From the NCBI GenBank assembly GCA_919901855.1, contig CAKKQC010000007.1, forward strand, positions 100,529-164,528: a stretch of DNA of 64,000 nucleotides, written 5' to 3'. Below, piece by piece: positions 1-64,000 of this stretch (position 1 is the stretch's first letter; each line of letters starts with the position of its first letter). The position numbers and the translations under genes are program-made. Origin of the DNA: a bacterium (GTDB taxonomy: Bacteria > Oederibacteriota > CAKKQC01). Under the pieces are notes generated by a model, which did not search any database, was not told where the DNA came from, and saw nothing but the letters and a program-made list of their open reading frames with translations.

Positions 1-1
1 C

Positions 2-1621
2 CTCGTGGCACCGGGTGCCAATCCCGTTCTCGTCGGTGTCTGGGGCGGCCTCTGCGCCGGGACCAAGGTCAACGGGCTCATGGCGCCCGCGCTGGCGGCG
101 GGGGCATTGGCCCTGCGGCGGGCGCCGTGGCGGGTCTGGGGGGCGTGGGCGCTGGCCGGCACCGCCGCGGTCGCGCCGTGGGCTGTCAAGAACGCCCTCG
201 CCTGCGGCAATCCCACCGGGCGGCTCCTGCCCGGCGTCTTCCCGACGATGTGGTTGGACCCGGAGAACCTGCGTCGGCACGTGATCGAGCTCGTGGGGGC
301 CGGCCGGGAGCCGATGGCCTTGCCCGGGGCCGCGGGCCTGCTTGCCCGGCCCTGGAACGTGAGCATCCTCAACACCGGGGTCATGGATCCCCACAGCGGG
401 ATGGGCGGCTGGTTCCTCTGGATTGCGCCGTTCTGTCTGCTCGCCTCCGGCGTCGGGCCGCTCGCCGCGCTCGTGGGCGGCGGGCTCGTGCTCTGGCAGA
501 TCATGCCGCACCTCGTCCGGTACTCGATGCCGCTCTGGCCGGCAATGAGCGTCCTCGGCGCGCAGGGCCTGCGGGCGCTGTCCGCGCGCGGCTCCGGTGG
601 CCGCGCCGTCGTTGCAGCCGCCGGGCTGGTGCTGGCCGTGCACCTGCCGCTCGCGGTCGCGCGCGAGTTCTCGATCGCGAACCCCTTCGGCGTCGTCTTC
701 GGTCTCGAGACCCGGAACCACTATCTCGCCCGTGGGTTCCCGGAGCGGGGGCGGACGGTGGCGGCGCAAGCCTGGCTGGCCCCCGAGATCGGACGTAGCC
801 GGGTCCTCCTGCTCACGCCGACCGGGCTCTGGCTTCACTGGGGGCCGCGGACGGTTGTTCAGTCGCTGTTCGACACTGCGCTCATCGAGCGGTTCGCCCG
901 CGAGGAGCGGGACGCGGCGGGGATCGCGAAGCGATTCCGGCAGACCGGGATCGGCTGGACAATCTACCTGCCGCAATCGGGCTGGGCGCTCGAGCGGACA
1001 TATGGCACGTGGGCGTTTGAGGAAGGGGCGGCGGCGCGGTGGCGCGCATTCTGGGAAACCCGGGCGGTTCTCGCGCACGCGGAGGGGGACCGGATCGTGA
1101 TCCACCGGCTCCTGCTTGGAGGGTCCGTGCCGCCTAATCCGCCGGATGGGTACCTGCCGGGGCTCGATGAGCGGTGGCTGGCCGAGACCGCGGGGCTCGC
1201 GGACCGGGGCGACCCCGGCGTGGTGGGCCGGTTCGAGGCCATCGCCCGTGCGACCGGATCGGCGGCGGCGTGGGAACAGGCGGCCGCCGCGATCCTGAAG
1301 GCGGGCGACGAGAAGAAGGCGCTGGCGGCGTTCCGCGAGGCCGAACGCCGCGGCCGGCGCACGGTGGCGACCGCGGCCGCCGTAGGCATGCTCGAGGCCC
1401 GCGCTGGGCGTCTTCGCCCGGCCGCGGATGCACTGGACATCGCAGTCGCCATCGACCCCTCCCGCGAGGACATCCGGCTCCTGGACGTGCGCGTGCTCCT
1501 CGGCCTTCGCAGGCTCCAGGACGCCGCCCGCGTGCTGGATGACGGGCTCAAGCTCAACCCGGGCTCCGCCGCCCTCGGGGCCGCGTGGCGCGACCTCACT
1601 GGCCGTCCATACCTGAGATAA
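2..1621 (+). CDS. Membrane glycosyltransferase (GT39/GT83-like), 5'-truncated, with C-terminal TPR region
   Basis: The reading frame is open from the window edge, so the N-terminus, including the catalytic loop expected in this family, lies outside. The visible part has about five hydrophobic segments in the first 230 residues, one of them starting with the AGTKVNGL motif typical of ArnT/PMT-type lipid-linked-sugar transferases. A soluble domain follows, and the last 120 residues are Ala/Leu-rich helical pairs resembling TPRs (AWEQAAAAILKAGDEKKALA and later units). The likely role is sugar transfer in the inner membrane with periplasmic TPRs. The family call is inference from topology and motif; the TPR call is firmer. 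The next gene starts 16 nt downstream. Confidence 0.6.
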   Translation, partial: LVAPGANPVLVGVWGGLCAGTKVNGLMAPALAAGALALRRAPWRVWGAWALAGTAAVAPWAVKNALACGNPTGRLLPGVFPTMWLDPENLRRHVIELVGAGREPMALPGAAGLLARPWNVSILNTGVMDPHSGMGGWFLWIAPFCLLASGVGPLAALVGGGLVLWQIMPHLVRYSMPLWPAMSVLGAQGLRALSARGSGGRAVVAAAGLVLAVHLPLAVAREFSIANPFGVVFGLETRNHYLARGFPERGRTVAAQAWLAPEIGRSRVLLLTPTGLWLHWGPRTVVQSLFDTALIERFAREERDAAGIAKRFRQTGIGWTIYLPQSGWALERTYGTWAFEEGAAARWRAFWETRAVLAHAEGDRIVIHRLLLGGSVPPNPPDGYLPGLDERWLAETAGLADRGDPGVVGRFEAIARATGSAAAWEQAAAAILKAGDEKKALAAFREAERRGRRTVATAAAVGMLEARAGRLRPAADALDIAVAIDPSREDIRLLDVRVLLGLRRLQDAARVLDDGLKLNPGSAALGAAWRDLTGRPYLR

Positions 1622-1637
1622 TCGCCTTGGGAGTCCC

Positions 1638-4600
1638 ATGAATCACCGATGGCGAACGGTCCTGGCTCTGGCGGTCCTGGCCGCGGCCGGGATTTCCCGC
1701 CCCGCCTCCGCTGCCTGTCCCGACCTCATCCTGCTGGGCACCACGGACTACAACGGATCGGCAAACGACCACGATGCGGCTTGGGCCGTGGCCGTCGACG
1801 GGAGCGGGAATGTCGTGGTCGTGGGCTATGAGTTCATCTCACCAACGAAGGCTAACTGGCGGATTCGGAAATACGACGCCTCGCTGACGACACTGTTGGC
1901 AACGACGGACTACGACGGGGGGGCCGTCAACGGCACCGACGCCGCCCATGCCGTCGCCATCGACGGATCCGGGAACATTCTGGTGGCTGGGAGTATGTAC
2001 AGCGGCGGGACGCACTGTATGATCCGCAAGTACGACCCGATGCTCACGACGCTGTTGGCTGCGACCGAGTACGCGGCTGCGGCCGACGCCAGGGGTCTCA
2101 TCCTCGACGGCAGCGGCAACGTCGTCGTGGCGGGCGAGGGGGGGAGTCCCGCCAGCGGGAACGACTGGCGGATCACGAAGTTCGACCCCGCCTTGACCAC
2201 GGTCCTGACGACCACGGACTTCAGCAGTCCCGGGTTTGCTTACGACATGCTGTGGGCGCTTGCGCAGGACGGGTCCGGGAACATCATCGCCGCGGGGACC
2301 GAGGGCGACCAGTTCTCCCCCTTTACCGAGAAGTGGCGCATCCGGAAGTACGACGCGTCGTTGACGACCCTGCTCGCGTCGACGGACTACATCGCGGGCA
2401 CTGGATTCTCCAACGCTCCTTCTGCCGTCGTTGTTGGCGCCGGCGGGAACATACTTGTAGTCGGAATCGAAGATGGGGTCTGGCAGATGCGGATCAGGGA
2501 GTACAACGCGTCGTTGACGACGCTGCTGGCAACGACAGTCTACGCCGGGCCGGGAACCAACGAGCTGGGTCGATCCGCCGCCCTCGACAGCAGAGGGAAC
2601 CTGGTGGTGGTCGGGGAGGAGCAGGGGTTGAGTTGCGGATCGAACTGGAGGATCGGGAAGTACGATGCCTCGCTGACGACGATGCTGGCGACCACGACCT
2701 ACGAAGCCTGCCACAATCCGGGGGACAACGCCGGCCCGTGGGCGATCGCGGTTGACGGCCGGGACAACCTCATGGTGGCCGGATACGAGACGGACTCCAC
2801 GGGGTATCACAACTGGCGCATCAACAAGTACGGCCAGCCGGCGTGCCTCGATGCGGTGCTGGCGTTCTCGCGGACGATCGTGTCGCCGGGGCAGTGGGTC
2901 ACGGTCATGCTCACGGTCACGAACGCGGGCGGGGCGGTCCTGAACGGAATTCCGACACTGGGGCAGGACGCGGGCCCCGGCACGGGCGCGATCACGGCGG
3001 GGCCGACGCCGTCGGCGACGACCGTCCTACCGACCGGCCAGTCGATGACGTTCACGTGGTCGTTCTCGGCGTCGGGCGCCGGACTCGTCGAGCTGACCGG
3101 GACCTTGACCGGCTGGGATCTGTCGCTGTCGGCGACCACGTGGGTGCAGGCCACGGGTTCCTTCCTGATCCAGAAGCGGCCGGCGCTGTCGGCGTCGCTG
3201 GTCATGACCTCGGCTTCCAGTCTATTGCCGGGCGACGCCATCGTCCTCGTCTTCACGGTCAGCAACTCGGGGGAGGCGGGGGCGACGGTTACACCGCGGC
3301 TGCCCAAGGTCTCGGGGTCGGGGACCGGCTACCTCGCGCTCAGTCCGGTGGCCCTGGTCGTGCCCGGCGGCGGCAGCGTCTCGTTCACCTGGGTCTACAC
3401 CGCCGGGCCCGCGGCGTCCTCGCTCTCGTTCACGGCTTCCGGAAACGGCACCGACGTCAACTCCGGGGTCGCGGTTCCGGTGCCGCAGGGGGCGGCGGGG
3501 CCGGTCGTCGTCACCGCTCCGTCCACGCCATGCGTTTCCGCGCCGACCCGGATCACGTTCTACGACGGCCGGGCCAACGGGGACGACGAGGGCAACGGGA
3601 TAGCGGTGCCGTCCTCGGGATCGATCTTCGTCGCCTGCGAGGAGAACCGCGAGGAGAGCGGCCGGCTGACGGACTGCCTCGTGATCGGCTACCCGCCAGG
3701 CGGCGGCGCTCTCTACTGGGCGGGCGAGTACGGGGCCGTCGGGAGCGTGGCGGACGCCGCGTACGGGGTTACGACGGGCCCGGACGGCTCCGTCTACTCG
3801 GTCGGCCATTCGGGGAACAGCGCGTGGATAGAGCGCTGGGACCCGTTCCCGCCGGGCGCCATGGACTGGATCCTGCTCCTGGCGGAGTCGCCCGGGGGGC
3901 CCGACGAGCTCAGGTCCGTGATGTTCGCCCCCGACGGGAATCTCGTCGTTGCCGGAAAGCAGCGGCGCACGGATATCGGCCATGGCGACGACGTCTGGGT
4001 CGCGAAGTACGACCCGACGGGCGGGCTCGTCTGGTCGGTCAACTACAACAGCCCCGCTAACTCGGACGACCTGGCCTACGCCGTGACCGTGGACCTGTCT
4101 GGATCGATCTACGTCGCGGGAGCCGAAACCCGGACGGATCTCGGCCAGGGACGGAACATCCTCGTGCTCAAATACAGTGCCTCCGGCGCCCTGCTCTGGA
4201 CCCGGTCGTACACGAGCCCGGGGATCGCCAACGACGAGGGGCGCGCGATCGCCGTGGACGGGACCGGGAATCTCTACGTGGGAGGCTACGAGACGCGCAA
4301 CGATCTCGGGCAGGGCGAGAACGGCTGGGTCCGCAAGTGCTCGCCCGCGGGCACGCCCCTCTGGACGGCCACCTTCAACTCGCCGATGACGCGGTTCGGC
4401 GGGCCGAACGACCGGGCGCTCGGGATCGCGGTGGACCCCGTCAACGGCGACGTCTTCGCGACCGGGCGGGTGGAGCGTCCCGGACAGGCGGCCAACGTCC
4501 TGTTCGCCCGGTGGGACGCGTCGGGGACGCTCCTCGATCTCCAGACCCGGAACGGGCCGAACAACGGCAACGATGAGGGCCGCGCGATCACGGTCGGTCC

Positions 4601-7316
4601 CGGCGACGACCTCTACGTGGCCGGGTTCGAGAACTGGGACAACCTGGCCCAGAAGGAGAACGTGACGACGTACCAGTGGCCGCGGCCCGGGTGCCTCAAG
4701 GCGGCGCTGTCGGTATCGCCGGTACCCGTCTGGTCGGGACTGCCGATCGAGGTCGTGCTCACGGTCACGAACACGGGGGCGAACGCGGTCACGTCGGTGA
4801 CGCCCGTGCTCACGATCGCGCCCGGCGCCGGGCTCCTGTCGCTGCTGACCGCGCCCTCGCCGCTCGCCAGCCTCGGCCCGGGCGCGTCCGCGTTCTTCAC
4901 CTGGACCTACGCGACCGCGGGGACGGGGCCCGTGGCGTGCACGGCGACCGTGACCGGCGTCGAGTCCGTGAGCGGGCTGTCCATGACGGCCTGGGGGTAC
5001 GCCGAGACCCTCGTGCAGGGCGCCGCGAGTCTGGCGGGCGCGGTCAGCCTGCCGGCATCGACCTGCCAGGCGATGCCGTTCACGCTGGCGGTGACAATCA
5101 CCAACACCGGGCTGGGCGGCGCGTGGCTGGGAAGCGCGACCGTGCTCGTCACCGGGTTGCCCGCGTCCGCCCTCGGCGGCCCGGTGCCGCCGCTGCCGCT
5201 CACGCTCGGGGTGGGGAACGCGGTCACGCTCGCCTGGACGTGGTCGGCGGCGGGCGCGGGCGCCGCGACTTTCTCGGTGACCGTGACCGGCGCGGATCTC
5301 ACTGGCGGCGGCGGGCTGGCCGTGGGGCCGCTGGGCGCCGATATCGCCGTCACGGGGCGCGCGGCACTCGAGGCGAGTGCTCGCGCCACCCCGGCCGCGG
5401 CCGTGGGAGGCGGGATCACGGTGGAGCTCACGGTGACGAACACCGGGCTCACCATGGCGACCGGCCTCACCCCCGCCCTCGCGGTCTCTCCGCCCGGCGC
5501 GCCCGTTCTCGGCTGGGCCGGTCCGTCGCCACCGGGCCCGGTCGCCCTCGCCCCCGGCGCGGCCCAGACCTTCGCCTGGTCGTACACGGCGACGGGATGG
5601 GGGACCGTGACCTTTGCGATGACGGTGGCCGGGGCTGATTCCTGTGGCGCGATCTCATCGGCGGCGACCGCAACTGCGTTCCTCGGGACACCAGCCACGC
5701 TCGTCGGGTCCGTCGTGTCCGCGATCGCCTCCCCGCTCTGTGTCGGATCGTATGTCCTTGTCGTTGTCTCGGTCACGAACACTGGGAATGCTCCTGCCGT
5801 TGGCGTTGCGGGAACGACGACCCTGTTCATCGAGGGCCCGGGCACCGCGTCGCTCCAGTTTGTGTCGAACCCGGTGGCGTCGCTCGGACCAGGCGCCTCG
5901 GCTCACTTCACTTGGCAATACGCGACTACCGGTGTGGGAGCGATTCGGTTCACCGCGACCGTAGCCGGTACGGATGCGGCTTTGGGGGGGCCGGTGCGGA
6001 CGGCGCCGTTGACCACCCCGACTACGGATCTTACCGTGCCAGCCAATATCTGGATACATCCGGCGGTGTCGCCGGTGGTGGCGATGCTGGGCCAGTTGGT
6101 TACCGTGACTTTGACGGTGACCAACATGGGAGGGGACGCCGCTGGGGTTTCGGCGGCTGCGTGGACAATCGAACCCGGCATGACCACGCGGATATCCGGG
6201 CCCTCACCTCCGGGTCCCATTGCCCTACCGTCCGCGGCGTCCCAGACGTTCAGCTGGACGTTCTCCGCGTCCGGAGCAGGGGTGTCAACTTTCACCTTCA
6301 GCGTAACGGGATCGTCATGCGGAGGCCCGGTTGCGTTTATGCGCGGTGACGTTCGCCCATTCTGGATTGTCCGGCCCGCCCTCCTGGTCGCGAGCGGCCT
6401 CACGCTGGCCCCCGGCAGTCCCGGGGCGGGTGCGACCGTCGTGGCCACGATGGTACTGCGCAACGACGGCGACCTCGATCTCACGGTCACCTCGTTCTCG
6501 CGCACGGTAGTCGGCGTCGCCGGGCTTGGGGCGCCGGGGGCGCCGACGCCGGGGCCGGGGTTCATGCTCACGGCGGGCGGCTCGCAGTCGGTCACGTGGA
6601 CGCAGACGACGACAGCGCCGTGTGGAGTGGCTGCGGAAACCGTCAGCGCCGCCGGCGTCGAGTTCAGCACCGGGCGGATCTTGTCGTCCAATACGGTGAC
6701 CTCGAACGCGGTTTCGATCACGGGCACCGCGACGGGCTTCACGCTCTCCGCCTCCGCCGCGAAGGCGAACGTGGGAACTCCGGTCACGCTGACGGCCATG
6801 GTAACCGACGCGTGCGGCGGGGCCGTGCCCAACCTGACCGTGACGTTCACCGTGAGCGCCGGCGGCGGGTGGCTCTCGGCCGTCACGGGGACCACGAACT
6901 TCTCCGGGCGGGTCACGGTCACGCTCACGCTCGGGCTCGACGAGGGGCGCAACACCGTGGTGGCATACGTGGGCGGGACGACGCTGACCGCCCTCGTGGC
7001 CGTCGAGGCCGTGAACCCGCTCGTCCTCACGTCGCCGGGCGCGGCGCTCGACAAGAACGTCCTCGTCCTCAACTCGGGGCAGGTCGTGCTGGCCCGCATC
7101 TGGCCGCTCAATGGCGACCCCATCGTGACCCGCATCTTCACCGCATCGGGGAGGTTGGTCCGCACGCTCAGGAAGCTGACGCCCTCCGGCCGCGGCCAGT
7201 TCCTCGTCGAGTGGGACGGGCTGAGCGAGGACGAGTTCGCGGTCGCCCGCGGCGTCTACCTCGTGGACGTCGAGGGCGGCGGCATCCACCAGATCCTGAA
7301 GGTGTTGGTTCGCTGA
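1638..7316 (+). CDS. Large secreted two-propeller/Ig-repeat protein with FlgD-like C-terminal domain
   Basis: This 1892-residue protein has a clear signal peptide (MNHRWRTVLALAVLAAAGIS, cleavage near ASA-AC). Residues about 30-400 are six or so propeller blades of the SBBP type (AIDGSGNVVVAG with a linking ASLTTLLATTDY strand). Two CARDB/DUF11-like Ig domains follow, then a second propeller (about 635-1010) and a run of further CARDB-like domains with recurring VTNTG and FTWTY signatures. A Big_1-like domain lies near 1710-1800, and the final 70 residues match FlgD-type Ig modules (VTRIFTASGRLVRTL ... GVYLVDV). FlgD-like tails are common on exported proteins of FCB/PVC-related lineages. It is probably a cell-surface or extracellular adhesion or binding protein; no enzymatic motif is visible. 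Confidence 0.8.
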   Translation: MNHRWRTVLALAVLAAAGISRPASAACPDLILLGTTDYNGSANDHDAAWAVAVDGSGNVVVVGYEFISPTKANWRIRKYDASLTTLLATTDYDGGAVNGTDAAHAVAIDGSGNILVAGSMYSGGTHCMIRKYDPMLTTLLAATEYAAAADARGLILDGSGNVVVAGEGGSPASGNDWRITKFDPALTTVLTTTDFSSPGFAYDMLWALAQDGSGNIIAAGTEGDQFSPFTEKWRIRKYDASLTTLLASTDYIAGTGFSNAPSAVVVGAGGNILVVGIEDGVWQMRIREYNASLTTLLATTVYAGPGTNELGRSAALDSRGNLVVVGEEQGLSCGSNWRIGKYDASLTTMLATTTYEACHNPGDNAGPWAIAVDGRDNLMVAGYETDSTGYHNWRINKYGQPACLDAVLAFSRTIVSPGQWVTVMLTVTNAGGAVLNGIPTLGQDAGPGTGAITAGPTPSATTVLPTGQSMTFTWSFSASGAGLVELTGTLTGWDLSLSATTWVQATGSFLIQKRPALSASLVMTSASSLLPGDAIVLVFTVSNSGEAGATVTPRLPKVSGSGTGYLALSPVALVVPGGGSVSFTWVYTAGPAASSLSFTASGNGTDVNSGVAVPVPQGAAGPVVVTAPSTPCVSAPTRITFYDGRANGDDEGNGIAVPSSGSIFVACEENREESGRLTDCLVIGYPPGGGALYWAGEYGAVGSVADAAYGVTTGPDGSVYSVGHSGNSAWIERWDPFPPGAMDWILLLAESPGGPDELRSVMFAPDGNLVVAGKQRRTDIGHGDDVWVAKYDPTGGLVWSVNYNSPANSDDLAYAVTVDLSGSIYVAGAETRTDLGQGRNILVLKYSASGALLWTRSYTSPGIANDEGRAIAVDGTGNLYVGGYETRNDLGQGENGWVRKCSPAGTPLWTATFNSPMTRFGGPNDRALGIAVDPVNGDVFATGRVERPGQAANVLFARWDASGTLLDLQTRNGPNNGNDEGRAITVGPGDDLYVAGFENWDNLAQKENVTTYQWPRPGCLKAALSVSPVPVWSGLPIEVVLTVTNTGANAVTSVTPVLTIAPGAGLLSLLTAPSPLASLGPGASAFFTWTYATAGTGPVACTATVTGVESVSGLSMTAWGYAETLVQGAASLAGAVSLPASTCQAMPFTLAVTITNTGLGGAWLGSATVLVTGLPASALGGPVPPLPLTLGVGNAVTLAWTWSAAGAGAATFSVTVTGADLTGGGGLAVGPLGADIAVTGRAALEASARATPAAAVGGGITVELTVTNTGLTMATGLTPALAVSPPGAPVLGWAGPSPPGPVALAPGAAQTFAWSYTATGWGTVTFAMTVAGADSCGAISSAATATAFLGTPATLVGSVVSAIASPLCVGSYVLVVVSVTNTGNAPAVGVAGTTTLFIEGPGTASLQFVSNPVASLGPGASAHFTWQYATTGVGAIRFTATVAGTDAALGGPVRTAPLTTPTTDLTVPANIWIHPAVSPVVAMLGQLVTVTLTVTNMGGDAAGVSAAAWTIEPGMTTRISGPSPPGPIALPSAASQTFSWTFSASGAGVSTFTFSVTGSSCGGPVAFMRGDVRPFWIVRPALLVASGLTLAPGSPGAGATVVATMVLRNDGDLDLTVTSFSRTVVGVAGLGAPGAPTPGPGFMLTAGGSQSVTWTQTTTAPCGVAAETVSAAGVEFSTGRILSSNTVTSNAVSITGTATGFTLSASAAKANVGTPVTLTAMVTDACGGAVPNLTVTFTVSAGGGWLSAVTGTTNFSGRVTVTLTLGLDEGRNTVVAYVGGTTLTALVAVEAVNPLVLTSPGAALDKNVLVLNSGQVVLARIWPLNGDPIVTRIFTASGRLVRTLRKLTPSGRGQFLVEWDGLSEDEFAVARGVYLVDVEGGGIHQILKVLVR
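1870..2700 (+). repeat. In-frame tandem blade repeats, period about 155 bp
   Basis: The same coding block (AAGTACGACGCCTCGCTGAC and close variants) recurs at about 1870, 2032, 2187, 2347, 2500 and 2661. It lies inside the first propeller of the large secreted protein and keeps frame, so it encodes propeller blades rather than a separate element. Confidence 0.75.
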
Positions 7317-7363
7317 CCGGCAGCCGGTCAGCGAATTCGAGTTTCGGCGGACGCCGAAACTCG
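7309..7363. terminator. Two adjacent perfect hairpins between convergent genes
   Basis: Hairpin 1 (7309-7335) has a 12-bp stem TTCGCTGACCGG around a CAG loop and covers the stop codon of the large secreted protein. Hairpin 2 (7338-7363) has a 12-bp stem CGAGTTTCGGCG around a 2-nt spacer. Neither is followed by a long U-run. Their position between two convergent 3' ends fits bidirectional termination or mRNA end protection. Confidence 0.6.
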
Positions 7364-7370
7364 TCGTGCG

Positions 7371-8597
7371 CTAAAAGGCGTCAATCTCCCAGAACACGGG
7401 CCGGCCCCGGGGGAAGAGGGCGTCGAGGAGGACGATCTCGCGGTCGCCGACCGTGGACGCGCGGGCGAAGGGCTGGAGCGAGAACGGTTTCGCGCCGCTG
7501 AAGACCTCGATCCACCGCGCCGGCTCCAGCACCGCCCGCGGCAGCTCCCCGGACGCCGTCGCCTCCACCTCGACGCGGTCCTCGTTGAGCCGCACAGTCG
7601 CGGTCTGGTCGCGGTACCCGATTACGACGGCGCCACGGGCCACGCCCGCCCGCGCGGCGCGCGCGGCAAGCTCGGGGGCGAGGGCGCGGAGGAAACCTGC
7701 GAGGTACGCGATACGGAGCAGGATCCAGTCGGCGGGGATGTCGACCGGAGCTTCGGTGAACGGGGCGAGCGCGGCTCCCAGCTCGAAGCACGGGGCGGGA
7801 TACTGGAGTCCGCGCACGCCCCGGAGAAACGCCTCGCGCAAATAGGCGCGCGCGAGGGCGCGGGTGGACTCCTCGGCGCCGGGCAGGGTGCCGAACTCGA
7901 GGACCTTGGACCACGTATGGTCGGGGTCCGCCGTCGCGCGGAGGTAGGCGGCCGGCTGGGCGTGGCTGTCCTCGGCGACCAGCGCGCACGCGGGCTCCTC
8001 CTTCGGATACACGGTCGTCCACTCGGGCTGCCGCTCCCATACGGCTTCGGCCGCCGGGATCGTGCCCGTGAACCCGGCCGCGTACCGGCTCCGGATCGCG
8101 AGCAGGGCCGCGCGGTCGCGACCGAAGTCGATCGCGCGGACCACGGGGCCGGGGCCGGCGCCGGCGGGCGGCCGGAGCCGGAGCAGGTGCGTCTCCCGGC
8201 GCGGCGACGGTTCGTACCCGAGCGGCTGGTAGAAACCCGGGATCTGGGTCGAGAGCAGGGAGAGGGGACGGCCGTCCGCGCGCATGAGTTCGTGGGCGGC
8301 GGCCAGGAGCCGCCGCGCGAGCCCGCGCTTGCGCCACGCGGGATCCGTGACGACGTTCGCGATACCGCCGCAGGGCACCCGGGCGGACCCGAACGCGAGG
8401 TCGAACCCGATGGCGTGGACGGTCGAGACGACCCGGCCGGCGTCCCGGACCACGAGCGGCGCGCCCGGCAGGTTCTGGGGGTCCCGGCGCATCCGGGTCG
8501 CGAAGTACGCGGCGCCGACGCCGAGCTCGCGGGCGCAAAGCGCCGCGATGCCGTCGAACTCCTCCGGGCGTGCCGGTTCCACCGTGAGGTCCGTCAT
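7371..8597 (-). CDS. Eis-like GNAT acetyltransferase with C-terminal SCP2-type domain
   Basis: The 408-residue protein has an N-terminal GNAT domain. Strand 4 and the pyrophosphate loop read VTDPAWRKRGLARRLL (Q/RxxGxG/A), followed by IPGFYQPLGYEPS, the signature of Eis/Acetyltransf_9 proteins. A second degenerate GNAT half and a C-terminal region rich in DRVEVEATASGEL strands, resembling an SCP2 sterol-carrier domain, follow, which is the usual three-part Eis layout of about 400 residues. It probably N-acetylates amines, peptides or aminoglycoside-like compounds in the cytoplasm; the substrate cannot be read from sequence. It is convergent with the large secreted protein and has a -10 box 9 nt before its ATG. 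Confidence 0.8.
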   Translation of the reverse strand: MTDLTVEPARPEEFDGIAALCARELGVGAAYFATRMRRDPQNLPGAPLVVRDAGRVVSTVHAIGFDLAFGSARVPCGGIANVVTDPAWRKRGLARRLLAAAHELMRADGRPLSLLSTQIPGFYQPLGYEPSPRRETHLLRLRPPAGAGPGPVVRAIDFGRDRAALLAIRSRYAAGFTGTIPAAEAVWERQPEWTTVYPKEEPACALVAEDSHAQPAAYLRATADPDHTWSKVLEFGTLPGAEESTRALARAYLREAFLRGVRGLQYPAPCFELGAALAPFTEAPVDIPADWILLRIAYLAGFLRALAPELAARAARAGVARGAVVIGYRDQTATVRLNEDRVEVEATASGELPRAVLEPARWIEVFSGAKPFSLQPFARASTVGDREIVLLDALFPRGRPVFWEIDAF

Positions 8598-8606
8598 GCC
8601 GCCCTG

Positions 8607-8612
8607 AGTGTA
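8607..8612 (-). promoter_or_regulatory. Candidate -10 element for the Eis-like gene (leaderless)
   Basis: TACACT on the reverse strand ends 9 nt before the ATG at 8597, leaving no room for a ribosome binding site. No convincing -35 is seen. Confidence 0.45.
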
Positions 8613-8693
8613 TCAGGGCCATGGATTGACGGCCCTGTCGCATTGCAGGGAAGGGGTTTCAGCGTTCCCCGGGATCTCCGGGGCTTGTCCGGT

Positions 8694-8724
8694 TTGACAC
8701 TTTCCGGCCCAAGCCTTCTATAAT
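8694..8724 (+). promoter_or_regulatory. Sigma-70-like promoter
   Basis: A perfect -35 TTGACA (8694-8699) and a perfect -10 TATAAT (8719-8724) are separated by 19 nt, slightly longer than optimal. It is followed by a Shine-Dalgarno GAGGAGGT at 8741-8748 and the ATG at 8755, so this transcript has a conventional leader. Confidence 0.75.
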
Positions 8725-8754
8725 CAGGCCATCGAGGGACGAGGAGGTGCGGGT

Positions 8755-9711
8755 ATGCACAAGCGGGCGGGGGCGGGCATTCTGAAGCTGGCATCAATCA
8801 TCGTGGTCGCCGGGATGGTGGCGGGCGCCGCGCGCGCCTCGGACCTGCTGGGTCCCATCTGGCATCTCAACGGCAAGCACATCGGCGACGCCGATCCGCT
8901 GGTGTGGACGATCGAGTACTACGACGAATGGGGCCGCACGGTCGTCGACGCCGCGGGCGGACATTTCTACCACGACCGGTGCTGCGGCGGCGTGGTCACG
9001 CACGATCCATCGTGGGTTTACCCCGCGAAGTACTACGGCCAGTACAAGATGTACTACATCGGGACCACGATGCGGTACCGGATCACGCTCACGAATCCCG
9101 GCAATCGCAGCTACACGAACCTGCGCATCGTCGCGATCCAGGAGTACCTGACGAACGACGGGACGTGGGGCGAGTGGATTTCGCCCGACGCCGCGAAGGA
9201 CTGGTATATCACCGAACTCCGGTCGGGCCAGACGGTGGTGTTCGAGGGCGACCTCTACATCCCCTACGGGGCGCATGGCGGCCTCGACCAGACGCACCTG
9301 CAGGTCCAGCACTTCGATCCGAACAATCCCACCGGCGGGGGCGCGGTCATCCTCGACGACGCGCAGGCCGCCATCTGGTGCCCGCCGGACCTCCAGCAGG
9401 GCGCCACGGCCCCGGCGCCGGGCGGCATTCTCGTGAAGGCCGGCGATCGCGGCTGGGTCCAGCCGGGCTCCGGCTCACCGGCGCGGATCGAGGTCGGCGC
9501 GACCGACGCGGGGCAGATCTCGCTCCGCATCTACGACCGCCGCGGCACGCTGGCCCGCGAGATGTTCGCCTACGCGAGCGGCGAGGGTACGGTCGTGTTC
9601 TCGTGGGACGGCACGCTGTCGTCCGGCCAGCCCGCGGCCCCCGGCGTCTACCTCGTCGTGGCCGACGGCTCCGGCGTCCACGCCAAGGAGAAGCTCGCGG
9701 TCGTCAGGTAG
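8755..9711 (+). CDS. Secreted protein with DUF11-like middle and FlgD-like C-terminal domain
   Basis: The 318-residue product begins with a signal peptide (LASIIVVAGMVAGAARA-S). The body contains an Ig-type segment (MRYRITLTNPGNRSYTNLRI) like those in conserved-repeat surface proteins. The last 75 residues are a FlgD-like Ig module (ISLRIYDRRGTLAREM ... APGVYLVVADGSG), the same class as on the protein ending at 7316. The middle region is Tyr/Trp rich and carries a vicinal CC pair. Function is unknown; export and surface retention are likely. It has its own strong promoter and is followed after 25 nt by the PorV-like gene, suggesting an operon. Confidence 0.7.
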   Translation: MHKRAGAGILKLASIIVVAGMVAGAARASDLLGPIWHLNGKHIGDADPLVWTIEYYDEWGRTVVDAAGGHFYHDRCCGGVVTHDPSWVYPAKYYGQYKMYYIGTTMRYRITLTNPGNRSYTNLRIVAIQEYLTNDGTWGEWISPDAAKDWYITELRSGQTVVFEGDLYIPYGAHGGLDQTHLQVQHFDPNNPTGGGAVILDDAQAAIWCPPDLQQGATAPAPGGILVKAGDRGWVQPGSGSPARIEVGATDAGQISLRIYDRRGTLAREMFAYASGEGTVVFSWDGTLSSGQPAAPGVYLVVADGSGVHAKEKLAVVR

Positions 9712-9736
9712 CCCAAGGGCGGGAGGCGTTGCGACG

Positions 9737-10654
9737 GTGAACGCCTCCCGCCCTTTCGTTTTCCTCCCGGTCCTCGTGGCGTGCGCGTGTTCGCGCCCCG
9801 CCCTCGCCGACGACGCTTCCAATCCCCTCGACCTCGTCGAGCCCGCGCGTATCCAGGCACTCGGCGGCGCCGCCGCCGCCGTTGACCGCGACGCCACCGG
9901 CGTCTGGCTCAATCCCGCCGCGCCGTCCGGGAGCGGCCGGTCCGTGACCCTCGGCGGCCAGCGGGGGTTCATCGAGGACCAGACCTGGCAGATCTCGGGG
10001 GCGGCTCCCGCGGGCCCCCTGACCGCCGCGGCCGGCCTCGCGTACTACGACTCGGGAAGCATCACGCTCCGCAACACCGACGGGGGTGCCCGGCGGGTAT
10101 CGGGGCAGCGGGACATCCTCGCCCTCGCCAACGCCAGCGGCGTCTTCGGGGGCGTCGTGAGCCTGGGGGGATCGGTCAAGATCCTGCGCAGCGACCTCCT
10201 CGACCAGTTTCACGCGACGACGGTGGCCGCCGACGCCGGCCTCGTCGTGCGGCCGGCGGAGGACTTCGCGGCGGGCGTCAGTGTCGTCAACGTGGGGCGA
10301 AGGGTGCGGTACGCGGACGAGCGGGTGCCCCTGCCGGCGGCGGTCCGGGCGGGCGGATCGGCGGCGACGCCGGTCGAGGGCGATGGCGGGATCTCGCCCG
10401 ACCGGCTTGCGGGGTTCTTGGACGCCGTCTGGCTCCTCCGCGAGCGCCGGGTCGAGTGGCGGGGCGGGGTGGAGGCGTACTGGACGCAGACGCTGGCCGC
10501 GCGGGCGGGTGTGAGCCCGTCGCGCGGCAACGAGTCCTGGCGCGCCGCCCTCGGGGTCGGGGTCTTCATCGGAAAACTGCGCATCGACTACGCGATCCAG
10601 CTCTCGGGCCCGTCTTCCCTCCCGCAGGTCCTGAGCCTCACCGTGCGGTTGTGA
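9737..10654 (+). CDS. PorV/PorQ-family outer-membrane barrel-like protein
   Basis: The 305-residue product starts at GTG, giving a signal peptide (FVFLPVLVACACSRPALA-D). The mature N-terminus carries the family hallmark ARIQALGGAAAAVDRDATGV followed by WLNPAA, equivalent to the ARAMGMGGA...ADDASAIYWNPAGL motif of PorV/UPF0164 proteins. Alternating hydrophobic strands with aromatic ends run to the C-terminus (LSLTVRL), as in FadL-like barrels. Family members act in outer-membrane transport or as type IX secretion partners, which fits nearby exported proteins with FlgD-like tails. Whether this one works in secretion is inference. Confidence 0.7.
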   Translation: MNASRPFVFLPVLVACACSRPALADDASNPLDLVEPARIQALGGAAAAVDRDATGVWLNPAAPSGSGRSVTLGGQRGFIEDQTWQISGAAPAGPLTAAAGLAYYDSGSITLRNTDGGARRVSGQRDILALANASGVFGGVVSLGGSVKILRSDLLDQFHATTVAADAGLVVRPAEDFAAGVSVVNVGRRVRYADERVPLPAAVRAGGSAATPVEGDGGISPDRLAGFLDAVWLLRERRVEWRGGVEAYWTQTLAARAGVSPSRGNESWRAALGVGVFIGKLRIDYAIQLSGPSSLPQVLSLTVRL

Positions 10655-10661
10655 CCCGGAC

Positions 10662-10667
10662 TATAAT
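10662..10667 (+). promoter_or_regulatory. Candidate -10 element, leaderless start
   Basis: A perfect TATAAT sits 9 nt before the ATG at 10677, just after the preceding stop codon. No good -35 is visible at 16-18 nt spacing. Confidence 0.5.
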
Positions 10668-10676
10668 CGGCACAGC

Positions 10677-13028
10677 ATGACCCGATCCCCGACTCCCCGC
10701 CTGCTGGCCCTGCTCCTCGTGGCCGTTCCCGCGCTCTCGTTCGCCGGGTCCTGGCGCGTCGTCGAGGAGCACGGCGTGTGGTGGTTCGAGCGCGCCGACG
10801 GGACGCGCATGCTCTCGCGGGGCGTGGACTGCACGGGGCCGGGTGTGGAGGCGAAGGCGTACGATCCCGCGAAGCCGGAATACTCGTTCGCCCTCCGCAA
10901 GCGCGACACCTACGCCGACTGGCAGTCGCGAACGCTCAAGCGGTTCGACCTGTGGGGGTTCAACACGATCGCGGGCTGGTCCGATTCCCGGGTCGAGAAG
11001 GCGGGGCTCCCGTACACGCCGGTCCTGCACCTCGGCATCCAGGCGGGCGCGCCGTGGGGGGACCTCTGGGATCCCGCGTTCGGGACCAATATCCGGCGGC
11101 TCGCCGGGGACCTCATGGCGACTCATCGCGGGGACCCGAACGTGCTCGGCTACTTCCTCGACAACGAGTTCGGGTGGGGTGACGAATGGTTCCTCGGGAT
11201 CGCGCTGGGCTGGGGGTCGGAGGCGCCGGGCAAGCACCGGGTCGTCGACGTGCTCAAGGGGGTCTACCGTAACGACTGGAAGGCGTTCCTCAAGGACTTC
11301 GAGACGACGGCGAAGAACTGGGACGGCCTGCTGACGGCGACCACGACGGGCACCCGACCCGGGCGCGGCCACCGGGCGATCGACGCGTGGACGTTCGAGG
11401 TCGCGCGCAAGTATTACGCGGTCTGCGCGGGGGTGGTCCGGGAGGTGCATCCGGGGGCGCTCGTGCTGGGCGACCGTTTCCGCCAGTTCTACCCGCAGGC
11501 GGTCGCGCGCGCGGCGAGGGGACTGCTCGACGCGATCTCGACCAACTACGAGTCGACGACGACGGACGGCTGGGTCTCGCCGTGCTACTTCCGGACCATG
11601 CACGAGCTTTCGGGGCTTCCCGTCGTGGTCGGCGAGTACTACGCGACGGCGCGGCAGAACCGGAGCGGCCTCAGGAACCACGGGGGCGAGTTCACGCTCG
11701 TGGACACCCAGACCCAGCGCGGGGTGGCGGCGGCCGCCCAGTTGCGCGCGTTCGCGTCGTTCCCGTTCGTTATCGGCTGGCACTGGTTCCAGTGGTGCGA
11801 CGAGCCCACCTTCGGGCGCGGGGACGGCGAGGACTACAACATGGGGCTCGTCGACATCTACGACGAGCCGTACGCGGACTTCCTCGCCGCGGTGGTCCCG
11901 GCGAACCGGGAGGCCGACCGCATCCACGCGGCGGCGCGGGAGCCGGCGGCGCCGTCCCTCCCCGTCTCCGTGCGGCGACAGACGGGGCTGGTCGCCGACG
12001 GGAAACTCGGCGACTGGGACAAGTCGAGGCCGGTGCCCCGGGCGCTGATCAAGACCGATTCGCCGCTCGTGCCGTTCGGGGACGTCTTCCTGGCCTGGGA
12101 CGACGCGAACCTCTGGATCGCGGTGCGGGCCTACGATTTCACGATCCCGGCCCGGGTCGCGCCGGACCCCCGGGACGCCGCGAGCTGGGGCGAGTTGCAC
12201 CGGATCTCGGCGCGCGTGGACGACTGGCGGTGCCGGGCGGCGACGGGGAAGGTGTCGAGCGGGAAGAAGGACGACGAGGGCCGTTCCGTGCTCTACGCCG
12301 TGCCGCCCGCCCGGGGGAGCTGGTCCGGCGCCCTGTCCTCGTGGGTCGATGCGTGGCACTACGTCTGGGAGATCGCGGTTCCGGCCGAGGCGCTCGGCGG
12401 CACCCCGGTCCCGGGCCGGAAGTACCGGCTCGCGCTCGTGATCGAGAACCGTGGCGACTTCGAGAAGATGTGGCTGGATTTCGACATCGAGCTCGAGGGC
12501 CGGCCGGAGCCCGCCCGGGAGCGGTCGTACTGGTATCCCGCGGACGAGCCGATGCCGGTCCGGGACGAGCCCGCCATCCGCGTGATCTCCCCGCCTCCGC
12601 CGCTCGAGGGGGGCCCGCTGGACGACACCCGTCCCAGGTACCGGAGTCCGGTGCGGCCGGTCGCGCCGGCGGGGGCGGGTCCGGTGGCTCCGCCGGGCGT
12701 GGCGCCCGCCGACGACCGCGGGCCTACCATGCATGTACCGAAGAAGGTGGTCCGGCCCCCGGGGACGAAGCCGGGAGCTAAGCCCGTCGCCCCTCCGCCG
12801 GCCGTCACTCCTGTGACGCCTCCGCCGACGGAGTCTGCCGCGGACGAGGGGACGACGGGGCCTGCGACGGAGCCCGCGGCGAAGCCACCGGCGGACAAGG
12901 GCAAACCGGCGAAGGAGAAACACGAACCAGAGAAGCCGGCTACGCCCGAGACGAAGTCACCGGTGGATGAAACCAAAGTGGTGCCGGGGAATCCGCCTGC
13001 CGAGAACCCCGGGCAGGCCGCGCCGTAG
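10677..13028 (+). CDS. Secreted agarase-like glycoside hydrolase with CBM9-like domain
   Basis: The 783-residue protein has a signal peptide (LLALLLVAVPALSFA-G) and a TIM-barrel resembling beta-agarase/GH50-GH86-type enzymes. FNTIAGWSD, GYFLDNEFGW (acid/base Glu near residue 164) and LPVVVGEYYA (nucleophile Glu near 319) sit where retaining clan-A enzymes place their catalytic pair. Residues about 440-610 form a CBM9-like sugar-binding domain (VADGKLGDWDKS). The last 150 residues are a Pro/Ala/Lys-rich low-complexity tail. It probably cleaves a beta-linked polysaccharide outside the cytoplasm; agar itself is not implied. A fold-related enzyme is encoded at 59187-60953. Confidence 0.7.
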   Translation: MTRSPTPRLLALLLVAVPALSFAGSWRVVEEHGVWWFERADGTRMLSRGVDCTGPGVEAKAYDPAKPEYSFALRKRDTYADWQSRTLKRFDLWGFNTIAGWSDSRVEKAGLPYTPVLHLGIQAGAPWGDLWDPAFGTNIRRLAGDLMATHRGDPNVLGYFLDNEFGWGDEWFLGIALGWGSEAPGKHRVVDVLKGVYRNDWKAFLKDFETTAKNWDGLLTATTTGTRPGRGHRAIDAWTFEVARKYYAVCAGVVREVHPGALVLGDRFRQFYPQAVARAARGLLDAISTNYESTTTDGWVSPCYFRTMHELSGLPVVVGEYYATARQNRSGLRNHGGEFTLVDTQTQRGVAAAAQLRAFASFPFVIGWHWFQWCDEPTFGRGDGEDYNMGLVDIYDEPYADFLAAVVPANREADRIHAAAREPAAPSLPVSVRRQTGLVADGKLGDWDKSRPVPRALIKTDSPLVPFGDVFLAWDDANLWIAVRAYDFTIPARVAPDPRDAASWGELHRISARVDDWRCRAATGKVSSGKKDDEGRSVLYAVPPARGSWSGALSSWVDAWHYVWEIAVPAEALGGTPVPGRKYRLALVIENRGDFEKMWLDFDIELEGRPEPARERSYWYPADEPMPVRDEPAIRVISPPPPLEGGPLDDTRPRYRSPVRPVAPAGAGPVAPPGVAPADDRGPTMHVPKKVVRPPGTKPGAKPVAPPPAVTPVTPPPTESAADEGTTGPATEPAAKPPADKGKPAKEKHEPEKPATPETKSPVDETKVVPGNPPAENPGQAAP

Positions 13029-13086
13029 GGGACGTACTTTCAATTCTGCGATTATCCCGAGAATCGCAGAATTGAAAGTACGTCCC
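13029..13086. repeat. Perfect 25-bp palindrome with 8-nt loop (REP/MITE-like)
   Basis: Arms 13029-13053 and 13062-13086 are exact reverse complements, starting GGGACGTACTTTCAATTC, around the loop ATCCCGAG. The element fills the gap between two convergent genes exactly, ending one base before a stop codon. Its base composition is far more AT-rich than the flanks. This suggests a mobile palindromic repeat rather than a simple terminator, although it could serve as one. Confidence 0.6.
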
Positions 13087-14244
13087 TCAATAACGGTCGG
13101 CGCAGAGGGTGTAAGGGAGCGCGGGCGGGAAGAGCGCCGAGAGCGGCTCTACCGCGTCACCTGGAATCCTGACCCCGGGCTCCAACATCGCGTCCCCGAC
13201 GGTCCGGTACCCGATCAGCAGCTGGGTCAGGATGCCCTGCGGAATCGTGGCCCGCAGGCCGGAGGCGCCGGGCAGGACCCGCACCCGCCCGTCTGCCGCC
13301 GCCAGCCGGACCTCGCCGAGCTCGCACCCGATCCGGACGGCGAACTGCGACCGCGCCAGTCCCGAGGCCCGCAGCCGCCGCGTCAGCTCACCCTCGCAGT
13401 CGCGGAAGGTCTTCTCGAGGCACATGATCCGCGCCATCCCGTCGCCGTTCCGCCAGTAGTGGAGCGTGACGTCGAGCGCGAACCGCCTCAGGTACCGGGC
13501 GTAGGCGTGGTCGGGCGGGACATGAAGCGTCATGTCGGGAACCCGTCGCGCCTTCGCCCGCTTCGCGAACTCGGCCGCGAGGGCGGGAAACACCTCGGGG
13601 GTCCGGTAGCCGGCCTCGGTCACGATCAGGGCCTTCCGGTCCTGGTCGTTGACGCCGTAGCCCTCGACGCGTCCGCCGCGGAGTACGACAAACGACTCCG
13701 CCCGGCGGAACCACCACGAGCCCAGGCGGAACCCCCGCCAGTGGCGGGCCGGGGGGCGCACGACCGAGAGTGGGCGAAGCGCCTCGTTGGCGGCGTAGAG
13801 GGCGAGGACCTGGGATCCGTGCCGGTCGCGATTGAACGGCACGATGCGGTAGCCGGCCGGCATCGTCGAAGGCGCGGCGCCGGTCGCGAGCTTGAGCCGC
13901 GGCTCCGGGATCGCCTGCGCGTAGCCCCAGCGATGGTAGAAGTTCGGGATGCCGAAGAGCGCCGTGAGGTGAAAACCGTCCCGTTCCATGATTTCGAGGC
14001 ACTTGAGCATGCAGAGCGAGGAGTAGCCCTTGTTCCGGTGCTCCTTGGCCGTGCCCACGCCCCCGATGCCGCCGACGCGGAGCCGGGCCTCCCCGACGCG
14101 CATGATGAAGTGGTTGATCATGATCCAACTCACCTTATCCGCGCGGTGGTAGAGGTTCACGACGGTCATGGGCCACCGGCCTTCCCTATGAATGTAGAAG
14201 GCGAGGTCGGGGCCGAGCCGGCTGTCGGGGGAGGCGTGTACCAT
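13087..14244 (-). CDS. Second Eis-like GNAT acetyltransferase
   Basis: The 385-residue protein resembles the Eis family: an N-terminal GNAT core with GTAKEHRNKGYSSLCML (acetyl-CoA pyrophosphate loop), then LFGIPNFYHRWGYAQ, the IPxFYxxxGY motif also present in the protein at 7371-8597. The second half has repeated beta segments and ends in an SCP2-like region (QFAVRIGCELGEVRL). Sequence identity with the other copy seems low, so these are family members rather than a recent duplication. The ATG at 14244 has a -10-like TACCAT 7 nt upstream. Substrate unknown. Confidence 0.75.
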   Translation of the reverse strand: MVHASPDSRLGPDLAFYIHREGRWPMTVVNLYHRADKVSWIMINHFIMRVGEARLRVGGIGGVGTAKEHRNKGYSSLCMLKCLEIMERDGFHLTALFGIPNFYHRWGYAQAIPEPRLKLATGAAPSTMPAGYRIVPFNRDRHGSQVLALYAANEALRPLSVVRPPARHWRGFRLGSWWFRRAESFVVLRGGRVEGYGVNDQDRKALIVTEAGYRTPEVFPALAAEFAKRAKARRVPDMTLHVPPDHAYARYLRRFALDVTLHYWRNGDGMARIMCLEKTFRDCEGELTRRLRASGLARSQFAVRIGCELGEVRLAAADGRVRVLPGASGLRATIPQGILTQLLIGYRTVGDAMLEPGVRIPGDAVEPLSALFPPALPYTLCADRY

Positions 14245-14251
14245 GGGTCCT

Positions 14252-14257
14252 ATGGTA
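14252..14257 (-). promoter_or_regulatory. Candidate -10 element, leaderless start
   Basis: TACCAT on the reverse strand lies 7 nt before the ATG at 14244. It is a weak match, included because the same spacing recurs across the window. Confidence 0.35.
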
Positions 14258-14321
14258 CGCCTTCGGCCCGGATCGTCTCGCGAGTGGAGCGGCTGAACTG
14301 GTCGCCGCCCTGCTGGTCGCC

Positions 14322-16958
14322 ATGACCGCGTTCGCGGCTCCGCATGCCGCTTTCTACGTCGCGACGACGGGGAACGACGGCTGGACGGGGAAGCTGGCGG
14401 CGCCGAACGCGGCGGCCACCGACGGCCCGTTCGCGACGCTCGACCGCGCCCGGCGGGCGGTCCGGGAGCTCAAGACGAAAGGGAAGAAGCCGGTCACGGT
14501 CCTGATCCGGGGCGGGACCTACGAGCTGTCCGCCCCCGTCGTCTTCGAGCCCGGAGACTCCGGGACCGCGAAGGCGCCGGTCATGTATGCCGCCTTCCCG
14601 GGCGAGACCCCGGTCCTGAGCGGTGGGACCCGGATCGCGGGATGGACGGTCACGACGGGCGGCCGGTGGGAGGCGAAGCTCGCCTCTCCGTGGGATTTCA
14701 GCCAGCTCTGGGTCGGCGGCACCCGGCGGTTTCGGCCCCGGCTCCCGCGCGAGGGCACCTTCTACCTGGCCGGTGGCCTGCCGCCGTCGCCCGCGGCCAG
14801 GGGCGTTGGGTTCGACCGGGTCAGGGTCTTCCCGGGAGACGTACCGGAGTTGTTGCGGCCGGGCGAGGTCGAGGTCTGCGTCTTCCACAAGTGGGTCATG
14901 CCAAGGATGCGAATCGGCTCCCTCGACCGGGCCCGGGGTGTGCTCCCGTTCGCAGCGCCGTTCGGCGTGGACCAGGACTGGGCCGAGTTCAGCCGCGGCG
15001 ACCGGTACTTCCTCGACAACGTCCGGGAGGCGCTCGGCGCGCCCGGCGACTGGTACCTCGACGCCGAAGGCGGCACGATCACGTACGTCCCCCTCCCGGG
15101 CGAGGCGCCGGACTCCACCGAGGTCGTGGCCCCGCGCCTGCCGCGGCTCCTCGAGCTTCGCGGGGACCCGGCGGCGAAGGCGTGGGTGCGCGGACTCGAG
15201 TTCCGGGGGCTCACGCTCGCGCACACGAACTGGACCTGCCCGCCCGAAGGCCACGGCACGGGTCAGGCGGAGGTGGACCTCGGCGGTGCCGTCACGGCCC
15301 GGGGCGCCCGGGACTGCGCATTCACGGACTGCACGGTCGTCCATACGGGCGAATACGGGCTCGAGCTGGTGGAGGGATGCCGGAACGTCGCGGTCACCCG
15401 GTGCGTCCTGGCCGATCTCGGCGGCGGGGGGATCAAGATCGGGACCTTCCGGTGGGGCTCGTCCGGCGGTCCGGAGACGGAGACCGGCTGGATCACGGTG
15501 CGTGACTGCGCGCTCGCGCACGGCGGCCGGATGCATCCCGCGGCCGTCGGGATCCTTATCGGCCACTCGCCGCACAACACGATCGACCACGATGACATCG
15601 ACGACTTCTTCTACACGGGCATCTCCGTGGGCTGGTCGTGGGGCTACGGCCCCAGCGCCGCCCACCACAACGCCGTGACCGCGAACCGGGTCGGCGGGAT
15701 CGGGCAGGAACAGCTCTCGGACATGGGCGGCATCTACACGCTGGGCACCGGCGCCGGAAACGTCGTCCGCGACAACGTCTTCCATGACATCGCCGCGTTC
15801 GACTACGGCGGCTGGGGCATCTACTTCGACGAGGGCTCGACGGGCATGGTGGCCGAGCGGAACCTCGTGTACCGGACAAAGAGCGCGGGGTTCCACCAGC
15901 ACTACGGCCGGGACAACATCGTGCGGAACAACATCTTCGCCTACGGCACCGAGGCCGTGCTCATGCGCACGCGCGCCGAGCCCCACCGGTCGTTCACGTT
16001 GGAGCGGAACCTCGTCGTCGCGAACGGCTCGCCGCTGCTCGGGAGCAACTGGTCGGGTACCGGGTACGCGATCGACCGCAACCTATACTGGGACGAGGCC
16101 GGTCCGCCGGCGGGACCGCGGCGGGGCGTTACGTGGGACCAGTGGCGCGCGGCGGGGCACGACCGGCACTCGATCGTGGCCGATCCCGGGTTCCGGGACC
16201 CCGGGCACGGCGACTTCCGGCTGAAGCCGGGGTCACCGGCCGCGAAGATCGGGTTCAAGGCATTCGATACCTCGAAGGCGGGGCGGCGGGGCGGACCCAT
16301 CGTGCCAGAAGCCGGGCCGGTCTTCCCGTGGCCGGCCGCCCGGCACGGCGTGCTTCCCGTCAGCGAAGACTTCGAGGATTCGGAGCCGGGGGAGAAGGCC
16401 TCCGGGCTCGTGACCTTCGAAGACGAGGGGGCGACGGCCCGGGTCACGGAGGAGACGGCGGCGTCGGGCAAACGCAGCCTCTTATTCGTGAAGGCTGCGA
16501 ACCAGCCTCAGCCGCACGACTACAACCCCCACGCGTACTGGGAGCCGGGCTTCACCTCGGGCGAAGTGTCCGGCCGGTTCTCGGTTCGGCTCGCGCCGGG
16601 CGCCACGTTCGCCCATGAGTGGCGGGACACCACGGGGCCGGGGAAGGGCGGGAGCTGGTACCGGGTCGGGCCGTCGCTCTACGTGGGCGGCGACGGGGTG
16701 CTCCAGGCGAACGGGAAGCGGCTGGACGCGCTCCCTGCCAACGCGTGGGTCGCCATCGAGATCCGGTACACGCTGGGGACGGCGACCTACACGATGACGG
16801 TGACCCCGCCCGGTGGTCGGGTCCTCCGCTACGCCGATCTGGCCTGCACGGAGCCGATCGCGAAGCTCACCTGGTGGGGGTTCATGGCCCTTGGGACCCG
16901 GCCGGGGCCCGCCTTCTTCCTCGACGACGTCTCGCTCGCCCCCGCGTCAAAACCGTAG
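14322..16958 (+). CDS. Secreted right-handed parallel beta-helix protein (polysaccharide-active)
   Basis: The product is at least 878 residues. It opens with [20 protein letters not shown], the standard N-terminus of parallel beta-helix lyases and hydrolases of the pectate-lyase superfamily. Helix coils with periodic Asn/Gly run to about residue 640, with many His/Asp around [18 protein letters not shown] and DNIVRNNIF. Residues about 685-870 form a separate jelly-roll-like domain ([15 protein letters not shown] ... [10 protein letters not shown]) that may bind sugar. The first ATG gives only the end of a signal peptide; the hydrophobic core (LVAALLVA) is encoded in frame just upstream, so the true start is probably a non-ATG codon near 14298. 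The 3' end overlaps the next reverse-strand gene by 12 bp. Confidence 0.75.
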
Positions 16959-17357
16959 GGGTTTTCGCAGCTCCTTCGTCTCCGCGTGCCGGTGCTTCTC
17001 GCGGAGCATCTTCTCCTTGGCCCGCTTCGACCGCTTGCGCTTCTGCTTCCGGATCTTCCAGATGGCCTGCTGTTTCGCCGAGGCTTCGCCCTTCACGCGG
17101 GATTCGATCTCATCCACGAGCCGGCGGCGGGCGAGGAACCGGTTGATGCCCTGCGACCGCTCGGACTGGCAACGCACCGAGAGGCCCGTCGGCTTGTGGA
17201 CGAGGATGACGAGCGTCTCGACCTTGTTCACGTTCTGCCCACCGGGCCCGGAGGACCGGCCGAAGGACTCCTCGAAGTCTGATTCCCTGATCCCGAGTTC
17301 GTCCATCTTGGCCTGGAGCTCGCGCAGCTTGGATTCGGATACGGGAAACGCTTGCAC
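16947..17357 (-). CDS. Short GGQ release-factor-like protein (ArfB/RF-1 domain)
   Basis: The 136-residue protein has the peptidyl-tRNA hydrolysis motif [14 protein letters not shown] (GGQ at 39-41). It lacks codon-recognition domains and ends in a Lys/Arg-rich tail ([18 protein letters not shown]), the layout of ArfB/YaeJ and mitochondrial C12orf65-type factors that rescue stalled ribosomes. A GTG start at 17357 was chosen because it lies just past the stop of the upstream gene (2 nt gap) and gives a full domain. Upstream in-frame sequence is only the shadow of the neighbour. It is the last gene of a reverse-strand run with the GH92 and decarboxylase-like genes. Confidence 0.8.
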
Positions 17358-17359
17358 GG

Positions 17360-18439
17360 TCAGTCGCTCACCGCGCGGAGGACCGCGTCCGCGGCGGCGC
17401 GGTCGGGGACTTCGAGGCCGAGCAGGAACCGGTTGAGCTTCTTCCCGAACTCGCGCTTCATTGCCGCAAGCTTCTCGGGGGGGAACCAGTCGGAGAGCAT
17501 GACCATCCGGCCGGCGTCCACGGTCTTGTGGTAGATCGGCCACCACTGCGGATGCCATGCCGGGGTGGCCGCGGCCCCGGGCGTCCATTGGAGCATCCGA
17601 ATTCCGGGCACCGACAGGAGGTGGTCGTGGTGCGGGACCGCGCCGGGGCCGTCCCAGTGGTAGAGGACGAAATCGAGCCGTTCGGTCATTCTGCGGAGCA
17701 CGGGGACCATGAAATCCCCGAACATGGCGGGCGAGATCATGGCGGAGAAGTCGCACTGGAGCTTGGCGCACCGGCCCGGCGCCCATACCCAGAAATGGGT
17801 CCCGCCGCGCTCGTCCTTGAGGAGGTTGTAGAGGGGGTCGTAGTACGCGAAATACAGGTCCGTGATCTTGTCGAGGCAGTCGTGGACCCACGCCGGCTGG
17901 TCGATCAGGTCAGCGAGAAGGGCCTCGCCGCCACGCATGGCCGCGAGCGTGTCGAGCCCCTCGATGATGTCCGGGTATTGGACGAGGAACCTGCCCTTCC
18001 CGGCGCGCACGAGCTCGGTCGCGAGCCGGACCGTGAAGTCCCAGTAGAAGTTGTGGGGATCGTACCGGAAGGCCGCGGCCTCGGGACTGGCCATGCACGG
18101 CTCGAACCAGACCGTCCCCGGCATCTCGACGCCCCGGCATCCGAGGTAGAGGGCGAGGCAGTTGGGGCCGAGGTCCGCGGCCGTGACCGGCATCGACTCG
18201 CAGAGGTGGTCGTGCCAGAGGGACTCGCGAAGGCCCGCGTTCACCCGGTACTCGAAGCTCTTGGTCGAGTAGTGCGTGACCCAGCCGTCCGGGGTGGGCA
18301 GGGCGGGAACATCGGCCCACGGCTTCTCACGCCTCGCCTTGAGGAGCAGGGCCGGCCGGCCGAGATCGCCGCCGTTCCACCACGCGGCCAAACGGTCCCG
18401 GGCTGCGTCCGCGTCGGGCCGGTACTCGAGTCCGCTCAT
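17360..18439 (-). CDS. Uroporphyrinogen decarboxylase (URO-D)-like protein
   Basis: The 359-residue protein has a TIM-barrel pattern seen in URO-D/methyltransferase-like proteins of saccharolytic bacteria: [20 protein letters not shown], the [20 protein letters not shown] helix, [20 protein letters not shown] and LQWTPG. It lacks the canonical RQAGR-like N-terminal motif of haem-pathway HemE. This points to the divergent cluster found beside glycoside hydrolases rather than haem synthesis. The start overlaps the GH92 stop by 4 bp (ATGA), so the two are translationally coupled. Substrate unknown. Confidence 0.65.
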
Positions 18440-21400
18440 TTCGAGTAGAGGTTCTTGCGCGGGACGATGCCCTTCGGGATGGTGGGGCCGGACCAGCGCA
18501 GGTCGCACTGCGCCGTGTACGTGTTCTCGAAGAACTCCATCCAGATCTCGTAGACCTTCCCGGATTCCATGAACACGGTGCCTGAGTGCTCGCCCGGTCG
18601 CTGGTCGTGCCACTCGTTCACGATCTTCCTGCCGTCCACCCAGAGCCGGACGCCGTCGTCCGTGAACGTGTAGAACGTCCAGACGCCGGTCTCCTCGGCC
18701 CGTACCCGGCCGCGCCACCGGACGCTGAACTTCTCCGGCGGCACCGCGGGGTCCGGAGAGTTCTCGCCCCAGTTGAAGTTGATCTCGGGGTCGATGCGCC
18801 GGATCGAGTGCCCGGTGAGGTCCATGCGGTCGAAGTAATCGGCCCGGAGGCCGTCGCCCTCGGGCAGGACCATTAGCCGCGCGGGCGCCATCACGTTGGG
18901 CCTGGTGGCCCGGTCGCGCACGTTCTTGACGTCGAGCCGGCAGGTGCGATTCGCCGGCGGCGCGGTGGCCAGCTCGAGAGTCACGCTCCGGCCGTCCGTC
19001 GCGACCTTGAGGTCGCGGACCTGGAGGGGAGGATAAAAGGCGTAGTTCGGGGCGGACTTCGCGCTCGCCACCTCGACGGGCTCGGAGAAGCCCACGATCA
19101 CGGAGGCCACCTGGTTCCCGGCGGTCGCGCGCTGGAGGAGGGCGGAGGTGGCCGCCGGCGCCGTCCGGTCCGGCTCCACGAAGAGCGTGGCTCCCCGGCT
19201 CTCGACGCCCCCGAAGGGGGAGTGCACGACGCAGGAGAAGACCGAGCCCGCCGCGTCGAGCGGCGTCACGGGGAGGTCGAGCTGGCGGCGGACCGCGCCG
19301 GGGATGTTCTGGCCGTTGTGCCGCCACTGGTACTCGAGGGGTCCCGTGCCGCCCGCGCGAATCGAGAACCGCGAGAGGGTTCCCTCGACGGCCGTCGTCT
19401 CCCACGGCTGTTCGCGGATCACGGGAGACCTCGGCGTGCCGCCCCACGCGCCCCGCTGCGGCCCCATCTCGCACGCGAATACGGCGCCCTTCACGAGGTC
19501 GTCGAACCGGAGGTGCGGCGTGTTCGAGGGACGGCCGTTGAGCGTCGCCCACTGGATGTAGGGATGGAGCGGGCCGTTGCGGCCGGCGCGGATCGTGAGC
19601 GCCTTGCCCGGCCAGAACGCCGGGTCGAGCGCGACAGTCACCGCGTCGAACACGGGGGACCCGATTTCGTAGTCCCCCGAACCGGGGCAGACGGGGTAGA
19701 GCCCGATCATGGACCACACGATCCACCCCGAGGTCGCTCCCGTGTCGTCGTTCCCGGGCAGGCCCCGCGGGGTCGCCTTGAACGAGCTCGCCAGGGACTC
19801 GCGCACCAGCCGTTGCGTCCGCCACGCCTCGCCGTCGGCGTAGTCGAAGAGGTACGGCCAGGCGAAGTCCGGCTCGTTCCAGAGCGCGAAGTAGCCGGAG
19901 TCCACACACTCCTGGAGTTTCTCGGTGAACGCGTCCTGGTCGCCGTACAGGGCCATGAGGCCGGGCACGTCGTGCTGGACGAAAAACGCGTACTGCCAGG
20001 CGTTGCCCTCGACGTAACCCGGCCCGCCGGAGCCGGTCTGGTTCACGGCGGGGTCGAAGGGGCTGGACCACGATCCGTCCCGGTTCCTCGGCCGCAGGAA
20101 TCCCGTTCCCGCGTCGAAGAGGTTGCGGTAGCATCGTGCCCGCTCGAGCAGGGGTTCGGCCTCGGCCTTCCCGAGGTCCAGGGCGAGCCGGCCCGCGTGC
20201 CAGTCGGCGAGCGCGTACTCGAGGGTCGTCGAGACGGAGCCCCAGACCGGTCCGGCGGCGGGGTCGTCCTCGGGGATGTAGCCGTGCTTGAGGAAGGCGT
20301 CGAAACCCGGTCGCACGGGGTTCGGGGTCGCCATCGCGTTCCGCCGGACCGCCTCCCACGCGGCGTCGCGGTCGAGCCCCTTCAGGCGCTTGAGCGCGGC
20401 GTCGGCCACCACGATGGTACCGGGGTCGCCGACCATGACCCCGGTCTCGTTGCCCGCGAGCTCCCACTTGGGCAGCCAGCCTCCGTCCACGGCCATCTCG
20501 AGCATGGACTGGACCATCGCGAGCTGGCGCGCGGGGTAGGCAAGAGTAAGGAAGGGATGCACGGTCCGGTACGTGTCCCAGAGCGAGAAGACCGAGTACT
20601 GGGCGCGCCCCGTGATCTTCCGGGGGCCGGAGCCGCGGAAGCCCGGGTACTCGCCGTTCACGTCCGAGATCACGTTCGGGTGGATGAGCATGTGGTAGAG
20701 GGCGGTGTAGAAGATCTTCCGCTGGTCGGGGGTGCCGCCCTCCGCCCGGACGCGCGAGAGCTCGGTTTCCCACGCGGCCCGGGCCCGCAGCCGGGCCCCG
20801 GGGAAATCCCAGTCCGGCAGCTCGGCCGCGAGGTTGGCGCGGGCGTTCGCGATGCTCACGTACGAGATGCCGACCTTGACCATGATCGCCTCGCTCTTGG
20901 TCGTCGCCCAGGACATCAGGGCGCCGACCTTGGGCCCGCTGGCGTCGCCCGAGTTGAGCAGGGCGCCGTCGGACCAGACCTTCGCCGAATCGGCGGGGCG
21001 CGAGAGGACGGCGGCGAAGTGGACCCGCTGGCGGCTGGAGGAGCCGCAGAACCCGCCGCTCTCGCTCCAGCCCGCGAGCTCGGTGGTGGAGACGATCCAG
21101 ACCGCGCCGAGGTACGGGCTCGCACCCCCGCCGGGATCGGGGGAGAGCCGGGACCCCATGTCGAACAGGATGTTCGCGTCCCCGTGCGGGCGGGCCGGAA
21201 ACGTGAACCGCGTGAACCCGGCCCGCTCGGTGGCCGTCGCCTCGACCGCCGTTCCCCACGTCGTAAGGTCGACGCGGTAGAAGCCCGGGGCCGCGCGTTC
21301 GTTGTCGAACTGCGACCGGTACCGGTCGGGCTCGAAGCCCGACGGGCCGATCGTGGCCATGAGGCGGATGTTCCCCAGGTCGGAGCACCCGGCGCCGCTG

Positions 21401-21642
21401 ATCTGGACGTGCCCGAAGCCGTAGAGGTACTTCCGGCCGTGGATGTAGCCGGAGGGGGCGGCGAGGTCCGTGTGGGGCGAAACCGAGACCATGCCCCAGG
21501 GCACCTGCGCGCCCGGGTACGTGTTCCCGCCGCCCTCGGTCCCGATGAACGGATCGACGAGGTCGCAGAAGGATTCCGGCCGGGCGGGGGAACCCGCGCA
21601 GAGGGCGAGCAGCAGCGCGGCCCACGCCGGGTTCTTCAGCAT
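18436..21642 (-). CDS. GH92 alpha-mannosidase-like protein with Ig and PA14 domains
   Basis: The 1068-residue secreted protein (signal LLLALCAGSPARP) begins the mature chain with VDPFIGTEGGGNTYPGAQVP and PWGMVSVSPHTD, diagnostic of glycoside hydrolase family 92. GNDDTGATSGWIVWSMIGLY near residue 630 is the conserved Ca-dependent catalytic region. GH92 enzymes are exo-acting alpha-mannosidases, some acting on mannose-phosphate. After the catalytic domain come an Ig-like repeat, a Big-like segment and a C-terminal PA14 domain (ETGVWTFYTFTDDGVRLWVD) likely to bind glycan. It is first of a coupled run with the URO-D-like and GGQ genes. Confidence 0.88.
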   Translation of the reverse strand: MLKNPAWAALLLALCAGSPARPESFCDLVDPFIGTEGGGNTYPGAQVPWGMVSVSPHTDLAAPSGYIHGRKYLYGFGHVQISGAGCSDLGNIRLMATIGPSGFEPDRYRSQFDNERAAPGFYRVDLTTWGTAVEATATERAGFTRFTFPARPHGDANILFDMGSRLSPDPGGGASPYLGAVWIVSTTELAGWSESGGFCGSSSRQRVHFAAVLSRPADSAKVWSDGALLNSGDASGPKVGALMSWATTKSEAIMVKVGISYVSIANARANLAAELPDWDFPGARLRARAAWETELSRVRAEGGTPDQRKIFYTALYHMLIHPNVISDVNGEYPGFRGSGPRKITGRAQYSVFSLWDTYRTVHPFLTLAYPARQLAMVQSMLEMAVDGGWLPKWELAGNETGVMVGDPGTIVVADAALKRLKGLDRDAAWEAVRRNAMATPNPVRPGFDAFLKHGYIPEDDPAAGPVWGSVSTTLEYALADWHAGRLALDLGKAEAEPLLERARCYRNLFDAGTGFLRPRNRDGSWSSPFDPAVNQTGSGGPGYVEGNAWQYAFFVQHDVPGLMALYGDQDAFTEKLQECVDSGYFALWNEPDFAWPYLFDYADGEAWRTQRLVRESLASSFKATPRGLPGNDDTGATSGWIVWSMIGLYPVCPGSGDYEIGSPVFDAVTVALDPAFWPGKALTIRAGRNGPLHPYIQWATLNGRPSNTPHLRFDDLVKGAVFACEMGPQRGAWGGTPRSPVIREQPWETTAVEGTLSRFSIRAGGTGPLEYQWRHNGQNIPGAVRRQLDLPVTPLDAAGSVFSCVVHSPFGGVESRGATLFVEPDRTAPAATSALLQRATAGNQVASVIVGFSEPVEVASAKSAPNYAFYPPLQVRDLKVATDGRSVTLELATAPPANRTCRLDVKNVRDRATRPNVMAPARLMVLPEGDGLRADYFDRMDLTGHSIRRIDPEINFNWGENSPDPAVPPEKFSVRWRGRVRAEETGVWTFYTFTDDGVRLWVDGRKIVNEWHDQRPGEHSGTVFMESGKVYEIWMEFFENTYTAQCDLRWSGPTIPKGIVPRKNLYSK

Positions 21643-21648
21643 GTCCCT

Positions 21649-21654
21649 AGCCTA
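21649..21654 (-). promoter_or_regulatory. Candidate -10 element for the GH92 operon
   Basis: TAGGCT on the reverse strand lies 6 nt before the ATG at 21642, consistent with a leaderless message. The hexamer is a modest match. Confidence 0.35.
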
Positions 21655-21691
21655 TCATGCGGCTCGCCCGATTCCGGCGGGCGGTGGAGGT

Positions 21692-22138
21692 CTAGAGGCC
21701 GCGGACCCGGTCGCGGGAGAGGTGGTATGCCGTGGACTGCTGGATGAGCGTCGCGATGCCGGGATTCCTGAGGAGGACCGCGTCGAAGGCCTTGCGCGAG
21801 AGGCTGTAGAGCTCGCCATCCTCGTCGCCGATGATGGTCGCGGTGCGGGGTGTGTTCCCGAGGAGCGCGACCTCGCCGAAGTATGTCCGCGGCCCCATGG
21901 TGTTGATCCGCTGCTTCATCAGGAACCTGGACTTGAAGACTCCGACCTTGCCGGATGCCACGATGTAGAACCGGTCGCCCACCTCGCCCTGCCGGATGAT
22001 GACGTCGCCCTTCCGGTACGTCTGCTTCTCCATGGCGTTCAGGAGCGCGTCGAGTTCCGCCATCTTTAGGTTCTGGAAGAACGAGATCCTCTGAAGCAGG
22101 ACCCGGAAGTCCGCGAGTTCGGAGCTGGTCGGTTCCAT
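21692..22138 (-). CDS. Cyclic nucleotide-binding domain protein
   Basis: The 148-residue protein is a single cNMP-binding (CRP-type) beta-barrel. KGDVIIRQGEVGDRFYIVAS and the phosphate-binding cassette YFGEVALLGNTPRTATI include the Glu and Arg that contact ribose and cyclic phosphate. A helix containing RVLLQRISFFQNLKMAELDA precedes it. No DNA-binding or enzymatic domain is present, so it is a stand-alone sensor or regulatory subunit. It is divergent from the kinase operon, whose last gene encodes a class III nucleotide cyclase. A link between the two is inference from context. Confidence 0.85.
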   Translation of the reverse strand: MEPTSSELADFRVLLQRISFFQNLKMAELDALLNAMEKQTYRKGDVIIRQGEVGDRFYIVASGKVGVFKSRFLMKQRINTMGPRTYFGEVALLGNTPRTATIIGDEDGELYSLSRKAFDAVLLRNPGIATLIQQSTAYHLSRDRVRGL

Positions 22139-22147
22139 GTCTTCGAT

Positions 22148-22176
22148 ATTGTAGGCCCAAATGTCCGCTGGGCCAA
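22148..22176 (-). promoter_or_regulatory. Promoter of the cNMP-binding gene (leaderless)
   Basis: On the reverse strand TTGGCC (22171-22176), a 17-nt spacer and TACAAT (22148-22153) are followed after 9 nt by the ATG at 22138. A leader of normal length is not possible from this promoter. Confidence 0.55.
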
Positions 22177-22181
22177 GGTGT

Positions 22182-22187
22182 TATACT
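22182..22187 (+). promoter_or_regulatory. Candidate -10 for the kinase operon
   Basis: TATACT lies 42 nt before the preferred ATG at 22230. No clear -35 is seen. It would overlap the divergent promoter of the cNMP-binding gene, allowing cross-regulation. Confidence 0.35.
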
Positions 22188-22229
22188 ACCGCCCATGCCG
22201 GGCCCAGCGAGAGCGGCGATCCGCGCCCG

Positions 22230-25200
22230 ATGACCAATCAGCCCTCGGGCCGCGGACCCCACCCCCCTCCGGACGACTTCGACGGCACCCTGCGGCAGAC
22301 CGACGATGCCGTCGGGAAGACCCGCGATCTATCCGTTCCCACCGGGGTCGAACAGCAGGCTAACGCGCCGCGCATAGCGGGGTATGTGCTGACGGCCCTG
22401 CTGGGGCAGGGGGCATACGCGCAGGTGTGGCGGGCATGGCAAGTCAGGACGCGGAAGTGGGTGGCCATCAAATGCTTCCTGGCGCGCGGCGGGGTGAACT
22501 GGATGCTCCTCCAGCGGGAGATGGAGCGGCTGATCCGGCTGGACAAGCACCCGCACATCGTGTCCCTGCTGGATGCCGACCTCACTTCGGACCCAGCCTG
22601 GTATGCGCTCGATCTCCTGGAAGCCGGATCGCTGGACCAATACGTGGACCCCACGAAGCTCGTGGGCGTGGACCGGGCGGCGAAGTGGATGGAGGAGGTG
22701 GCGGAGGCGCTCTCGTACGTGCACTCGAAGGGGATCATTCACTGCGACCTCAAGCCCGCGAACGTCCTGCTCGACGACATGGGGCATGCGCGGGTGGCGG
22801 ACTTCGGGCAGTCGAAGGTGCTGAACGAGTCGTCGGGCGCCCTGGGGACGCTCTTCTACATGGCGCCCGAGCAGGCGATGATTTCACACGGCGGGGCGGG
22901 CGTCCAGCCGGACGTGCGGTGGGACGTGTACGCGCTGGGGGCGAGCATGTACGCGGTGCTTACGGGGAAGGTACCGAACCTGGAAAGCCTGAAGGCGCGG
23001 CTGACGGCGAGTGCCGGGCTGGAGGAGCGTCTGAACGCGTACCGGGAGCTGACGCGGGGAGCCGTGCTCCAGTCGTCGCGGGCGGTGCGCGGCCCGGTGG
23101 TGGACGAGGACCTGTCCGCGATCGTGGGCAAGTGCCTGGCGTACGACCCGAACCGGCGGTACGACTCGATGGGGGCGGTTCTGGCGGATCTCAAGGCGCG
23201 TCGCGAGTCGCGTCCGGTGACTCCCCTGGCGCATCGCCGCCTCTACCGCGTGCACAAGGCCCTGCGCAGGAACCGCGTTGCCAACGCCGTCGCCGCCGTT
23301 GGGATCGCGTGCTTGGCCGTGGCGTTTGCCGAGATCGCGAGCGAACGGGATGCGGTCAAGAGCCAGATGGGCCTCCTGTACGGCGAGCGGGGGCGGCGGA
23401 TGGCGGAGGCGAGTGACGACGCGTCGGCGTTCCTCTTCTTCGCCCGGGCGTACGCCATCTGCGGGACCGATGTGGCCCGCGCCAACGCGGCCTCCTTCGC
23501 GCGCGCCTTCCCCCTGCCCCTCGGCGTCCTCGAAGCCTCCCGGCCCGTGACGGGCGTCTGCTTCAGTCCCGACGGGAAACGGGTCGCCGTGCTCGAGTTC
23601 AACCGGACCGTCCGGCTCTGGGACCCGGCCGCGATGGCCAGGATCGGCGCGCCCTTGGCGCACGCCTACTCCGTCCGCCGGATGGCGTTCAGCCCGGACG
23701 GCAGTCGGCTGGTGACGGCCGGCGCCGACGGGGTGGCGCGCGTCTGGGACGCGGAGACGGGTGCGGAACTGGGGGTGATCTTGCGGCACGAGGACGAGGT
23801 CACGGAGGCCGTCTTCGGCCCGGCGGGATCGTGGATCATGACGTCCGGGCTGGACGGGGTCGTATCCCGCTGGGACGCGAAGACCGGCAAGCGGCTGGGC
23901 ACGGTCCGCACCGGATCGGCCGTGCTCGCGCTGGCGCTGAGTCCGGACAGGGCGACGTTCGCGACTGGGGGTGCGGATCGGACCGCGCGGCTGTGGCGGG
24001 CCGGGGGCATGACGCCGGCGGGGCCCCCCCTGCGGCATCGCGCCGCAGTGGCGGGAGTGGCTTTCAGCCCGGATGGCGCGAACCTGCTGGCCTGGAGCGA
24101 GGACCAGATGGCCCGGCTCTGGTCGGCCGGCGGGGTGTCCAGGCGCGAGCAGGGAGGCGTGTCCCGAATCTTCGACCGGCCGTTCAGTCCCGACGGACGG
24201 CGGCTCATCCTGGCCATGGACGGCCGGACGCTCCAGCTCATGGACATGGCAACGTGGCGGGCCCTGCCGGGCGTGATGACCCACTCCGATTGCGTGAACG
24301 CCGCCGCCTTCAGTCCGGACGGCGCACTAATCGCCACGGCCTCGTCGGACGGAACGGTGAAGTTGTGGGACGGGCGGACCGCCGAGCCCACCGGCCGGAG
24401 CCTCCAGCACGACGGCGACGTCTACGCGGTCGCGTTCAGCGGAGACGGGAGACTGATCGTGAGCGGGGGAGCGGACCTCACCGCCCGCCTCTGGGGCAGG
24501 CCCGAAGCGGGGTCGCACCGGACGGAGCTCGCATTGCGGACCGCGCTGACCGCGGCGGCGCTCTCTCCGGACGGGTCGCGCGTGGCGACGGGGGAGACCG
24601 GCAAGGTGATCCGGGTCCTGGATGCCCGCACGGGAACGGTACTGTGGACCCGACCGGTGAAGGAGATTCCCTCGCGGCTGGCGCTCAGCGGGGACGGCCG
24701 GTGGGTCGGCGCCGTCGTCGGCGGGACCTTCGTGGTCTTCGATGCGGCCTCGTCGGGTCCCCCGAAGGCCATGGGACGCGTAGACGAGGCGGTTCCGCCG
24801 TGCCTCAGCCGGGACGGCGGCCGGGCCATGACCGTGGACGGCGGCCGGATCCGGCTTTGGAACGTCGCGACGGGCGCGGCGGCCGGCGACTTCGGGGGTG
24901 CGGACCCGGTGACCGCGGCGGAGCTGGACGCGGACGGCGTCACCGTCGCCTACGGGACGAGGGGCGGCGAGGCGGGCGTCTGGAACAGCCGGGGGGGGAA
25001 GAGGCAGGAACGGGCGACGCCCGCGGCGGGCGCCGCCGCCGGGGAGGACCGCCGGGCTGACAACCCCGTCGGCGCGGTGGCCCTCAGTCCGGACGGGCTG
25101 ACCCTGGTATCGGCCGGTGCCGACCAGGCTGTCCGGGTCCGGGACGCCGCGTCCGGGGAAGAGACCGGGGTCGTCGTCCGGCCCGGCGGGACCGTCGTGC

Positions 25201-25574
25201 GCCTCGCCTTCTCGCCGGACGGCCGGGCGTTCGTGACCGCCTGCGACGACGGCTGGATCAGGATCTGGCACACCGGCACCGGCGAACTGCTGGGGAAGCC
25301 GCTGCGGGCCGACGGCGCGGTCTCGGCCCTGGTCTGCGCCAGTCTGGGCGACGGCGTCGCGGTCGTCGCAGTCGACATGGAAGGAAGGACGCGGGCGTGG
25401 GACGCCGGGTGGCTGGCCGCCGCCGAGCCGCCCGCGGAGATCACGCGCAACGCGAACCTGGCGACCTTCCGCCGTGTCGATGAACGGGGCAGTATTGTTC
25501 CGCTGGGGCCGGGCGAGTTGGAGGCACTCAAACAGGGGAGGCCGTCTTCGGCGGTCTCGAGGAGGCACAAGTGA
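22230..25574 (+). CDS. Ser/Thr protein kinase with transmembrane helix and WD40 propeller
   Basis: The 1114-residue protein starts at ATG 22230 because this matches the start of the paralogue at 28377; an upstream ATG at 22161 would add 23 unconserved residues. The kinase domain (about 48-330) has LGQGAYAQVW, VAIK (Lys81), IIHCDLKPANVLL (Asp173; HCD instead of HRD) and DFG (Asp191), so catalysis is plausible. A helix at about 349-366 crosses the membrane. The rest is 12 or more WD40-like blades with FSPDG and RLWD signatures. Family members are membrane kinases whose propeller senses or scaffolds partners. The stop overlaps the next start (GTGA). Confidence 0.85.
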   Translation: MTNQPSGRGPHPPPDDFDGTLRQTDDAVGKTRDLSVPTGVEQQANAPRIAGYVLTALLGQGAYAQVWRAWQVRTRKWVAIKCFLARGGVNWMLLQREMERLIRLDKHPHIVSLLDADLTSDPAWYALDLLEAGSLDQYVDPTKLVGVDRAAKWMEEVAEALSYVHSKGIIHCDLKPANVLLDDMGHARVADFGQSKVLNESSGALGTLFYMAPEQAMISHGGAGVQPDVRWDVYALGASMYAVLTGKVPNLESLKARLTASAGLEERLNAYRELTRGAVLQSSRAVRGPVVDEDLSAIVGKCLAYDPNRRYDSMGAVLADLKARRESRPVTPLAHRRLYRVHKALRRNRVANAVAAVGIACLAVAFAEIASERDAVKSQMGLLYGERGRRMAEASDDASAFLFFARAYAICGTDVARANAASFARAFPLPLGVLEASRPVTGVCFSPDGKRVAVLEFNRTVRLWDPAAMARIGAPLAHAYSVRRMAFSPDGSRLVTAGADGVARVWDAETGAELGVILRHEDEVTEAVFGPAGSWIMTSGLDGVVSRWDAKTGKRLGTVRTGSAVLALALSPDRATFATGGADRTARLWRAGGMTPAGPPLRHRAAVAGVAFSPDGANLLAWSEDQMARLWSAGGVSRREQGGVSRIFDRPFSPDGRRLILAMDGRTLQLMDMATWRALPGVMTHSDCVNAAAFSPDGALIATASSDGTVKLWDGRTAEPTGRSLQHDGDVYAVAFSGDGRLIVSGGADLTARLWGRPEAGSHRTELALRTALTAAALSPDGSRVATGETGKVIRVLDARTGTVLWTRPVKEIPSRLALSGDGRWVGAVVGGTFVVFDAASSGPPKAMGRVDEAVPPCLSRDGGRAMTVDGGRIRLWNVATGAAAGDFGGADPVTAAELDADGVTVAYGTRGGEAGVWNSRGGKRQERATPAAGAAAGEDRRADNPVGAVALSPDGLTLVSAGADQAVRVRDAASGEETGVVVRPGGTVVRLAFSPDGRAFVTACDDGWIRIWHTGTGELLGKPLRADGAVSALVCASLGDGVAVVAVDMEGRTRAWDAGWLAAAEPPAEITRNANLATFRRVDERGSIVPLGPGELEALKQGRPSSAVSRRHK
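22271..23230 (+). repeat. Copy 1 of a 960-bp in-operon kinase-domain duplication
   Basis: This stretch encodes the N-terminal segment and kinase domain. It aligns without visible gaps to 28412-29371, with most differences at third codon positions. Similarity stops sharply at the start of the membrane helix. Confidence 0.8.
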
Positions 25575-28369
25575 AGGGACTCAAGAGTTTTCTGGAGGAT
25601 CTGGGGCGGGGCGCGGGCACTGCGGCGGCCTGGGGACTGTGGGCGGAGGCGAGCCGGGCGCTCTTCGTGCTTGTCGGGTTGGGACTGGTCGTCGCCACGG
25701 TGGACGTGTTCCTGTCCATCTTTTGGAGGTGCGTGCCGTGGGAGTATTTCCAACTGTGGTATAGGATCGCGGCTGTGACGGTGGATCCGACCCCGGAGCT
25801 CCTCGGGTTCGTCGTGATCGTGATTGCGGGAGCCTTCGCGGCCTCGCTCCTGTTCGGCGCGATCTCGCTGGTGATGGCCCGGGGCCGCGCGGAGCCGGCC
25901 GCAGGCAGAGATGCGCCTGCGGCGGGAGCCGACAGGATCGTGGCCGCTGCCCGGCCGCTCTACACCGCGCTGGGAGCGGCAGGGGCGGGGTACGTTTTCC
26001 TTTGGCAGGTCTGGGAGGATCTCAACCGGGCCAGTTGGAACTGGGAGGGGAGTTTCATCTATGTCGAGCGGTCGGCGTTTCCCCTGAGCCTGGTGCAGGC
26101 GGACCTCGTCATCCTGCTGGGGCTGGCCGTGATCCTGATCGGGCTCGCCTGGACCCTGCCGGCGCGAGTCGACCGGGTCTTTGCCCGCGAGTCCCGGGCC
26201 GGGGAATCCGGATTGTGGGTGACGGGACTCCTCCATCTGCTCCTGGCGGTTTCGCTCGTTCCGGCCGCACTGCTCGTCTGGTCCGTGGGTTTCTCCGCCA
26301 GCACGGTCCTGGGCTTCCTGGACGGACACTGGCTCAGGATGCTCCTGGTCGTGGGTTTGCTCGTGGTCCTGTTCGTCCGGATGACCGGATGGCGGCGCAA
26401 CTTCCTCTCGTTGTTTACGGCCCCCGCTGGGTCGAGACCGGCCGGCGCGACGCTGAAGACGATGCTCGTGCACATGGTGATCCTCACGGCGGCCGCGGTC
26501 GGGTGCTGGGTGCCGGTGCGCGTGTACTGGTCCCTGAAGCTCCACGGGCTCGAGGGATCCGTCCGGCAGAAGGGGCATCCCGTGAGCCTGGCGGATCTGC
26601 CCAGACCGGTGGAAGGCCGGGCGCTCACCCGGGACGAGCTGGTCAAGGTCGTGGCCGAGTTCGATCGCGAAGCCAGTACGCCGGCCGAACAGATCAGGAT
26701 GCTCCGTGAGCGTGCCAAGGGGGAGGCGCTGGACTCCTGGAGACTCAAGCTCGCCGGGGGTGCGCCGGGCGGGGCTGCCGTACCTCCGGAGGCCACTCCG
26801 GGATTCGACGACCGCGGGTGGGAGAACGTGAAGGTGGGGGACGGTCCACAGCCCCAATTGGAGGGTCGCTTCGGATGGGCGTGGTTCCGCACGACGGTCA
26901 ACCTCACCCGCAAGGACCTGGACGGCGGGCTGACGAGGCTGACCTTCTGGGGTGTCGACGAGAACGCGGTCGTCTACGTGAACGGGTCGTTGGTGGGCGA
27001 GCACCGGAAGTGGGTTGAGCCGTTCCAACTGGACGGACGGAAGGTATTCCGTCCCGGTGCCAACGTGATTGCCGTGTGTGTCGAGAACACGCAGGGCCCG
27101 GGGGGCATCTGGAGGCCCGTCCAGGTCACGCGGGCGATCGACATGAAGGCTTGGGCTGTGGCCGGCAAGACGAAGAGTTACTGGGGGACCGTCGAGGACA
27201 TGTACCTGGCAAAGGTTGTGCTTCGGCGTCGGGACGGCGAAGCCCTGCGCCATGTCCGAGCCGCACTCGGCACGGCCGCCGGCCAGAGCCTGCAGCGCCT
27301 GGCCGGGGTTTCCGACGGGCGCGCATCTTACCGGGCATGGGACTACCCGAAGCTGGCGAAGGCGCCGTTCGACTACCGGATGGCGATCGATGCCACGTGG
27401 TACGGATACGGCACTCGCCGCACCCTCTCGGCGTTTGACCGGGCGATGGTCCTGAAGGCCGCCGTGGACGCCTCCGACGGCCGGATCGGGGCCGCGTGGG
27501 AGGACTTGCGGACGGTGGTCCGACTGGGCCGCCTGTTGGGCCAGGATCCGTTGTTCGTTTCGAAGTACGTGGAAAGGGACGCCATGCGGGCCGCGGCGGA
27601 AGGGGCCGTCACGATCCTCCTCAACAGCCCCGCGGCGGAGCTTCCCCGGGACTTGGCGCGCGATTTCGAGAACGCGGCGGCGACGGACTTCTTCCCGGAG
27701 GCGGTCCGGGCATCCATCGCGTGGACGCTGGACGCGCATCGGTGGGAGCGCCGTGGGTGGGTACGGCCGAATCTTCCCGACAGCTACGGGGGAACAGGCA
27801 GGAGACCATCCGGGATCGCCCGGCTGGACCTGAGTCTCCGGTACCTGACGGGGGCGTGGGACGCCTCCGTGTGGTCGGCGCTCGGCGTCCTGCGCGAGTT
27901 CTCGTCCCCGGTGCCGGGCGGGGAGCTCGAGGCCAAGCGGACCGCGTTCCTGGCGCGGTCGAGGCGGGGCGGGTACTTCTGGCAGGGCGATTATGATCTC
28001 GGGAACGGGCTGTTCAAGGGTTACGTCTACATCTGCAAGCACGAATGGGTGGACAGGATGTGGTTCCAGTTGCCGCTCGTTTGCTCCGGTCTCAACCGGT
28101 ACCGCGCCCAGAACGGCCGGTTTCCTGCCGCCCTCAAGGAGTTGAGTCCGCGGTTCGTCCCGGCCGTCTGTCTCAAGGACCCGTTCACGAACGGGTGGCT
28201 GAGCTACGAGGCGAAAGGGAGCAGCTACCAGATCCTGAGCGACGGACCGGACGGGAACGGCTTCGTCTACTGGGACAGCAAGAACCACACCTGGCGCACA
28301 AAGGTCCTGGTCCAGTATCCGTTGCCTCCGGCGGTCAAGGGCGACATCAGGATCATGAGGGAGCAGTAG
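25571..28369 (+). CDS. Seven-helix membrane protein with jelly-roll domain and pseudopilin-like C-terminus
   Basis: The 932-residue protein is not a known family to me. About seven hydrophobic helices lie in residues 30-330 (for example LVGLGLVVATVDVFL and LLVVGLLVVLFVRM). Residues about 400-525 look like the GH2-type sugar-binding jelly roll (GWAWFRTTVNL, VYVNGSLVGEHRKWVEPF, VIAVCVENTQGPGGIW). A helical region follows. The last 100 residues (ALKELSPRFVPAVCLKDPFT ... YQILSDGPDGNGF) resemble the C-terminal half of GspG-type pseudopilins. It is coupled by GTGA to the upstream kinase and followed after 7 nt by the kinase-GspF-GspE fusion. That neighbour supports a functional link to type II secretion-like parts. 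Confidence 0.6.
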   Translation: MKGLKSFLEDLGRGAGTAAAWGLWAEASRALFVLVGLGLVVATVDVFLSIFWRCVPWEYFQLWYRIAAVTVDPTPELLGFVVIVIAGAFAASLLFGAISLVMARGRAEPAAGRDAPAAGADRIVAAARPLYTALGAAGAGYVFLWQVWEDLNRASWNWEGSFIYVERSAFPLSLVQADLVILLGLAVILIGLAWTLPARVDRVFARESRAGESGLWVTGLLHLLLAVSLVPAALLVWSVGFSASTVLGFLDGHWLRMLLVVGLLVVLFVRMTGWRRNFLSLFTAPAGSRPAGATLKTMLVHMVILTAAAVGCWVPVRVYWSLKLHGLEGSVRQKGHPVSLADLPRPVEGRALTRDELVKVVAEFDREASTPAEQIRMLRERAKGEALDSWRLKLAGGAPGGAAVPPEATPGFDDRGWENVKVGDGPQPQLEGRFGWAWFRTTVNLTRKDLDGGLTRLTFWGVDENAVVYVNGSLVGEHRKWVEPFQLDGRKVFRPGANVIAVCVENTQGPGGIWRPVQVTRAIDMKAWAVAGKTKSYWGTVEDMYLAKVVLRRRDGEALRHVRAALGTAAGQSLQRLAGVSDGRASYRAWDYPKLAKAPFDYRMAIDATWYGYGTRRTLSAFDRAMVLKAAVDASDGRIGAAWEDLRTVVRLGRLLGQDPLFVSKYVERDAMRAAAEGAVTILLNSPAAELPRDLARDFENAAATDFFPEAVRASIAWTLDAHRWERRGWVRPNLPDSYGGTGRRPSGIARLDLSLRYLTGAWDASVWSALGVLREFSSPVPGGELEAKRTAFLARSRRGGYFWQGDYDLGNGLFKGYVYICKHEWVDRMWFQLPLVCSGLNRYRAQNGRFPAALKELSPRFVPAVCLKDPFTNGWLSYEAKGSSYQILSDGPDGNGFVYWDSKNHTWRTKVLVQYPLPPAVKGDIRIMREQ

Positions 28370-28376
28370 CGGAAGG

Positions 28377-31300
28377 ATGACCGAACCCGCGACACCGCGC
28401 ACGCCGCCGCCGGACGACTTCGACGGCACCCTGCGGCAGACCGACGAGGCCGTCGGGAAGACCCGGGATCTCTCCGTGCCCACCGGGGTCGAACAGCAGG
28501 CGAACGCCCCACGGATAGCCGGGTATGTCTTGACCGCCCTGCTGGGGCAGGGCGCGTACGCGCAGGTGTGGAAGGCGTGGCAGGTGCGGACGCGGAAGTG
28601 GGTGGCCATCAAGTGCTTCCTGGCGCGGGGCGGCGTGAACTGGATGCTCCTCCAGCGGGAGATGGAGCGATTGATCCGGCTGGACAAGCACCCGCACATC
28701 GTCTCCCTGCTCGATGCGGACCTGACGGCCGATCCTGCCTGGTATGCGCTCGACCTGCTGGAGGCGGGGTCGCTGGAGCAGTACGTGGACCCGGCGAAGC
28801 TGGTGGGCGTGGACTCGGCGGCGAAGTGGATGGAGGAGATCGCGGAAGCGCTGTCGTATGTGCACACGAAGGGGATCATCCACTGCGACCTGAAGCCGGC
28901 GAACGTGTTGTTGGACGACATGGGGCACGCGCGGGTGGCGGACTTCGGGCAGTCGAAGGTCCTGAACGAGTCGTCGGGCGCGCTGGGCACGCTGTTCTAC
29001 ATGGCTCCGGAGCAGGCCATGATCTCGCAGGGCGGGGCGGGAATCCAGCCGGACGTGCGGTGGGACGTGTACGCGCTGGGCGCGAGCGCGTATGCGGTGC
29101 TGACGGGGAAGGTGCCGAACCTCGAGAGCCTGAAGGACCGGCTCACGACCAGCCCGGGGCTCGAGGACCGGCTGAGCGCGTACCGGGAGCTGACGCGGGG
29201 GGCCGTGCTCCCGTCGGCGCGGGAGGTGCGTGGCCTGGTGGTGGACGAGGACCTGTCCGCGATCGTGGGCAAGTGCCTTGCCTACGACCCGGATGCGCGA
29301 TACGACTCGATGGGAGCGGTGCTCGCGGATCTCAAGGCGCGGCGGGAGTCGCGACCGGTGACTCCGTTGGCTGCGAGTCGACGCTACCGAACGGGGAAGT
29401 TCCTGCGGCGCAACGCGATCTTGGTTGCCGTTTGCGGCATCGCGCTGGTTGCGCTCGCGGGAGCATTCAGCCAGGTCGTGCGGAAGCAGAGGCTCGCCAC
29501 CCGCCAGTTGGCGGACTCCTACCTTCTGCGGGCTGAGCAGATGGCCGCGCAGGATGATGTGCCGGCCGCCGCCATCTACTCCGCGGAGGCCAACCGCATC
29601 CTGCCTTCCGCGGTGGCGCGCATGAACGGAATGGCATTCCTGAGCGAGATGGACATGCCTGTGTTCGAGGCGCGGGACGAGCACGAACTGAAGCTGGCCG
29701 ATTTCTGCGCGGATGGCGCGCAGATCGTGACCCTCTGCGACGAGGGGGAAATCAGGAGGTGGGATGCGGAGACCGGCAAGCCGGTCAGAGGCACCGTGAA
29801 GCTGGCCGGGGCCGGGCCGGGGATAGCCTTCGCCGAGATCAGCCAGGACCGGCGGACACTGCTCACCTGCGGTGATGGGGGGAAGGCCTGGGGGGGCGTC
29901 ACGGTTCGGGTGTGGGATGTCGCAACCGGGAAGGCGATGGGTGAGCCCCTGAAGATGGGCCCGTTGATGACGATCGGGGGCTGGAATCTCGGCGCCATCT
30001 TCAGTCCGGACGGCGGACGCGTGCTGACTTTCGGTAACAGCGCGGTAGCCAGGCTGTGGGATGGGCGGAACCTGCGGGCGGTTGGCAAGGGCTTCGTGTG
30101 CGGCAGCACGGTGAGGGCCGCGGCGTTCAGTCCGGACGGGATGAGCGTGGCCACCGGAGGACAGGATGGGGTGCAACTCTGGAACATCAAGTCCGGCAAG
30201 GCATTGAACCTGCGGCATGGGGCGGAGGTCAGCCAGATATCCTTCAGCCGGGACGGCCGGTTGCTGGTGGTGGCGGGGGGGGCAGGCGTGCGCGTGTGGG
30301 ATACCCGCACTGGTAAACAGGTCGGGCTGGAGTTCCGGCACGACAAGGATGTCAAGTTCGCGGCGCTCAGCCCGGATGGGTCGGGCCTGCTGACGGGGGG
30401 CGATGACCAGACCGGCCGGATGTGGGACGTCGGGACCGGCGAGCTCGTTCGCGGCGACCTGCGGCATCATGGGATGCTGCTCGGGGGGGAGTTCAGTCAG
30501 TACGGGACCCGTGTATTGACGGGTGCCGCCGACAACACTGCCCGGGTCTGGGGTCCCGAGCCGGGCAATCCACCCCTTCTGGTTCTACATCACGAGCGCC
30601 GACTCCTGGACGCCGTCTTCGGCCCGGACGGCACGAAGATCCTCACCCGGATGGAAGGCGGATCGGTGCGCATATGGGATGTGGCGCAGGCCGACCGGAA
30701 GGTGAGGACCATCCGTCCGAGCCCCTGGCTGGCGGATGTCCGGTTCAACCCGCGCCGGAACCTTATGGCCGTCGTGGACGGCTACGGAGCCATCACGCTG
30801 TTCCGGCGTGCGCGGCGCGGCTGGACCTACGTAGCGAAACACCCGTCGCTGGGCGGCATCCAGAAGGTATTCCTGGACTCGGAAGGCAAACGGGTGGTCG
30901 GCGTCGGCTGGGACAACTCCCTCGCGATCAGGGACGCCGGGAACGGGGAGATCGTCGCCCAGGTGCCTCCGGGGCCCGGAGAATGCCTGCTCGCGATGCC
31001 GAGTCCGGACGGGTTGCGGATCGTGACGGTGAGCCGTGATGCCGGGAGCGGCGATTTCGTATTCCGGGCTTTCAGAATGGAGGACGGGAAGCCCGACGGC
31101 AAACCGTTCACGGCCAAGGGCGGCGCCCCGTGGCTCGCCCTCAGCCCTGATTGCCGCAATGTCGTGCTGAAATCCGGCGACGGGAAGACAACAAGGGTCT
31201 TCGATTTGGCGACCGGTTCTCAGGTGGGCTCTGACATGCGGCACGATTCCATTGTGCGCTACGTGCACTACGGCCAGGACGGTGAAGGGATTCTGGTGAT

Positions 31301-33416
31301 CACCGAGGACGGGAAGGTCCGGCTCTGGGATCCGCGGACCGGACGGGCGGAAGGCCGGGCTTTCTCGTGCGGGCAGATCCTTGCGCTCATCAGAGCCGAG
31401 GATGGCTGGCGAGCCCTCGAGGGCCGGCCGGGGTCCTTGCGCATCTGGGACGCAAAGCGGGGTGTGGCCGTGGGCCGGGATCTCTGGATGCAGGGCGGGC
31501 TAACTTCGGTCTCCGCGTATCCCGGAGGAGGTAGGTTGTTGACCGGATGCAACGATGGTTCCGTCCAGCTCTGGGACCTGCGGACGGGGAGTCCGATCGG
31601 TTCCCCGGTCAGGTTTGCGAACGGCACGCGAAGCGTGGATCTGGGGAAGGACGGCACGGCTGCCGCGTTCAACTGGGTCGAGATGCGGGTCTGGAGCATC
31701 CACGATACCGACACGGCGGTGGAGCCGGATGACCTGGTCCTGCGCGCGCAGGTGATGACCCGCTGCCGGGTGGATGAGGCCGGCCGAACGGAAGTCCTGA
31801 CTCCCGCGGCGTGGCAGGCACTCTCGGCGCGTCTTTCGGCCGGGAAGCCGGCCGGGCCGGAGGGAAGCGGGACGGCGGACTGGTCGGCCGTAACGAGCCG
31901 CGCCCTTTCGGTCGGTGCCGGGCAGGTGGACCTCGCCGGAGCCTTGCGCGAACTGGGCCGGCTGATGTCCAGCGGCGCGCCGATTCTGGACGCCCTGGAC
32001 GCCGTCGGCAAGAAATGCTCCGACCGGGCGCTGGCGGAAGCATTCGGCGAAGTCCGCAAGTCGCTCAGGGAGGGGATGTCGCTCGCCGGGCCCATGCGCG
32101 CCACCGGCGCTTTCCCTCCGCTCGTGATCCACCTGGTGTCCGCGGGATGCGAAATAGGCAAGCTGGACGCGATGCTGATCAAGGCGGCGGACCTGCTTCG
32201 GTCGCCGGTGGCGGGGAGCAACAGCGTTAAGGCCGAAACGGCGGCGGCCATGCGAGCGTTTGAGGCCATGACCGCCGCGGATTTGCGGACGGGGCAATCG
32301 CTGGCGATTATAGGCGAATGGACAGCGAATACCGAGTTGCGCAAGGTCCTGTCGGGCATGGCGGACGAGCTCAACAGGAAAGTCAGCCTTCCCGCGGTTC
32401 TTGCCGCTCATGTGAACGTCTTCGGCGCCACCTGGCTCGGCAGAATCCCGCGCGGTAGCGAAGGAGACTGGAATGCGGTACTGAAAGCGCTTGCCGACTC
32501 CCTCGAGGAGGAGTTGATGAGGAGCGGAGTGGCGGGGAGCAACGCAGGAGGCTCCGTTGACGTGATGGAATGGGCGCTCAGCCGGGGCGGTGGGGGAGGG
32601 ACAGCCGGCACTGGGCCGTTGCCGTTAGGCGATCTGGGGTTGGATCGGTCTGAGCAGGGCGCGATCGACCGCGCTTTGTCCGCCGGGCGGGGTCTCATCC
32701 TGTTCACGGGACCTGACGGGTCCGGCAAGACGACCACGGCCATTGCAGCCTTGGCCCGCGTCCGCGGCAAGAAGATCCACCTGGTGGGGGAGCATGTCGA
32801 GGAGTTGGAGCGTGCGGGAGCTTCCTTCCTTTCGACCGCCGGGGGTGGATTGGGATCCGCGCTCGAGTTGCTCGCGAAGAAGCCCGCAGGCGTGGTCCTC
32901 GTGGGCGACCTCGGGGATGCCTCCGAAATCCGGCTCGTCGGCAAGCTCGTTGCCGCAGGGCACCTGGTTATAGCCGTGGCCAGGGGCGACGACTGCGCGG
33001 AGGTGGTTGCGCGGTTTGCCGGGCTCGTGGACCCGGCCACGGGGAAGCCGGTCGATGCCAAGGCGTTTTCCGACGCGCTCTCGCTGGTCGTTTCCCAGCG
33101 CCTGCTCCGCCGGGTATGCCGCGCCTGCGCGATACCCGCGGGGGACGGGACTGGCGAGTTCGCGGGCGTCTCCCTCATGAAGGGCGCGGGATGCCCGGCG
33201 TGCGGCAATTCGGGGTTCAAGGGCCGGGTCGCATCCTTCGAGCTTCTCCCGGCCACGGCGGCGGTCCGCGCCGCGGTGGCGAAGCGGGCCCGGGTGGAAG
33301 TCATCCGGAGTCTTGCGCTCAAGGAGGGCCTGATCCCGATGCGTCAGGCGGCGGTCGCGCAAGTTAAGGCCGGGCTGACGACGCCAGATGAGTTCAGGAA
33401 GGGAGGGTTCCGCTAG
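28377..33416 (+). CDS. Kinase-TM-WD40-GspF-GspF-GspE fusion protein
   Basis: The 1679-residue protein has these parts in order. The kinase (about 48-330; Lys79, HCD Asp171, DFG Asp189) is followed by a transmembrane helix (347-364) and WD40 blades (about 410-1120). Two GspF-type domains follow: F1 at about 1180-1285 (LGRLMSSGAPILDALDAV, FPPLVIHLVSAGCEIGKLD) and a more degenerate F2 at about 1291-1381 (LADSLEEEL). They have no membrane helices between them, unlike true GspF. The C-terminal half of a GspE/PilB ATPase completes it: Walker A GPDGSGKTTT near 1444, SQRLLRRVCRACA, a four-Cys zinc site CxxC...CPAC, and FKGRVASFELLP. Walker B is altered (VVLVGDLGD) and the TLHTN His box is missing. 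ATP binding is likely; strong hydrolysis is uncertain. Confidence 0.85.
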   Translation: MTEPATPRTPPPDDFDGTLRQTDEAVGKTRDLSVPTGVEQQANAPRIAGYVLTALLGQGAYAQVWKAWQVRTRKWVAIKCFLARGGVNWMLLQREMERLIRLDKHPHIVSLLDADLTADPAWYALDLLEAGSLEQYVDPAKLVGVDSAAKWMEEIAEALSYVHTKGIIHCDLKPANVLLDDMGHARVADFGQSKVLNESSGALGTLFYMAPEQAMISQGGAGIQPDVRWDVYALGASAYAVLTGKVPNLESLKDRLTTSPGLEDRLSAYRELTRGAVLPSAREVRGLVVDEDLSAIVGKCLAYDPDARYDSMGAVLADLKARRESRPVTPLAASRRYRTGKFLRRNAILVAVCGIALVALAGAFSQVVRKQRLATRQLADSYLLRAEQMAAQDDVPAAAIYSAEANRILPSAVARMNGMAFLSEMDMPVFEARDEHELKLADFCADGAQIVTLCDEGEIRRWDAETGKPVRGTVKLAGAGPGIAFAEISQDRRTLLTCGDGGKAWGGVTVRVWDVATGKAMGEPLKMGPLMTIGGWNLGAIFSPDGGRVLTFGNSAVARLWDGRNLRAVGKGFVCGSTVRAAAFSPDGMSVATGGQDGVQLWNIKSGKALNLRHGAEVSQISFSRDGRLLVVAGGAGVRVWDTRTGKQVGLEFRHDKDVKFAALSPDGSGLLTGGDDQTGRMWDVGTGELVRGDLRHHGMLLGGEFSQYGTRVLTGAADNTARVWGPEPGNPPLLVLHHERRLLDAVFGPDGTKILTRMEGGSVRIWDVAQADRKVRTIRPSPWLADVRFNPRRNLMAVVDGYGAITLFRRARRGWTYVAKHPSLGGIQKVFLDSEGKRVVGVGWDNSLAIRDAGNGEIVAQVPPGPGECLLAMPSPDGLRIVTVSRDAGSGDFVFRAFRMEDGKPDGKPFTAKGGAPWLALSPDCRNVVLKSGDGKTTRVFDLATGSQVGSDMRHDSIVRYVHYGQDGEGILVITEDGKVRLWDPRTGRAEGRAFSCGQILALIRAEDGWRALEGRPGSLRIWDAKRGVAVGRDLWMQGGLTSVSAYPGGGRLLTGCNDGSVQLWDLRTGSPIGSPVRFANGTRSVDLGKDGTAAAFNWVEMRVWSIHDTDTAVEPDDLVLRAQVMTRCRVDEAGRTEVLTPAAWQALSARLSAGKPAGPEGSGTADWSAVTSRALSVGAGQVDLAGALRELGRLMSSGAPILDALDAVGKKCSDRALAEAFGEVRKSLREGMSLAGPMRATGAFPPLVIHLVSAGCEIGKLDAMLIKAADLLRSPVAGSNSVKAETAAAMRAFEAMTAADLRTGQSLAIIGEWTANTELRKVLSGMADELNRKVSLPAVLAAHVNVFGATWLGRIPRGSEGDWNAVLKALADSLEEELMRSGVAGSNAGGSVDVMEWALSRGGGGGTAGTGPLPLGDLGLDRSEQGAIDRALSAGRGLILFTGPDGSGKTTTAIAALARVRGKKIHLVGEHVEELERAGASFLSTAGGGLGSALELLAKKPAGVVLVGDLGDASEIRLVGKLVAAGHLVIAVARGDDCAEVVARFAGLVDPATGKPVDAKAFSDALSLVVSQRLLRRVCRACAIPAGDGTGEFAGVSLMKGAGCPACGNSGFKGRVASFELLPATAAVRAAVAKRARVEVIRSLALKEGLIPMRQAAVAQVKAGLTTPDEFRKGGFR
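28412..29371 (+). repeat. Copy 2 of the kinase-domain duplication
   Basis: Partner of 22271-23230, same orientation, about 6.1 kb apart. The membrane helix and propeller downstream are unrelated at the DNA level. Confidence 0.8.
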
Positions 33417-33471
33417 ATATGCCAAGTGAAACGCACAACCCGCGCCGATCCGCAGCAGGAAAAGTGAAGCC

Positions 33472-35160
33472 ATGAGCTGGTTCATCGAGGCGCGGCCGAA
33501 GGGCGGAACGCCTGTAAGGCTCGAGATCATGCCCGGGAAGCCGGTAGTGATCGGCCGGTCCGACCAGGCGGACATGAAGGTTGCGGGCGACGGGTTCCTG
33601 AGCAGGCGGCATGTGGAGGTCAAGCTAGACGGGAAGCGGCTCGCGGTTCGCCGGCTCGAAGGCGCGTCGAACCCGGTCCTCTTCCGTGGCCAGGAGTCGG
33701 CGGAGTTCGCGATGGGGACCAACGACTGGTTCGCGATCGGGGAGACCCGGTTCGTCCTGCTCGGCGGCGAGGGAATGGTGCCGATCAAGACCGAAACGGA
33801 CGACGCCCCCGCGGTCCAGCACACGATGAGCGAGGCCGACCTCTACGCGATGGGGGGGCGGGCGGACCGCATGCGGCTCCTGGACCTCGTCGAGCTGCCC
33901 GAGATGCTGAGGTCGATGAAGCGTGAGGAGTTCTTCGTGCACCTCGCCGGGATGATCCGGCTGGCCACCGACGCCCGATGGGCGGCGGTGGCGAACGAGA
34001 ACGGCGAGGTGATCGCCCGGGACTGCATCGAGGACGCGCCGGCGGAATGGCGGATGAGCCGGTCCGTGATCAAGGCGGCCTTGCGCGACGCGCCGCGGCC
34101 GACGCTGTGCGTCTGGGGCGGGACCGCCGGGTTCGAGGCGACGGTGCAGGAGGGGACCGACTGGGCGATCTGCGCCGCGATGAAGGTTCCGGGCGGCGCC
34201 CCGCTCGTGCTCTATGCCGCGGGCGAGGGGGGGGAGGAAGCCGCGCGCCGGCACGAGGAGAACTCGCGGTTCATTGGCCTCGTCGCGGACATGGTGGGGC
34301 GCAGCCTCTCGGTCCACCGGCTGGAGTCGTGGCAGGGGCGCCTCGAGCACTACTTCTCCGGGCCCGTCATCTCCAAGATCCTGGAGTCCAGCGATCCCAA
34401 GGGGCTGGAGCCCCGGATCTCGCCGGCGACGATCATGTTCTTCGACATCCGCGGGTTCTCGAAGCGCACGGAGGGGCAGAACGAGCGCATCCTGTCCTAC
34501 CTGGGGGAGCTCCGCCGGATCATGACCGCGATGACCGAGGAGATCTTCAACGAGGGCGGCAACGTGCTCCAGTATCTGGGCGACGGCATCATGGCGTGCT
34601 GGAACGTCCCGATCGAGGTGCCGAACCACGTGGACGGGGCGGTCCGCGCCGCGATGCGGATGGCCACGCGCCTTGGGGAAATGACCGACGGCTGGAAGTG
34701 CGGGATCGGGCTGCACACGGGCGACGTCGTGGCGGGGTCGCTGGGGTCGGACCTCATGTTCTCGTACGGGGTCATGGGCGCGGTCGTGAACCAGTCGTCC
34801 CGGGTGGAGGGGATCACGAAGCACGTCGAGACCCCGATCCTGGTGACGAAGGAGATCGCGGAAAAGCTCTCGCCGGCGGTGGCGTTGACCAGGCGGATCG
34901 GCCGGTTCCAGCCTGCGGGCATGCACGTCGCGCTCGATCTCTACGAGCCCCTGCCGCCCGACGCCGAGCGCGAGCCGCTCGCCGTCTACGCGAAGGGCCT
35001 CGAGATCTTCGAGCGGGGCGACTGGGAGGAAGCCTACAAGGTCCTCGACCAGCTCGGCCACGAGGACCGGCCGGCGCGGTTCATCAAGGCGCTGGCCGAG
35101 AGCTACCGGCGCCATCCCCCCAAGGGCTGGCAGGGCATCATCGAGTTGAGCGAGAAGTAG
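33472..35160 (+). CDS. FHA-GAF-class III nucleotide cyclase
   Basis: The 562-residue protein has an N-terminal FHA domain (about 20-95: VIGRSDQADMKV, LSRRHVEVKLDG), which binds phosphothreonine peptides. A GAF-like region (about 150-280) follows, then a cyclase domain (about 315-475). Both metal-binding Asp residues are present (MFFDIRGFSKRTE and YLGDGIMACW), as are the transition-state Asn/Arg (VNQSSR). The purine-specifying positions are unusual: Gln where Lys is normal (LQYLGD) and Gly where Asp/Thr is normal (SYGVMG). The FHA domain makes it a natural partner of the upstream kinases, and the cNMP-binding protein at 21692 a possible receptor. The gap to the fusion gene is 55 nt. Confidence 0.85.
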   Translation: MSWFIEARPKGGTPVRLEIMPGKPVVIGRSDQADMKVAGDGFLSRRHVEVKLDGKRLAVRRLEGASNPVLFRGQESAEFAMGTNDWFAIGETRFVLLGGEGMVPIKTETDDAPAVQHTMSEADLYAMGGRADRMRLLDLVELPEMLRSMKREEFFVHLAGMIRLATDARWAAVANENGEVIARDCIEDAPAEWRMSRSVIKAALRDAPRPTLCVWGGTAGFEATVQEGTDWAICAAMKVPGGAPLVLYAAGEGGEEAARRHEENSRFIGLVADMVGRSLSVHRLESWQGRLEHYFSGPVISKILESSDPKGLEPRISPATIMFFDIRGFSKRTEGQNERILSYLGELRRIMTAMTEEIFNEGGNVLQYLGDGIMACWNVPIEVPNHVDGAVRAAMRMATRLGEMTDGWKCGIGLHTGDVVAGSLGSDLMFSYGVMGAVVNQSSRVEGITKHVETPILVTKEIAEKLSPAVALTRRIGRFQPAGMHVALDLYEPLPPDAEREPLAVYAKGLEIFERGDWEEAYKVLDQLGHEDRPARFIKALAESYRRHPPKGWQGIIELSEK

Positions 35161-35171
35161 GCTCTCGGGCG

Positions 35172-35543
35172 CTACGGGCGGGGAAGGCGCCGGGGGAGGC
35201 GGGTGATCAATTGCCGCGCGATCTCCTCGTCGACGGCGAGGTCCGAGGTTTCCTCGGAGAGGTAGCCGGTCACCTCGGCGCGGATCCCGTCGAAAAGCCG
35301 GGCCGCGGGTGTGTCCGCTCTCGCGGCGCGACCCTGGGAAAGCTCGTGGCTCACGATCCGGACCCGCTTGGCCAGCTCCCGGACGCAGAGGTCGTGGACG
35401 GCCGCGATCAGTTCCTGCGGCGTCGCTCCGGTCCGTCCGTGCCGGGTTAGCAGGAGCACGAGCGCCCGGCGGAACCGCGCCCGGCGCTGGTTCAGCAGGC
35501 GGTCAATCCTGACGCGGATCGCGGTCGGGGAGATCGGGGGCAT
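35172..35543 (-). CDS. Small helical hypothetical protein
   Basis: The 123-residue basic helical protein (MPPISPTAIRVRIDRLLNQR start) is not recognised. The ATG at 35543 was chosen because sequence further upstream is the out-of-frame image of the neighbouring gene. It overlaps the end of that upstream gene by 41 bp, implying co-translation. Arg-rich amphipathic helices and an acidic stretch (YLSEETSDLAVDEE) are visible; no membrane segment or motif. It is convergent with the cyclase gene, 11 nt away. Confidence 0.5.
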   Translation of the reverse strand: MPPISPTAIRVRIDRLLNQRRARFRRALVLLLTRHGRTGATPQELIAAVHDLCVRELAKRVRIVSHELSQGRAARADTPAARLFDGIRAEVTGYLSEETSDLAVDEEIARQLITRLPRRLPRP

Positions 35544-36009
35544 TCTTCGGGTCCTCCGGCTTCGATGATCCTCCCGGGGGCTTCGGGGGGGATGTGACGT
35601 CCGACACCGGGGTCGAGGCGACCCTGGCGGCATCCTCGGCCGCATCCACTTCCCGGTCGTGCCGGCGCGCCATCTCTTCCTCGCCGAGTTCCTCGGCCAT
35701 GATCTGCTCGAGCGACTGCCAGCGCGCGCCGGTCAGGGAGGCGCGCTGGCTGAACTGGAGGTCCTTCCAGACCTGATTCGCGTATTCATGCCCGGCCATG
35801 GCTCCGGCCCGCCAGCCGAACCAGGCGACCGGGAGCAGCAGGATGATCGTCCAGCGCGTGGGGTTCTCGGTCATCCCGGGGAGGAACAGCCAGATGATCT
35901 CCCGGCCGATCAGGACCGCCATGGCGGTGCAGATGAGGATGGCGAACCAGCGCTTGCGCCTGGCCTCCCGGAACCGGGCCCGGAAGGCCTCCGGCGAGGT
36001 GTCGTCCAT
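35503..36009 (-). CDS. Small two-helix membrane protein, unknown function
   Basis: The 168-residue protein has two adjacent hydrophobic helices (WFAILICTAMAVLIGREIIW and IILLLPVAWFGWRAGAMAG) after a basic N-terminus, so both ends are probably cytoplasmic. A charged helical segment and a Pro/Lys/Asp-rich disordered tail follow. No family is recognised. The ATG at 36009 has TAAGAT 6 nt upstream and is divergent from the dehydrogenase gene across only 33 bp. Confidence 0.6.
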   Translation of the reverse strand: MDDTSPEAFRARFREARRKRWFAILICTAMAVLIGREIIWLFLPGMTENPTRWTIILLLPVAWFGWRAGAMAGHEYANQVWKDLQFSQRASLTGARWQSLEQIMAEELGEEEMARRHDREVDAAEDAARVASTPVSDVTSPPKPPGGSSKPEDPKNAPDLPDRDPRQD

Positions 36010-36015
36010 GTCCGT

Positions 36016-36021
36016 ATCTTA
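36016..36021 (-). promoter_or_regulatory. Candidate -10 element, leaderless start
   Basis: TAAGAT on the reverse strand lies 6 nt before the ATG at 36009. It shares the 33-bp divergent region with the forward -10 at 36030. Confidence 0.4.
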
Positions 36022-36029
36022 TCCGAGAG

Positions 36030-36035
36030 TACAAT
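36030..36035 (+). promoter_or_regulatory. Candidate -10 element, leaderless start
   Basis: TACAAT lies 7 nt before ATG 36043 and overlaps the other possible ATG at 36034. This favours 36043 as the real start. Confidence 0.45.
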
Positions 36036-36042
36036 GATTCCG

Positions 36043-37068
36043 ATGAAAGCCGCCATGCTCACCGGGCCCCGCCGGATCGCCGTGCTCGAGGTGCCTGTCC
36101 CGCGTCCGAAACGGGGGGAAGCGCTCGTGCGGGTGCGGGCGGTGGGCATCTGCCGGTCAGACCTCCACTACTACCTTCACGGCCGGATCGGGAGCCAGGT
36201 GGTGGAGTCGTACCCGCAGGCGCTCGGCCACGAGCCCGCGGGGGAAGTGGCGGCGCTGGGACCGGGGGTCCGGGGACTCCGGGTCGGCGACCGGGTAGCC
36301 GTCGAGCCCGCGGTCCCCTGCGGGAAGTGCGCGATGTGCCGGGCGGGGCGCGGGAACATCTGCGCGAAGGTCCGGTTTCTCGGGATGCCGGGTCTGCCCG
36401 GGGCCTTCTGCGAATACCTGGCTTGGCCGGCCGCGAGTCTCGCCAGGATCCCGGCGTCGGTGTCGTTCGCCGAGGCCGCCGCCCTCGAGCCGTTCGCCAT
36501 CGGCGTCCACGCGGTTTCGCTCTTCGGATCGCGTCGAATCCGCACGGCCGCCGTCGTAGGGTGCGGCCCGGTCGGGGTCTCGGTGGTCGCCGCGCTGACA
36601 TTCCGGCGCGCGGCGGTGACGGCCTGCGACTACGTTCCGGCGCGGCTCCGCGTCGCCCGGCGAATGGGCGCCGGTCGCACCATTCGGATCGATCCGCGAC
36701 GTCCCATGGGGCTTCAGGCGGCCGCGCTGGGGGCTCCCGAAGTCGTCGTCGAGGCCGGCGGCACCACCGAGTCGCTCGATCTCGCGATCCGGGTCATCAG
36801 GGCCGGCGGGACGATCGCGGTAATCGGGATCATGGACGAGGACCTGACCCCCGTGGACCTGCACGTGGCGCGGCGCAAGGAGCTCGTGATCCTGAACGTG
36901 CGCCGGTCGAACGGCGAGCTGCCCGCGTGCATCCGCCTGCTGGCGTCCCGCCGCGTCGATCTGCGTCCCATGGTGACCCACCAGGGGGGGCTTTCTGACG
37001 CGGCCCGGCTCTTCCGGCTCGCGGCCGGCCGCTCGGGCGGCGTCGTCAAAGCGCTCATCCTGCCGTAA
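36043..37068 (+). CDS. Zinc-dependent medium-chain alcohol/polyol dehydrogenase
   Basis: The 341-residue MDR-family enzyme has catalytic-zinc ligands Cys37 (GICRSDLHYY) and His63/Glu64 (GHEPAGEV), a structural zinc site (Cys93, 96, 99 and 107 in CGKCAMCRAGRGNIC), and an NAD(P) Rossmann motif VVGCGPVGVSVV. It resembles sorbitol/threonine dehydrogenases that oxidise a secondary hydroxyl on sugars or sugar acids. An ATG at 36034 is also possible but is overlapped by the -10 box. It heads an apparent operon with the toroid protein (12 nt downstream) and the aldolase-like enzyme, suggesting sugar or sugar-acid catabolism. Confidence 0.85.
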   Translation: MKAAMLTGPRRIAVLEVPVPRPKRGEALVRVRAVGICRSDLHYYLHGRIGSQVVESYPQALGHEPAGEVAALGPGVRGLRVGDRVAVEPAVPCGKCAMCRAGRGNICAKVRFLGMPGLPGAFCEYLAWPAASLARIPASVSFAEAAALEPFAIGVHAVSLFGSRRIRTAAVVGCGPVGVSVVAALTFRRAAVTACDYVPARLRVARRMGAGRTIRIDPRRPMGLQAAALGAPEVVVEAGGTTESLDLAIRVIRAGGTIAVIGIMDEDLTPVDLHVARRKELVILNVRRSNGELPACIRLLASRRVDLRPMVTHQGGLSDAARLFRLAAGRSGGVVKALILP

Positions 37069-37080
37069 GCGCCACCCGTA

Positions 37081-38988
37081 ATGCTGCTGCCCGACGATAC
37101 GATCCCCTCGCTCTACCGCCGCATCGCCCGCGGATTCGGCGAGACCTTCTGGGACGAGGGCGCGCGGCTGCTCCGGGACCCCGGCCGGCCGGGGAAGCAC
37201 CTGACCCGGGATTCCCTGTACTTCGCCCGGGTCCTCCTGGACCTGCGCGACGAGGTGCAGTCGGCGCGGGCGGCCGGGATCGTCGACGCCGTCCTCGACA
37301 CGCAGGTGACGCGGGAGGGGAGCGAGCACTGCGGCAACTTCCCGTGGGGGGCCGAGGACGGGGAGGCGGGCACCTGGGACCCGAACTGGGCGTGCTTCAA
37401 CGCCGCGACCCTGCTGGAGCTGCTCGTCTGGCACCGGACCCGGCTGCCCGACGCGACCGTGGCGCGCGCCGAGCGCGCGCTGGCCCTGTGCGCGGAACAC
37501 GATCTGGCCCGGTGGGTCGCCCCCGCGTACACGAACATCGCCCTGCTCAGCTCCCTCTGCCTGGCCGGCGCCGGGGAGGTCCTGCGGAACCGCGATTTCG
37601 CGGAGGCGGGCCGGGAGAAGCTTCGCGAGACCGACGCCTGCGTCGCCACGACCGGGGCGTTCGACGAGTACAACTCGCCGACGTATACGGCCGTCAACCT
37701 GCGGGCGCTGGCCGGGATCCTCGCGTTCGTCAAGGACGGGGAGGTCCTCGGCGTGGCGGAGAAGCTCCGGCGGTTCCAGTGGGAGGAGCTCCTCGATCGC
37801 GTCCACCTGCCGACCGGCCAGTTGGCCGGCCCGCACGGCCGCGCGTACGGCCGGGACATGCTCCGCGACACGCGGGGCCACGTGAAATGGTATCTCTTCC
37901 GCGCGCTCGGGGAGGCCTTTCCGGTCGGGGTCGAGGCGGACGCCACGCCGTCGGACCTCTTCCCGGGCCTGATCCTGCTCGATCCCGACTGCCCGGAAGA
38001 CCTGCTGCACGCGTGGCGGAGGCGCCGTCTGCCGCGCTCCGTGTCGATGATCACGGACTCGTGCTCGCGGTCGGTGCCCCTCCCCGAATCCCGCCGGTTC
38101 CCGCCGCTGTGGCGGTCGCGCGCCGGGCGCGAGGCGTGGAAAACCCTCGTCGAGAGCAAGGGGGCGCCGGGCACGCCGGGGTTCCTGGGCCAGGTCCAGT
38201 GCGCGACTACGCACCTCGCCGGGCTCTGGTGCCTCGGGAGCGCGAGCGCGGAGGCGCTCGGCGACCAGGCCCAGCCGCTCATCGCGCACTGGGCGAACGC
38301 GGACCGGCCCGACCGCGGGAACTCGTTCGCGGCCCTGGCACTCCGCGAGCACGGGGGCAAGCTCGAGCGGTTCGGCGGCGCGGTCCTGTGCTGCGCGCAG
38401 CACGGCGGCCGGGTGCTCGGCCTGCTGCGGTTCGGACTGGACCCCGAAGACCGCTCCGCCCCGTCGGCGGCGCGCGCAGTGCTCGCGTTCCAGGTCAACG
38501 CGGACGCGAACCCCGAAGTGGTTGTACACGGAGGCTCCCGGGCCATGCCTCTGGCTCCGCCGCCCGACGTGGACGAGACCGTGCCCCTGCACCGGGGCAT
38601 CGTCTTCAAGTCGAACGGCGTCCTTTGCGGCGTGCGCGTACTCCAGGCCCGCGTCCCGGGCGCGAAGGTCAGCTCCGCGCTCCGCGACCTCGCCGCGCCG
38701 GGGGCGGGTGCCGAGGGCGAGACCGGCGCGCACCTGATCCTCGAGCCGGTCGAGCTCGCGCTCGGGGCGGAGGCCTACGTCGCGTTCGCGGTCGAGGTCT
38801 GCGAGGAGACCAGGAGCGGGGGGCTCGCCGGGCTGGCGGGCCGGCTCCTGGCGGCCCGGGTGGACGCGGATCGGAGTGCGGACGGGCGCGTCCGGCTCGC
38901 GTGGGGCTCGCAGTTGACGCTGGAAACGTCGGTCAGGGTCCTGGACATCAAGGGCTGGCTCGACCCCGAGGGGGCCGTGCTCACGTGA
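37081..38988 (+). CDS. Alpha/alpha-toroid-like protein, unknown function
   Basis: The 635-residue protein lacks a signal peptide. The N-terminal 330 residues are helical with aromatic/acidic motifs (HCGNFPWGAEDGEAGTWDPN, FDEYNSPTYTAVNLRAL), reminiscent of the (alpha/alpha)6 toroids of polysaccharide lyases and related hydrolases. The C-terminal half is beta-rich. The YNSPTYT motif recurs in uncharacterised proteins of carbohydrate loci. It sits between a dehydrogenase and a D-threonine-aldolase-like enzyme and overlaps the latter by 4 bp (GTGA). A role in degrading an uronic-acid or modified sugar is conceivable but not shown. Confidence 0.5.
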   Translation: MLLPDDTIPSLYRRIARGFGETFWDEGARLLRDPGRPGKHLTRDSLYFARVLLDLRDEVQSARAAGIVDAVLDTQVTREGSEHCGNFPWGAEDGEAGTWDPNWACFNAATLLELLVWHRTRLPDATVARAERALALCAEHDLARWVAPAYTNIALLSSLCLAGAGEVLRNRDFAEAGREKLRETDACVATTGAFDEYNSPTYTAVNLRALAGILAFVKDGEVLGVAEKLRRFQWEELLDRVHLPTGQLAGPHGRAYGRDMLRDTRGHVKWYLFRALGEAFPVGVEADATPSDLFPGLILLDPDCPEDLLHAWRRRRLPRSVSMITDSCSRSVPLPESRRFPPLWRSRAGREAWKTLVESKGAPGTPGFLGQVQCATTHLAGLWCLGSASAEALGDQAQPLIAHWANADRPDRGNSFAALALREHGGKLERFGGAVLCCAQHGGRVLGLLRFGLDPEDRSAPSAARAVLAFQVNADANPEVVVHGGSRAMPLAPPPDVDETVPLHRGIVFKSNGVLCGVRVLQARVPGAKVSSALRDLAAPGAGAEGETGAHLILEPVELALGAEAYVAFAVEVCEETRSGGLAGLAGRLLAARVDADRSADGRVRLAWGSQLTLETSVRVLDIKGWLDPEGAVLT

Positions 38989-40034
38989 ACCTGCACGACC
39001 TCGAGACGCCGTGCGCGATCGTGGACCTCGACCGGCTGGAGGCGAACATCGAGAACCTTCAGGCGTACCTCGGGGGCCACGGCATCGCGAACCGGCCGCA
39101 TATGAAGACCCACAAAGTCCCCGAGATCGCGCGGATGCAGATGAAGGCGGGGGCGATCGGGACCACGTGCCAGAAACTCGGGGAGGCCGAGGTCATGGCC
39201 GACGGCGGGATCGAGGACATCTTCCTGCCCTACAACCTGCTGGGGGCGGCCAAGCTCGACCGGCTCGTGAGGCTCGCGCGGCGGGTCAGGATGAGCGTCA
39301 CGGCCGATTCGGCCGTCGTGGTAGAGGGTCTCTCCGCCGCGATCGCCAAGGCTGGGCTGACGCTCCCGGTCCTCGTCGAGTTCGACACCGGGATCGGCCG
39401 GTGCGGGGTGCAGACTCCCGGGGAGGCGCGGGAACTCGCCCGGACGATCGCGGCGTCCCCGGGGCTCGTCTTCGCCGGGCTGATGACCTATCCGCACAAC
39501 GAGCAGACCGTGCCCTTCGTCGAGGAGACGACGGCCCTGCTCGGGCGGGACGGGATCAAGCCCGGGATCGTGAGCCTCGGGGGGACGTCGGGCATGAAAC
39601 AGGCGCACACGCGCAAGGGGGTGACCGAGTACCGGGCCGGGATGTACGCCTTCGGCGACCGGTCGTCCATCGCGTCGGGCGCGACCACGCTGGCGAACAG
39701 CGCGCTCACGATCCTGACGACGGTCGTCTCGCGGCCGACGCCGGATCGGGGCATCCTCGACGCGGGGAGCAAGACGATCTCGTCGGACCTCCTCGGCCTC
39801 ACCGGTCACGGGCACGTGGTCGAGTACCCGGAGGCGACGATCGGGAAGCTGACCGAGGAGCACGGCCACGGCGACTTCGGGCCGTGCGCGCGGAAACCGA
39901 AGATCGGGGAACGGGTACGGGTGATCCCGAACCACTGCTGCCAGATCGCCAACCTGCTGGGGACCCTCTACGGGGTGCGGGGCGAGGAGGTCCGGATCGT
40001 CTGGCCGGTCCTGGCCAGAGGAAAAGTTCAGTAG
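38985..40034 (+). CDS. D-threonine aldolase / D-serine dehydratase family PLP enzyme
   Basis: The 349-residue fold-type III PLP protein starts LETPCAIVDLDRLEANI, with the Schiff-base lysine in RPHMKTHK (Lys41). Further family signatures are VLVEFDTGIGRCGVQT, LGGTSGM and the C-terminal metal site PNHCCQIANL (His and Cys). Family members cleave D-3-hydroxy amino acids or dehydrate D-serine using PLP and a divalent metal. Translation is probably coupled to the upstream gene through the GTGA overlap. Substrate remains open. Confidence 0.8.
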   Translation: MNLHDLETPCAIVDLDRLEANIENLQAYLGGHGIANRPHMKTHKVPEIARMQMKAGAIGTTCQKLGEAEVMADGGIEDIFLPYNLLGAAKLDRLVRLARRVRMSVTADSAVVVEGLSAAIAKAGLTLPVLVEFDTGIGRCGVQTPGEARELARTIAASPGLVFAGLMTYPHNEQTVPFVEETTALLGRDGIKPGIVSLGGTSGMKQAHTRKGVTEYRAGMYAFGDRSSIASGATTLANSALTILTTVVSRPTPDRGILDAGSKTISSDLLGLTGHGHVVEYPEATIGKLTEEHGHGDFGPCARKPKIGERVRVIPNHCCQIANLLGTLYGVRGEEVRIVWPVLARGKVQ

Positions 40035-40040
40035 CTTACC

Positions 40041-40079
40041 CGACGCAGGTGGCCCCTTCCCAAGGGGTCACCTGCGTCG
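40041..40079. terminator. Long hairpin between convergent genes
   Basis: An 18-bp stem, CGACGCAGGTGGCCCCTT with one G-U pair, encloses a CCC loop just after the stop of the aldolase-like gene. No U-run follows. It is convergent to the membrane-protein gene ending at 40145. Confidence 0.6.
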
Positions 40080-40080
40080 A

Positions 40081-40155
40081 GGCGTCGTCATCGACGCCCG
40101 ATCGAAGTCCCCCTGCTTGGCCCGCTACCTTCGATGAGGCGTCGTCACCGACGCC
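40081..40155. repeat. Twin short hairpins GGCGTCG-TCAY-CGACGCC
   Basis: Copies at 40081-40098 and 40138-40155 each form a 7-bp stem around TCAT or TCAC. Between them ATCGAAG and CTTCGAT can also pair, giving a nested structure. The second copy overlaps the 3' end of the reverse-strand membrane gene, whose stop codon lies in its loop. Confidence 0.5.
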
Positions 40156-40909
40156 CGTGGTCCCGGCGCCAGGCCTTGATCCGCTTCGCCGCGGCCGCGC
40201 GTCCGGACTGCTTCGCGACTTTCCGGCGGGGGGCGGTAACCGCGGTGCCGGCCTCGATCGGCTGGCCCTGCTGGATCTCGCTCTGCACCAGCCGGTCCAC
40301 GAACCGGTCGAGCCGGTCGCTCGACTTAGCCTGGGTAGTGATGCCCGTCGGCGGGATCGTGTAGGTCACCGGGCCGGTCGGCGTCGCGTACGCTGCCGTT
40401 GCGCCGATCGCGCCGGAAGACGCCGTCGCGACTCCGACCTGGCCAATGTGCCGGCCGATGGACCAGGCGATCCAGGTTTCGGCGGCCAGGCCCAGGAGTT
40501 CCGACCACGGCTGGGCGACGGTCTCGTCCGAGTCCGGACTTCCCCCGAGGTATCCGAAGAGCGTGCCGAGGCTGTCGAGCGTCTCGCGCAGCGGCGGCAT
40601 GACGTTGACGACGGCGGCGACCGCCAGGAGGACGAGCATGACCCGCAGATTAACGACGAACCCGATGCTGAAATAGCGGTCCAGGATCGCGTGGCCGCCG
40701 GTCCCGCCGTTCCGGCGCCAGGCCCAGACGACCCCCGCGACGGTGATGACGAAGAGCAGGAAGACGACCGTCGCGGAATGGCTGGTGGCCGAGATGGACG
40801 AGAGAGTGACCAGGAGCATCCAGGCCAGCAGGTAGCGGAACCGGTCGGATTCAGACAGGCCTTCGCGCGCCAACTGTTCCTTGAGCGGACGGACCCGGAG
40901 GAAATACAC
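40145..40909 (-). CDS. Three-helix membrane protein, unknown function
   Basis: The 254-residue protein starts at GTG. Three hydrophobic helices are visible (YLLAWMLLVTLSSISATSHS, ATVVFLLFVITVAGVVWAW, LRVMLVLLAVAAVVNVMPPL), followed by an amphipathic region and a Thr/Ala-rich stretch. The C-terminus is strongly basic (KRIKAWRRDHGRR). No family is recognised. TAAGAT lies 8 nt before the GTG. The gene is divergent from the YVTN propeller gene. Confidence 0.6.
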   Translation of the reverse strand: MYFLRVRPLKEQLAREGLSESDRFRYLLAWMLLVTLSSISATSHSATVVFLLFVITVAGVVWAWRRNGGTGGHAILDRYFSIGFVVNLRVMLVLLAVAAVVNVMPPLRETLDSLGTLFGYLGGSPDSDETVAQPWSELLGLAAETWIAWSIGRHIGQVGVATASSGAIGATAAYATPTGPVTYTIPPTGITTQAKSSDRLDRFVDRLVQSEIQQGQPIEAGTAVTAPRRKVAKQSGRAAAAKRIKAWRRDHGRR

Positions 40910-40917
40910 GGTGGTTT

Positions 40918-40923
40918 ATCTTA
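40918..40923 (-). promoter_or_regulatory. Candidate -10 element, leaderless GTG start
   Basis: TAAGAT on the reverse strand lies 8 nt before the GTG at 40909. A similar TATAAGAT reads forward at 40950-40957 toward the propeller gene, which has a normal AGGAGG site. Confidence 0.35.
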
Positions 40924-40993
40924 TCAGGCCCTTGGCGCCCGGTGGTATAAGATAAGGCGAGAGACCCGAGAGGGAGCTGTAGGAGGACAAGCC

Positions 40994-42022
40994 ATGAGGA
41001 CGTTCCTGTTGACCGCCTTCGTCATCGTGTTCGCCGGCCGGACCGCGCTCGGGGATCCCGCGACGCCCGCGGTACCGGGCGGCGGGAATCCAAACACCGA
41101 CAACCCCAATGCCGCCACGCCGGCGGTGCCCGGCGGGGGTAACGACCAGGACAAGGACAAGCCCGCGACGACGCCCTCGGGGGTCACGCCCGGCCAGCCG
41201 GGCGGCGGGAACCCGAACAACGACAACCCGAACGCCGCGACACCTGCCCAAAAAGGCACGCCCGCGCCTGCGGCGACCCCGGCGCCGGCTCCTGCGCCGA
41301 CCCCGATCCCGCGCCGCTCTCCGTCGTCGATGCCCGCGATCCGGACGACGCAGACCATCCCGCCCGGGGGCGCGCCGGCGCCGATGCCCGGTTATGCCGC
41401 GCCGGCCCCGGCCGCGTTGACTACTCCGTCCGTCTACGCCCAGCCGCCCGTCTACCCCCTGCTCCCGGGCACCGATGAGGTGGCACCGGGTCCCTCCGGG
41501 CCGCCGGTGCCGTGTCTCGCGATCCAGAGCACTATTCTCGCCTCGGGCGGGAAGTGGCTGCTGGTCCCCGTGCCGACCGCGGACCAGGTGCTCGTCATCG
41601 ACGCGAAGCGGAACACGCTCATCACGCGGATCATGGTCGGGCCGGGCCCGGTGGCGGTCGCGGTTTCGCCGGACGGCAAGACCGCCTACGTAGCCTGCTG
41701 GCACGCGGCCTCGGTCGCGGTCGTCAGCCTCGCGGACCTCAAGGTGACCGACACGATCCGGACCGGGCGCAACCCGTCCGCGCTCGTGGTCAGTCCCAAC
41801 GGCAAGGAAGTCTGGGTCGCGGATGGCGGGGACAACACCCTGAGCATCATCGACGTCGGATTCCGCCGCGTGCTCGCCGTGGTGCCGGTCGGGCCCCTGC
41901 CGCAGGAGCTCACGGCGACGCCGGACGGCAAGACCCTGTTCGTGTCCAACGCGGGCGACGCGTCCGTGAGCGTCGTGGACATCGGAGCCCGCATGGTCAC
42001 GACCGTCATCCGGGGACGTTAA
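40994..42022 (+). CDS. Secreted YVTN-type beta-propeller protein with Pro/Ala/Gly-rich linker
   Basis: The 342-residue protein is preceded by Shine-Dalgarno AGGAGGA and has a signal peptide (LLTAFVIVFAGRTALG-D). Residues 20-160 are low-complexity, with two copies of PGGGNPN(T/N)DNPNAATPA. The C-terminal 180 residues are YVTN blades (AVSPDGKTAYVACWHAASVA, VVSPNGKEVWVADGGDNTLS, ATPDGKTLFVSNAGDASVS). Only four or so blades are present, fewer than a closed propeller, so it may oligomerise or be reduced. It is probably a periplasmic or surface binding protein. Confidence 0.75.
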   Translation: MRTFLLTAFVIVFAGRTALGDPATPAVPGGGNPNTDNPNAATPAVPGGGNDQDKDKPATTPSGVTPGQPGGGNPNNDNPNAATPAQKGTPAPAATPAPAPAPTPIPRRSPSSMPAIRTTQTIPPGGAPAPMPGYAAPAPAALTTPSVYAQPPVYPLLPGTDEVAPGPSGPPVPCLAIQSTILASGGKWLLVPVPTADQVLVIDAKRNTLITRIMVGPGPVAVAVSPDGKTAYVACWHAASVAVVSLADLKVTDTIRTGRNPSALVVSPNGKEVWVADGGDNTLSIIDVGFRRVLAVVPVGPLPQELTATPDGKTLFVSNAGDASVSVVDIGARMVTTVIRGR

Positions 42023-42052
42023 ACCCAATAGCAGGGCAAAGCTGAAGGGCCG

Positions 42053-42577
42053 GTGGGCGACCTCCTGGTTCGTCCGGCCGGCCCGGTTGACGCGGTCGCG
42101 ATCAACGCGATCTACAACCACTGGGTTCTGACCTCGACTGCTACCTACCAGACCGAGCCTTCGGGGCTCGAGGAGACCCGGACGCAACTGGCGTCGCACG
42201 GCCCACTGCATCCCATGATCGTGGCCGTCCTGGACGGGACCGCCCGGGGCGGCGAGGTCGTGGGGTGGGGGTCCCTCTCGCCATTCCACGGCCGCGAGGC
42301 CTACGCGCGCACGGTCGAGAACTCGGTCTACGTCCACCCCGAGCGCCTGCGCCGGGGGATCGGTTCCGCCCTGCTCGCCCGGCTGATCTCGCTCGGGAGC
42401 GTTGCCGGCCACCGCGTCATCGTGGCCCGGATCGACGCGGAGCAGGTTCCCAGCCTCGCGCTGCACGCCAAACACGGGTTCACGCGCGCCGGCGAGCTCC
42501 GGCAGGTGGGGTACAAGTTCGACCGCTGGCTCGACGTGATCTACATGCAGAGGAACCTGCGCGAGGACGGACGGTGA
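42053..42577 (+). CDS. GNAT acetyltransferase, phosphinothricin/methionine-sulfone type
   Basis: The 174-residue GNAT begins with LVRPAGPVDAVAINAIYNHW and TATYQTEP, characteristic of Pat/Bar/MddA enzymes. VYVHPERLRRGIGSALLARL is the acetyl-CoA loop, and KHGFTRAGELRQVGYKFDRW the C-terminal signature. Such enzymes acetylate phosphinothricin, methionine sulfone or sulfoximine. The start is GTG. The stop overlaps the downstream aldo-keto reductase start (GTGA). Confidence 0.85.
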   Translation: MGDLLVRPAGPVDAVAINAIYNHWVLTSTATYQTEPSGLEETRTQLASHGPLHPMIVAVLDGTARGGEVVGWGSLSPFHGREAYARTVENSVYVHPERLRRGIGSALLARLISLGSVAGHRVIVARIDAEQVPSLALHAKHGFTRAGELRQVGYKFDRWLDVIYMQRNLREDGR

Positions 42578-43545
42578 GGACGCGGCGGCCGGGACGGACG
42601 GGGCTCGACCAGTCGGTGCTGGGTCTCGGCGGCCACGAGTTCCTGCCCGACGGACGGTCCCGCGGGTTCAACGAGGACTACGGACGCGCCACGAGCGCGG
42701 GGGTGATCTTCCCCGGGTTCGGGGGGGAGCGGCGGCGGGGCGTGGTGGCGGCCGCGCACGCGGCGGGGATCAACTTCTTCGATGTCACCATCGACTCCGA
42801 GAAGGAGGCGCTCGGCCGCAACCTGCGCGAGTGTCCGCCGCCACGCGAGATCGCGGTCCAGACCCGGCCCGAGGGCATGGTCTACACGAACAATCCAGAC
42901 GATGCGCACAACTGGCGGATGGCGGACCTCGGGCTCCTCCGGGACGAGGTGCGCCGCGGCCTCGGCCTCCTCGGGCGGCCGCGCGTGGACTTCCTGAACC
43001 TCGGGTTCATGGGGTCCGCGGTGGAGCACGACCCCGGCTACCTGGCGAAGATCGTCCGCAACGTCCGGGCTCTCAAGGACGATGGGCTGATCCGGTTCGC
43101 CTGCGCGGACACCTTCTCGGGCGAATGGCTCTACGAGCGCCAGATCGGGACGGGGGCCTTCGACGGGATCTTCATCAACTTAAACCTCGCCGACGACGGG
43201 CCGGCGCGCCGGATCCTTCCGCTGGCCGCCGACCTCGGGCTATCCGTGCATTGCCGCGAGGCCTTCCTCAAGGGCGAGCTCTTCCGGCTGGGAGAGGCGG
43301 CGGGGGTGACGGACCGCGCCGCGCTGGCGCGGGCGGCGCTCCGGTGGGTTCTCGCCCACCCCCAGGTCACCACCGTCGTGGTCGGGGCGGACAATGCGGC
43401 CCAGCTCGAGGCGGCGGTCGCCGCAGCGGAACAGCCGGAGCTCGACGACCAGGATCGCGGACTCCTCGACCGGGTCCGGGCCACCGGGGCGTTCCGCGAC
43501 GTCCAGGACGGGAAACGCAGGGCGTTCGGCACGTATACTGCCTGA
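42574..43545 (+). CDS. Aldo/keto reductase family protein
   Basis: The 323-residue TIM-barrel protein has RTGLDQSVLGLGGHEF at the N-terminus, GINFFDVTIDSEKEALGRNL (the Asp of the catalytic tetrad region) and LRWVLAHPQVTTVVVGADNA near the C-terminus, the NADPH-binding region. The usual catalytic Tyr/Lys/His tetrad is not obvious: where GxGYGxSE is normal, TIDSEKE is found. Activity may therefore be altered. It is translationally coupled to the acetyltransferase. Confidence 0.7.
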   Translation: MRTRRPGRTGLDQSVLGLGGHEFLPDGRSRGFNEDYGRATSAGVIFPGFGGERRRGVVAAAHAAGINFFDVTIDSEKEALGRNLRECPPPREIAVQTRPEGMVYTNNPDDAHNWRMADLGLLRDEVRRGLGLLGRPRVDFLNLGFMGSAVEHDPGYLAKIVRNVRALKDDGLIRFACADTFSGEWLYERQIGTGAFDGIFINLNLADDGPARRILPLAADLGLSVHCREAFLKGELFRLGEAAGVTDRAALARAALRWVLAHPQVTTVVVGADNAAQLEAAVAAAEQPELDDQDRGLLDRVRATGAFRDVQDGKRRAFGTYTA

Positions 43546-43554
43546 TGGAGGTAC

Positions 43555-43998
43555 GTGACCCATGACGACTGCGCTGGAGGAATCCTGGACCCCGCCGGCC
43601 TGAGCATAGATCCGGAATCGCCGGAGGGGGTCAACCGGCGTGCGTCACCGCGTCGCCCGGTCCGGATCGCGGGCACGGCGTGGATCGTCGCGCGCGTGGT
43701 CGCCCCGCCCTTCAAGGTCGAGGCAACCGATGTCAGCGCCGGCGGGATGATGCTCCACGGCACCTCGCGCGCCTTCCCCGAGCTGGAGCCCGGCGACGAG
43801 TTCATGATCGGGTTCCCGGTCGAGCACTCCAAGGAGGACGTCAGCGTGCGGGGCAGGCTGGCGTGGAAGCGGATGGGGTTGATGACCCTGCTCGGGGACT
43901 GGTCCTTCGGCATCCGGTTCCACGACACGCCCGAGTCCGTGATCCTCAAGCTCCTCGACGTGGCCGCGCGCCAGCGGGAGAGTCCCCAAAAGCCCTGA
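43555..43998 (+). CDS. PilZ domain protein (c-di-GMP receptor candidate)
   Basis: The 147-residue protein has the PilZ RxxxR motif in NRRASPRRPVRIAG and the D/NxSxxG motif in ATDVSAGGMMLHG, which together bind cyclic di-GMP. Barrel strands continue through VRGRLAWKRMGL and SFGIRFHD. No effector domain is attached, so it probably controls a partner such as motility or exopolysaccharide machinery. It starts at GTG after a GGAGG site, 9 nt from the preceding gene. Confidence 0.85.
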   Translation: MTHDDCAGGILDPAGLSIDPESPEGVNRRASPRRPVRIAGTAWIVARVVAPPFKVEATDVSAGGMMLHGTSRAFPELEPGDEFMIGFPVEHSKEDVSVRGRLAWKRMGLMTLLGDWSFGIRFHDTPESVILKLLDVAARQRESPQKP

Positions 43999-44030
43999 CG
44001 GGGCCGCCGTCTGCGGCGGAGGCGCCCGAA

Positions 44031-44060
44031 TTGAACGCGGACGCGCGGGGGGCGTACAAT
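44031..44060 (+). promoter_or_regulatory. Sigma-70-like promoter of the reverse transcriptase gene (leaderless)
   Basis: TTGAAC (44031-44036), an 18-nt spacer and TACAAT (44055-44060) precede the ATG at 44070 by 9 nt. No ribosome binding site is present. Confidence 0.6.
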
Positions 44061-44069
44061 CCCGACGCA

Positions 44070-45683
44070 ATGACCGCCACCGCCCGCGCCCTGCCGCCCC
44101 TCGACCGCCCGCTCTTGTGGGGCCGCCTCTACCGGGAGGCCGAGCTCCTGAAGGCCGCGCTTCGCGTCTACACCAAGCCCCTGTTCGCGTGGCGCAAGGC
44201 CCTCGCGGTCTCGACCGACGACCGCACGCTCTACGACTTCGCGCGCTCGGGTTTGAAGCATCTCGACCGCATGCACGGCGAGCTCGCGCGCGGCGAGTTC
44301 CGGTTCCGGCCGGGGCTGGCGCTTACGTTCAACTTCAACGGCAAGCGTCGAACCCTGCACATCTACCCGTGGGAGGAGCGGGTCGTGGACCTCCTGCTGT
44401 ACCGGCTGCTCACCCGGTCCCTGCACGGCTGGCTCTCGCCCCACGCGTGGGCCTACCGGATCACGGGGTTCGGCGTGGACCGGTGCCAGCGCGGAGTGGC
44501 GAAGGCCCTTCAGCGGGGCGGAGGACCCCGGTACGTGGTCAAGCGGGACATCACGGAGTATTTCGCGTCCGTGGACCACGGGATTCTGCTGGAGCAGGTC
44601 GGCTCGCTGGTGGCGCCTGGCGACCCGCTCATGCGCCTGCTCGAATCCCGGGTGCGGTTCCAGTACCGGCGCGACGGCGAGACGCTGACCGCGGACCGCG
44701 GCATCCCGTTCGGGACCGCGGTCGCGTGCGCGTTCGCGAACATCCACTTGACGGGGCTGGACCGCGACCTGGCCGCGATCCCGGGGATCGCGTACTTCCG
44801 GTACGCGGACGACATACTCGTCGTGACGCCGGATGGCCCGGCGGCGCGCCGGGCGGCGTCGGTTATCGACGACGCGCTAGCCTCCCTGCGATTGACCGAC
44901 AAGGCAAGTCACCGGCACGACTACTATTTCGCCGCGCCCCCGGGTCCGAGGACGGACCCGCCGCGCGAAGCCTTCGGCTTCGCGGGGGTTTCGCGGTTCA
45001 GGCATTTGGGATTGGAGTACCGCGCGGACGGGTCGATCGGGCTCTCGCGCGACAAGTTCCGGAAGATCATGAACCTGTTCCGGTACGCGTTCCGGCGCAA
45101 GGCGAAGCGGCTCGCGCGGATGAAGGACCCGGAGGCGCGGGCGCGCACCGCGGTCGAGCTCGCACGCCAGGTGCTCGAGAACGGAATGCGGAACATCGCG
45201 ATCGTGGACTACTACCTCAAGCACGTGACCGACGAGGCCCAGCTCGGCCTGCTCGACCGCTGGCTGGCCGAGGAGGTTCTCGCGATCGCGACCGGCCGGG
45301 GCCACCGGAAGGGCAACTTCCGCGTTATTTCCTACGGGCGCCTGCGGGCCCTGGGTCTGCCGTCGCTCGTGCATCGGCGCCGGCTCATTCGGCACGGTCA
45401 CCTGGATTCGTCGTTCTTCATATGGAAGATTCAGCAGGCCCGGCGCGCGGCCGGACGAACGGAGGGGACGGCTGCCACCCCCGGAAAGGGCCCGCAAGGG
45501 CCGCTTCGCCGGGGATTCTCTCCAAGCCCAGAAGCAGCGGCAATTGAAACGCCCGTGGGAGAGGGCGCCGCCTGTCGATGGGTGTCATTGAAGAATGCTG
45601 CCGCTACGCGGCAGCATTCGTTTCCCAAGCCGTCCTTTCCATTGGTCACGGCCGCGCACACCAGTCAGGAGGATCCGAGGTGA
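44070..45683 (+). CDS. Stand-alone reverse transcriptase of uncertain class
   Basis: The 537-residue ORF has an RT palm and fingers: VVKRDITEYFASVDHGILLE (catalytic Asp near 160), RGIPFGTAVACAFANIHL and AYFRYADDILVV (YADD at about 245-248). A thumb-like segment follows, with GHRKGNFRVISYGRLRALGL and PSLVHRRRL. There is no maturase domain X, HNH endonuclease or Cas1. No DGR template/variable repeat is visible, and only 72 nt lie upstream, too little for a typical retron RNA. It belongs with unknown-group or group II-like bacterial RTs, many of which act in phage defence. The last 70 residues are Pro/Gly-rich and may be non-conserved. The stop overlaps the next gene by GTGA. Confidence 0.8.
   Translation: MTATARALPPLDRPLLWGRLYREAELLKAALRVYTKPLFAWRKALAVSTDDRTLYDFARSGLKHLDRMHGELARGEFRFRPGLALTFNFNGKRRTLHIYPWEERVVDLLLYRLLTRSLHGWLSPHAWAYRITGFGVDRCQRGVAKALQRGGGPRYVVKRDITEYFASVDHGILLEQVGSLVAPGDPLMRLLESRVRFQYRRDGETLTADRGIPFGTAVACAFANIHLTGLDRDLAAIPGIAYFRYADDILVVTPDGPAARRAASVIDDALASLRLTDKASHRHDYYFAAPPGPRTDPPREAFGFAGVSRFRHLGLEYRADGSIGLSRDKFRKIMNLFRYAFRRKAKRLARMKDPEARARTAVELARQVLENGMRNIAIVDYYLKHVTDEAQLGLLDRWLAEEVLAIATGRGHRKGNFRVISYGRLRALGLPSLVHRRRLIRHGHLDSSFFIWKIQQARRAAGRTEGTAATPGKGPQGPLRRGFSPSPEAAAIETPVGEGAACRWVSLKNAAATRQHSFPKPSFPLVTAAHTSQEDPR
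45593..45619 (+). terminator. Perfect 12-bp hairpin inside the RT reading frame tail
   Basis: GAATGCTGCCGC pairs exactly with its complement around a TAC loop and is followed by GTTTCCC. It resembles a rho-independent terminator with a poor U-tract. It lies within the last 30 codons of the RT frame, before the coupled downstream gene. Confidence 0.5.
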
Positions 45684-46384
45684 AGATCATCGATTGTCCG
45701 TACTGCAACCAGCCGGGGGCGGAGAAAAGCCTGTTCAAGACCCGGTGTCCGAACCCCGCGTGCCCGGCGTATGACCCTGAGATGAGGGGCGGGCTCTCCG
45801 TGAACCGGTCGACGACGGAGGCGCGGACCGAGATGCCGGCCCGCCCCGTGTCTCCGGAGTCCGCGCAGCCGAAGCCGGGCGAGCTCCTGCCGCAGGCGGG
45901 CGAGGGTGCCCCCGGCCGGCCGGAGTCCGACCGCAAGACCGTGGAGGTGAAGGCGAAGGGGGGCGGTTGCGGCGGAGCGCTCCTCCTCTGGGTCGCCGCC
46001 TACTTCGCGTTCCGTTATGCGCTTCGCCACGGCTCCTACTGGTGGGGGCTCGTCGCCTTCTTCGTGTTCCTCGCGTGGAGCAAGTCGCGCCAGGAGACGG
46101 CCCGCGCGGCCCGGCGCCCCGCGGCGACGCGCGAGATCGATAAGGAGACGGGTAAGCCCGTCATCGTTTACGAGGAGCCGTTCGACGCCGGTGGCGAGCA
46201 CGGGGTCGAGATCCGGTACAAGAACTGGAAGGGCGAGACCAAGACCTTCGTCGGCGACCGGCGGACGATGCGGCGCCGCGGCCGCCATCTGTCCCTGCGC
46301 GTCGCGCCCAATGGCGTCCGGATCGCGCTCGCGCTCGACCGGATCCAGAATCTGCCCGAGGCGGAGGCCGCAACCCCGAAATGA
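45680..46384 (+). CDS. Zinc-ribbon, two-helix membrane protein with WYL-like C-terminal domain
   Basis: The 234-residue protein starts at GTG 45680 (Shine-Dalgarno AGGAGG at 45668) with a zinc ribbon ([10 protein letters not shown] and [11 protein letters not shown]). A disordered linker and two hydrophobic helices follow ([28 protein letters not shown]). The last 80 residues ([20 protein letters not shown] ... [20 protein letters not shown]) resemble the WYL ligand-binding fold. WYL domains are frequent in regulators of defence systems. It is coupled to the RT upstream and the GH95 gene downstream by 4-bp overlaps. Confidence 0.6.
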
Positions 46385-48666
46385 AGCTCTGGTACCGCGA
46401 GCCGGCGGCGGCGTGGTTGCACGCGCTGCCCGTGGGGAACGGACGGCTCGGGGCCATGGTCTTCGGCGGCACGCGCGAGGAGCGGCTCCAGCTCAACGAG
46501 CTCTCGCTCTGGGCGGGAGCCCCTGGCGATTGCGCGAATCCCGAGGCGCTCGCCCACCTGCCCGAGGTCCGGAAGCTGGTCTTCGCGGGGCGGTACGCGG
46601 AGGCGGAGGCGCTCTGCGACCGGTTCCTACTGGGCTCCCCGAACGCCGTCCGGCCGTACCAGGCCCTGGGCGATCTGCGGCTAGTCTTCGACGGCGTGGG
46701 AGAGGCGGACGGCTACCGGCGCGAACTCGACATCGAGACAGCGATGGCGAGGGTCATCTTCACCTCGGGGGGCGTGGGTCACCGGCGGGACGTCTTCGCG
46801 AGCTTCCCCGACCAGGTGATCGTCGTCCGGCTCGAGGCCTCGGGACCCGGCGGACTCTCGTTCACGGCCGCAATCTCGCGGGAGGCGGACGCCGCGATGA
46901 TACCGGCCGGCACGGACCTCGCGCTGACGGGGGCTTGCGACGGCGGGCAGGGACTCGCCTTTGAGGCGCGCGTCCGGTGCGTCGCCGAGGGGGGCACCGT
47001 GTCGGTGGGATCATCCGGGCTCCGCGTCGAGGGCGCGAGGGCCGCCACCCTCCTCATCGCGGCGGCCACGGCGTGGGACGGGAGGAACCCCGGCGCCGAG
47101 TGCGCCGCGGCGCTCGACCGGGCGTCTGCGAAGTCCTTCGAGGACCTGCTCGCGGCCCATGCGACCGACCACCTCGCGCTCTTCGGCCGGGTCTCGCTGG
47201 ACCTGGGCGGCGCCGCGGGGGGGGACCTCCCGACAGACGAACGGCTGGTCCGGGTGGGGCGCGGTGAGCCCGACCCCGATCTCGAGGCCACGCTGTTCCA
47301 GTACGGCCGGTACCTGCTCATCGCCTCCTCCCGGCCGGGCGGACTCCCGGCCACGCTACAGGGCCTCTGGAACGACTCGCTGACCCCCGCCTGGGACTGC
47401 GACTGGCACCTGAACATCAATCTCGAGATGAACTACTGGCCGGCCGAGCCGTGCGCCCTGCCCGAGTGCGCTGAGCCCCTGCTCGCCCTCGTCGAGTCCC
47501 TGCGCGAGTCCGGCCGCCGCACGGCCCGCGTCCACTACGGCTGCGGCGGGTTCGTGGTCCACCATCTCACCGACCTCTGGGGATTCACGGTGCCCGCGAA
47601 CGCGTCGAAGTACGGGCTATGGCCGATGGGCGCGGCGTGGTTATGCCGGCACCTATGGGACCGCTGGGATTACGGCCGGGACCCCGCGGGCCTGGCCCGA
47701 CTATACCCGGTGATGAAGGAGGCCGCGGACTTCTTCCTCGACTTCCTGGTCGAGGACCCCGAGGGCCGCCTCGTGACCTGCCCGTCGATGTCGCCGGAGA
47801 ACGTGTTCCGGACCGCCGACGGCCAGGTTGCTTCCGTGTGCGCGGCACCTGCGATGGACGTCCAGCTCATCGACGACCTCCTGGCCCGCGTCGCCGACGC
47901 CTCCGAGATTCTCGGGGTCGACGAGGACTACCGGGAGCGCGTGCTCGGCGTGCGCGCCCGCCTCCCCGGGATGCGCATCGGGCGGCACGGCCAGCTCCAG
48001 GAGTGGGCCGAGGACTTCGAGGAGGTGGAGCCCGGCCACCGCCACGTGTCGCATCTGTGGGCCGTCTATCCCGGCGACGGGATCACCCCGCGGGCCGCGC
48101 CCGAGCTGGCGACGGCGGCCCGGCGGTCGCTCGAGCGCCGGCTCGCGCACGGCGGGGGCGGGACCGGGTGGAGCCGCGCCTGGGTCGTCGCGCTCTGGGC
48201 GCGGTTCGGCGAGGGCGCCTTCGCGCACGCGAGCATCCTCGAACTCCTGCGCCACAGCGTCGAGCGGAACCTGTTCGACCTGCATCCGCCGCATATCTTC
48301 CAGATCGACGGGAACTTCGGGGTGTCGGCTGCGATGGCCGAGATGCTCCTGCAGTCCCACGGCGGGGACCTCATCTTCCTCCCGGCCCTTCCCCCGGCCT
48401 GGCCCGACGGCCGCGTCACCGGGCTGCGCGCCCGCGGCGGGTTCACCGTGGACCTGGACTGGTCCGCGGGAGTGCTCACGCGCGCGATTGTGCGGGCGAG
48501 CGTGCCCCTCGTCTGCCGCGTCCGGTCCGCCGTGCCCCTCGGGTTCGCCCCGGGTCCGGCCTCGGACCCGGGGGCACAGGACGCGCCCGTGGCCGACACC
48601 CCGGAGCCCGGGGTTTTCGAGTTCGAAGCCGAATCCGGCGGCGTCTACGAATTGGTTCCGGGATGA
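46381..48666 (+). CDS. GH95 family alpha-L-fucosidase/galactosidase
   Basis: The 761-residue enzyme starts [20 protein letters not shown] and [18 protein letters not shown], the unmistakable GH95 N-terminus. It retains [20 protein letters not shown] and [11 protein letters not shown], the active-site helix region, and [20 protein letters not shown]95 removes alpha-1,2-L-fucose or alpha-L-galactose by inversion. No signal peptide is visible from this start, unlike most secreted relatives. It is coupled at both ends: ATGA with the zinc-ribbon gene and ATGA with the propeller gene. Confidence 0.9.
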
Positions 48667-50975
48667 AGGTCTTGGTGTTTGCCGGCCTTGTCGGACTTGC
48701 GGGCGCGTCCTCCGGCGCGGTGCCTTGGACTCCGGTGGGACTGGCGGGCGGCGGGGGGATGTTCGTCCCCGCGATCTCGCCGCTCGACGCGAACCATCTC
48801 ATGGTCAACTGCGACATGTCGGACGCGTTCATCTCCCGGGATGGCGGCGAGAACTGGACCATGATTCACCACCGGCAGTTGCGCGGGAACACGCGGTGCC
48901 GGCCGATCTTCCACCCCCGGGACCCCGACACGATTTTCGCGGCGGGTGACTGGGGCGGGGGGCTCAAGGTCAGCCGGGACGGGGGTACCACGTGGGCGGC
49001 ATGGGGCGACCTTCCCGAGGGCGTCACAGAGATCGCGCTGGACCCGGGCGCGCCGGACCGGATGCTGGCCGTGGTCGATGGCGGGGAGGCGTACGCGTCC
49101 GCGGACGCCGGTGCGCACTGGACGAAGACCGAGGGGATCCGCAGCCGGGTCGCGGGGTTCCACTTCGACCGGACCAGTCCCGCGTCCGCCCGGGTCTGCT
49201 TCGCGGGGACGGATGCGGGCGTCTTCGTGAGCCGCGACGGGGGGAGGACGTGGTCTCCCACGGCGGGGAAGGGCTTGCCCCTGGACCTGATCAAGTCGAA
49301 GGACGGCTGGAACTCCGGCGAGGGCGCACCGTTGGGGCCGAGCTTCTGCGGGGGGTCGAGCACGACGACGGGCGAGTGCGTCCTGTACTTCGTGACCCGG
49401 ACGGCCGTGGCCGGGGGCAGGCTCACGGGAGGTGTATTCCGGTCCACGGATCGGGGCGAGACGTGGACGTCCTGCATGGGCGGCGGGATCAATCTCGATA
49501 CCAAGTCGGCCGACGAGTGGGCGGAGGGGCCGTTCCCCCGGTACCATCACGTGCTCACGACCGACACCGCGCCGAGGACCGTCTACGTCGCCTGCACCAG
49601 CTCCGGCTACAATCCGCCGCATCACGCCACGGTCTGGCGGAGCGACGACGCCGGCGCCACGTGGCGGCCGGTCTGGTACTCGGACCCCCGGTGGAAGGAG
49701 TACAACTGCGAGACCGACCGCACTTCCGCTTCCCGGGGCGCGAGCTACAACGGCACGCCGTTCGGGCTCTCGATCTCGCCGACGGACCCCAACGTCCTGG
49801 TCATGACCAACTCGGGCCAGTGCTTCATCACCCGCGACGGGGGGGCGAGATGGATCGCCTCGCACAGCCGTAGGTCCTCAACGAGCAAGACCATCGCGAA
49901 GGATGAGGCCTGGCGGTGCAACGGGCTGGTCGTGACCACGACCTGGCACTACGAAATCGACCCGCACGACGCGAACCGGCACTTCATCTGCTACACGGAC
50001 GAGGGGATCGCGCGGTCCGACGACGGGGGGAAGAACTGGCGGTGGTGGGGTGACGAGTCGGGCAGTCCGTGGCGCAACACCTGCTACGAGCTCGCGTTCG
50101 ATCCCGCCATCAAGGGGAAGATCTGGGGCGCGTTCTCGGACGTTCACGACATCCCGAACGGGAATATCATCTGGGGCCGGCATTCGAGCACGGAGCCCGG
50201 CGGCGTCTGTCTGAGCGAGGACGAAGGGGTCACGTGGAAGCCGCTTCATGGCCTGCCCTTGGCGCCCGTCGTCTCGGTCATCCTCGATCCCGCGAGCCCG
50301 GCGAGCGCCCGGCGGCTCTGGGCCTCGTCGTTCGAGCACGGCGTGTACCGGACCGACGACGGCGGGAAGACCTGGAAGATGTGCGGCACCGGGCTCGGCG
50401 ACCCCGGCGTCAACGTCCGCGTCTGCCGGCTGATCCTCCACAAGGATGGAACGCTGTTCGTGCTCATCACGGCCAAACGAGTGAACGGGCAGTTCTTGAA
50501 GGAGGGCGTCGGGCTCTGGCGGCTCGCGAAGGGCGCGACCCGGTGGAAGCGGATCACGGCTACCGTGAACCTGCGGTGGCCCAAGGACTTCACCGTGGAC
50601 CCCGACGACAGCCGCGTCATCTACCTCGGCGCCGCGGACATCACCGGGGAGGAGCAGGGGGGTCTCTACCGGACCTCGGATGGCGGCATGTCGTGGACCC
50701 GAATCCTGCTGAAAGGCCCCGAGCACTTCGGCGCCGTTCTCCATCCCACGAAGAAGGGCTGGGTCTACGCCACGCTGTGCGAGGAGGCGAAGGAGTCCGG
50801 ACTGTATCTCTCGAAGGACGGCGGTTCGACGTGGGCGCCCTTCCTCGACCTGCCGTTCTCGAACATCATGCGCATCACCTTGGACCCCACCGACGCCTCC
50901 GCCATGTACGTCACCACCTTCGGCGGCTCCGTCTGGCACGGGCCGATAGAGCCTTCATCTGTTGTGCTACCGTAG
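48663..50975 (+). CDS. Secreted Asp-box (BNR/GH74-like) beta-propeller protein
   Basis: The 770-residue protein has a signal peptide ([17 protein letters not shown]). It carries about eleven Asp-box turns of the form S/TxDxGxxW, for example [56 protein letters not shown] and SKDGGSTW. This is the layout of sialidase-fold and tandem seven-bladed GH74 xyloglucanase-like proteins. Catalytic Asp residues of GH74 cannot be assigned by eye. It follows GH95 with a 4-bp overlap, so both likely act on one fucosylated glycan. Confidence 0.75.
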
Positions 50976-50981
50976 CTCGAG

Positions 50982-52187
50982 ATGACGAGCTTCCAGGACG
51001 CGGTCAAGGCGGCGGGGATCACGAAGCCCGAGGACTTCCTGCCCGACGCGTGGCACGAGACCCAGTCCAGGTACCCGGGCGATCCCACCCCGTTTCTCGA
51101 AGAAGCGTTCCTGGCCGACGCGATCCGGTACGTTCGCCTGCCTGACGAGATCGGGGGAGAAGTGCTCGCGGCCGCCGCCGAGTTCCGGAAGCGCCCGGAG
51201 ATCTGCCGGCTCCTGTGGCACTGCCACACGCTTCTGTTCCAGCCGCCCCAGCGGGACCTGTACCCCCACTGGACCTGCCCCGGGCTGGCAGATCGCGCCG
51301 GCATGTTCCAGGTCTTCGCGCTCCTGTCGGGCCTGCCGCGCCTCCGCGCGATGTACGCGAAGCGGGGCATCCCCGACGACGTGGCCGCGCACACGATGTC
51401 CGACATCGAGATCTGGATGCGCGTTCACCACGGCAACACCGGCCACTGGGGGCTGGACGAGCTGGGCTGGCTCACGCTCCACTTCAGCGGCAACCTCCTG
51501 CGTCTCGGCCGGCTCCAGTTCATGCACATCAAGTGGCATGGCGGGGTCCGGATCTTCCGGCATCGACCGTCCGGTCGCGTGGTCCTGCTCGCGGAGCCGG
51601 GCACCTTGTTCCGGGCCGACGGCAACATCGACGGGTCGAACGGGATCCACGACGAGAAGGGCCGGTGGACGGCCGTGCTCGAGCGGTCGGGTGGCGTGAT
51701 CCGCGGGAACCCGATCTCGGAGGATGTGCTTGCGATCCGGGAGCCGGTCGATCTTCCCGAAGCCGAATGGATGGAGGCATTGCATAAGGGCGACCCCGTT
51801 CTCGACATGCACATCCCGGCGGGGGAGCCGCTGGCCGAGGGCGCCTGCCGGGAGTCCTTCCGCCGCGCGCTCGAGTTCTGGCCCAGGCACTTCCCCGAAC
51901 TGCCGCCCACGAAGGGCTTCGTCATCCACGCGTGGCTGCTCGAGCCGGGCCTCCGGAGGATCCTGCCCCCGACCGCGAACCTCGTGAAGTTCCAGATGCT
52001 CTTCCACTCGTACCCGGCCTGGGGGGACGAGGAAGGCGTCATGAACCGGATCTTCGGGGACAAGCGTCCGGATCTCTCTCATAGTCCCCGTTCCGACACG
52101 CTCCGCGCCGCGGTGAAGGCCTTCCACGACGCGGGGAACCGGTTCAACGGGGGCGCCGGCGGGGTCCTCAAGGAGCACCTCCGATAG
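50982..52187 (+). CDS. Acyltransferase-like protein (NAT_N / GNAT-like C-terminal, DUF5596 type)
   Basis: The 401-residue protein has the recurrent layout of this uncharacterised family. An N-terminal helical domain ends in HWGLDELGWLTLHFSGNLLR and LGRLQFMHIKW. A C-terminal GNAT-like domain contains VLDMHIPAGEPLAEGACRES, PTKGFVIHAWLLEPGLRRIL and ANLVKFQMLF. Relatives are annotated as N-acyltransferases without known substrate. It starts 6 nt after the propeller gene. Confidence 0.65.
   Translation: MTSFQDAVKAAGITKPEDFLPDAWHETQSRYPGDPTPFLEEAFLADAIRYVRLPDEIGGEVLAAAAEFRKRPEICRLLWHCHTLLFQPPQRDLYPHWTCPGLADRAGMFQVFALLSGLPRLRAMYAKRGIPDDVAAHTMSDIEIWMRVHHGNTGHWGLDELGWLTLHFSGNLLRLGRLQFMHIKWHGGVRIFRHRPSGRVVLLAEPGTLFRADGNIDGSNGIHDEKGRWTAVLERSGGVIRGNPISEDVLAIREPVDLPEAEWMEALHKGDPVLDMHIPAGEPLAEGACRESFRRALEFWPRHFPELPPTKGFVIHAWLLEPGLRRILPPTANLVKFQMLFHSYPAWGDEEGVMNRIFGDKRPDLSHSPRSDTLRAAVKAFHDAGNRFNGGAGGVLKEHLR
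52170..52175 (+). promoter_or_regulatory. Ribosome binding site deciding an ATA start
   Basis: AAGGAG sits 8 nt before ATA at 52184, ideal Shine-Dalgarno spacing, inside the end of the preceding gene. No ATG, GTG or TTG in the correct frame is available nearby. Confidence 0.55.
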
Positions 52188-52873
52188 CGACGCGCAAGCC
52201 TCCGAAGGGAATCGGCAGGCTCAACGAGAGTTCGCTCCATGCCGCCCTCAAGCGCTGGTACGCCGTGGACGGCGACCAGCTCGAGGTCAAGGTCGGCCGG
52301 TACGTGGCCGACATCCTCCGCGGGAATACGCTCATCGAGATCCAGACCGGGTCGTTCGCCAACGCCCGGACCAAGCTCCGCGCGCTCACGGCCGACCACC
52401 GGATCCGGCTCGTCTACCCGGTGGCGAAGCGGAAGTGGATCGTCAAGGTCTCCAAGCGGGGGAAGGTGCTCAGCCGCAAGCCCTCCCCCCGCAAGGGCCG
52501 GGCCGAGGATGTGTTCAACGAGCTGATCTCGATGCCCGACCTCATCGGGAAGCGCAACTTCTCGCTCGATGTCCTCCTGATCGAGCAGGAGGATCTCCGG
52601 TGCGACGACGGGAAGGGGAGCTGGTGGCGGAAGGGCGTCTCGACCGTGGATACCCGGCTGGTCCAGGTTCTCGGCCGAATCGAGCTCGACCAGCCCGGCG
52701 ACTACCTTCAGTTCATTCCTAAGGAGCTGGCGAACCCCTTCACCAACGCCGAGCTTGCTGACGCGGCCGGCTTGCCGGTGGACCTGGCCCGGAAGACCAC
52801 GTATTGCCTCCGGAAGGCGGGCCTCCTGCGGGAAGGTGGATGGCAGGGCAAAGCCCGCTTGCTTGAGCGATGA
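52184..52873 (+). CDS. Conserved hypothetical protein with apparent ATA start
   Basis: The 229-residue product resembles a conserved uncharacterised family with nuclease-like strands: KGIGRLNESSLHAALKRWY at the N-terminus, VGRYVADILRGNTLIEIQTG (a D...E-Q arrangement seen in restriction-like folds) and RKGRAEDVFNELISMPDL. It ends in a winged-helix-like stretch (LADAAGLPVDLARKTTYCLR). The first in-frame GTG (52265) would remove 27 conserved-looking residues. The best Shine-Dalgarno points to ATA at 52184, which overlaps the previous stop (ATAG). A rare start or an ATG-to-ATA change is implied. Confidence 0.6.
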   Translation: MATRKPPKGIGRLNESSLHAALKRWYAVDGDQLEVKVGRYVADILRGNTLIEIQTGSFANARTKLRALTADHRIRLVYPVAKRKWIVKVSKRGKVLSRKPSPRKGRAEDVFNELISMPDLIGKRNFSLDVLLIEQEDLRCDDGKGSWWRKGVSTVDTRLVQVLGRIELDQPGDYLQFIPKELANPFTNAELADAAGLPVDLARKTTYCLRKAGLLREGGWQGKARLLER

Positions 52874-52892
52874 TGGTCCCGTGAAGTCGATG

Positions 52893-52921
52893 TTGACATG
52901 TAGGTAATACGGTAATACTGT
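52893..52921 (+). promoter_or_regulatory. Promoter of the toxin-antitoxin operon
   Basis: TTGACA (52893-52898), a 17-nt spacer and TACTGT (52916-52921) precede the antitoxin ATG at 52935. The operator described next covers the spacer and -10. Confidence 0.65.
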
Positions 52922-52928
52922 ATTACCT
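52902..52928 (+). promoter_or_regulatory. Three-half-site operator GGTAATAC
   Basis: The half-site GGTAATAC occurs at 52903-52910 and again directly at 52911-52918. Its inverse GTATTACC is at 52920-52927, making a 17-bp palindrome centred on T52919. Placement over the -10 fits repression by the AbrB-type antitoxin. Confidence 0.7.
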
Positions 52929-52934
52929 AGAACC

Positions 52935-53171
52935 ATGAGCAAGGCGTTGTTGATCTCGAGGTTGACCGGGAAATACCAGGCCACGATACCGGGTCCGGTC
53001 AGGAAGGCTCTGGGAGTCGGGCACGGCGACCGTATAGCATTCGAGGTCGAGAAGAACCGGGTTCGGATCAGGAAGGCGAGCCCGCTGGACATCGAGTACC
53101 TGAAGGCCCTGGAAGTCACGTTGCGCGAATGGGGATCTCCCAATGATGAAGACGCATACCGGAACCTGTAA
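52935..53171 (+). CDS. AbrB/MazE-like antitoxin
   Basis: The 78-residue protein has a SpoVT/AbrB swapped-hairpin domain (ISRLTGKYQATIPGPVRKAL and GVGHGDRIAFEVEKNRVRI) and a short acidic C-terminal helix (EWGSPNDEDAYRNL) expected to block the toxin. It should bind the palindromic operator just upstream and repress its own operon. The 3' end overlaps the toxin start by 29 bp, usual for such pairs. The surrounding DNA is more AT-rich than the window, a hint of acquisition. Confidence 0.85.
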   Translation: MSKALLISRLTGKYQATIPGPVRKALGVGHGDRIAFEVEKNRVRIRKASPLDIEYLKALEVTLREWGSPNDEDAYRNL

Positions 53172-53514
53172 GCCCTTCGATGTGGTGGTCGTGCCGTTTC
53201 CTTTCACGGACTCGCCCGCATCGAAGAGACGTCCGGCATTGGTCCTGTCACGGCAGGACGAGTTCAACGCTCCGGCGGGCCATTCCGTCATGGCCATGAT
53301 CACGAGCGCGAAGAATGCCGCGTGGCCTCTCGACGCGAGAATACGGGATCAGGGTGGGGCGGGTCTGCCCGCGCCGTCCGTCGTCCGCATGAAGCTCTTC
53401 ACCCTGGACAATCGGCTCGTCATCCGCAAGATCGGCGTACTGGCGGAGACCGACCGCCAGGCGGTCTCGGGGGCTCTGCGCCAGCTCCTTCCCGATTCAA
53501 TGACCGCCCGCTGA
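53143..53514 (+). CDS. MazF/PemK-type endoribonuclease toxin
   Basis: The 123-residue protein has the PemK fold signature FDVVVVPFPFTDSPASKRRP and ALVLSRQDEFN, the conserved SVMAMITS strand, GLPAPSVVRMKLFTLDNRL and VIRKIGVLAETD. Family toxins cleave mRNA at short sequences and are neutralised by the preceding AbrB-type antitoxin. The MMKTH start overlaps the antitoxin gene. The stop abuts the reverse-strand multi-HTH gene with no gap. Confidence 0.88.
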   Translation: MMKTHTGTCKPFDVVVVPFPFTDSPASKRRPALVLSRQDEFNAPAGHSVMAMITSAKNAAWPLDARIRDQGGAGLPAPSVVRMKLFTLDNRLVIRKIGVLAETDRQAVSGALRQLLPDSMTAR

Positions 53515-54711
53515 TCACTCTGGAGCGCGCAGTCCGGTAGGCCTTTCGGCCCGCCGGACCTTCCGGCGGATGGTGTTCAGCCGTCCCTGCACGGCGGAAG
53601 GGGTCTTGCCGACGATCGGCGCTATTTCCCGCACCAAGCGCCCCTGCGCCCGCAACGAGGCCAGCAGTTCGTTCTGCTCGTCGGTCCAGCGGTTCCAGAC
53701 GTGGGGCGCCGCCCGCGCCGCCCCGATGCGCCCGATCTCGCTCCTGCTGTAGAGAGCGACCCGCCCGTTCCGGCCGAGGCGATGGAACAGTCCTTCCAGC
53801 GATGCGGACGACCGGCCCAGCCGGACGCCGATCTCGCCGCACAGGAGCCCTTCCTTTCGGAGCGCGATCGCGGTTCCGATGTCTTCCTCGGTCCATCGGG
53901 GTTTCCAGCGCATGCCGAGCTCGCGGCGGCGGCACTTGACGGCTCCGGGAGTGCGACGCAGTCGCCGCGCCAGCTCCTGGTCGTCGGCGCGTTCCTCGCG
54001 GAGAAGCGCGTCTTCCTCCGGCTTCCAGCGCGGGTGGACGAACCTGGCCTTGCCATGCCGGAGCATGCGGTTGAAAAGAGTGTCGACGCTGTGGAGGGGA
54101 CGGCGGATCGCTCCGGAGATTTCGCGGCGGGTCCGCCCGGATCGGCGCAGGGCCACGGCCTCTCTCACTTCCTTCCTTGTCCATGCCCTAACGGCGGGAA
54201 CGAACAGGCCGAATGCCTTCAGCCGCTCCCTGATCCGGTCTCCATTGAACCCGGTTCGCCTTCCGATGTCGGGAGCGGACAGTCCTTCCTCCATCCAGTG
54301 GATCATCTGCTCCCTGGTCGGGAGAGAGTGGCCGGATGCGGACGCCCGGCGGACGAGACCGTTGATGATGGCCTCGGATCTGGCCCGGCGGGGAATGCCG
54401 TACCTGTTGAACGCATGGCGCACCGCTCCCCACGTGGTGTTGAACTTCCGGGCGATCTCGCTGCTCGACAGTTTCTCCTCCCAGTAGAGCCGGCGCAGTT
54501 CCTCCGCTCCCGCCCTCAGGGGTTCCCCGGTCGTTGTGCATGTTCCGCGCGGGCGCGTCCGGATCCCGAACTGTTTCAGCATCCTGTAGACCGTTCCCGC
54601 ACTGCAGCCCATCCGAGGCGCTATATCGTATGCGCTGAGCCGCTTCACTTCGTACAGCCGCCTGAGTTCGTTCGGAGACAACCGGTGGCGTTTCGGCGGA
54701 GCTTCCTCCAT
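53515..54711 (-). CDS. Protein of seven tandem helix-turn-helix units
   Basis: The 398-residue basic protein consists almost wholly of trihelical HTH/Myb-like units at about 11-50, 68-106, 130-168, 177-219, 226-267, 270-313 and 345-390. Examples are LSAYDIAPRMGCSAGTVYRM, LSSSEIARKFNTTWGAVRHA, RREISGAIRRPLHSV and LVREIAPIVGKTPSAVQGRL. No nuclease, recombinase or ligand domain is visible. ATG 54711 is preferred over 54735 because TATGAT lies 7 nt before it. It could read a long DNA site in modular fashion. It lies tail-to-tail with the toxin-antitoxin operon. Confidence 0.7.
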   Translation of the reverse strand: MEEAPPKRHRLSPNELRRLYEVKRLSAYDIAPRMGCSAGTVYRMLKQFGIRTRPRGTCTTTGEPLRAGAEELRRLYWEEKLSSSEIARKFNTTWGAVRHAFNRYGIPRRARSEAIINGLVRRASASGHSLPTREQMIHWMEEGLSAPDIGRRTGFNGDRIRERLKAFGLFVPAVRAWTRKEVREAVALRRSGRTRREISGAIRRPLHSVDTLFNRMLRHGKARFVHPRWKPEEDALLREERADDQELARRLRRTPGAVKCRRRELGMRWKPRWTEEDIGTAIALRKEGLLCGEIGVRLGRSSASLEGLFHRLGRNGRVALYSRSEIGRIGAARAAPHVWNRWTDEQNELLASLRAQGRLVREIAPIVGKTPSAVQGRLNTIRRKVRRAERPTGLRAPE

Positions 54712-54718
54712 GCGGGAT

Positions 54719-54724
54719 ATCATA
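54719..54724 (-). promoter_or_regulatory. Candidate -10 element, leaderless start
   Basis: TATGAT on the reverse strand lies 7 nt before ATG 54711 and inside the longer possible reading frame beginning at 54735. Confidence 0.4.
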
Positions 54725-54786
54725 CCGACCTCCATTGCGCGGAGGCGGGAGGCGACAGGTGCAGTATGGGCCGTCCTAGTGCCGGT

Positions 54787-56283
54787 TCAGGCGTGTCCTG
54801 ACGTCAGCGTCTGGCGCCCCAGCTTCCAGAGGTAGAGGTCGAACTGGCCCGGGTACATGTGCACCTTCCCCGACTCGATATGCACGATGCGGTCCGCGAG
54901 CGCGTTCACGAAGAAGAGGTCGTGGCTGATGAACGCGAGCGTGCCCGTGTACGTCTGGAGCGCGGCGATGAGCGCGGCCACGCTGTCCATGTCGAGGTGG
55001 GTCGTGGGCTCGTCGAGGAGCAGGAGGTTGGGCGGGTCGAGCAGGATCTTGACCAGCGAGAGCCGGCTCTTTTCCCCGCCGCTGAGCACCTTGACCGGCT
55101 TGTGGACCGCGTCGCCGGGGAAGAGGAACGAGCCGAGGACGGTCCGCACGAACTGCTGGGAGTGGGTCCGGCTCCCGCGGATGGCCTCCTCGAACACGGT
55201 GGCCCCGGGGTCCATGGTTCCCTCCCGGTGCTGGGCGTGGTAGCCGACGGTCACGTTGGCGCCCACGATGCGCTCCCCGGACTCGAAGTCGAGGACGCCG
55301 GCCAGGATCTTGAGCAACGTGGACTTGCCCGCGCCGTTGGGCCCGACGAACGCCATCCGCCAGCCGCGGTGAAGGGTGAGGTCGAGGCCGCGATAGACGG
55401 GGGTGTGGCCGTAGGACTTGCTCATGTGCCGCAGCGTCAGCACGTCCTTGCCGCACCGCGGCGGCTGGGGGAACTGGACCGAGATCGACTTCGGGTCGGG
55501 CGCGATCTCGATGCGCTCGACCCGTTCGAGTTTCTTCATCATGCTCTGGGCGCGCCGCGCGGTGGAAAGGCGGGCCCGGTTCCGGGCGATGAACTCCTCC
55601 ATCCGCGCGACCTGGCCGTCCTGGACCTTGCGCGAGGACTCGAGCCGGCGCTTCTCCTCGGTTCGTTCCGTGACAAACGACTCGTAGTCGCCGGGGTAGA
55701 CCTCGATCTCGTGGTCCTGGACGCTCACGATCGCCTGGCAGACGGTGTTGATGAAGGCGCGGTCGTGGGAGATGACGACGACGGTGCCCCGGAACTCCTG
55801 CAGGTACTCCTGGAACCAGAGCAGGGACCAGAGGTCGAGGTGGTTCGTCGGCTCGTCGAGCAGGAGGAGGTCGGGGTCCGAGAGGAGCAGCCGGGCCATC
55901 GCCACCCGCATGGCCCAGCCGCCGCTGAGCTGCTTCACGGGCCGGGGGAAGTCCGTGATTCTGAACCCCAGTCCCATGAGGATGGCCTTGGCCTCCGCCT
56001 TCTGGCGGTCGTCGGCATCCGGCCCGGCGGCTTCGTCCACGACGCTCCGGTTCGAGACCGGGGCGTTCTCCTGGGGCAGGTACCCGGTCCGGATCCCGCG
56101 CTTGATCTCGATCTTGCCCTCGTCCGGCTCGGTCTCGCCGAGGATGAGCCGGAAGATCGTGGACTTGCCCGATCCGTTCGGCCCGACCAGCGCGAACCGG
56201 TCGCCCGCGTTGATCTGGAGCGACGCGTTCTCGAACAGGACCTGCTCGCCGTAGGCCAGCGAGATGTTGCGCAATGAAATCAT
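54787..56283 (-). CDS. ABC-F family ATPase (ribosome-associated)
   Basis: The 498-residue soluble protein has two ABC cassettes: Walker A GPNGSGKST and GPNGAGKST, signatures LSGGWAMRVAMARLL and LSGGEKSRLSLVKILL, Walker B LLLLDEPTNHLD and LLLLDEPTTHLD. They are joined by a charged interdomain linker (RLESSRKVQDGQVARMEEFI). ABC-F proteins bind the ribosomal E site to rescue or regulate translation, and some confer antibiotic resistance. Start ATG 56283 has GAGGAG 5 nt upstream. A TTGACA/TACGAT promoter and a 100-nt structured leader precede it. Confidence 0.9.
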   Translation of the reverse strand: MISLRNISLAYGEQVLFENASLQINAGDRFALVGPNGSGKSTIFRLILGETEPDEGKIEIKRGIRTGYLPQENAPVSNRSVVDEAAGPDADDRQKAEAKAILMGLGFRITDFPRPVKQLSGGWAMRVAMARLLLSDPDLLLLDEPTNHLDLWSLLWFQEYLQEFRGTVVVISHDRAFINTVCQAIVSVQDHEIEVYPGDYESFVTERTEEKRRLESSRKVQDGQVARMEEFIARNRARLSTARRAQSMMKKLERVERIEIAPDPKSISVQFPQPPRCGKDVLTLRHMSKSYGHTPVYRGLDLTLHRGWRMAFVGPNGAGKSTLLKILAGVLDFESGERIVGANVTVGYHAQHREGTMDPGATVFEEAIRGSRTHSQQFVRTVLGSFLFPGDAVHKPVKVLSGGEKSRLSLVKILLDPPNLLLLDEPTTHLDMDSVAALIAALQTYTGTLAFISHDLFFVNALADRIVHIESGKVHMYPGQFDLYLWKLGRQTLTSGHA

Positions 56284-56386
56284 GGCGGCTCCTCTTTCGT
56301 GCGATGGAAACACAGTCCCCCGAAGGTTGGCGGCAGTCTGGGTGTCTGCACCCTTCGGACTGCGGCGGAGGACCTCAGTGGCTCAC
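56284..56386 (-). promoter_or_regulatory. ABC-F gene leader with mutually exclusive hairpins
   Basis: In the transcript, segment CAGTCCGAAGG (56362-56352) can pair with a nearby GACTG (56338-56334), enclosing an inner GGGTG/CACCC stem. Alternatively it can pair with CCTTCGGGGGACTG (56326-56313). The second pairing is followed by TGTTT and lies about 20 nt before the ribosome binding site. This is the architecture expected of an attenuator. Confidence 0.5.
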
Positions 56387-56392
56387 GATTCG

Positions 56393-56422
56393 ATCGTACC
56401 GGGAGCCGAATCCCGGTGTCAA
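56393..56422 (-). promoter_or_regulatory. Sigma-70-like promoter of the ABC-F gene
   Basis: On the reverse strand a perfect TTGACA (56422-56417), an 18-nt spacer and TACGAT (56398-56393) are seen. The spacer itself is a hairpin-forming inverted repeat, ACCGGGA and TCCCGGT. A palindrome ACGAT-TCG-ATCGT overlaps the -10. Confidence 0.65.
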
Positions 56423-56438
56423 AGAGGCGTGGGTGTGA

Positions 56439-56444
56439 CACAAT
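56439..56444 (+). promoter_or_regulatory. Candidate -10 element for the M23-like gene
   Basis: CACAAT lies 6 nt before the ATG at 56451. A possible -35 (TGTCAA, 56417-56422) is the complement of the divergent ABC-F -35, so the two promoters would share bases. Confidence 0.35.
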
Positions 56445-56450
56445 GCGCCC

Positions 56451-58481
56451 ATGATCCAGCGGAGGGCCATGTCCACGATCACGCCGGTCGAGCTCGACCG
56501 GGGGGAGACGCTCTCCTTCACGCTCCGGGACGGGCGGGTCCGGACGCTCAAGCTCCTGGACACCTTCGCCGCGCCGTTGATCACGAACCTCGACCGTCCG
56601 GCGACGCGGGCGCATCCCCGGGTCGGCGGGAAGACGATCTACCACTTCGGCGCGCGGGTCGAGATCGACGGGCATTCGATGACGCTCCAGCGCTACGTCG
56701 GGGTCCAGGAGACCTTCCACGAGCCGTATGTCGTCAACGGGATGCGGATCTGGCTGGACGGGGTCGCGGCCGTCTTCCGGTTCATGACCGAGCAGCACGG
56801 GCCGTGCCGCCCGGGCAAGGCGGCGCGATTCGTCGTGCAGGACGCCGGGCTCGGCATCTGCCCGGAGCGGGTCGTGCCCTGGTACCCGAACGCGGAGGGC
56901 CGACTCCGGATCGAGGCGTGCTACGGCGGCGACGATCCCTGGATGGGGGCCTATGCCGGCGAGGATGCGCACGGGGGGCTCGACGTGGACATGCCCGAGG
57001 GGACCCCGCTCGTGGCCCCGATCTCGTTCGATTTCCAGCACCTGGCCCATGCCGTCGCGCGGGGCGACGGGAACAACCGGTGGGAGGGATGGCGGCGGTG
57101 GCCCGACGGGTCGACGTGGGTCCTCGGGGTGGCCCACGTGGCGTCGCTGGCCGCCCGGGAGCGGACGCCTCTCGCGCGGGGGAGCCGCATCGGACTCGGC
57201 GCCGGGATGGCGGTCGGGTACATCGAGCATTCGCACTTCAACTTCCGGGTCGTCGATCACGGGAAAACGTACCGACTGGACCCCTGGATCATCTTCTGGG
57301 AGGCCTTCCGGTCCCGTGCGCGCCGGATCTCGATGCGGCCGCCGGACCGGGCCCGGACGGGCCGGCGGGTGGCGTTCCGGTGCGACGGGTCGCGGCGCGG
57401 GCTGGCGTACGCGTGGACCTTCGGCGACGGCGGAAGCTCGGCCGGCGCCGCGCCGGTCCATGTCTTCGCCCGGCGGGGCATCTACCCGGTGACGCTCACC
57501 GTGGACGACGGCCGGGAGCGCACCACCGGGACCTGCCACCTGACCGTGGACGGCGAGCCGGTGCGCCGGCCGGCGCTGGTCGTGGCCGCGCCCGGCGAGG
57601 TCTCGTTCCGGCCGCGGCCCGCCCACGTGGCCGACACGTACGGCGTCCCGCCGGCCTCCCTGCCGCACACGGTCGAGTTCACGGCGATGTCCGACGGCGC
57701 GATCGAGCTGCATCCCTTCCTCCACGCCCGGGAGCGGAGGGCCGGGCCGAACCCGTGGGTGGCGGGGCCGAGGCGGGTGCTCATCCGGAACGCCGGCGGC
57801 GGGCGGCTGGCGGCGGCCCGCGTCAGGATCAGGTACGAGCTCGGGCGCGGCTGGCTGGCGGCGTCGGTGCGCGGCCGGAGCGTCGTCCTCGCCGTCAACC
57901 CGCGCGGCCTGCCGGGCGGAGCCTACCGGGCGATCGTCGAAGTCGCGGTCCCGGGCGCCGTCAACTCGCCGCAGGCGTTCCGGGTCCGGCTCCGGGCGAG
58001 CGCCCGGAGCCCCTTCTGGCACGCGGTCGTGGACGACCTCGATCCCGGATGCGTCGCGACGCCCGGTTTCTGGATCGCCCCGCGGTTCCCGGCCTGGTGG
58101 CCGCGGCCCGGCCACGGCGGCCGCGCCCTCTTCAACGGCGGCCGCGCGGCGGCGGGCGAGTTCGTCCGGTACACGCCCTTCCTCTGGGGCGGCACGTACG
58201 ACGTCATGCTCGGGCCCGACACCCCGGTCGATCCGGCGGGCCGGTTTCAGGTCCGGGTCCGCCACCGGGGCGGGACGAAGACGGTGTGGCTCCGGCCGGC
58301 CCGCTCACGCCGGATCGGGACGTTCGTCTTCCGGCACGGGACCGGGGGCTGGGTCGAGATCCGTTCGGACCGGTCGGAGGGTCAGGTGGCGGCGGACGCG
58401 GTCTTTTTCATCAGGGTCGGGGATTCTCCCGGCCGAACCTGGGATCATGGGATTCCTTCGCGAGGAGGTCGGACACGATGA
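56451..58481 (+). CDS. M23 (LytM)-like metallopeptidase with PKD domain
   Basis: The 676-residue protein contains the M23 zinc pattern: AHGGLDVDMPEGTPLVAP (HxxxD, near residue 174) and EHSHFNFRV (HxH, near 260), matching GHxGxD...PHLHFEV of LytM endopeptidases. A PKD domain follows at about 300-370 (YAWTFGDGGSSAGA, GIYPVTLTVDDG), then two beta-rich domains of unknown type. M23 enzymes cut peptidoglycan cross-bridges or peptides. No signal peptide is visible at this N-terminus, which is odd for such an enzyme. Its stop overlaps the SDR start (ATGA). Confidence 0.6.
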   Translation: MIQRRAMSTITPVELDRGETLSFTLRDGRVRTLKLLDTFAAPLITNLDRPATRAHPRVGGKTIYHFGARVEIDGHSMTLQRYVGVQETFHEPYVVNGMRIWLDGVAAVFRFMTEQHGPCRPGKAARFVVQDAGLGICPERVVPWYPNAEGRLRIEACYGGDDPWMGAYAGEDAHGGLDVDMPEGTPLVAPISFDFQHLAHAVARGDGNNRWEGWRRWPDGSTWVLGVAHVASLAARERTPLARGSRIGLGAGMAVGYIEHSHFNFRVVDHGKTYRLDPWIIFWEAFRSRARRISMRPPDRARTGRRVAFRCDGSRRGLAYAWTFGDGGSSAGAAPVHVFARRGIYPVTLTVDDGRERTTGTCHLTVDGEPVRRPALVVAAPGEVSFRPRPAHVADTYGVPPASLPHTVEFTAMSDGAIELHPFLHARERRAGPNPWVAGPRRVLIRNAGGGRLAAARVRIRYELGRGWLAASVRGRSVVLAVNPRGLPGGAYRAIVEVAVPGAVNSPQAFRVRLRASARSPFWHAVVDDLDPGCVATPGFWIAPRFPAWWPRPGHGGRALFNGGRAAAGEFVRYTPFLWGGTYDVMLGPDTPVDPAGRFQVRVRHRGGTKTVWLRPARSRRIGTFVFRHGTGGWVEIRSDRSEGQVAADAVFFIRVGDSPGRTWDHGIPSRGGRTR

Positions 58482-59179
58482 AGACGGTGGTGGTGACGGG
58501 ATGCGACTACGGGCTCGGGGTCGAGCTCGCGAAGCGGGGACTCGCGGACGGCTGGCGCGTGTTCGCCGGCTGCCTGCACCCGGCGAAGGCGAAAGCGATG
58601 CGCGACCCGAGCCGGGCCTACGGCAAGCAGTTGACGGTCCTGCCCATGGACATGTCGTCGGAGCCGGCAATCCGGCGGGCGGCGGCGGTCATCCGCCGCA
58701 AAGTGCCGCGGCTCGACCTGGTCGTCAACAACGCCGGCGTGTTCTGGAACGACGGTCCGGAGAAGGTGTCCTCGCGGGACTTCCAGCGCATGTTCGCCGT
58801 GAACACGATCGGCCCCGCGATCCTCGTCCGCGAGCTGCTGAAACCCCTGCGCGCGGCGCGCGGCGCGATCGTGAACATCTCCTCCGAGGCGGGGTCGCTC
58901 GCGGGCGTCGCGAACGCCCGGCCGATCATCGCCTACGGCGCGAGCAAGGCGGCGCTGAACATGGTAATGCGGCGCCTCTCGTTCATGCTCGCGGACGACG
59001 GCATCCGGATCCTGCTCGTGCACCCGGGCTGGATGCGCACGCCCATGGGGCGGACGGCCGGCGATCCGACCCAGGAGCCGGCGGCGACGGCGAAGGATGT
59101 CTTCGAGCTCGCGGCCAAGCTCGACGACCGGATGACCGGCTCGTTCGTCGAGCACTCCGGCCGCCCGTACCCCTGGTGA
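58478..59179 (+). CDS. Short-chain dehydrogenase/reductase
   Basis: The 233-residue SDR has the cofactor motif TGCDYGLG, DLVVNNAGVFWNDG, the catalytic Ser in IVNISSEAGS and YGASKAALNMVMR (YxxxK). Classical SDRs oxidise or reduce hydroxy/keto groups with NAD(P). The start is supported by GAGGAGG and by a 4-bp overlap with the M23-like gene. Substrate unknown. It is convergent with the glycosidase gene 7 nt away. Confidence 0.88.
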   Translation: MKTVVVTGCDYGLGVELAKRGLADGWRVFAGCLHPAKAKAMRDPSRAYGKQLTVLPMDMSSEPAIRRAAAVIRRKVPRLDLVVNNAGVFWNDGPEKVSSRDFQRMFAVNTIGPAILVRELLKPLRAARGAIVNISSEAGSLAGVANARPIIAYGASKAALNMVMRRLSFMLADDGIRILLVHPGWMRTPMGRTAGDPTQEPAATAKDVFELAAKLDDRMTGSFVEHSGRPYPW

Positions 59180-59186
59180 AGGGGGC

Positions 59187-60953
59187 CTACTTCCTGCGGG
59201 AGCCCGACCGGAACCGGTAGAGGTCGTACCCGGCGGCGCGGGCCGCCGCGATCGTCTCCGGGTACGGCGTGTCGCAGATATCCAGGAAGCCGATCTGGTA
59301 GTTCTCGGCGTCGAACCGGCCGGTCAGGCACTGGTCGTGGTACTGGAACCAGTGCGCGCCCACGATCGCGGGATTCGCGAGGGCCCCCCGCATGTAGAAC
59401 GCGTAGGTGTCCCCGCGCTGGGCTTGCGTGCCCACGCTTCGGAGTCCCGTGTGCAGCATCCCGCGGTCGAGCGCGCCGAAGTGCCACTCGCCGACGATGA
59501 TGGGCTTGTCGTCGCCGGGGAGCAGCCGCAAGTCCGCCGCCGTGAACCGGTACCGGTTGAAGCTCACGACGTCGCACCACCGCGCGGCGGCCCGGACCAC
59601 CTCGGGCTCACCCTCGAAGGGCCAGTAGTGCATGTGAATCCGGCTGCCCAGGTAGAGCTTGCAGGGCGCGACGGCCTTCATCTCGTCGCGGCAGACGCGG
59701 TAGTACGTGTCCGCGAGCCGGGCGAGGTCGGGGACCTTCGGCCACGACAGCTCGTTGTCGATGAACCAGCCGATGCACCAGGGGTCGTTCGCCGTGGTCT
59801 TCGCGAGCTCGCGGCATCCGGCGCGCAGCGCGCCGCGGCAGGCGGCGTCGGCCATGTCCGGGAACCCGCCGGCGTTCCGGCGGCCCGAATATCGAACAGT
59901 GGCGCAATACGGCGTGCGGCGCATGGACGCGATCGCGGCGTCCGACCAGTTCGCGATCGTGTTCAGGCCCCAACTCCGGAGACGGCGGTGGGCGAGGCTC
60001 CGCGCGGCCGCCAGCCAGCCGGCCCCGTACTTGCGCCGCAGGTTCGCGCCGTGGAAGTCGAACGAGTCCCGGTTCCCGAACGCCGCCAGCGGGCCACGGC
60101 GGGGGAGTGCCTCGAAGAACCGTTCCCGGTCCCGGACCCGCGTGCTTTCGCGGGTGTTCACGCACGTGATCCCGTGCGACCAGAACAGGGCGCCGGCGGG
60201 GTCCACGAGCCACCACCGCCCCGTGACCTTCGCGGTGCGGAAGTGGCCGGTCGCCTCGAGCCGCGGCCCCGCGGCCCAGCCGCCCCAGCGGGTCCGGCGC
60301 GCGGGGCCCGGGAACCGGCGCAGGTCGGCGGCCTCGCGACGACCGGCCTCGCGCAGGTCGCGATCGGCGTGGATCTTGCCGGGCCACTCCCGGTGCCGGT
60401 ACTGGCCGTACGCGTCCGCGAGCGGGAAGATGGCGGGACCGAGCGGGTCCGGTTCGGGAAGCGCGTGGACGCGCACGGCGCGGAGGCGCGAGATCTCGAT
60501 CTCGCGAGGTGCCGCCTCGGCGACGGCGTAGAGCACGAGCGAGGGGACCCTGGCCGGGTCCGGCGTGTCCCAGAGCCAGACGAAGTCGCCGGGCGCCCCG
60601 TTCATCCCCGGGAACCGCTTCCGGAGTTCCGGGGGCCACGCCTGCCGCTTGAGCAGGACCCGGACCGTGGCCCGAGCGCCCGGGGCCAGCACCGCGATCC
60701 CGTCGGTCCACGGGTGCGGTCCCGCCTGGCACACGATCGCGCCCTCGCGTACCCCAAGGTTGCGGACGTCGAGGTCGATCGCCGTGCACCCGGTCAGGTC
60801 CCAGCCGCCGCCCGGCGCCGGGATCGTGATCCCGGGGTTCCGTCGACCTGGTGTGAAACGAATGCGGACGCTGCCGGGCCACGCCCCGGCCCTCACGCGC
60901 GCGTGATTGGCCCGGATCTTCCGCATCTGGAACGACAGGAGCTCCAAGCTCAT
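59187..60953 (-). CDS. Agarase-like glycoside hydrolase (second copy of the fold)
   Basis: The 588-residue protein has an N-terminal beta-domain of about 190 residues and a TIM barrel. The barrel carries SWGLNTIANWSDAAIASM, IGWFIDNELSWPKV (acid/base Glu near 400), PIIVGEWHFGALDRGM (nucleophile Glu near 487) and IVGAHWFQYHDQCLTGR. These mirror the enzyme at 10677-13028, but overall identity looks modest. No signal peptide is evident, so it may act on oligosaccharides inside the cell. The ATG at 60953 has TACAAT 7 nt upstream. Confidence 0.7.
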   Translation of the reverse strand: MSLELLSFQMRKIRANHARVRAGAWPGSVRIRFTPGRRNPGITIPAPGGGWDLTGCTAIDLDVRNLGVREGAIVCQAGPHPWTDGIAVLAPGARATVRVLLKRQAWPPELRKRFPGMNGAPGDFVWLWDTPDPARVPSLVLYAVAEAAPREIEISRLRAVRVHALPEPDPLGPAIFPLADAYGQYRHREWPGKIHADRDLREAGRREAADLRRFPGPARRTRWGGWAAGPRLEATGHFRTAKVTGRWWLVDPAGALFWSHGITCVNTRESTRVRDRERFFEALPRRGPLAAFGNRDSFDFHGANLRRKYGAGWLAAARSLAHRRLRSWGLNTIANWSDAAIASMRRTPYCATVRYSGRRNAGGFPDMADAACRGALRAGCRELAKTTANDPWCIGWFIDNELSWPKVPDLARLADTYYRVCRDEMKAVAPCKLYLGSRIHMHYWPFEGEPEVVRAAARWCDVVSFNRYRFTAADLRLLPGDDKPIIVGEWHFGALDRGMLHTGLRSVGTQAQRGDTYAFYMRGALANPAIVGAHWFQYHDQCLTGRFDAENYQIGFLDICDTPYPETIAAARAAGYDLYRFRSGSRRK

Positions 60954-60960
60954 CCCGCTG

Positions 60961-60966
60961 ATTGTA
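60961..60966 (-). promoter_or_regulatory. Candidate -10 element, leaderless start
   Basis: TACAAT on the reverse strand lies 7 nt before the ATG at 60953, inside a 33-bp divergent region. Confidence 0.45.
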
Positions 60967-60971
60967 TCTGA

Positions 60972-60977
60972 TAGACT
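60972..60977 (+). promoter_or_regulatory. Candidate -10 element, leaderless start
   Basis: TAGACT lies 9 nt before the ATG at 60987, back to back with the reverse -10 at 60961-60966. Confidence 0.4.
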
Positions 60978-60986
60978 GACGCCACC

Positions 60987-62648
60987 ATGCGTACCTTCGC
61001 CTGTGCCGCGATGTCACTCCTCCTCCCCGCGCTCGCCACCGCCGCCCCCGCGACCACCACTCCGGCGACCGCCCCCGGGGTTATGCAGGACCGGTTCGTC
61101 TGGCTGTTCGGGATCGAGCTGTCCGAGCCGGGCGGGATGGCCAAGGTTGAGGGGATCCTCGACGGCGCCGTCAAGCACGAGATCAACGGCGTCGTCGCGT
61201 CCGGTGGGGCGGACGAGCTCGCCGGCCTCCAGGCCGTCTGCGACCGGCTCGGGCTCGAGCTGATCCCGGCCCAGTTCTCGTTCGGGTACGGCGGCCCGTT
61301 CCTGAAGCACAACCGGAACCTCGCCGAGGGCCTCCAGGTCGTCGACGCGCCTTTCGTGGCCGGGACGGACGGGAAGGCGACGCTGGTACCCGACCCCGAC
61401 TTGGCGATCGTGAACGGGGATTTCGAGACCCACAACGGGGACCGGTTCAAGGGCTTCGGATTCCATGACGCTCCCGGCGTCATCTCGTTCGCGGATGCCG
61501 CGGTCACGCACGGCGGCACGACGGCCATGCGGCTCACGAACTTCGCCTCGGACCGGTGGGGCCACGGCCGGGTGAGCGAGAAGGTCAAGGTCCTTCCCCG
61601 ACGCTGCTACCGGGTCTCGATCTGGGCGAAGTCGCAGGACCTCAAGGCCGAGGACTTCAAGATCATGACCCTGGTGCCGGGCAAGGACGAGCGGACGCTC
61701 TCCCACCGGAGCTTCAAGCTGGGGGCGACCGCGGACTGGACGAAGGTCGAGTACGTGTTCAACTCCGGCAAGTACACGGACGTGCTCCTGTACGCGGGCG
61801 TCTGGGGCGGCCAGTCGGGCACGCTCTGGCTCGACGACTGGTCCATCACCGAGATCGGGCCGATGAACCCCCTCCGGCGGCCGGGCACGCCGGTCTCGGT
61901 CAAGGGCGCGGACGGGAAGCGCTACGAGGAAGGCAAGGACTTCGCCAGGATCGAGGATCCCGAACTCCATCCATGGAGCCTCCGGCCGGATCTTCCGATC
62001 ACGCTCCTGCCGGGCTCCCGGATCAAGCCCGGGACGAAACTGAAGGTGAGCTGGTACCACCCCATGATCGTGCACGACAGCCAGGTCACGGTCTGCATGG
62101 CCGAGCCCGAGATCTACCGGATCGTGGACGAGGAGGCGAAGGCCCTGATCGAGAAGCTCCATCCGAAGCGGATCATGCTCAACCAGGACGAGATCCGGAT
62201 GGGCGGGACCTGCAAGGCCTGCGCGGGCCGCAACATGGGCGAGCTCCTCGGACAATCGATCACGAAGATCATGAAGATCGTCCGGAAGCACGATCCCAAG
62301 GTCCAGATCTACTGCTGGTCTGACATGTTCGATCCCAACCACAATGCGAAGCCGGGGGCGTACTACCACGTGCAGGGCGACTACACGGGGTCGTGGAAGC
62401 ACATCCCGAAGGACCTCGTCATGGCCATCTGGGGGGACAAGGCGGAGGAGAAGAGCTTCAAGTTCTTCTCGGACCACGGGTTCAAGATCCTGGGCTCCTG
62501 CTACTACGACACGGACACCCTCGATCTCGTGCCGGGCTGGGTCGCGATGGCGAGGAAGTACAGGGCGGTCCGCGGGCTCATGTACACGACGTGGGTCCCG
62601 AAGTACGAGCTCCTGCCCGCGTTCGGCGACCTGCTGGCGACCCAGTAG
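60987..62648 (+). CDS. Secreted GH20-like TIM-barrel protein with inserted carbohydrate-binding domain
   Basis: The 553-residue protein has a signal peptide (AAMSLLLPALATA-A). The first 110 residues start a barrel (KHEINGVVASGGADELAGLQ). Residues about 130-290 are a CBM-like jelly roll (LAIVNGDFETHNGDRFKGFG ... GQSGTLWLDDWSITEIG). The barrel then resumes with KRIMLNQDEIRMGGTC, whose adjacent Asp-Glu resembles the catalytic pair of GH20/GH84-type hexosaminidases. The assignment is tentative. It is divergent from the agarase-like gene, so the two may serve one glycan. Confidence 0.55.
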   Translation: MRTFACAAMSLLLPALATAAPATTTPATAPGVMQDRFVWLFGIELSEPGGMAKVEGILDGAVKHEINGVVASGGADELAGLQAVCDRLGLELIPAQFSFGYGGPFLKHNRNLAEGLQVVDAPFVAGTDGKATLVPDPDLAIVNGDFETHNGDRFKGFGFHDAPGVISFADAAVTHGGTTAMRLTNFASDRWGHGRVSEKVKVLPRRCYRVSIWAKSQDLKAEDFKIMTLVPGKDERTLSHRSFKLGATADWTKVEYVFNSGKYTDVLLYAGVWGGQSGTLWLDDWSITEIGPMNPLRRPGTPVSVKGADGKRYEEGKDFARIEDPELHPWSLRPDLPITLLPGSRIKPGTKLKVSWYHPMIVHDSQVTVCMAEPEIYRIVDEEAKALIEKLHPKRIMLNQDEIRMGGTCKACAGRNMGELLGQSITKIMKIVRKHDPKVQIYCWSDMFDPNHNAKPGAYYHVQGDYTGSWKHIPKDLVMAIWGDKAEEKSFKFFSDHGFKILGSCYYDTDTLDLVPGWVAMARKYRAVRGLMYTTWVPKYELLPAFGDLLATQ

Positions 62649-62677
62649 CGGCGGACGACTTGGGGCGGGCTGACCGG

Positions 62678-63937
62678 ATGAGACTGCGCCGTCACCCGTG
62701 GGCGGTCTCGCTCGCGGTCACGGTCGCGGTCCTCGTGGTCGTCGAGCTCGGGTTCCGGGTGCTGGGGGTGCCTCCGTTCCATCCCGAGGACCTGCTCTGC
62801 GAGCTGGACGCGTACCGGCTTGTCCGGACCCGGGCCGGGCTCCGGCTCCACGGCGCCCCCTGGAACGTCGCGATCACGACGAACCGGCTCGGGTTCCGGG
62901 GCCGGGAGACGACGGTCGCGAAGCCCGCCGGCGTGTTCCGGGTCGTCGCGCTCGGGGATTCCTCCACCTTCGGCGTCTGCGTCGGGGACGACGAGACCTT
63001 CTGCGCGATGGCGGAAGGCCTCGCGAACAGCGACGCCCGGTCCGGCCGCCGCGTCGAGGTCATCAACGCCGGTGTGATCGGGTACAACACGATGCAGGGG
63101 TTGCGGGCCCTCGAGCGCGTGATCCTGCCGCTCCGGCCCGACTGCGTGGTCGTGTCCTTCGCGGTGAACGACTCCGCGGAAGGCGGGCAGTTGCGCAACT
63201 ACCTTGGCCGGCACCGGCCGGAGCTGGAGGAGTTCCCGCCCGCGGTCGTGACGATCCGCAACGTCCTGTGGAACCACAGCGCCGTCTGCCGCTGGCTCCT
63301 CCGCGACGTCTTCGCGGGACAGGCCTACCTCGACCGGCTCCGCGAGGCAGGCGTCAAGGCGGGCTGGAAGCCCGGCTCGTCGGAGGAATACCGCGCGAAC
63401 CTGGAGGAGATCGTCCGGGTCGCGCACGCCCACGGGGCCGAGGTCGTCTTCATGCCGATGCCCGTCCGGCTGAAACATACGATGTTCCCGCTTTACGAGA
63501 TCAACTACGTGATCCTGAACCGCCGGGACGGCCGGAAGGCGCTCGTCTACATGGACGGGGTCATCGCGAAGACGGCGGATCCGCACGAAAGGTCCGCCAT
63601 GTGGCTCGCGGTGGCGAGGCTCCGGGAGGGGATGGGGGATGCGCGGGGGGCCCTGGACGCCTACCTCACGGCGATGTCGCTGAGCGACCTGTTCCGGGAC
63701 CTGCGCTGGGGCGCGTACTCGTACGACAACCTGATGGCCGATCTGGCCGGGCGGCTGGGGGTTCCCCTCGTCAACGTCCTGCCCGCGTTCTACCGCCGCG
63801 AGCTGTCCGACAACCCCCCGGCCCTGTACGCCGACGGGTACCACCCGGGCACGCTGGGGCACCGGATCATCGCCGAGGCGCTGGCCGCCACGATCCGGGA
63901 TTTGGCCTTGCGCCCCAAACGCCGCCAGGGGTTATGA
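62678..63937 (+). CDS. Membrane-anchored SGNH/GDSL hydrolase
   Basis: The 419-residue protein has an N-terminal membrane helix (AVSLAVTVAVLVVVELGF). SGNH blocks are visible: VVALGDSSTFGVCVG (nucleophile Ser105), NAGVIGYN (Gly), VVSFAVNDSAEGG (Asn) and DGYHPGTLGHRIIAEAL (Asp...His). A TPR-like helical insertion lies between blocks III and V. Related proteins are esterases or O-acetyl transfer/hydrolysis enzymes of exopolysaccharides. It starts 29 nt after the GH20-like gene and ends just before the group II intron-like sequence. Confidence 0.8.
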   Translation: MRLRRHPWAVSLAVTVAVLVVVELGFRVLGVPPFHPEDLLCELDAYRLVRTRAGLRLHGAPWNVAITTNRLGFRGRETTVAKPAGVFRVVALGDSSTFGVCVGDDETFCAMAEGLANSDARSGRRVEVINAGVIGYNTMQGLRALERVILPLRPDCVVVSFAVNDSAEGGQLRNYLGRHRPELEEFPPAVVTIRNVLWNHSAVCRWLLRDVFAGQAYLDRLREAGVKAGWKPGSSEEYRANLEEIVRVAHAHGAEVVFMPMPVRLKHTMFPLYEINYVILNRRDGRKALVYMDGVIAKTADPHERSAMWLAVARLREGMGDARGALDAYLTAMSLSDLFRDLRWGAYSYDNLMADLAGRLGVPLVNVLPAFYRRELSDNPPALYADGYHPGTLGHRIIAEALAATIRDLALRPKRRQGL

Positions 63938-63939
63938 TC

Positions 63940-64000
63940 GTGCCGTGTCGCGTCCTGAAAGACTGCATCGCGAACAGGGGGTGAAAGTCCCCTCCGGGCA
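63940..64000 (+). mobile_element. 5' end of a probable group II intron, cut by the window edge
   Basis: Directly after the SGNH stop codon comes a GTGCCGTGTCGCG stretch (possible GUGYG-type 5' splice end), then AGGGGGTGAAAGTCCCCT at 63976-63993. The hairpin with a GGTGAAAGTCC loop region is typical of domain I in bacterial group II introns. The catalytic RNA and any maturase would lie beyond position 64000. Confidence 0.5.

Follow-up and report, generated by a model that had tools for sequence, protein, structure and literature searches.

The window analysed here, a stretch of 64,000 nucleotides, contains a series of genes on one strand in the order kinase-WD40 protein, membrane protein, fusion protein and FHA-cyclase. 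The fusion gene (28377..33416, + strand; ORF scan and Pfam) encodes a protein of 1679 aa, whilst the first gene of the series (22161..25574, + strand; Pfam, alignment) encodes a paralogous kinase-TM-WD40 protein of 1137 aa that lacks the GspF/GspE tail of the fusion. Divergent from this paralogue and only 22 nt away lies the gene for a stand-alone cyclic-nucleotide-binding (cNMP-binding) protein of 148 aa (21692..22138, - strand; Pfam). The two kinase genes flank a gene for a 932-aa membrane protein (25571..28369, + strand; Pfam, sequence scans), which exhibits a GH2-type sugar-binding jelly-roll fold and seven hydrophobic segments in a simple scan, and which is separated from the fusion gene by a gap of 7 nt. 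The C-terminal 113 residues of this neighbour resemble a pseudopilin (GspG) by eye (NGRFPAALKEL...DPFTNGWLSYEAKGSSYQILSDGPDGNG); with neither a Pfam nor a PDB-sequence match, this candidate was rejected. Downstream of the fusion, at a distance of 55 bp, follows a gene encoding an FHA-like domain and a class III nucleotide cyclase (33472..35160, + strand; Pfam). Further along the window we also observed a reverse transcriptase (43680-45683, + strand) closest to PADLOC RT_UG26 (109 bits), an unknown-group, defence-type enzyme; no direct repeats of at least 30 nt were found near it, and there was no Rfam match in the window.

The frame of the fusion gene runs uninterrupted over 1679 codons from ATG to TAG, as the original prediction had stated, and encodes a Ser/Thr kinase (aa 51–310), a membrane helix (347–365), a WD40 region (439–1110), a pair of GspF domains (1189–1381) and a GspE domain (1417–1672). 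All four Pfam matches exceed the gathering score: Pkinase (aa 51–310, 137.7 bits), WD40 (86.8 bits), T2SSF (aa 1189–1288, 66.0 bits) and T2SSE (aa 1417–1672, 91.6 bits against a cut-off of 24.9, covering profile positions 121–367 of 370). The original prediction had proposed an HMM search of the tail with the T2SSF and T2SSE profiles as a check, and both match. GC content at third codon positions (0.78–0.96) lies above that at second positions along the entire frame, junctions included, and a stop-free tail of 520 codons would arise at its own composition with p ~6e-4; the profile matches of the tail are evidence independent of this statistic. The presence of kinase, WD40, GspF and GspE parts in one gene is thus confirmed. 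A contig scan gave one match, to the GspE region (query aa 287–545), in an actinobacterial record. A single-sequence AlphaFold2 model of aa 1165–1679 was discarded (mean pLDDT 39).

The N-terminal kinase domain (28527..29306; Pfam and motifs) contains the complete motif set (GQGAYAQV, VAIK, HCDLKPAN, DFG and APE) and is followed by one hydrophobic segment (29415..29471; hydrophobicity, flank charges) and by the WD40 region (29691..31706; Pfam), in which WD40-type motifs recur every ~42 residues from 443 to 1089, giving ~16 blades, enough for two propellers; kinase, single helix and propeller had all been anticipated from the sequence. Over its first 330 residues the fusion shares 92% protein identity with the paralogue; at the DNA level a stretch of 968 bp is 88% identical, and this similarity ends approximately ten residues before the membrane helix. 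In window coordinates, positions 28401-29378 are 88% DNA-identical to the start of 22161-25574, and past the helix the two proteins are ~30% alike. The differences within the kinase repeat fall mainly at third positions (90/121), and 83 of the 107 changed codons are synonymous and 24 non-synonymous. This pattern indicates that the kinase part is under purifying selection against its paralogue; it is the pattern expected of a functioning kinase, and the front end appears to stem from a recent event, either duplication or gene conversion, that involved only the kinase. In G001, the only other genome of this bacterial family, contig C280 contains three kinase-WD40 genes in tandem, one of which is cut by the contig end.

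GspF contains a pair of mutually homologous cytoplasmic domains (Cyto1 and Cyto2), separated and followed by membrane helices, and a model of its trimer shows Cyto1 from one protomer packed against Cyto2 from the adjacent one (PMC10790770). The fusion exhibits a Cyto2-type domain in first place (aa 1189–1282; 31941..32222) and a divergent Cyto1-type domain in second place (aa 1291–1381; 32247..32519), both assigned by domain HMMs and a tree. The second domain was found with Pfam when the tail was scanned alone, and also with a home-made HMM, and PDB-sequence matches for this part include PilC (3jc8, 1e-20) and GspF (5nbg, 2e-8). No membrane helix was found in aa 1161–1679 by a hydrophobicity scan, so that the claim of two GspF-type domains devoid of membrane helices holds. 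A GspF protein lacking its membrane helices cannot serve as a platform.

To determine the order of the two domains, we used separate HMMs for Cyto1 and Cyto2, trained on canonical GspFs that came almost entirely from the same phylum. In the fusion, the first domain reaches 74.0 bits with the Cyto2 HMM against 31.5 with Cyto1, and the second 25.3 bits with Cyto1 against -1.3 with Cyto2, whereas all other GspF proteins compared (36/36) exhibit the order Cyto1-Cyto2. A tree of 78 domains, whose few columns and long branches led us to leave its finer groupings unused, splits with 97/82 support: all canonical first domains group with the second domains of three soluble proteins, the fusion among them, and all canonical second domains group with the first domains of these three. 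The GspF part of the fusion is, by HMM and tree, permuted to Cyto2-Cyto1; the original prediction had recognised the domains, yet their reversed order had gone unnoticed. The two other soluble permuted proteins are encoded in the same genome (L049:7794-8717, - strand, 307 aa; L050:7013-7699, + strand, 228 aa), the first domain of the 307-aa protein being ambiguous by HMM (66 vs 59 bits) and Cyto2 by tree. This 307-aa protein also carries an extra N-terminal region resembling the start of a 470-aa gene (L160:8842-10254) that adjoins a normal gspF on contig C28. A Cyto2-Cyto1 profile built from the three proteins, which they match by construction, gave end-to-end matches only to these three across 384 genomes, with the best eight candidates per genome scored, and among these candidates no other genome had a full-length match at E <1e-24; the remaining matches were to the two halves separately, in genes mostly of ~400 aa.

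The C-terminal part of the fusion corresponds to the catalytic C-terminal domain of GspE/PilB alone (aa 1417–1672; 32625..33392; Pfam, PDB sequences, alignment), with PDB-sequence matches to PilF/PilB at 1e-25 to 1e-22. Since the T2SSE match begins at profile position 121 and is preceded by GspF-type sequence, N1D and N2D, and hence both arginine fingers, are absent. In PilB, the arginine fingers R271 and R286 both belong to N2D (residues 181–288), which packs against the C-terminal domain of the adjacent subunit (PMC5424180). Alignment to intact GspEs reveals that the Walker A motif GPDGSGKTT (aa 1445–1453; 32709..32735) and the four-Cys zinc site (Cys 1581, 1584, 1606 and 1609; 33117..33203) are intact. 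The Walker B/catalytic region (32892..32918) reads (VL)VGDLGD where intact GspEs have VGE[IV]RD, with the catalytic Glu replaced by Asp and the Arg by Gly, and the HIS box (32958..32996) reads GHLVIAVARGDD in place of GHLVLSTLHTND, retaining the first His (GHLV) and lacking the second; at the ASP box, where the register is ambiguous, GEHVEE stands in place of EDPVE. The original prediction of a GspE/PilB half with intact Walker A and zinc site was therefore correct as to the motifs, but the loss of N1D and N2D had escaped it; the altered Walker B it described is borne out (VGEIRD to VGDLGD), and of the lost His box only the second His is in fact missing. Formation of the known hexamer is not expected of a GspE catalytic domain devoid of N2D and arginine fingers. 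With N2D, the arginine fingers, the catalytic Glu, the second HIS-box His and the membrane platform all missing, the sequence argues against the fusion chain being a self-contained motor, though it may bind nucleotide or act on a real motor.

The closest homologue of the fusion GspE is a stand-alone mini-GspE in G001 (contig C181; L048:1285-2094, - strand), which is 41–42% identical; over 384 genomes no further mini-GspE was found at comparable scores. This protein is also devoid of N1D and N2D; it has lost its catalytic Glu, and its Walker A motif, GSGKA, lacks the Thr. Its gene adjoins a gspF gene whose product has membrane helices and the usual domain order. In the GspE tree the fusion and the mini-GspE form a pair (100/99), both on long branches, that groups (97/86) with a full GspE whose gene, in both family genomes, is flanked by TPR and cNMP-binding genes. 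A short insertion (DPATGKPVD / DPISGAGTD) common to the fusion and this TPR/cNMP-flanked GspE is absent from other GspEs and provides independent support for the same descent; by sequence, the GspE part derives from a paralogous GspE of this bacterial family. The three-gene set of TPR protein, full GspE/PilB and cNMP-binding protein (L051:4435-7833, L052:3560-6951), whose cNMP protein is 87% identical between the two genomes, could possibly represent a cyclic-nucleotide-regulated pilus ATPase. The cNMP gene of the window is only 28% identical to that of the C68/C119 operon, which does not establish common descent of the linkage. Beside the mini-GspE lies a PorV/LpoB-like gene (L048:2278-3684), which has a 46% identical counterpart in the genome of the fusion (L050:12961-13839, contig C38), at a distance of ~5 kb from one of the genes for a soluble GspF; this neighbourhood is partly shared with that of the mini-GspE.

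Elsewhere in the genome there are twelve other T2SSE matches of GspE/PilB/PilT type, one of them below the cut-off and all away from the fusion gene, as well as three full-size secretin matches and, where a contig ends, a further partial one. The secretins and the intact GspE and GspF proteins are encoded on contigs other than that of the fusion, and none of the window proteins that we scanned was recognised as a secretin, pilin, platform or other pilus/secretion protein. By these matches, pilus/secretion machinery is present in the genome and is not linked to the fusion gene.

The possibility that an assembly or frame error joined separate genes is very improbable. It could be raised because the source is a draft genome in 91 contigs, assessed from the assembled sequence, and because the kinase regions form an 88% repeat, the sole large one; however, the longest exact run between the two copies is 42 nt, which should not confuse ordinary assembly, and a swap there would affect the kinase-WD40 portion and could not create the WD40-GspF join. 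That join is in frame, and no 25-nt repeat was found across it (31500-32200) in the DNA of this analysis. In addition, the end of the WD40 part of the fusion, VDEAGRTEVLTPAAWQAL, has its counterpart in the paralogue's own C-terminal tail, VDERGSIVPLGPGELEAL, and the persistence of this ancestral-looking tail before the GspF part indicates that GspF and GspE were appended to a kinase-WD40 protein that was complete in other respects. Repeat-driven misassembly was rejected. A real join could still be no more than an evolutionary relic, in which read-through fused the genes by chance and the tail, lacking any role, is now decaying. Occurrence in one genome, degenerate motifs and the long branches of the fast-evolving GspF and GspE parts, which would also fit loss of function, favour such a view, but 520 codons have stayed open with coding-type third positions, the Walker A motif, the Cys4 site and the GspF helical core are retained, and the same permuted GspF module occurs in two other genes of the genome; we consider this explanation unlikely.

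The main doubt about a docking role for the tail concerns its location, a difficulty that the original prediction had not seen. With a cytoplasmic N-terminal kinase and a single helix, as homologues suggest, the propellers and the GspF and GspE parts would be extracytoplasmic, provided that the helix crosses the membrane; in that case docking on GspE or GspF and sensing of ATP would both be excluded, and the folds would act as stable interaction modules only. One helix does separate the kinase from the rest, and its N side is more positive than its C side in the paralogue, as it is in two relatives from G001, more clearly than in the fusion, where the flank charges are nearly balanced (N side +6; C side +5/-1, net +4) and the bias is weak. 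Against an external tail speak the Walker A motif and the four-Cys zinc site, which are hard to explain there; no bias against Cys is seen in the tail, as might count against it too, though Cys content does not decide the topology. Overall, we regard this arrangement as rather unlikely. Still less probable is that the tail is a kinase-gated nucleotide switch or motor, hydrolysing ATP and moving or switching something under kinase control. This is what the original prediction proposed, a motor turned into a kinase-controlled device, of which the motor-derived parts on a kinase chain hold, while the missing hallmarks mean that the chain would not be a motor. The intact Walker A and Cys4 sites and the presence of GspE and GspF parts on one chain are in its favour, and Asp can in places substitute for a catalytic Glu. 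However, N2D, both arginine fingers (PMC5424180), the second HIS-box His and the membrane platform are missing, and the mini-GspE of G001 has also lost its Walker A Thr and catalytic Glu, which suggests a subfamily leaving catalysis.

The reading that we tentatively prefer, though somewhat short of an even chance, is that of a membrane kinase with a motor-derived docking or nucleotide-sensing tail that would be wired to cyclic-nucleotide signalling, in favour of which speak the FHA-cyclase gene downstream and the flanking cNMP-binding gene. A membrane-anchored WD40 receptor-type Ser/Thr kinase would thus have acquired a soluble Cyto2-Cyto1 GspF pair together with a lone GspE catalytic domain, and this tail, probably assembling no hexameric motor, would bind, mimic or sense an authentic pilus/secretion platform or a platform-derived partner, with nucleotide binding as a possible input. 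As Cyto1 and Cyto2 pack between protomers in the GspF trimer, a Cyto2-Cyto1 chain could keep this contact in cis, holding the interface within one molecule. Kinase activity might then be set by the state of the pilus/secretion machine, or the kinase might be brought there by the tail, and its output could pass to the FHA-cyclase encoded next door and hence to cyclic-nucleotide signalling. This docking reading is opposed by its basis in a single genome, by the lack of pilus/secretion genes among the scanned window proteins, by the rapid evolution of the GspF and GspE parts and by the standard topology of such kinases, which would place the tail away from GspE/GspF and ATP. The more specific proposal, that the receptor kinase reads the motor state through the in-cis GspF interface and a catalytically retired GspE and reports it via the FHA-cyclase, would constitute an undescribed kind of sensor and is doubtful, if possible.

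Comparison with known systems places each part of the fusion within a known family, so that it is not a new category, and as a system it is a single case, the GspF-GspE tail being found in one genome only. With GspE/PilB ATPases (PF00437, TIGR02533, TIGR02538) it shares the C-terminal RecA-type domain, Walker A, GHLV and the four-Cys zinc site, but it differs in the loss of N1D, N2D, the arginine fingers and the second HIS-box His, in the Glu to Asp exchange and in being joined to GspF-type and kinase-WD40 parts. The mini-GspE of G001 is likewise a GspE C-terminal domain lacking N1D/N2D, but is a separate gene. In comparison with the GspF/PilC platform (PF00482, TIGR02120), two six-helix cytoplasmic-type domains are shared, whereas the platform has three membrane helices and the order Cyto1-Cyto2 and the fusion has no such helices and the order Cyto2-Cyto1. 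The association of kinase and WD40 domains has been reported for Planctomycetes and Cyanobacteria (PMC5587647). Bacterial kinase-TM-WD40 proteins (PkwA-like) share the N-terminal kinase, one helix and propellers, but the GspF-GspE tail occurs in none of the relatives followed to the C terminus in this analysis, one G001 relative being cut by a contig end. No kinase-GspE fusion, GspF-GspE fusion or permuted GspF was found in open-access literature text, in agreement with the claim that the architecture was undescribed.

The proposed route may be likened to pilus-to-cAMP surface sensing in Pseudomonas, but joined in one operon. In the Pil-Chp/CyaB system of Pseudomonas aeruginosa the state of the pilus feeds an adenylate cyclase, a route proposed to run via the PilJ chemoreceptor system, and the full path from type IV pilus state to cAMP is still undefined even there (PMC12607626); the comparison concerns the way of working only, and no homology of signalling is claimed. 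With motor-derived domains and a kinase in one natural protein, and a cyclase encoded beside it, the link between pilus and cyclic AMP would become directly testable within a single molecule. Furthermore, as the structure of GspF is only partly known, the permuted soluble GspF module may serve as a tool that offers the Cyto1-Cyto2 contact free of the membrane.
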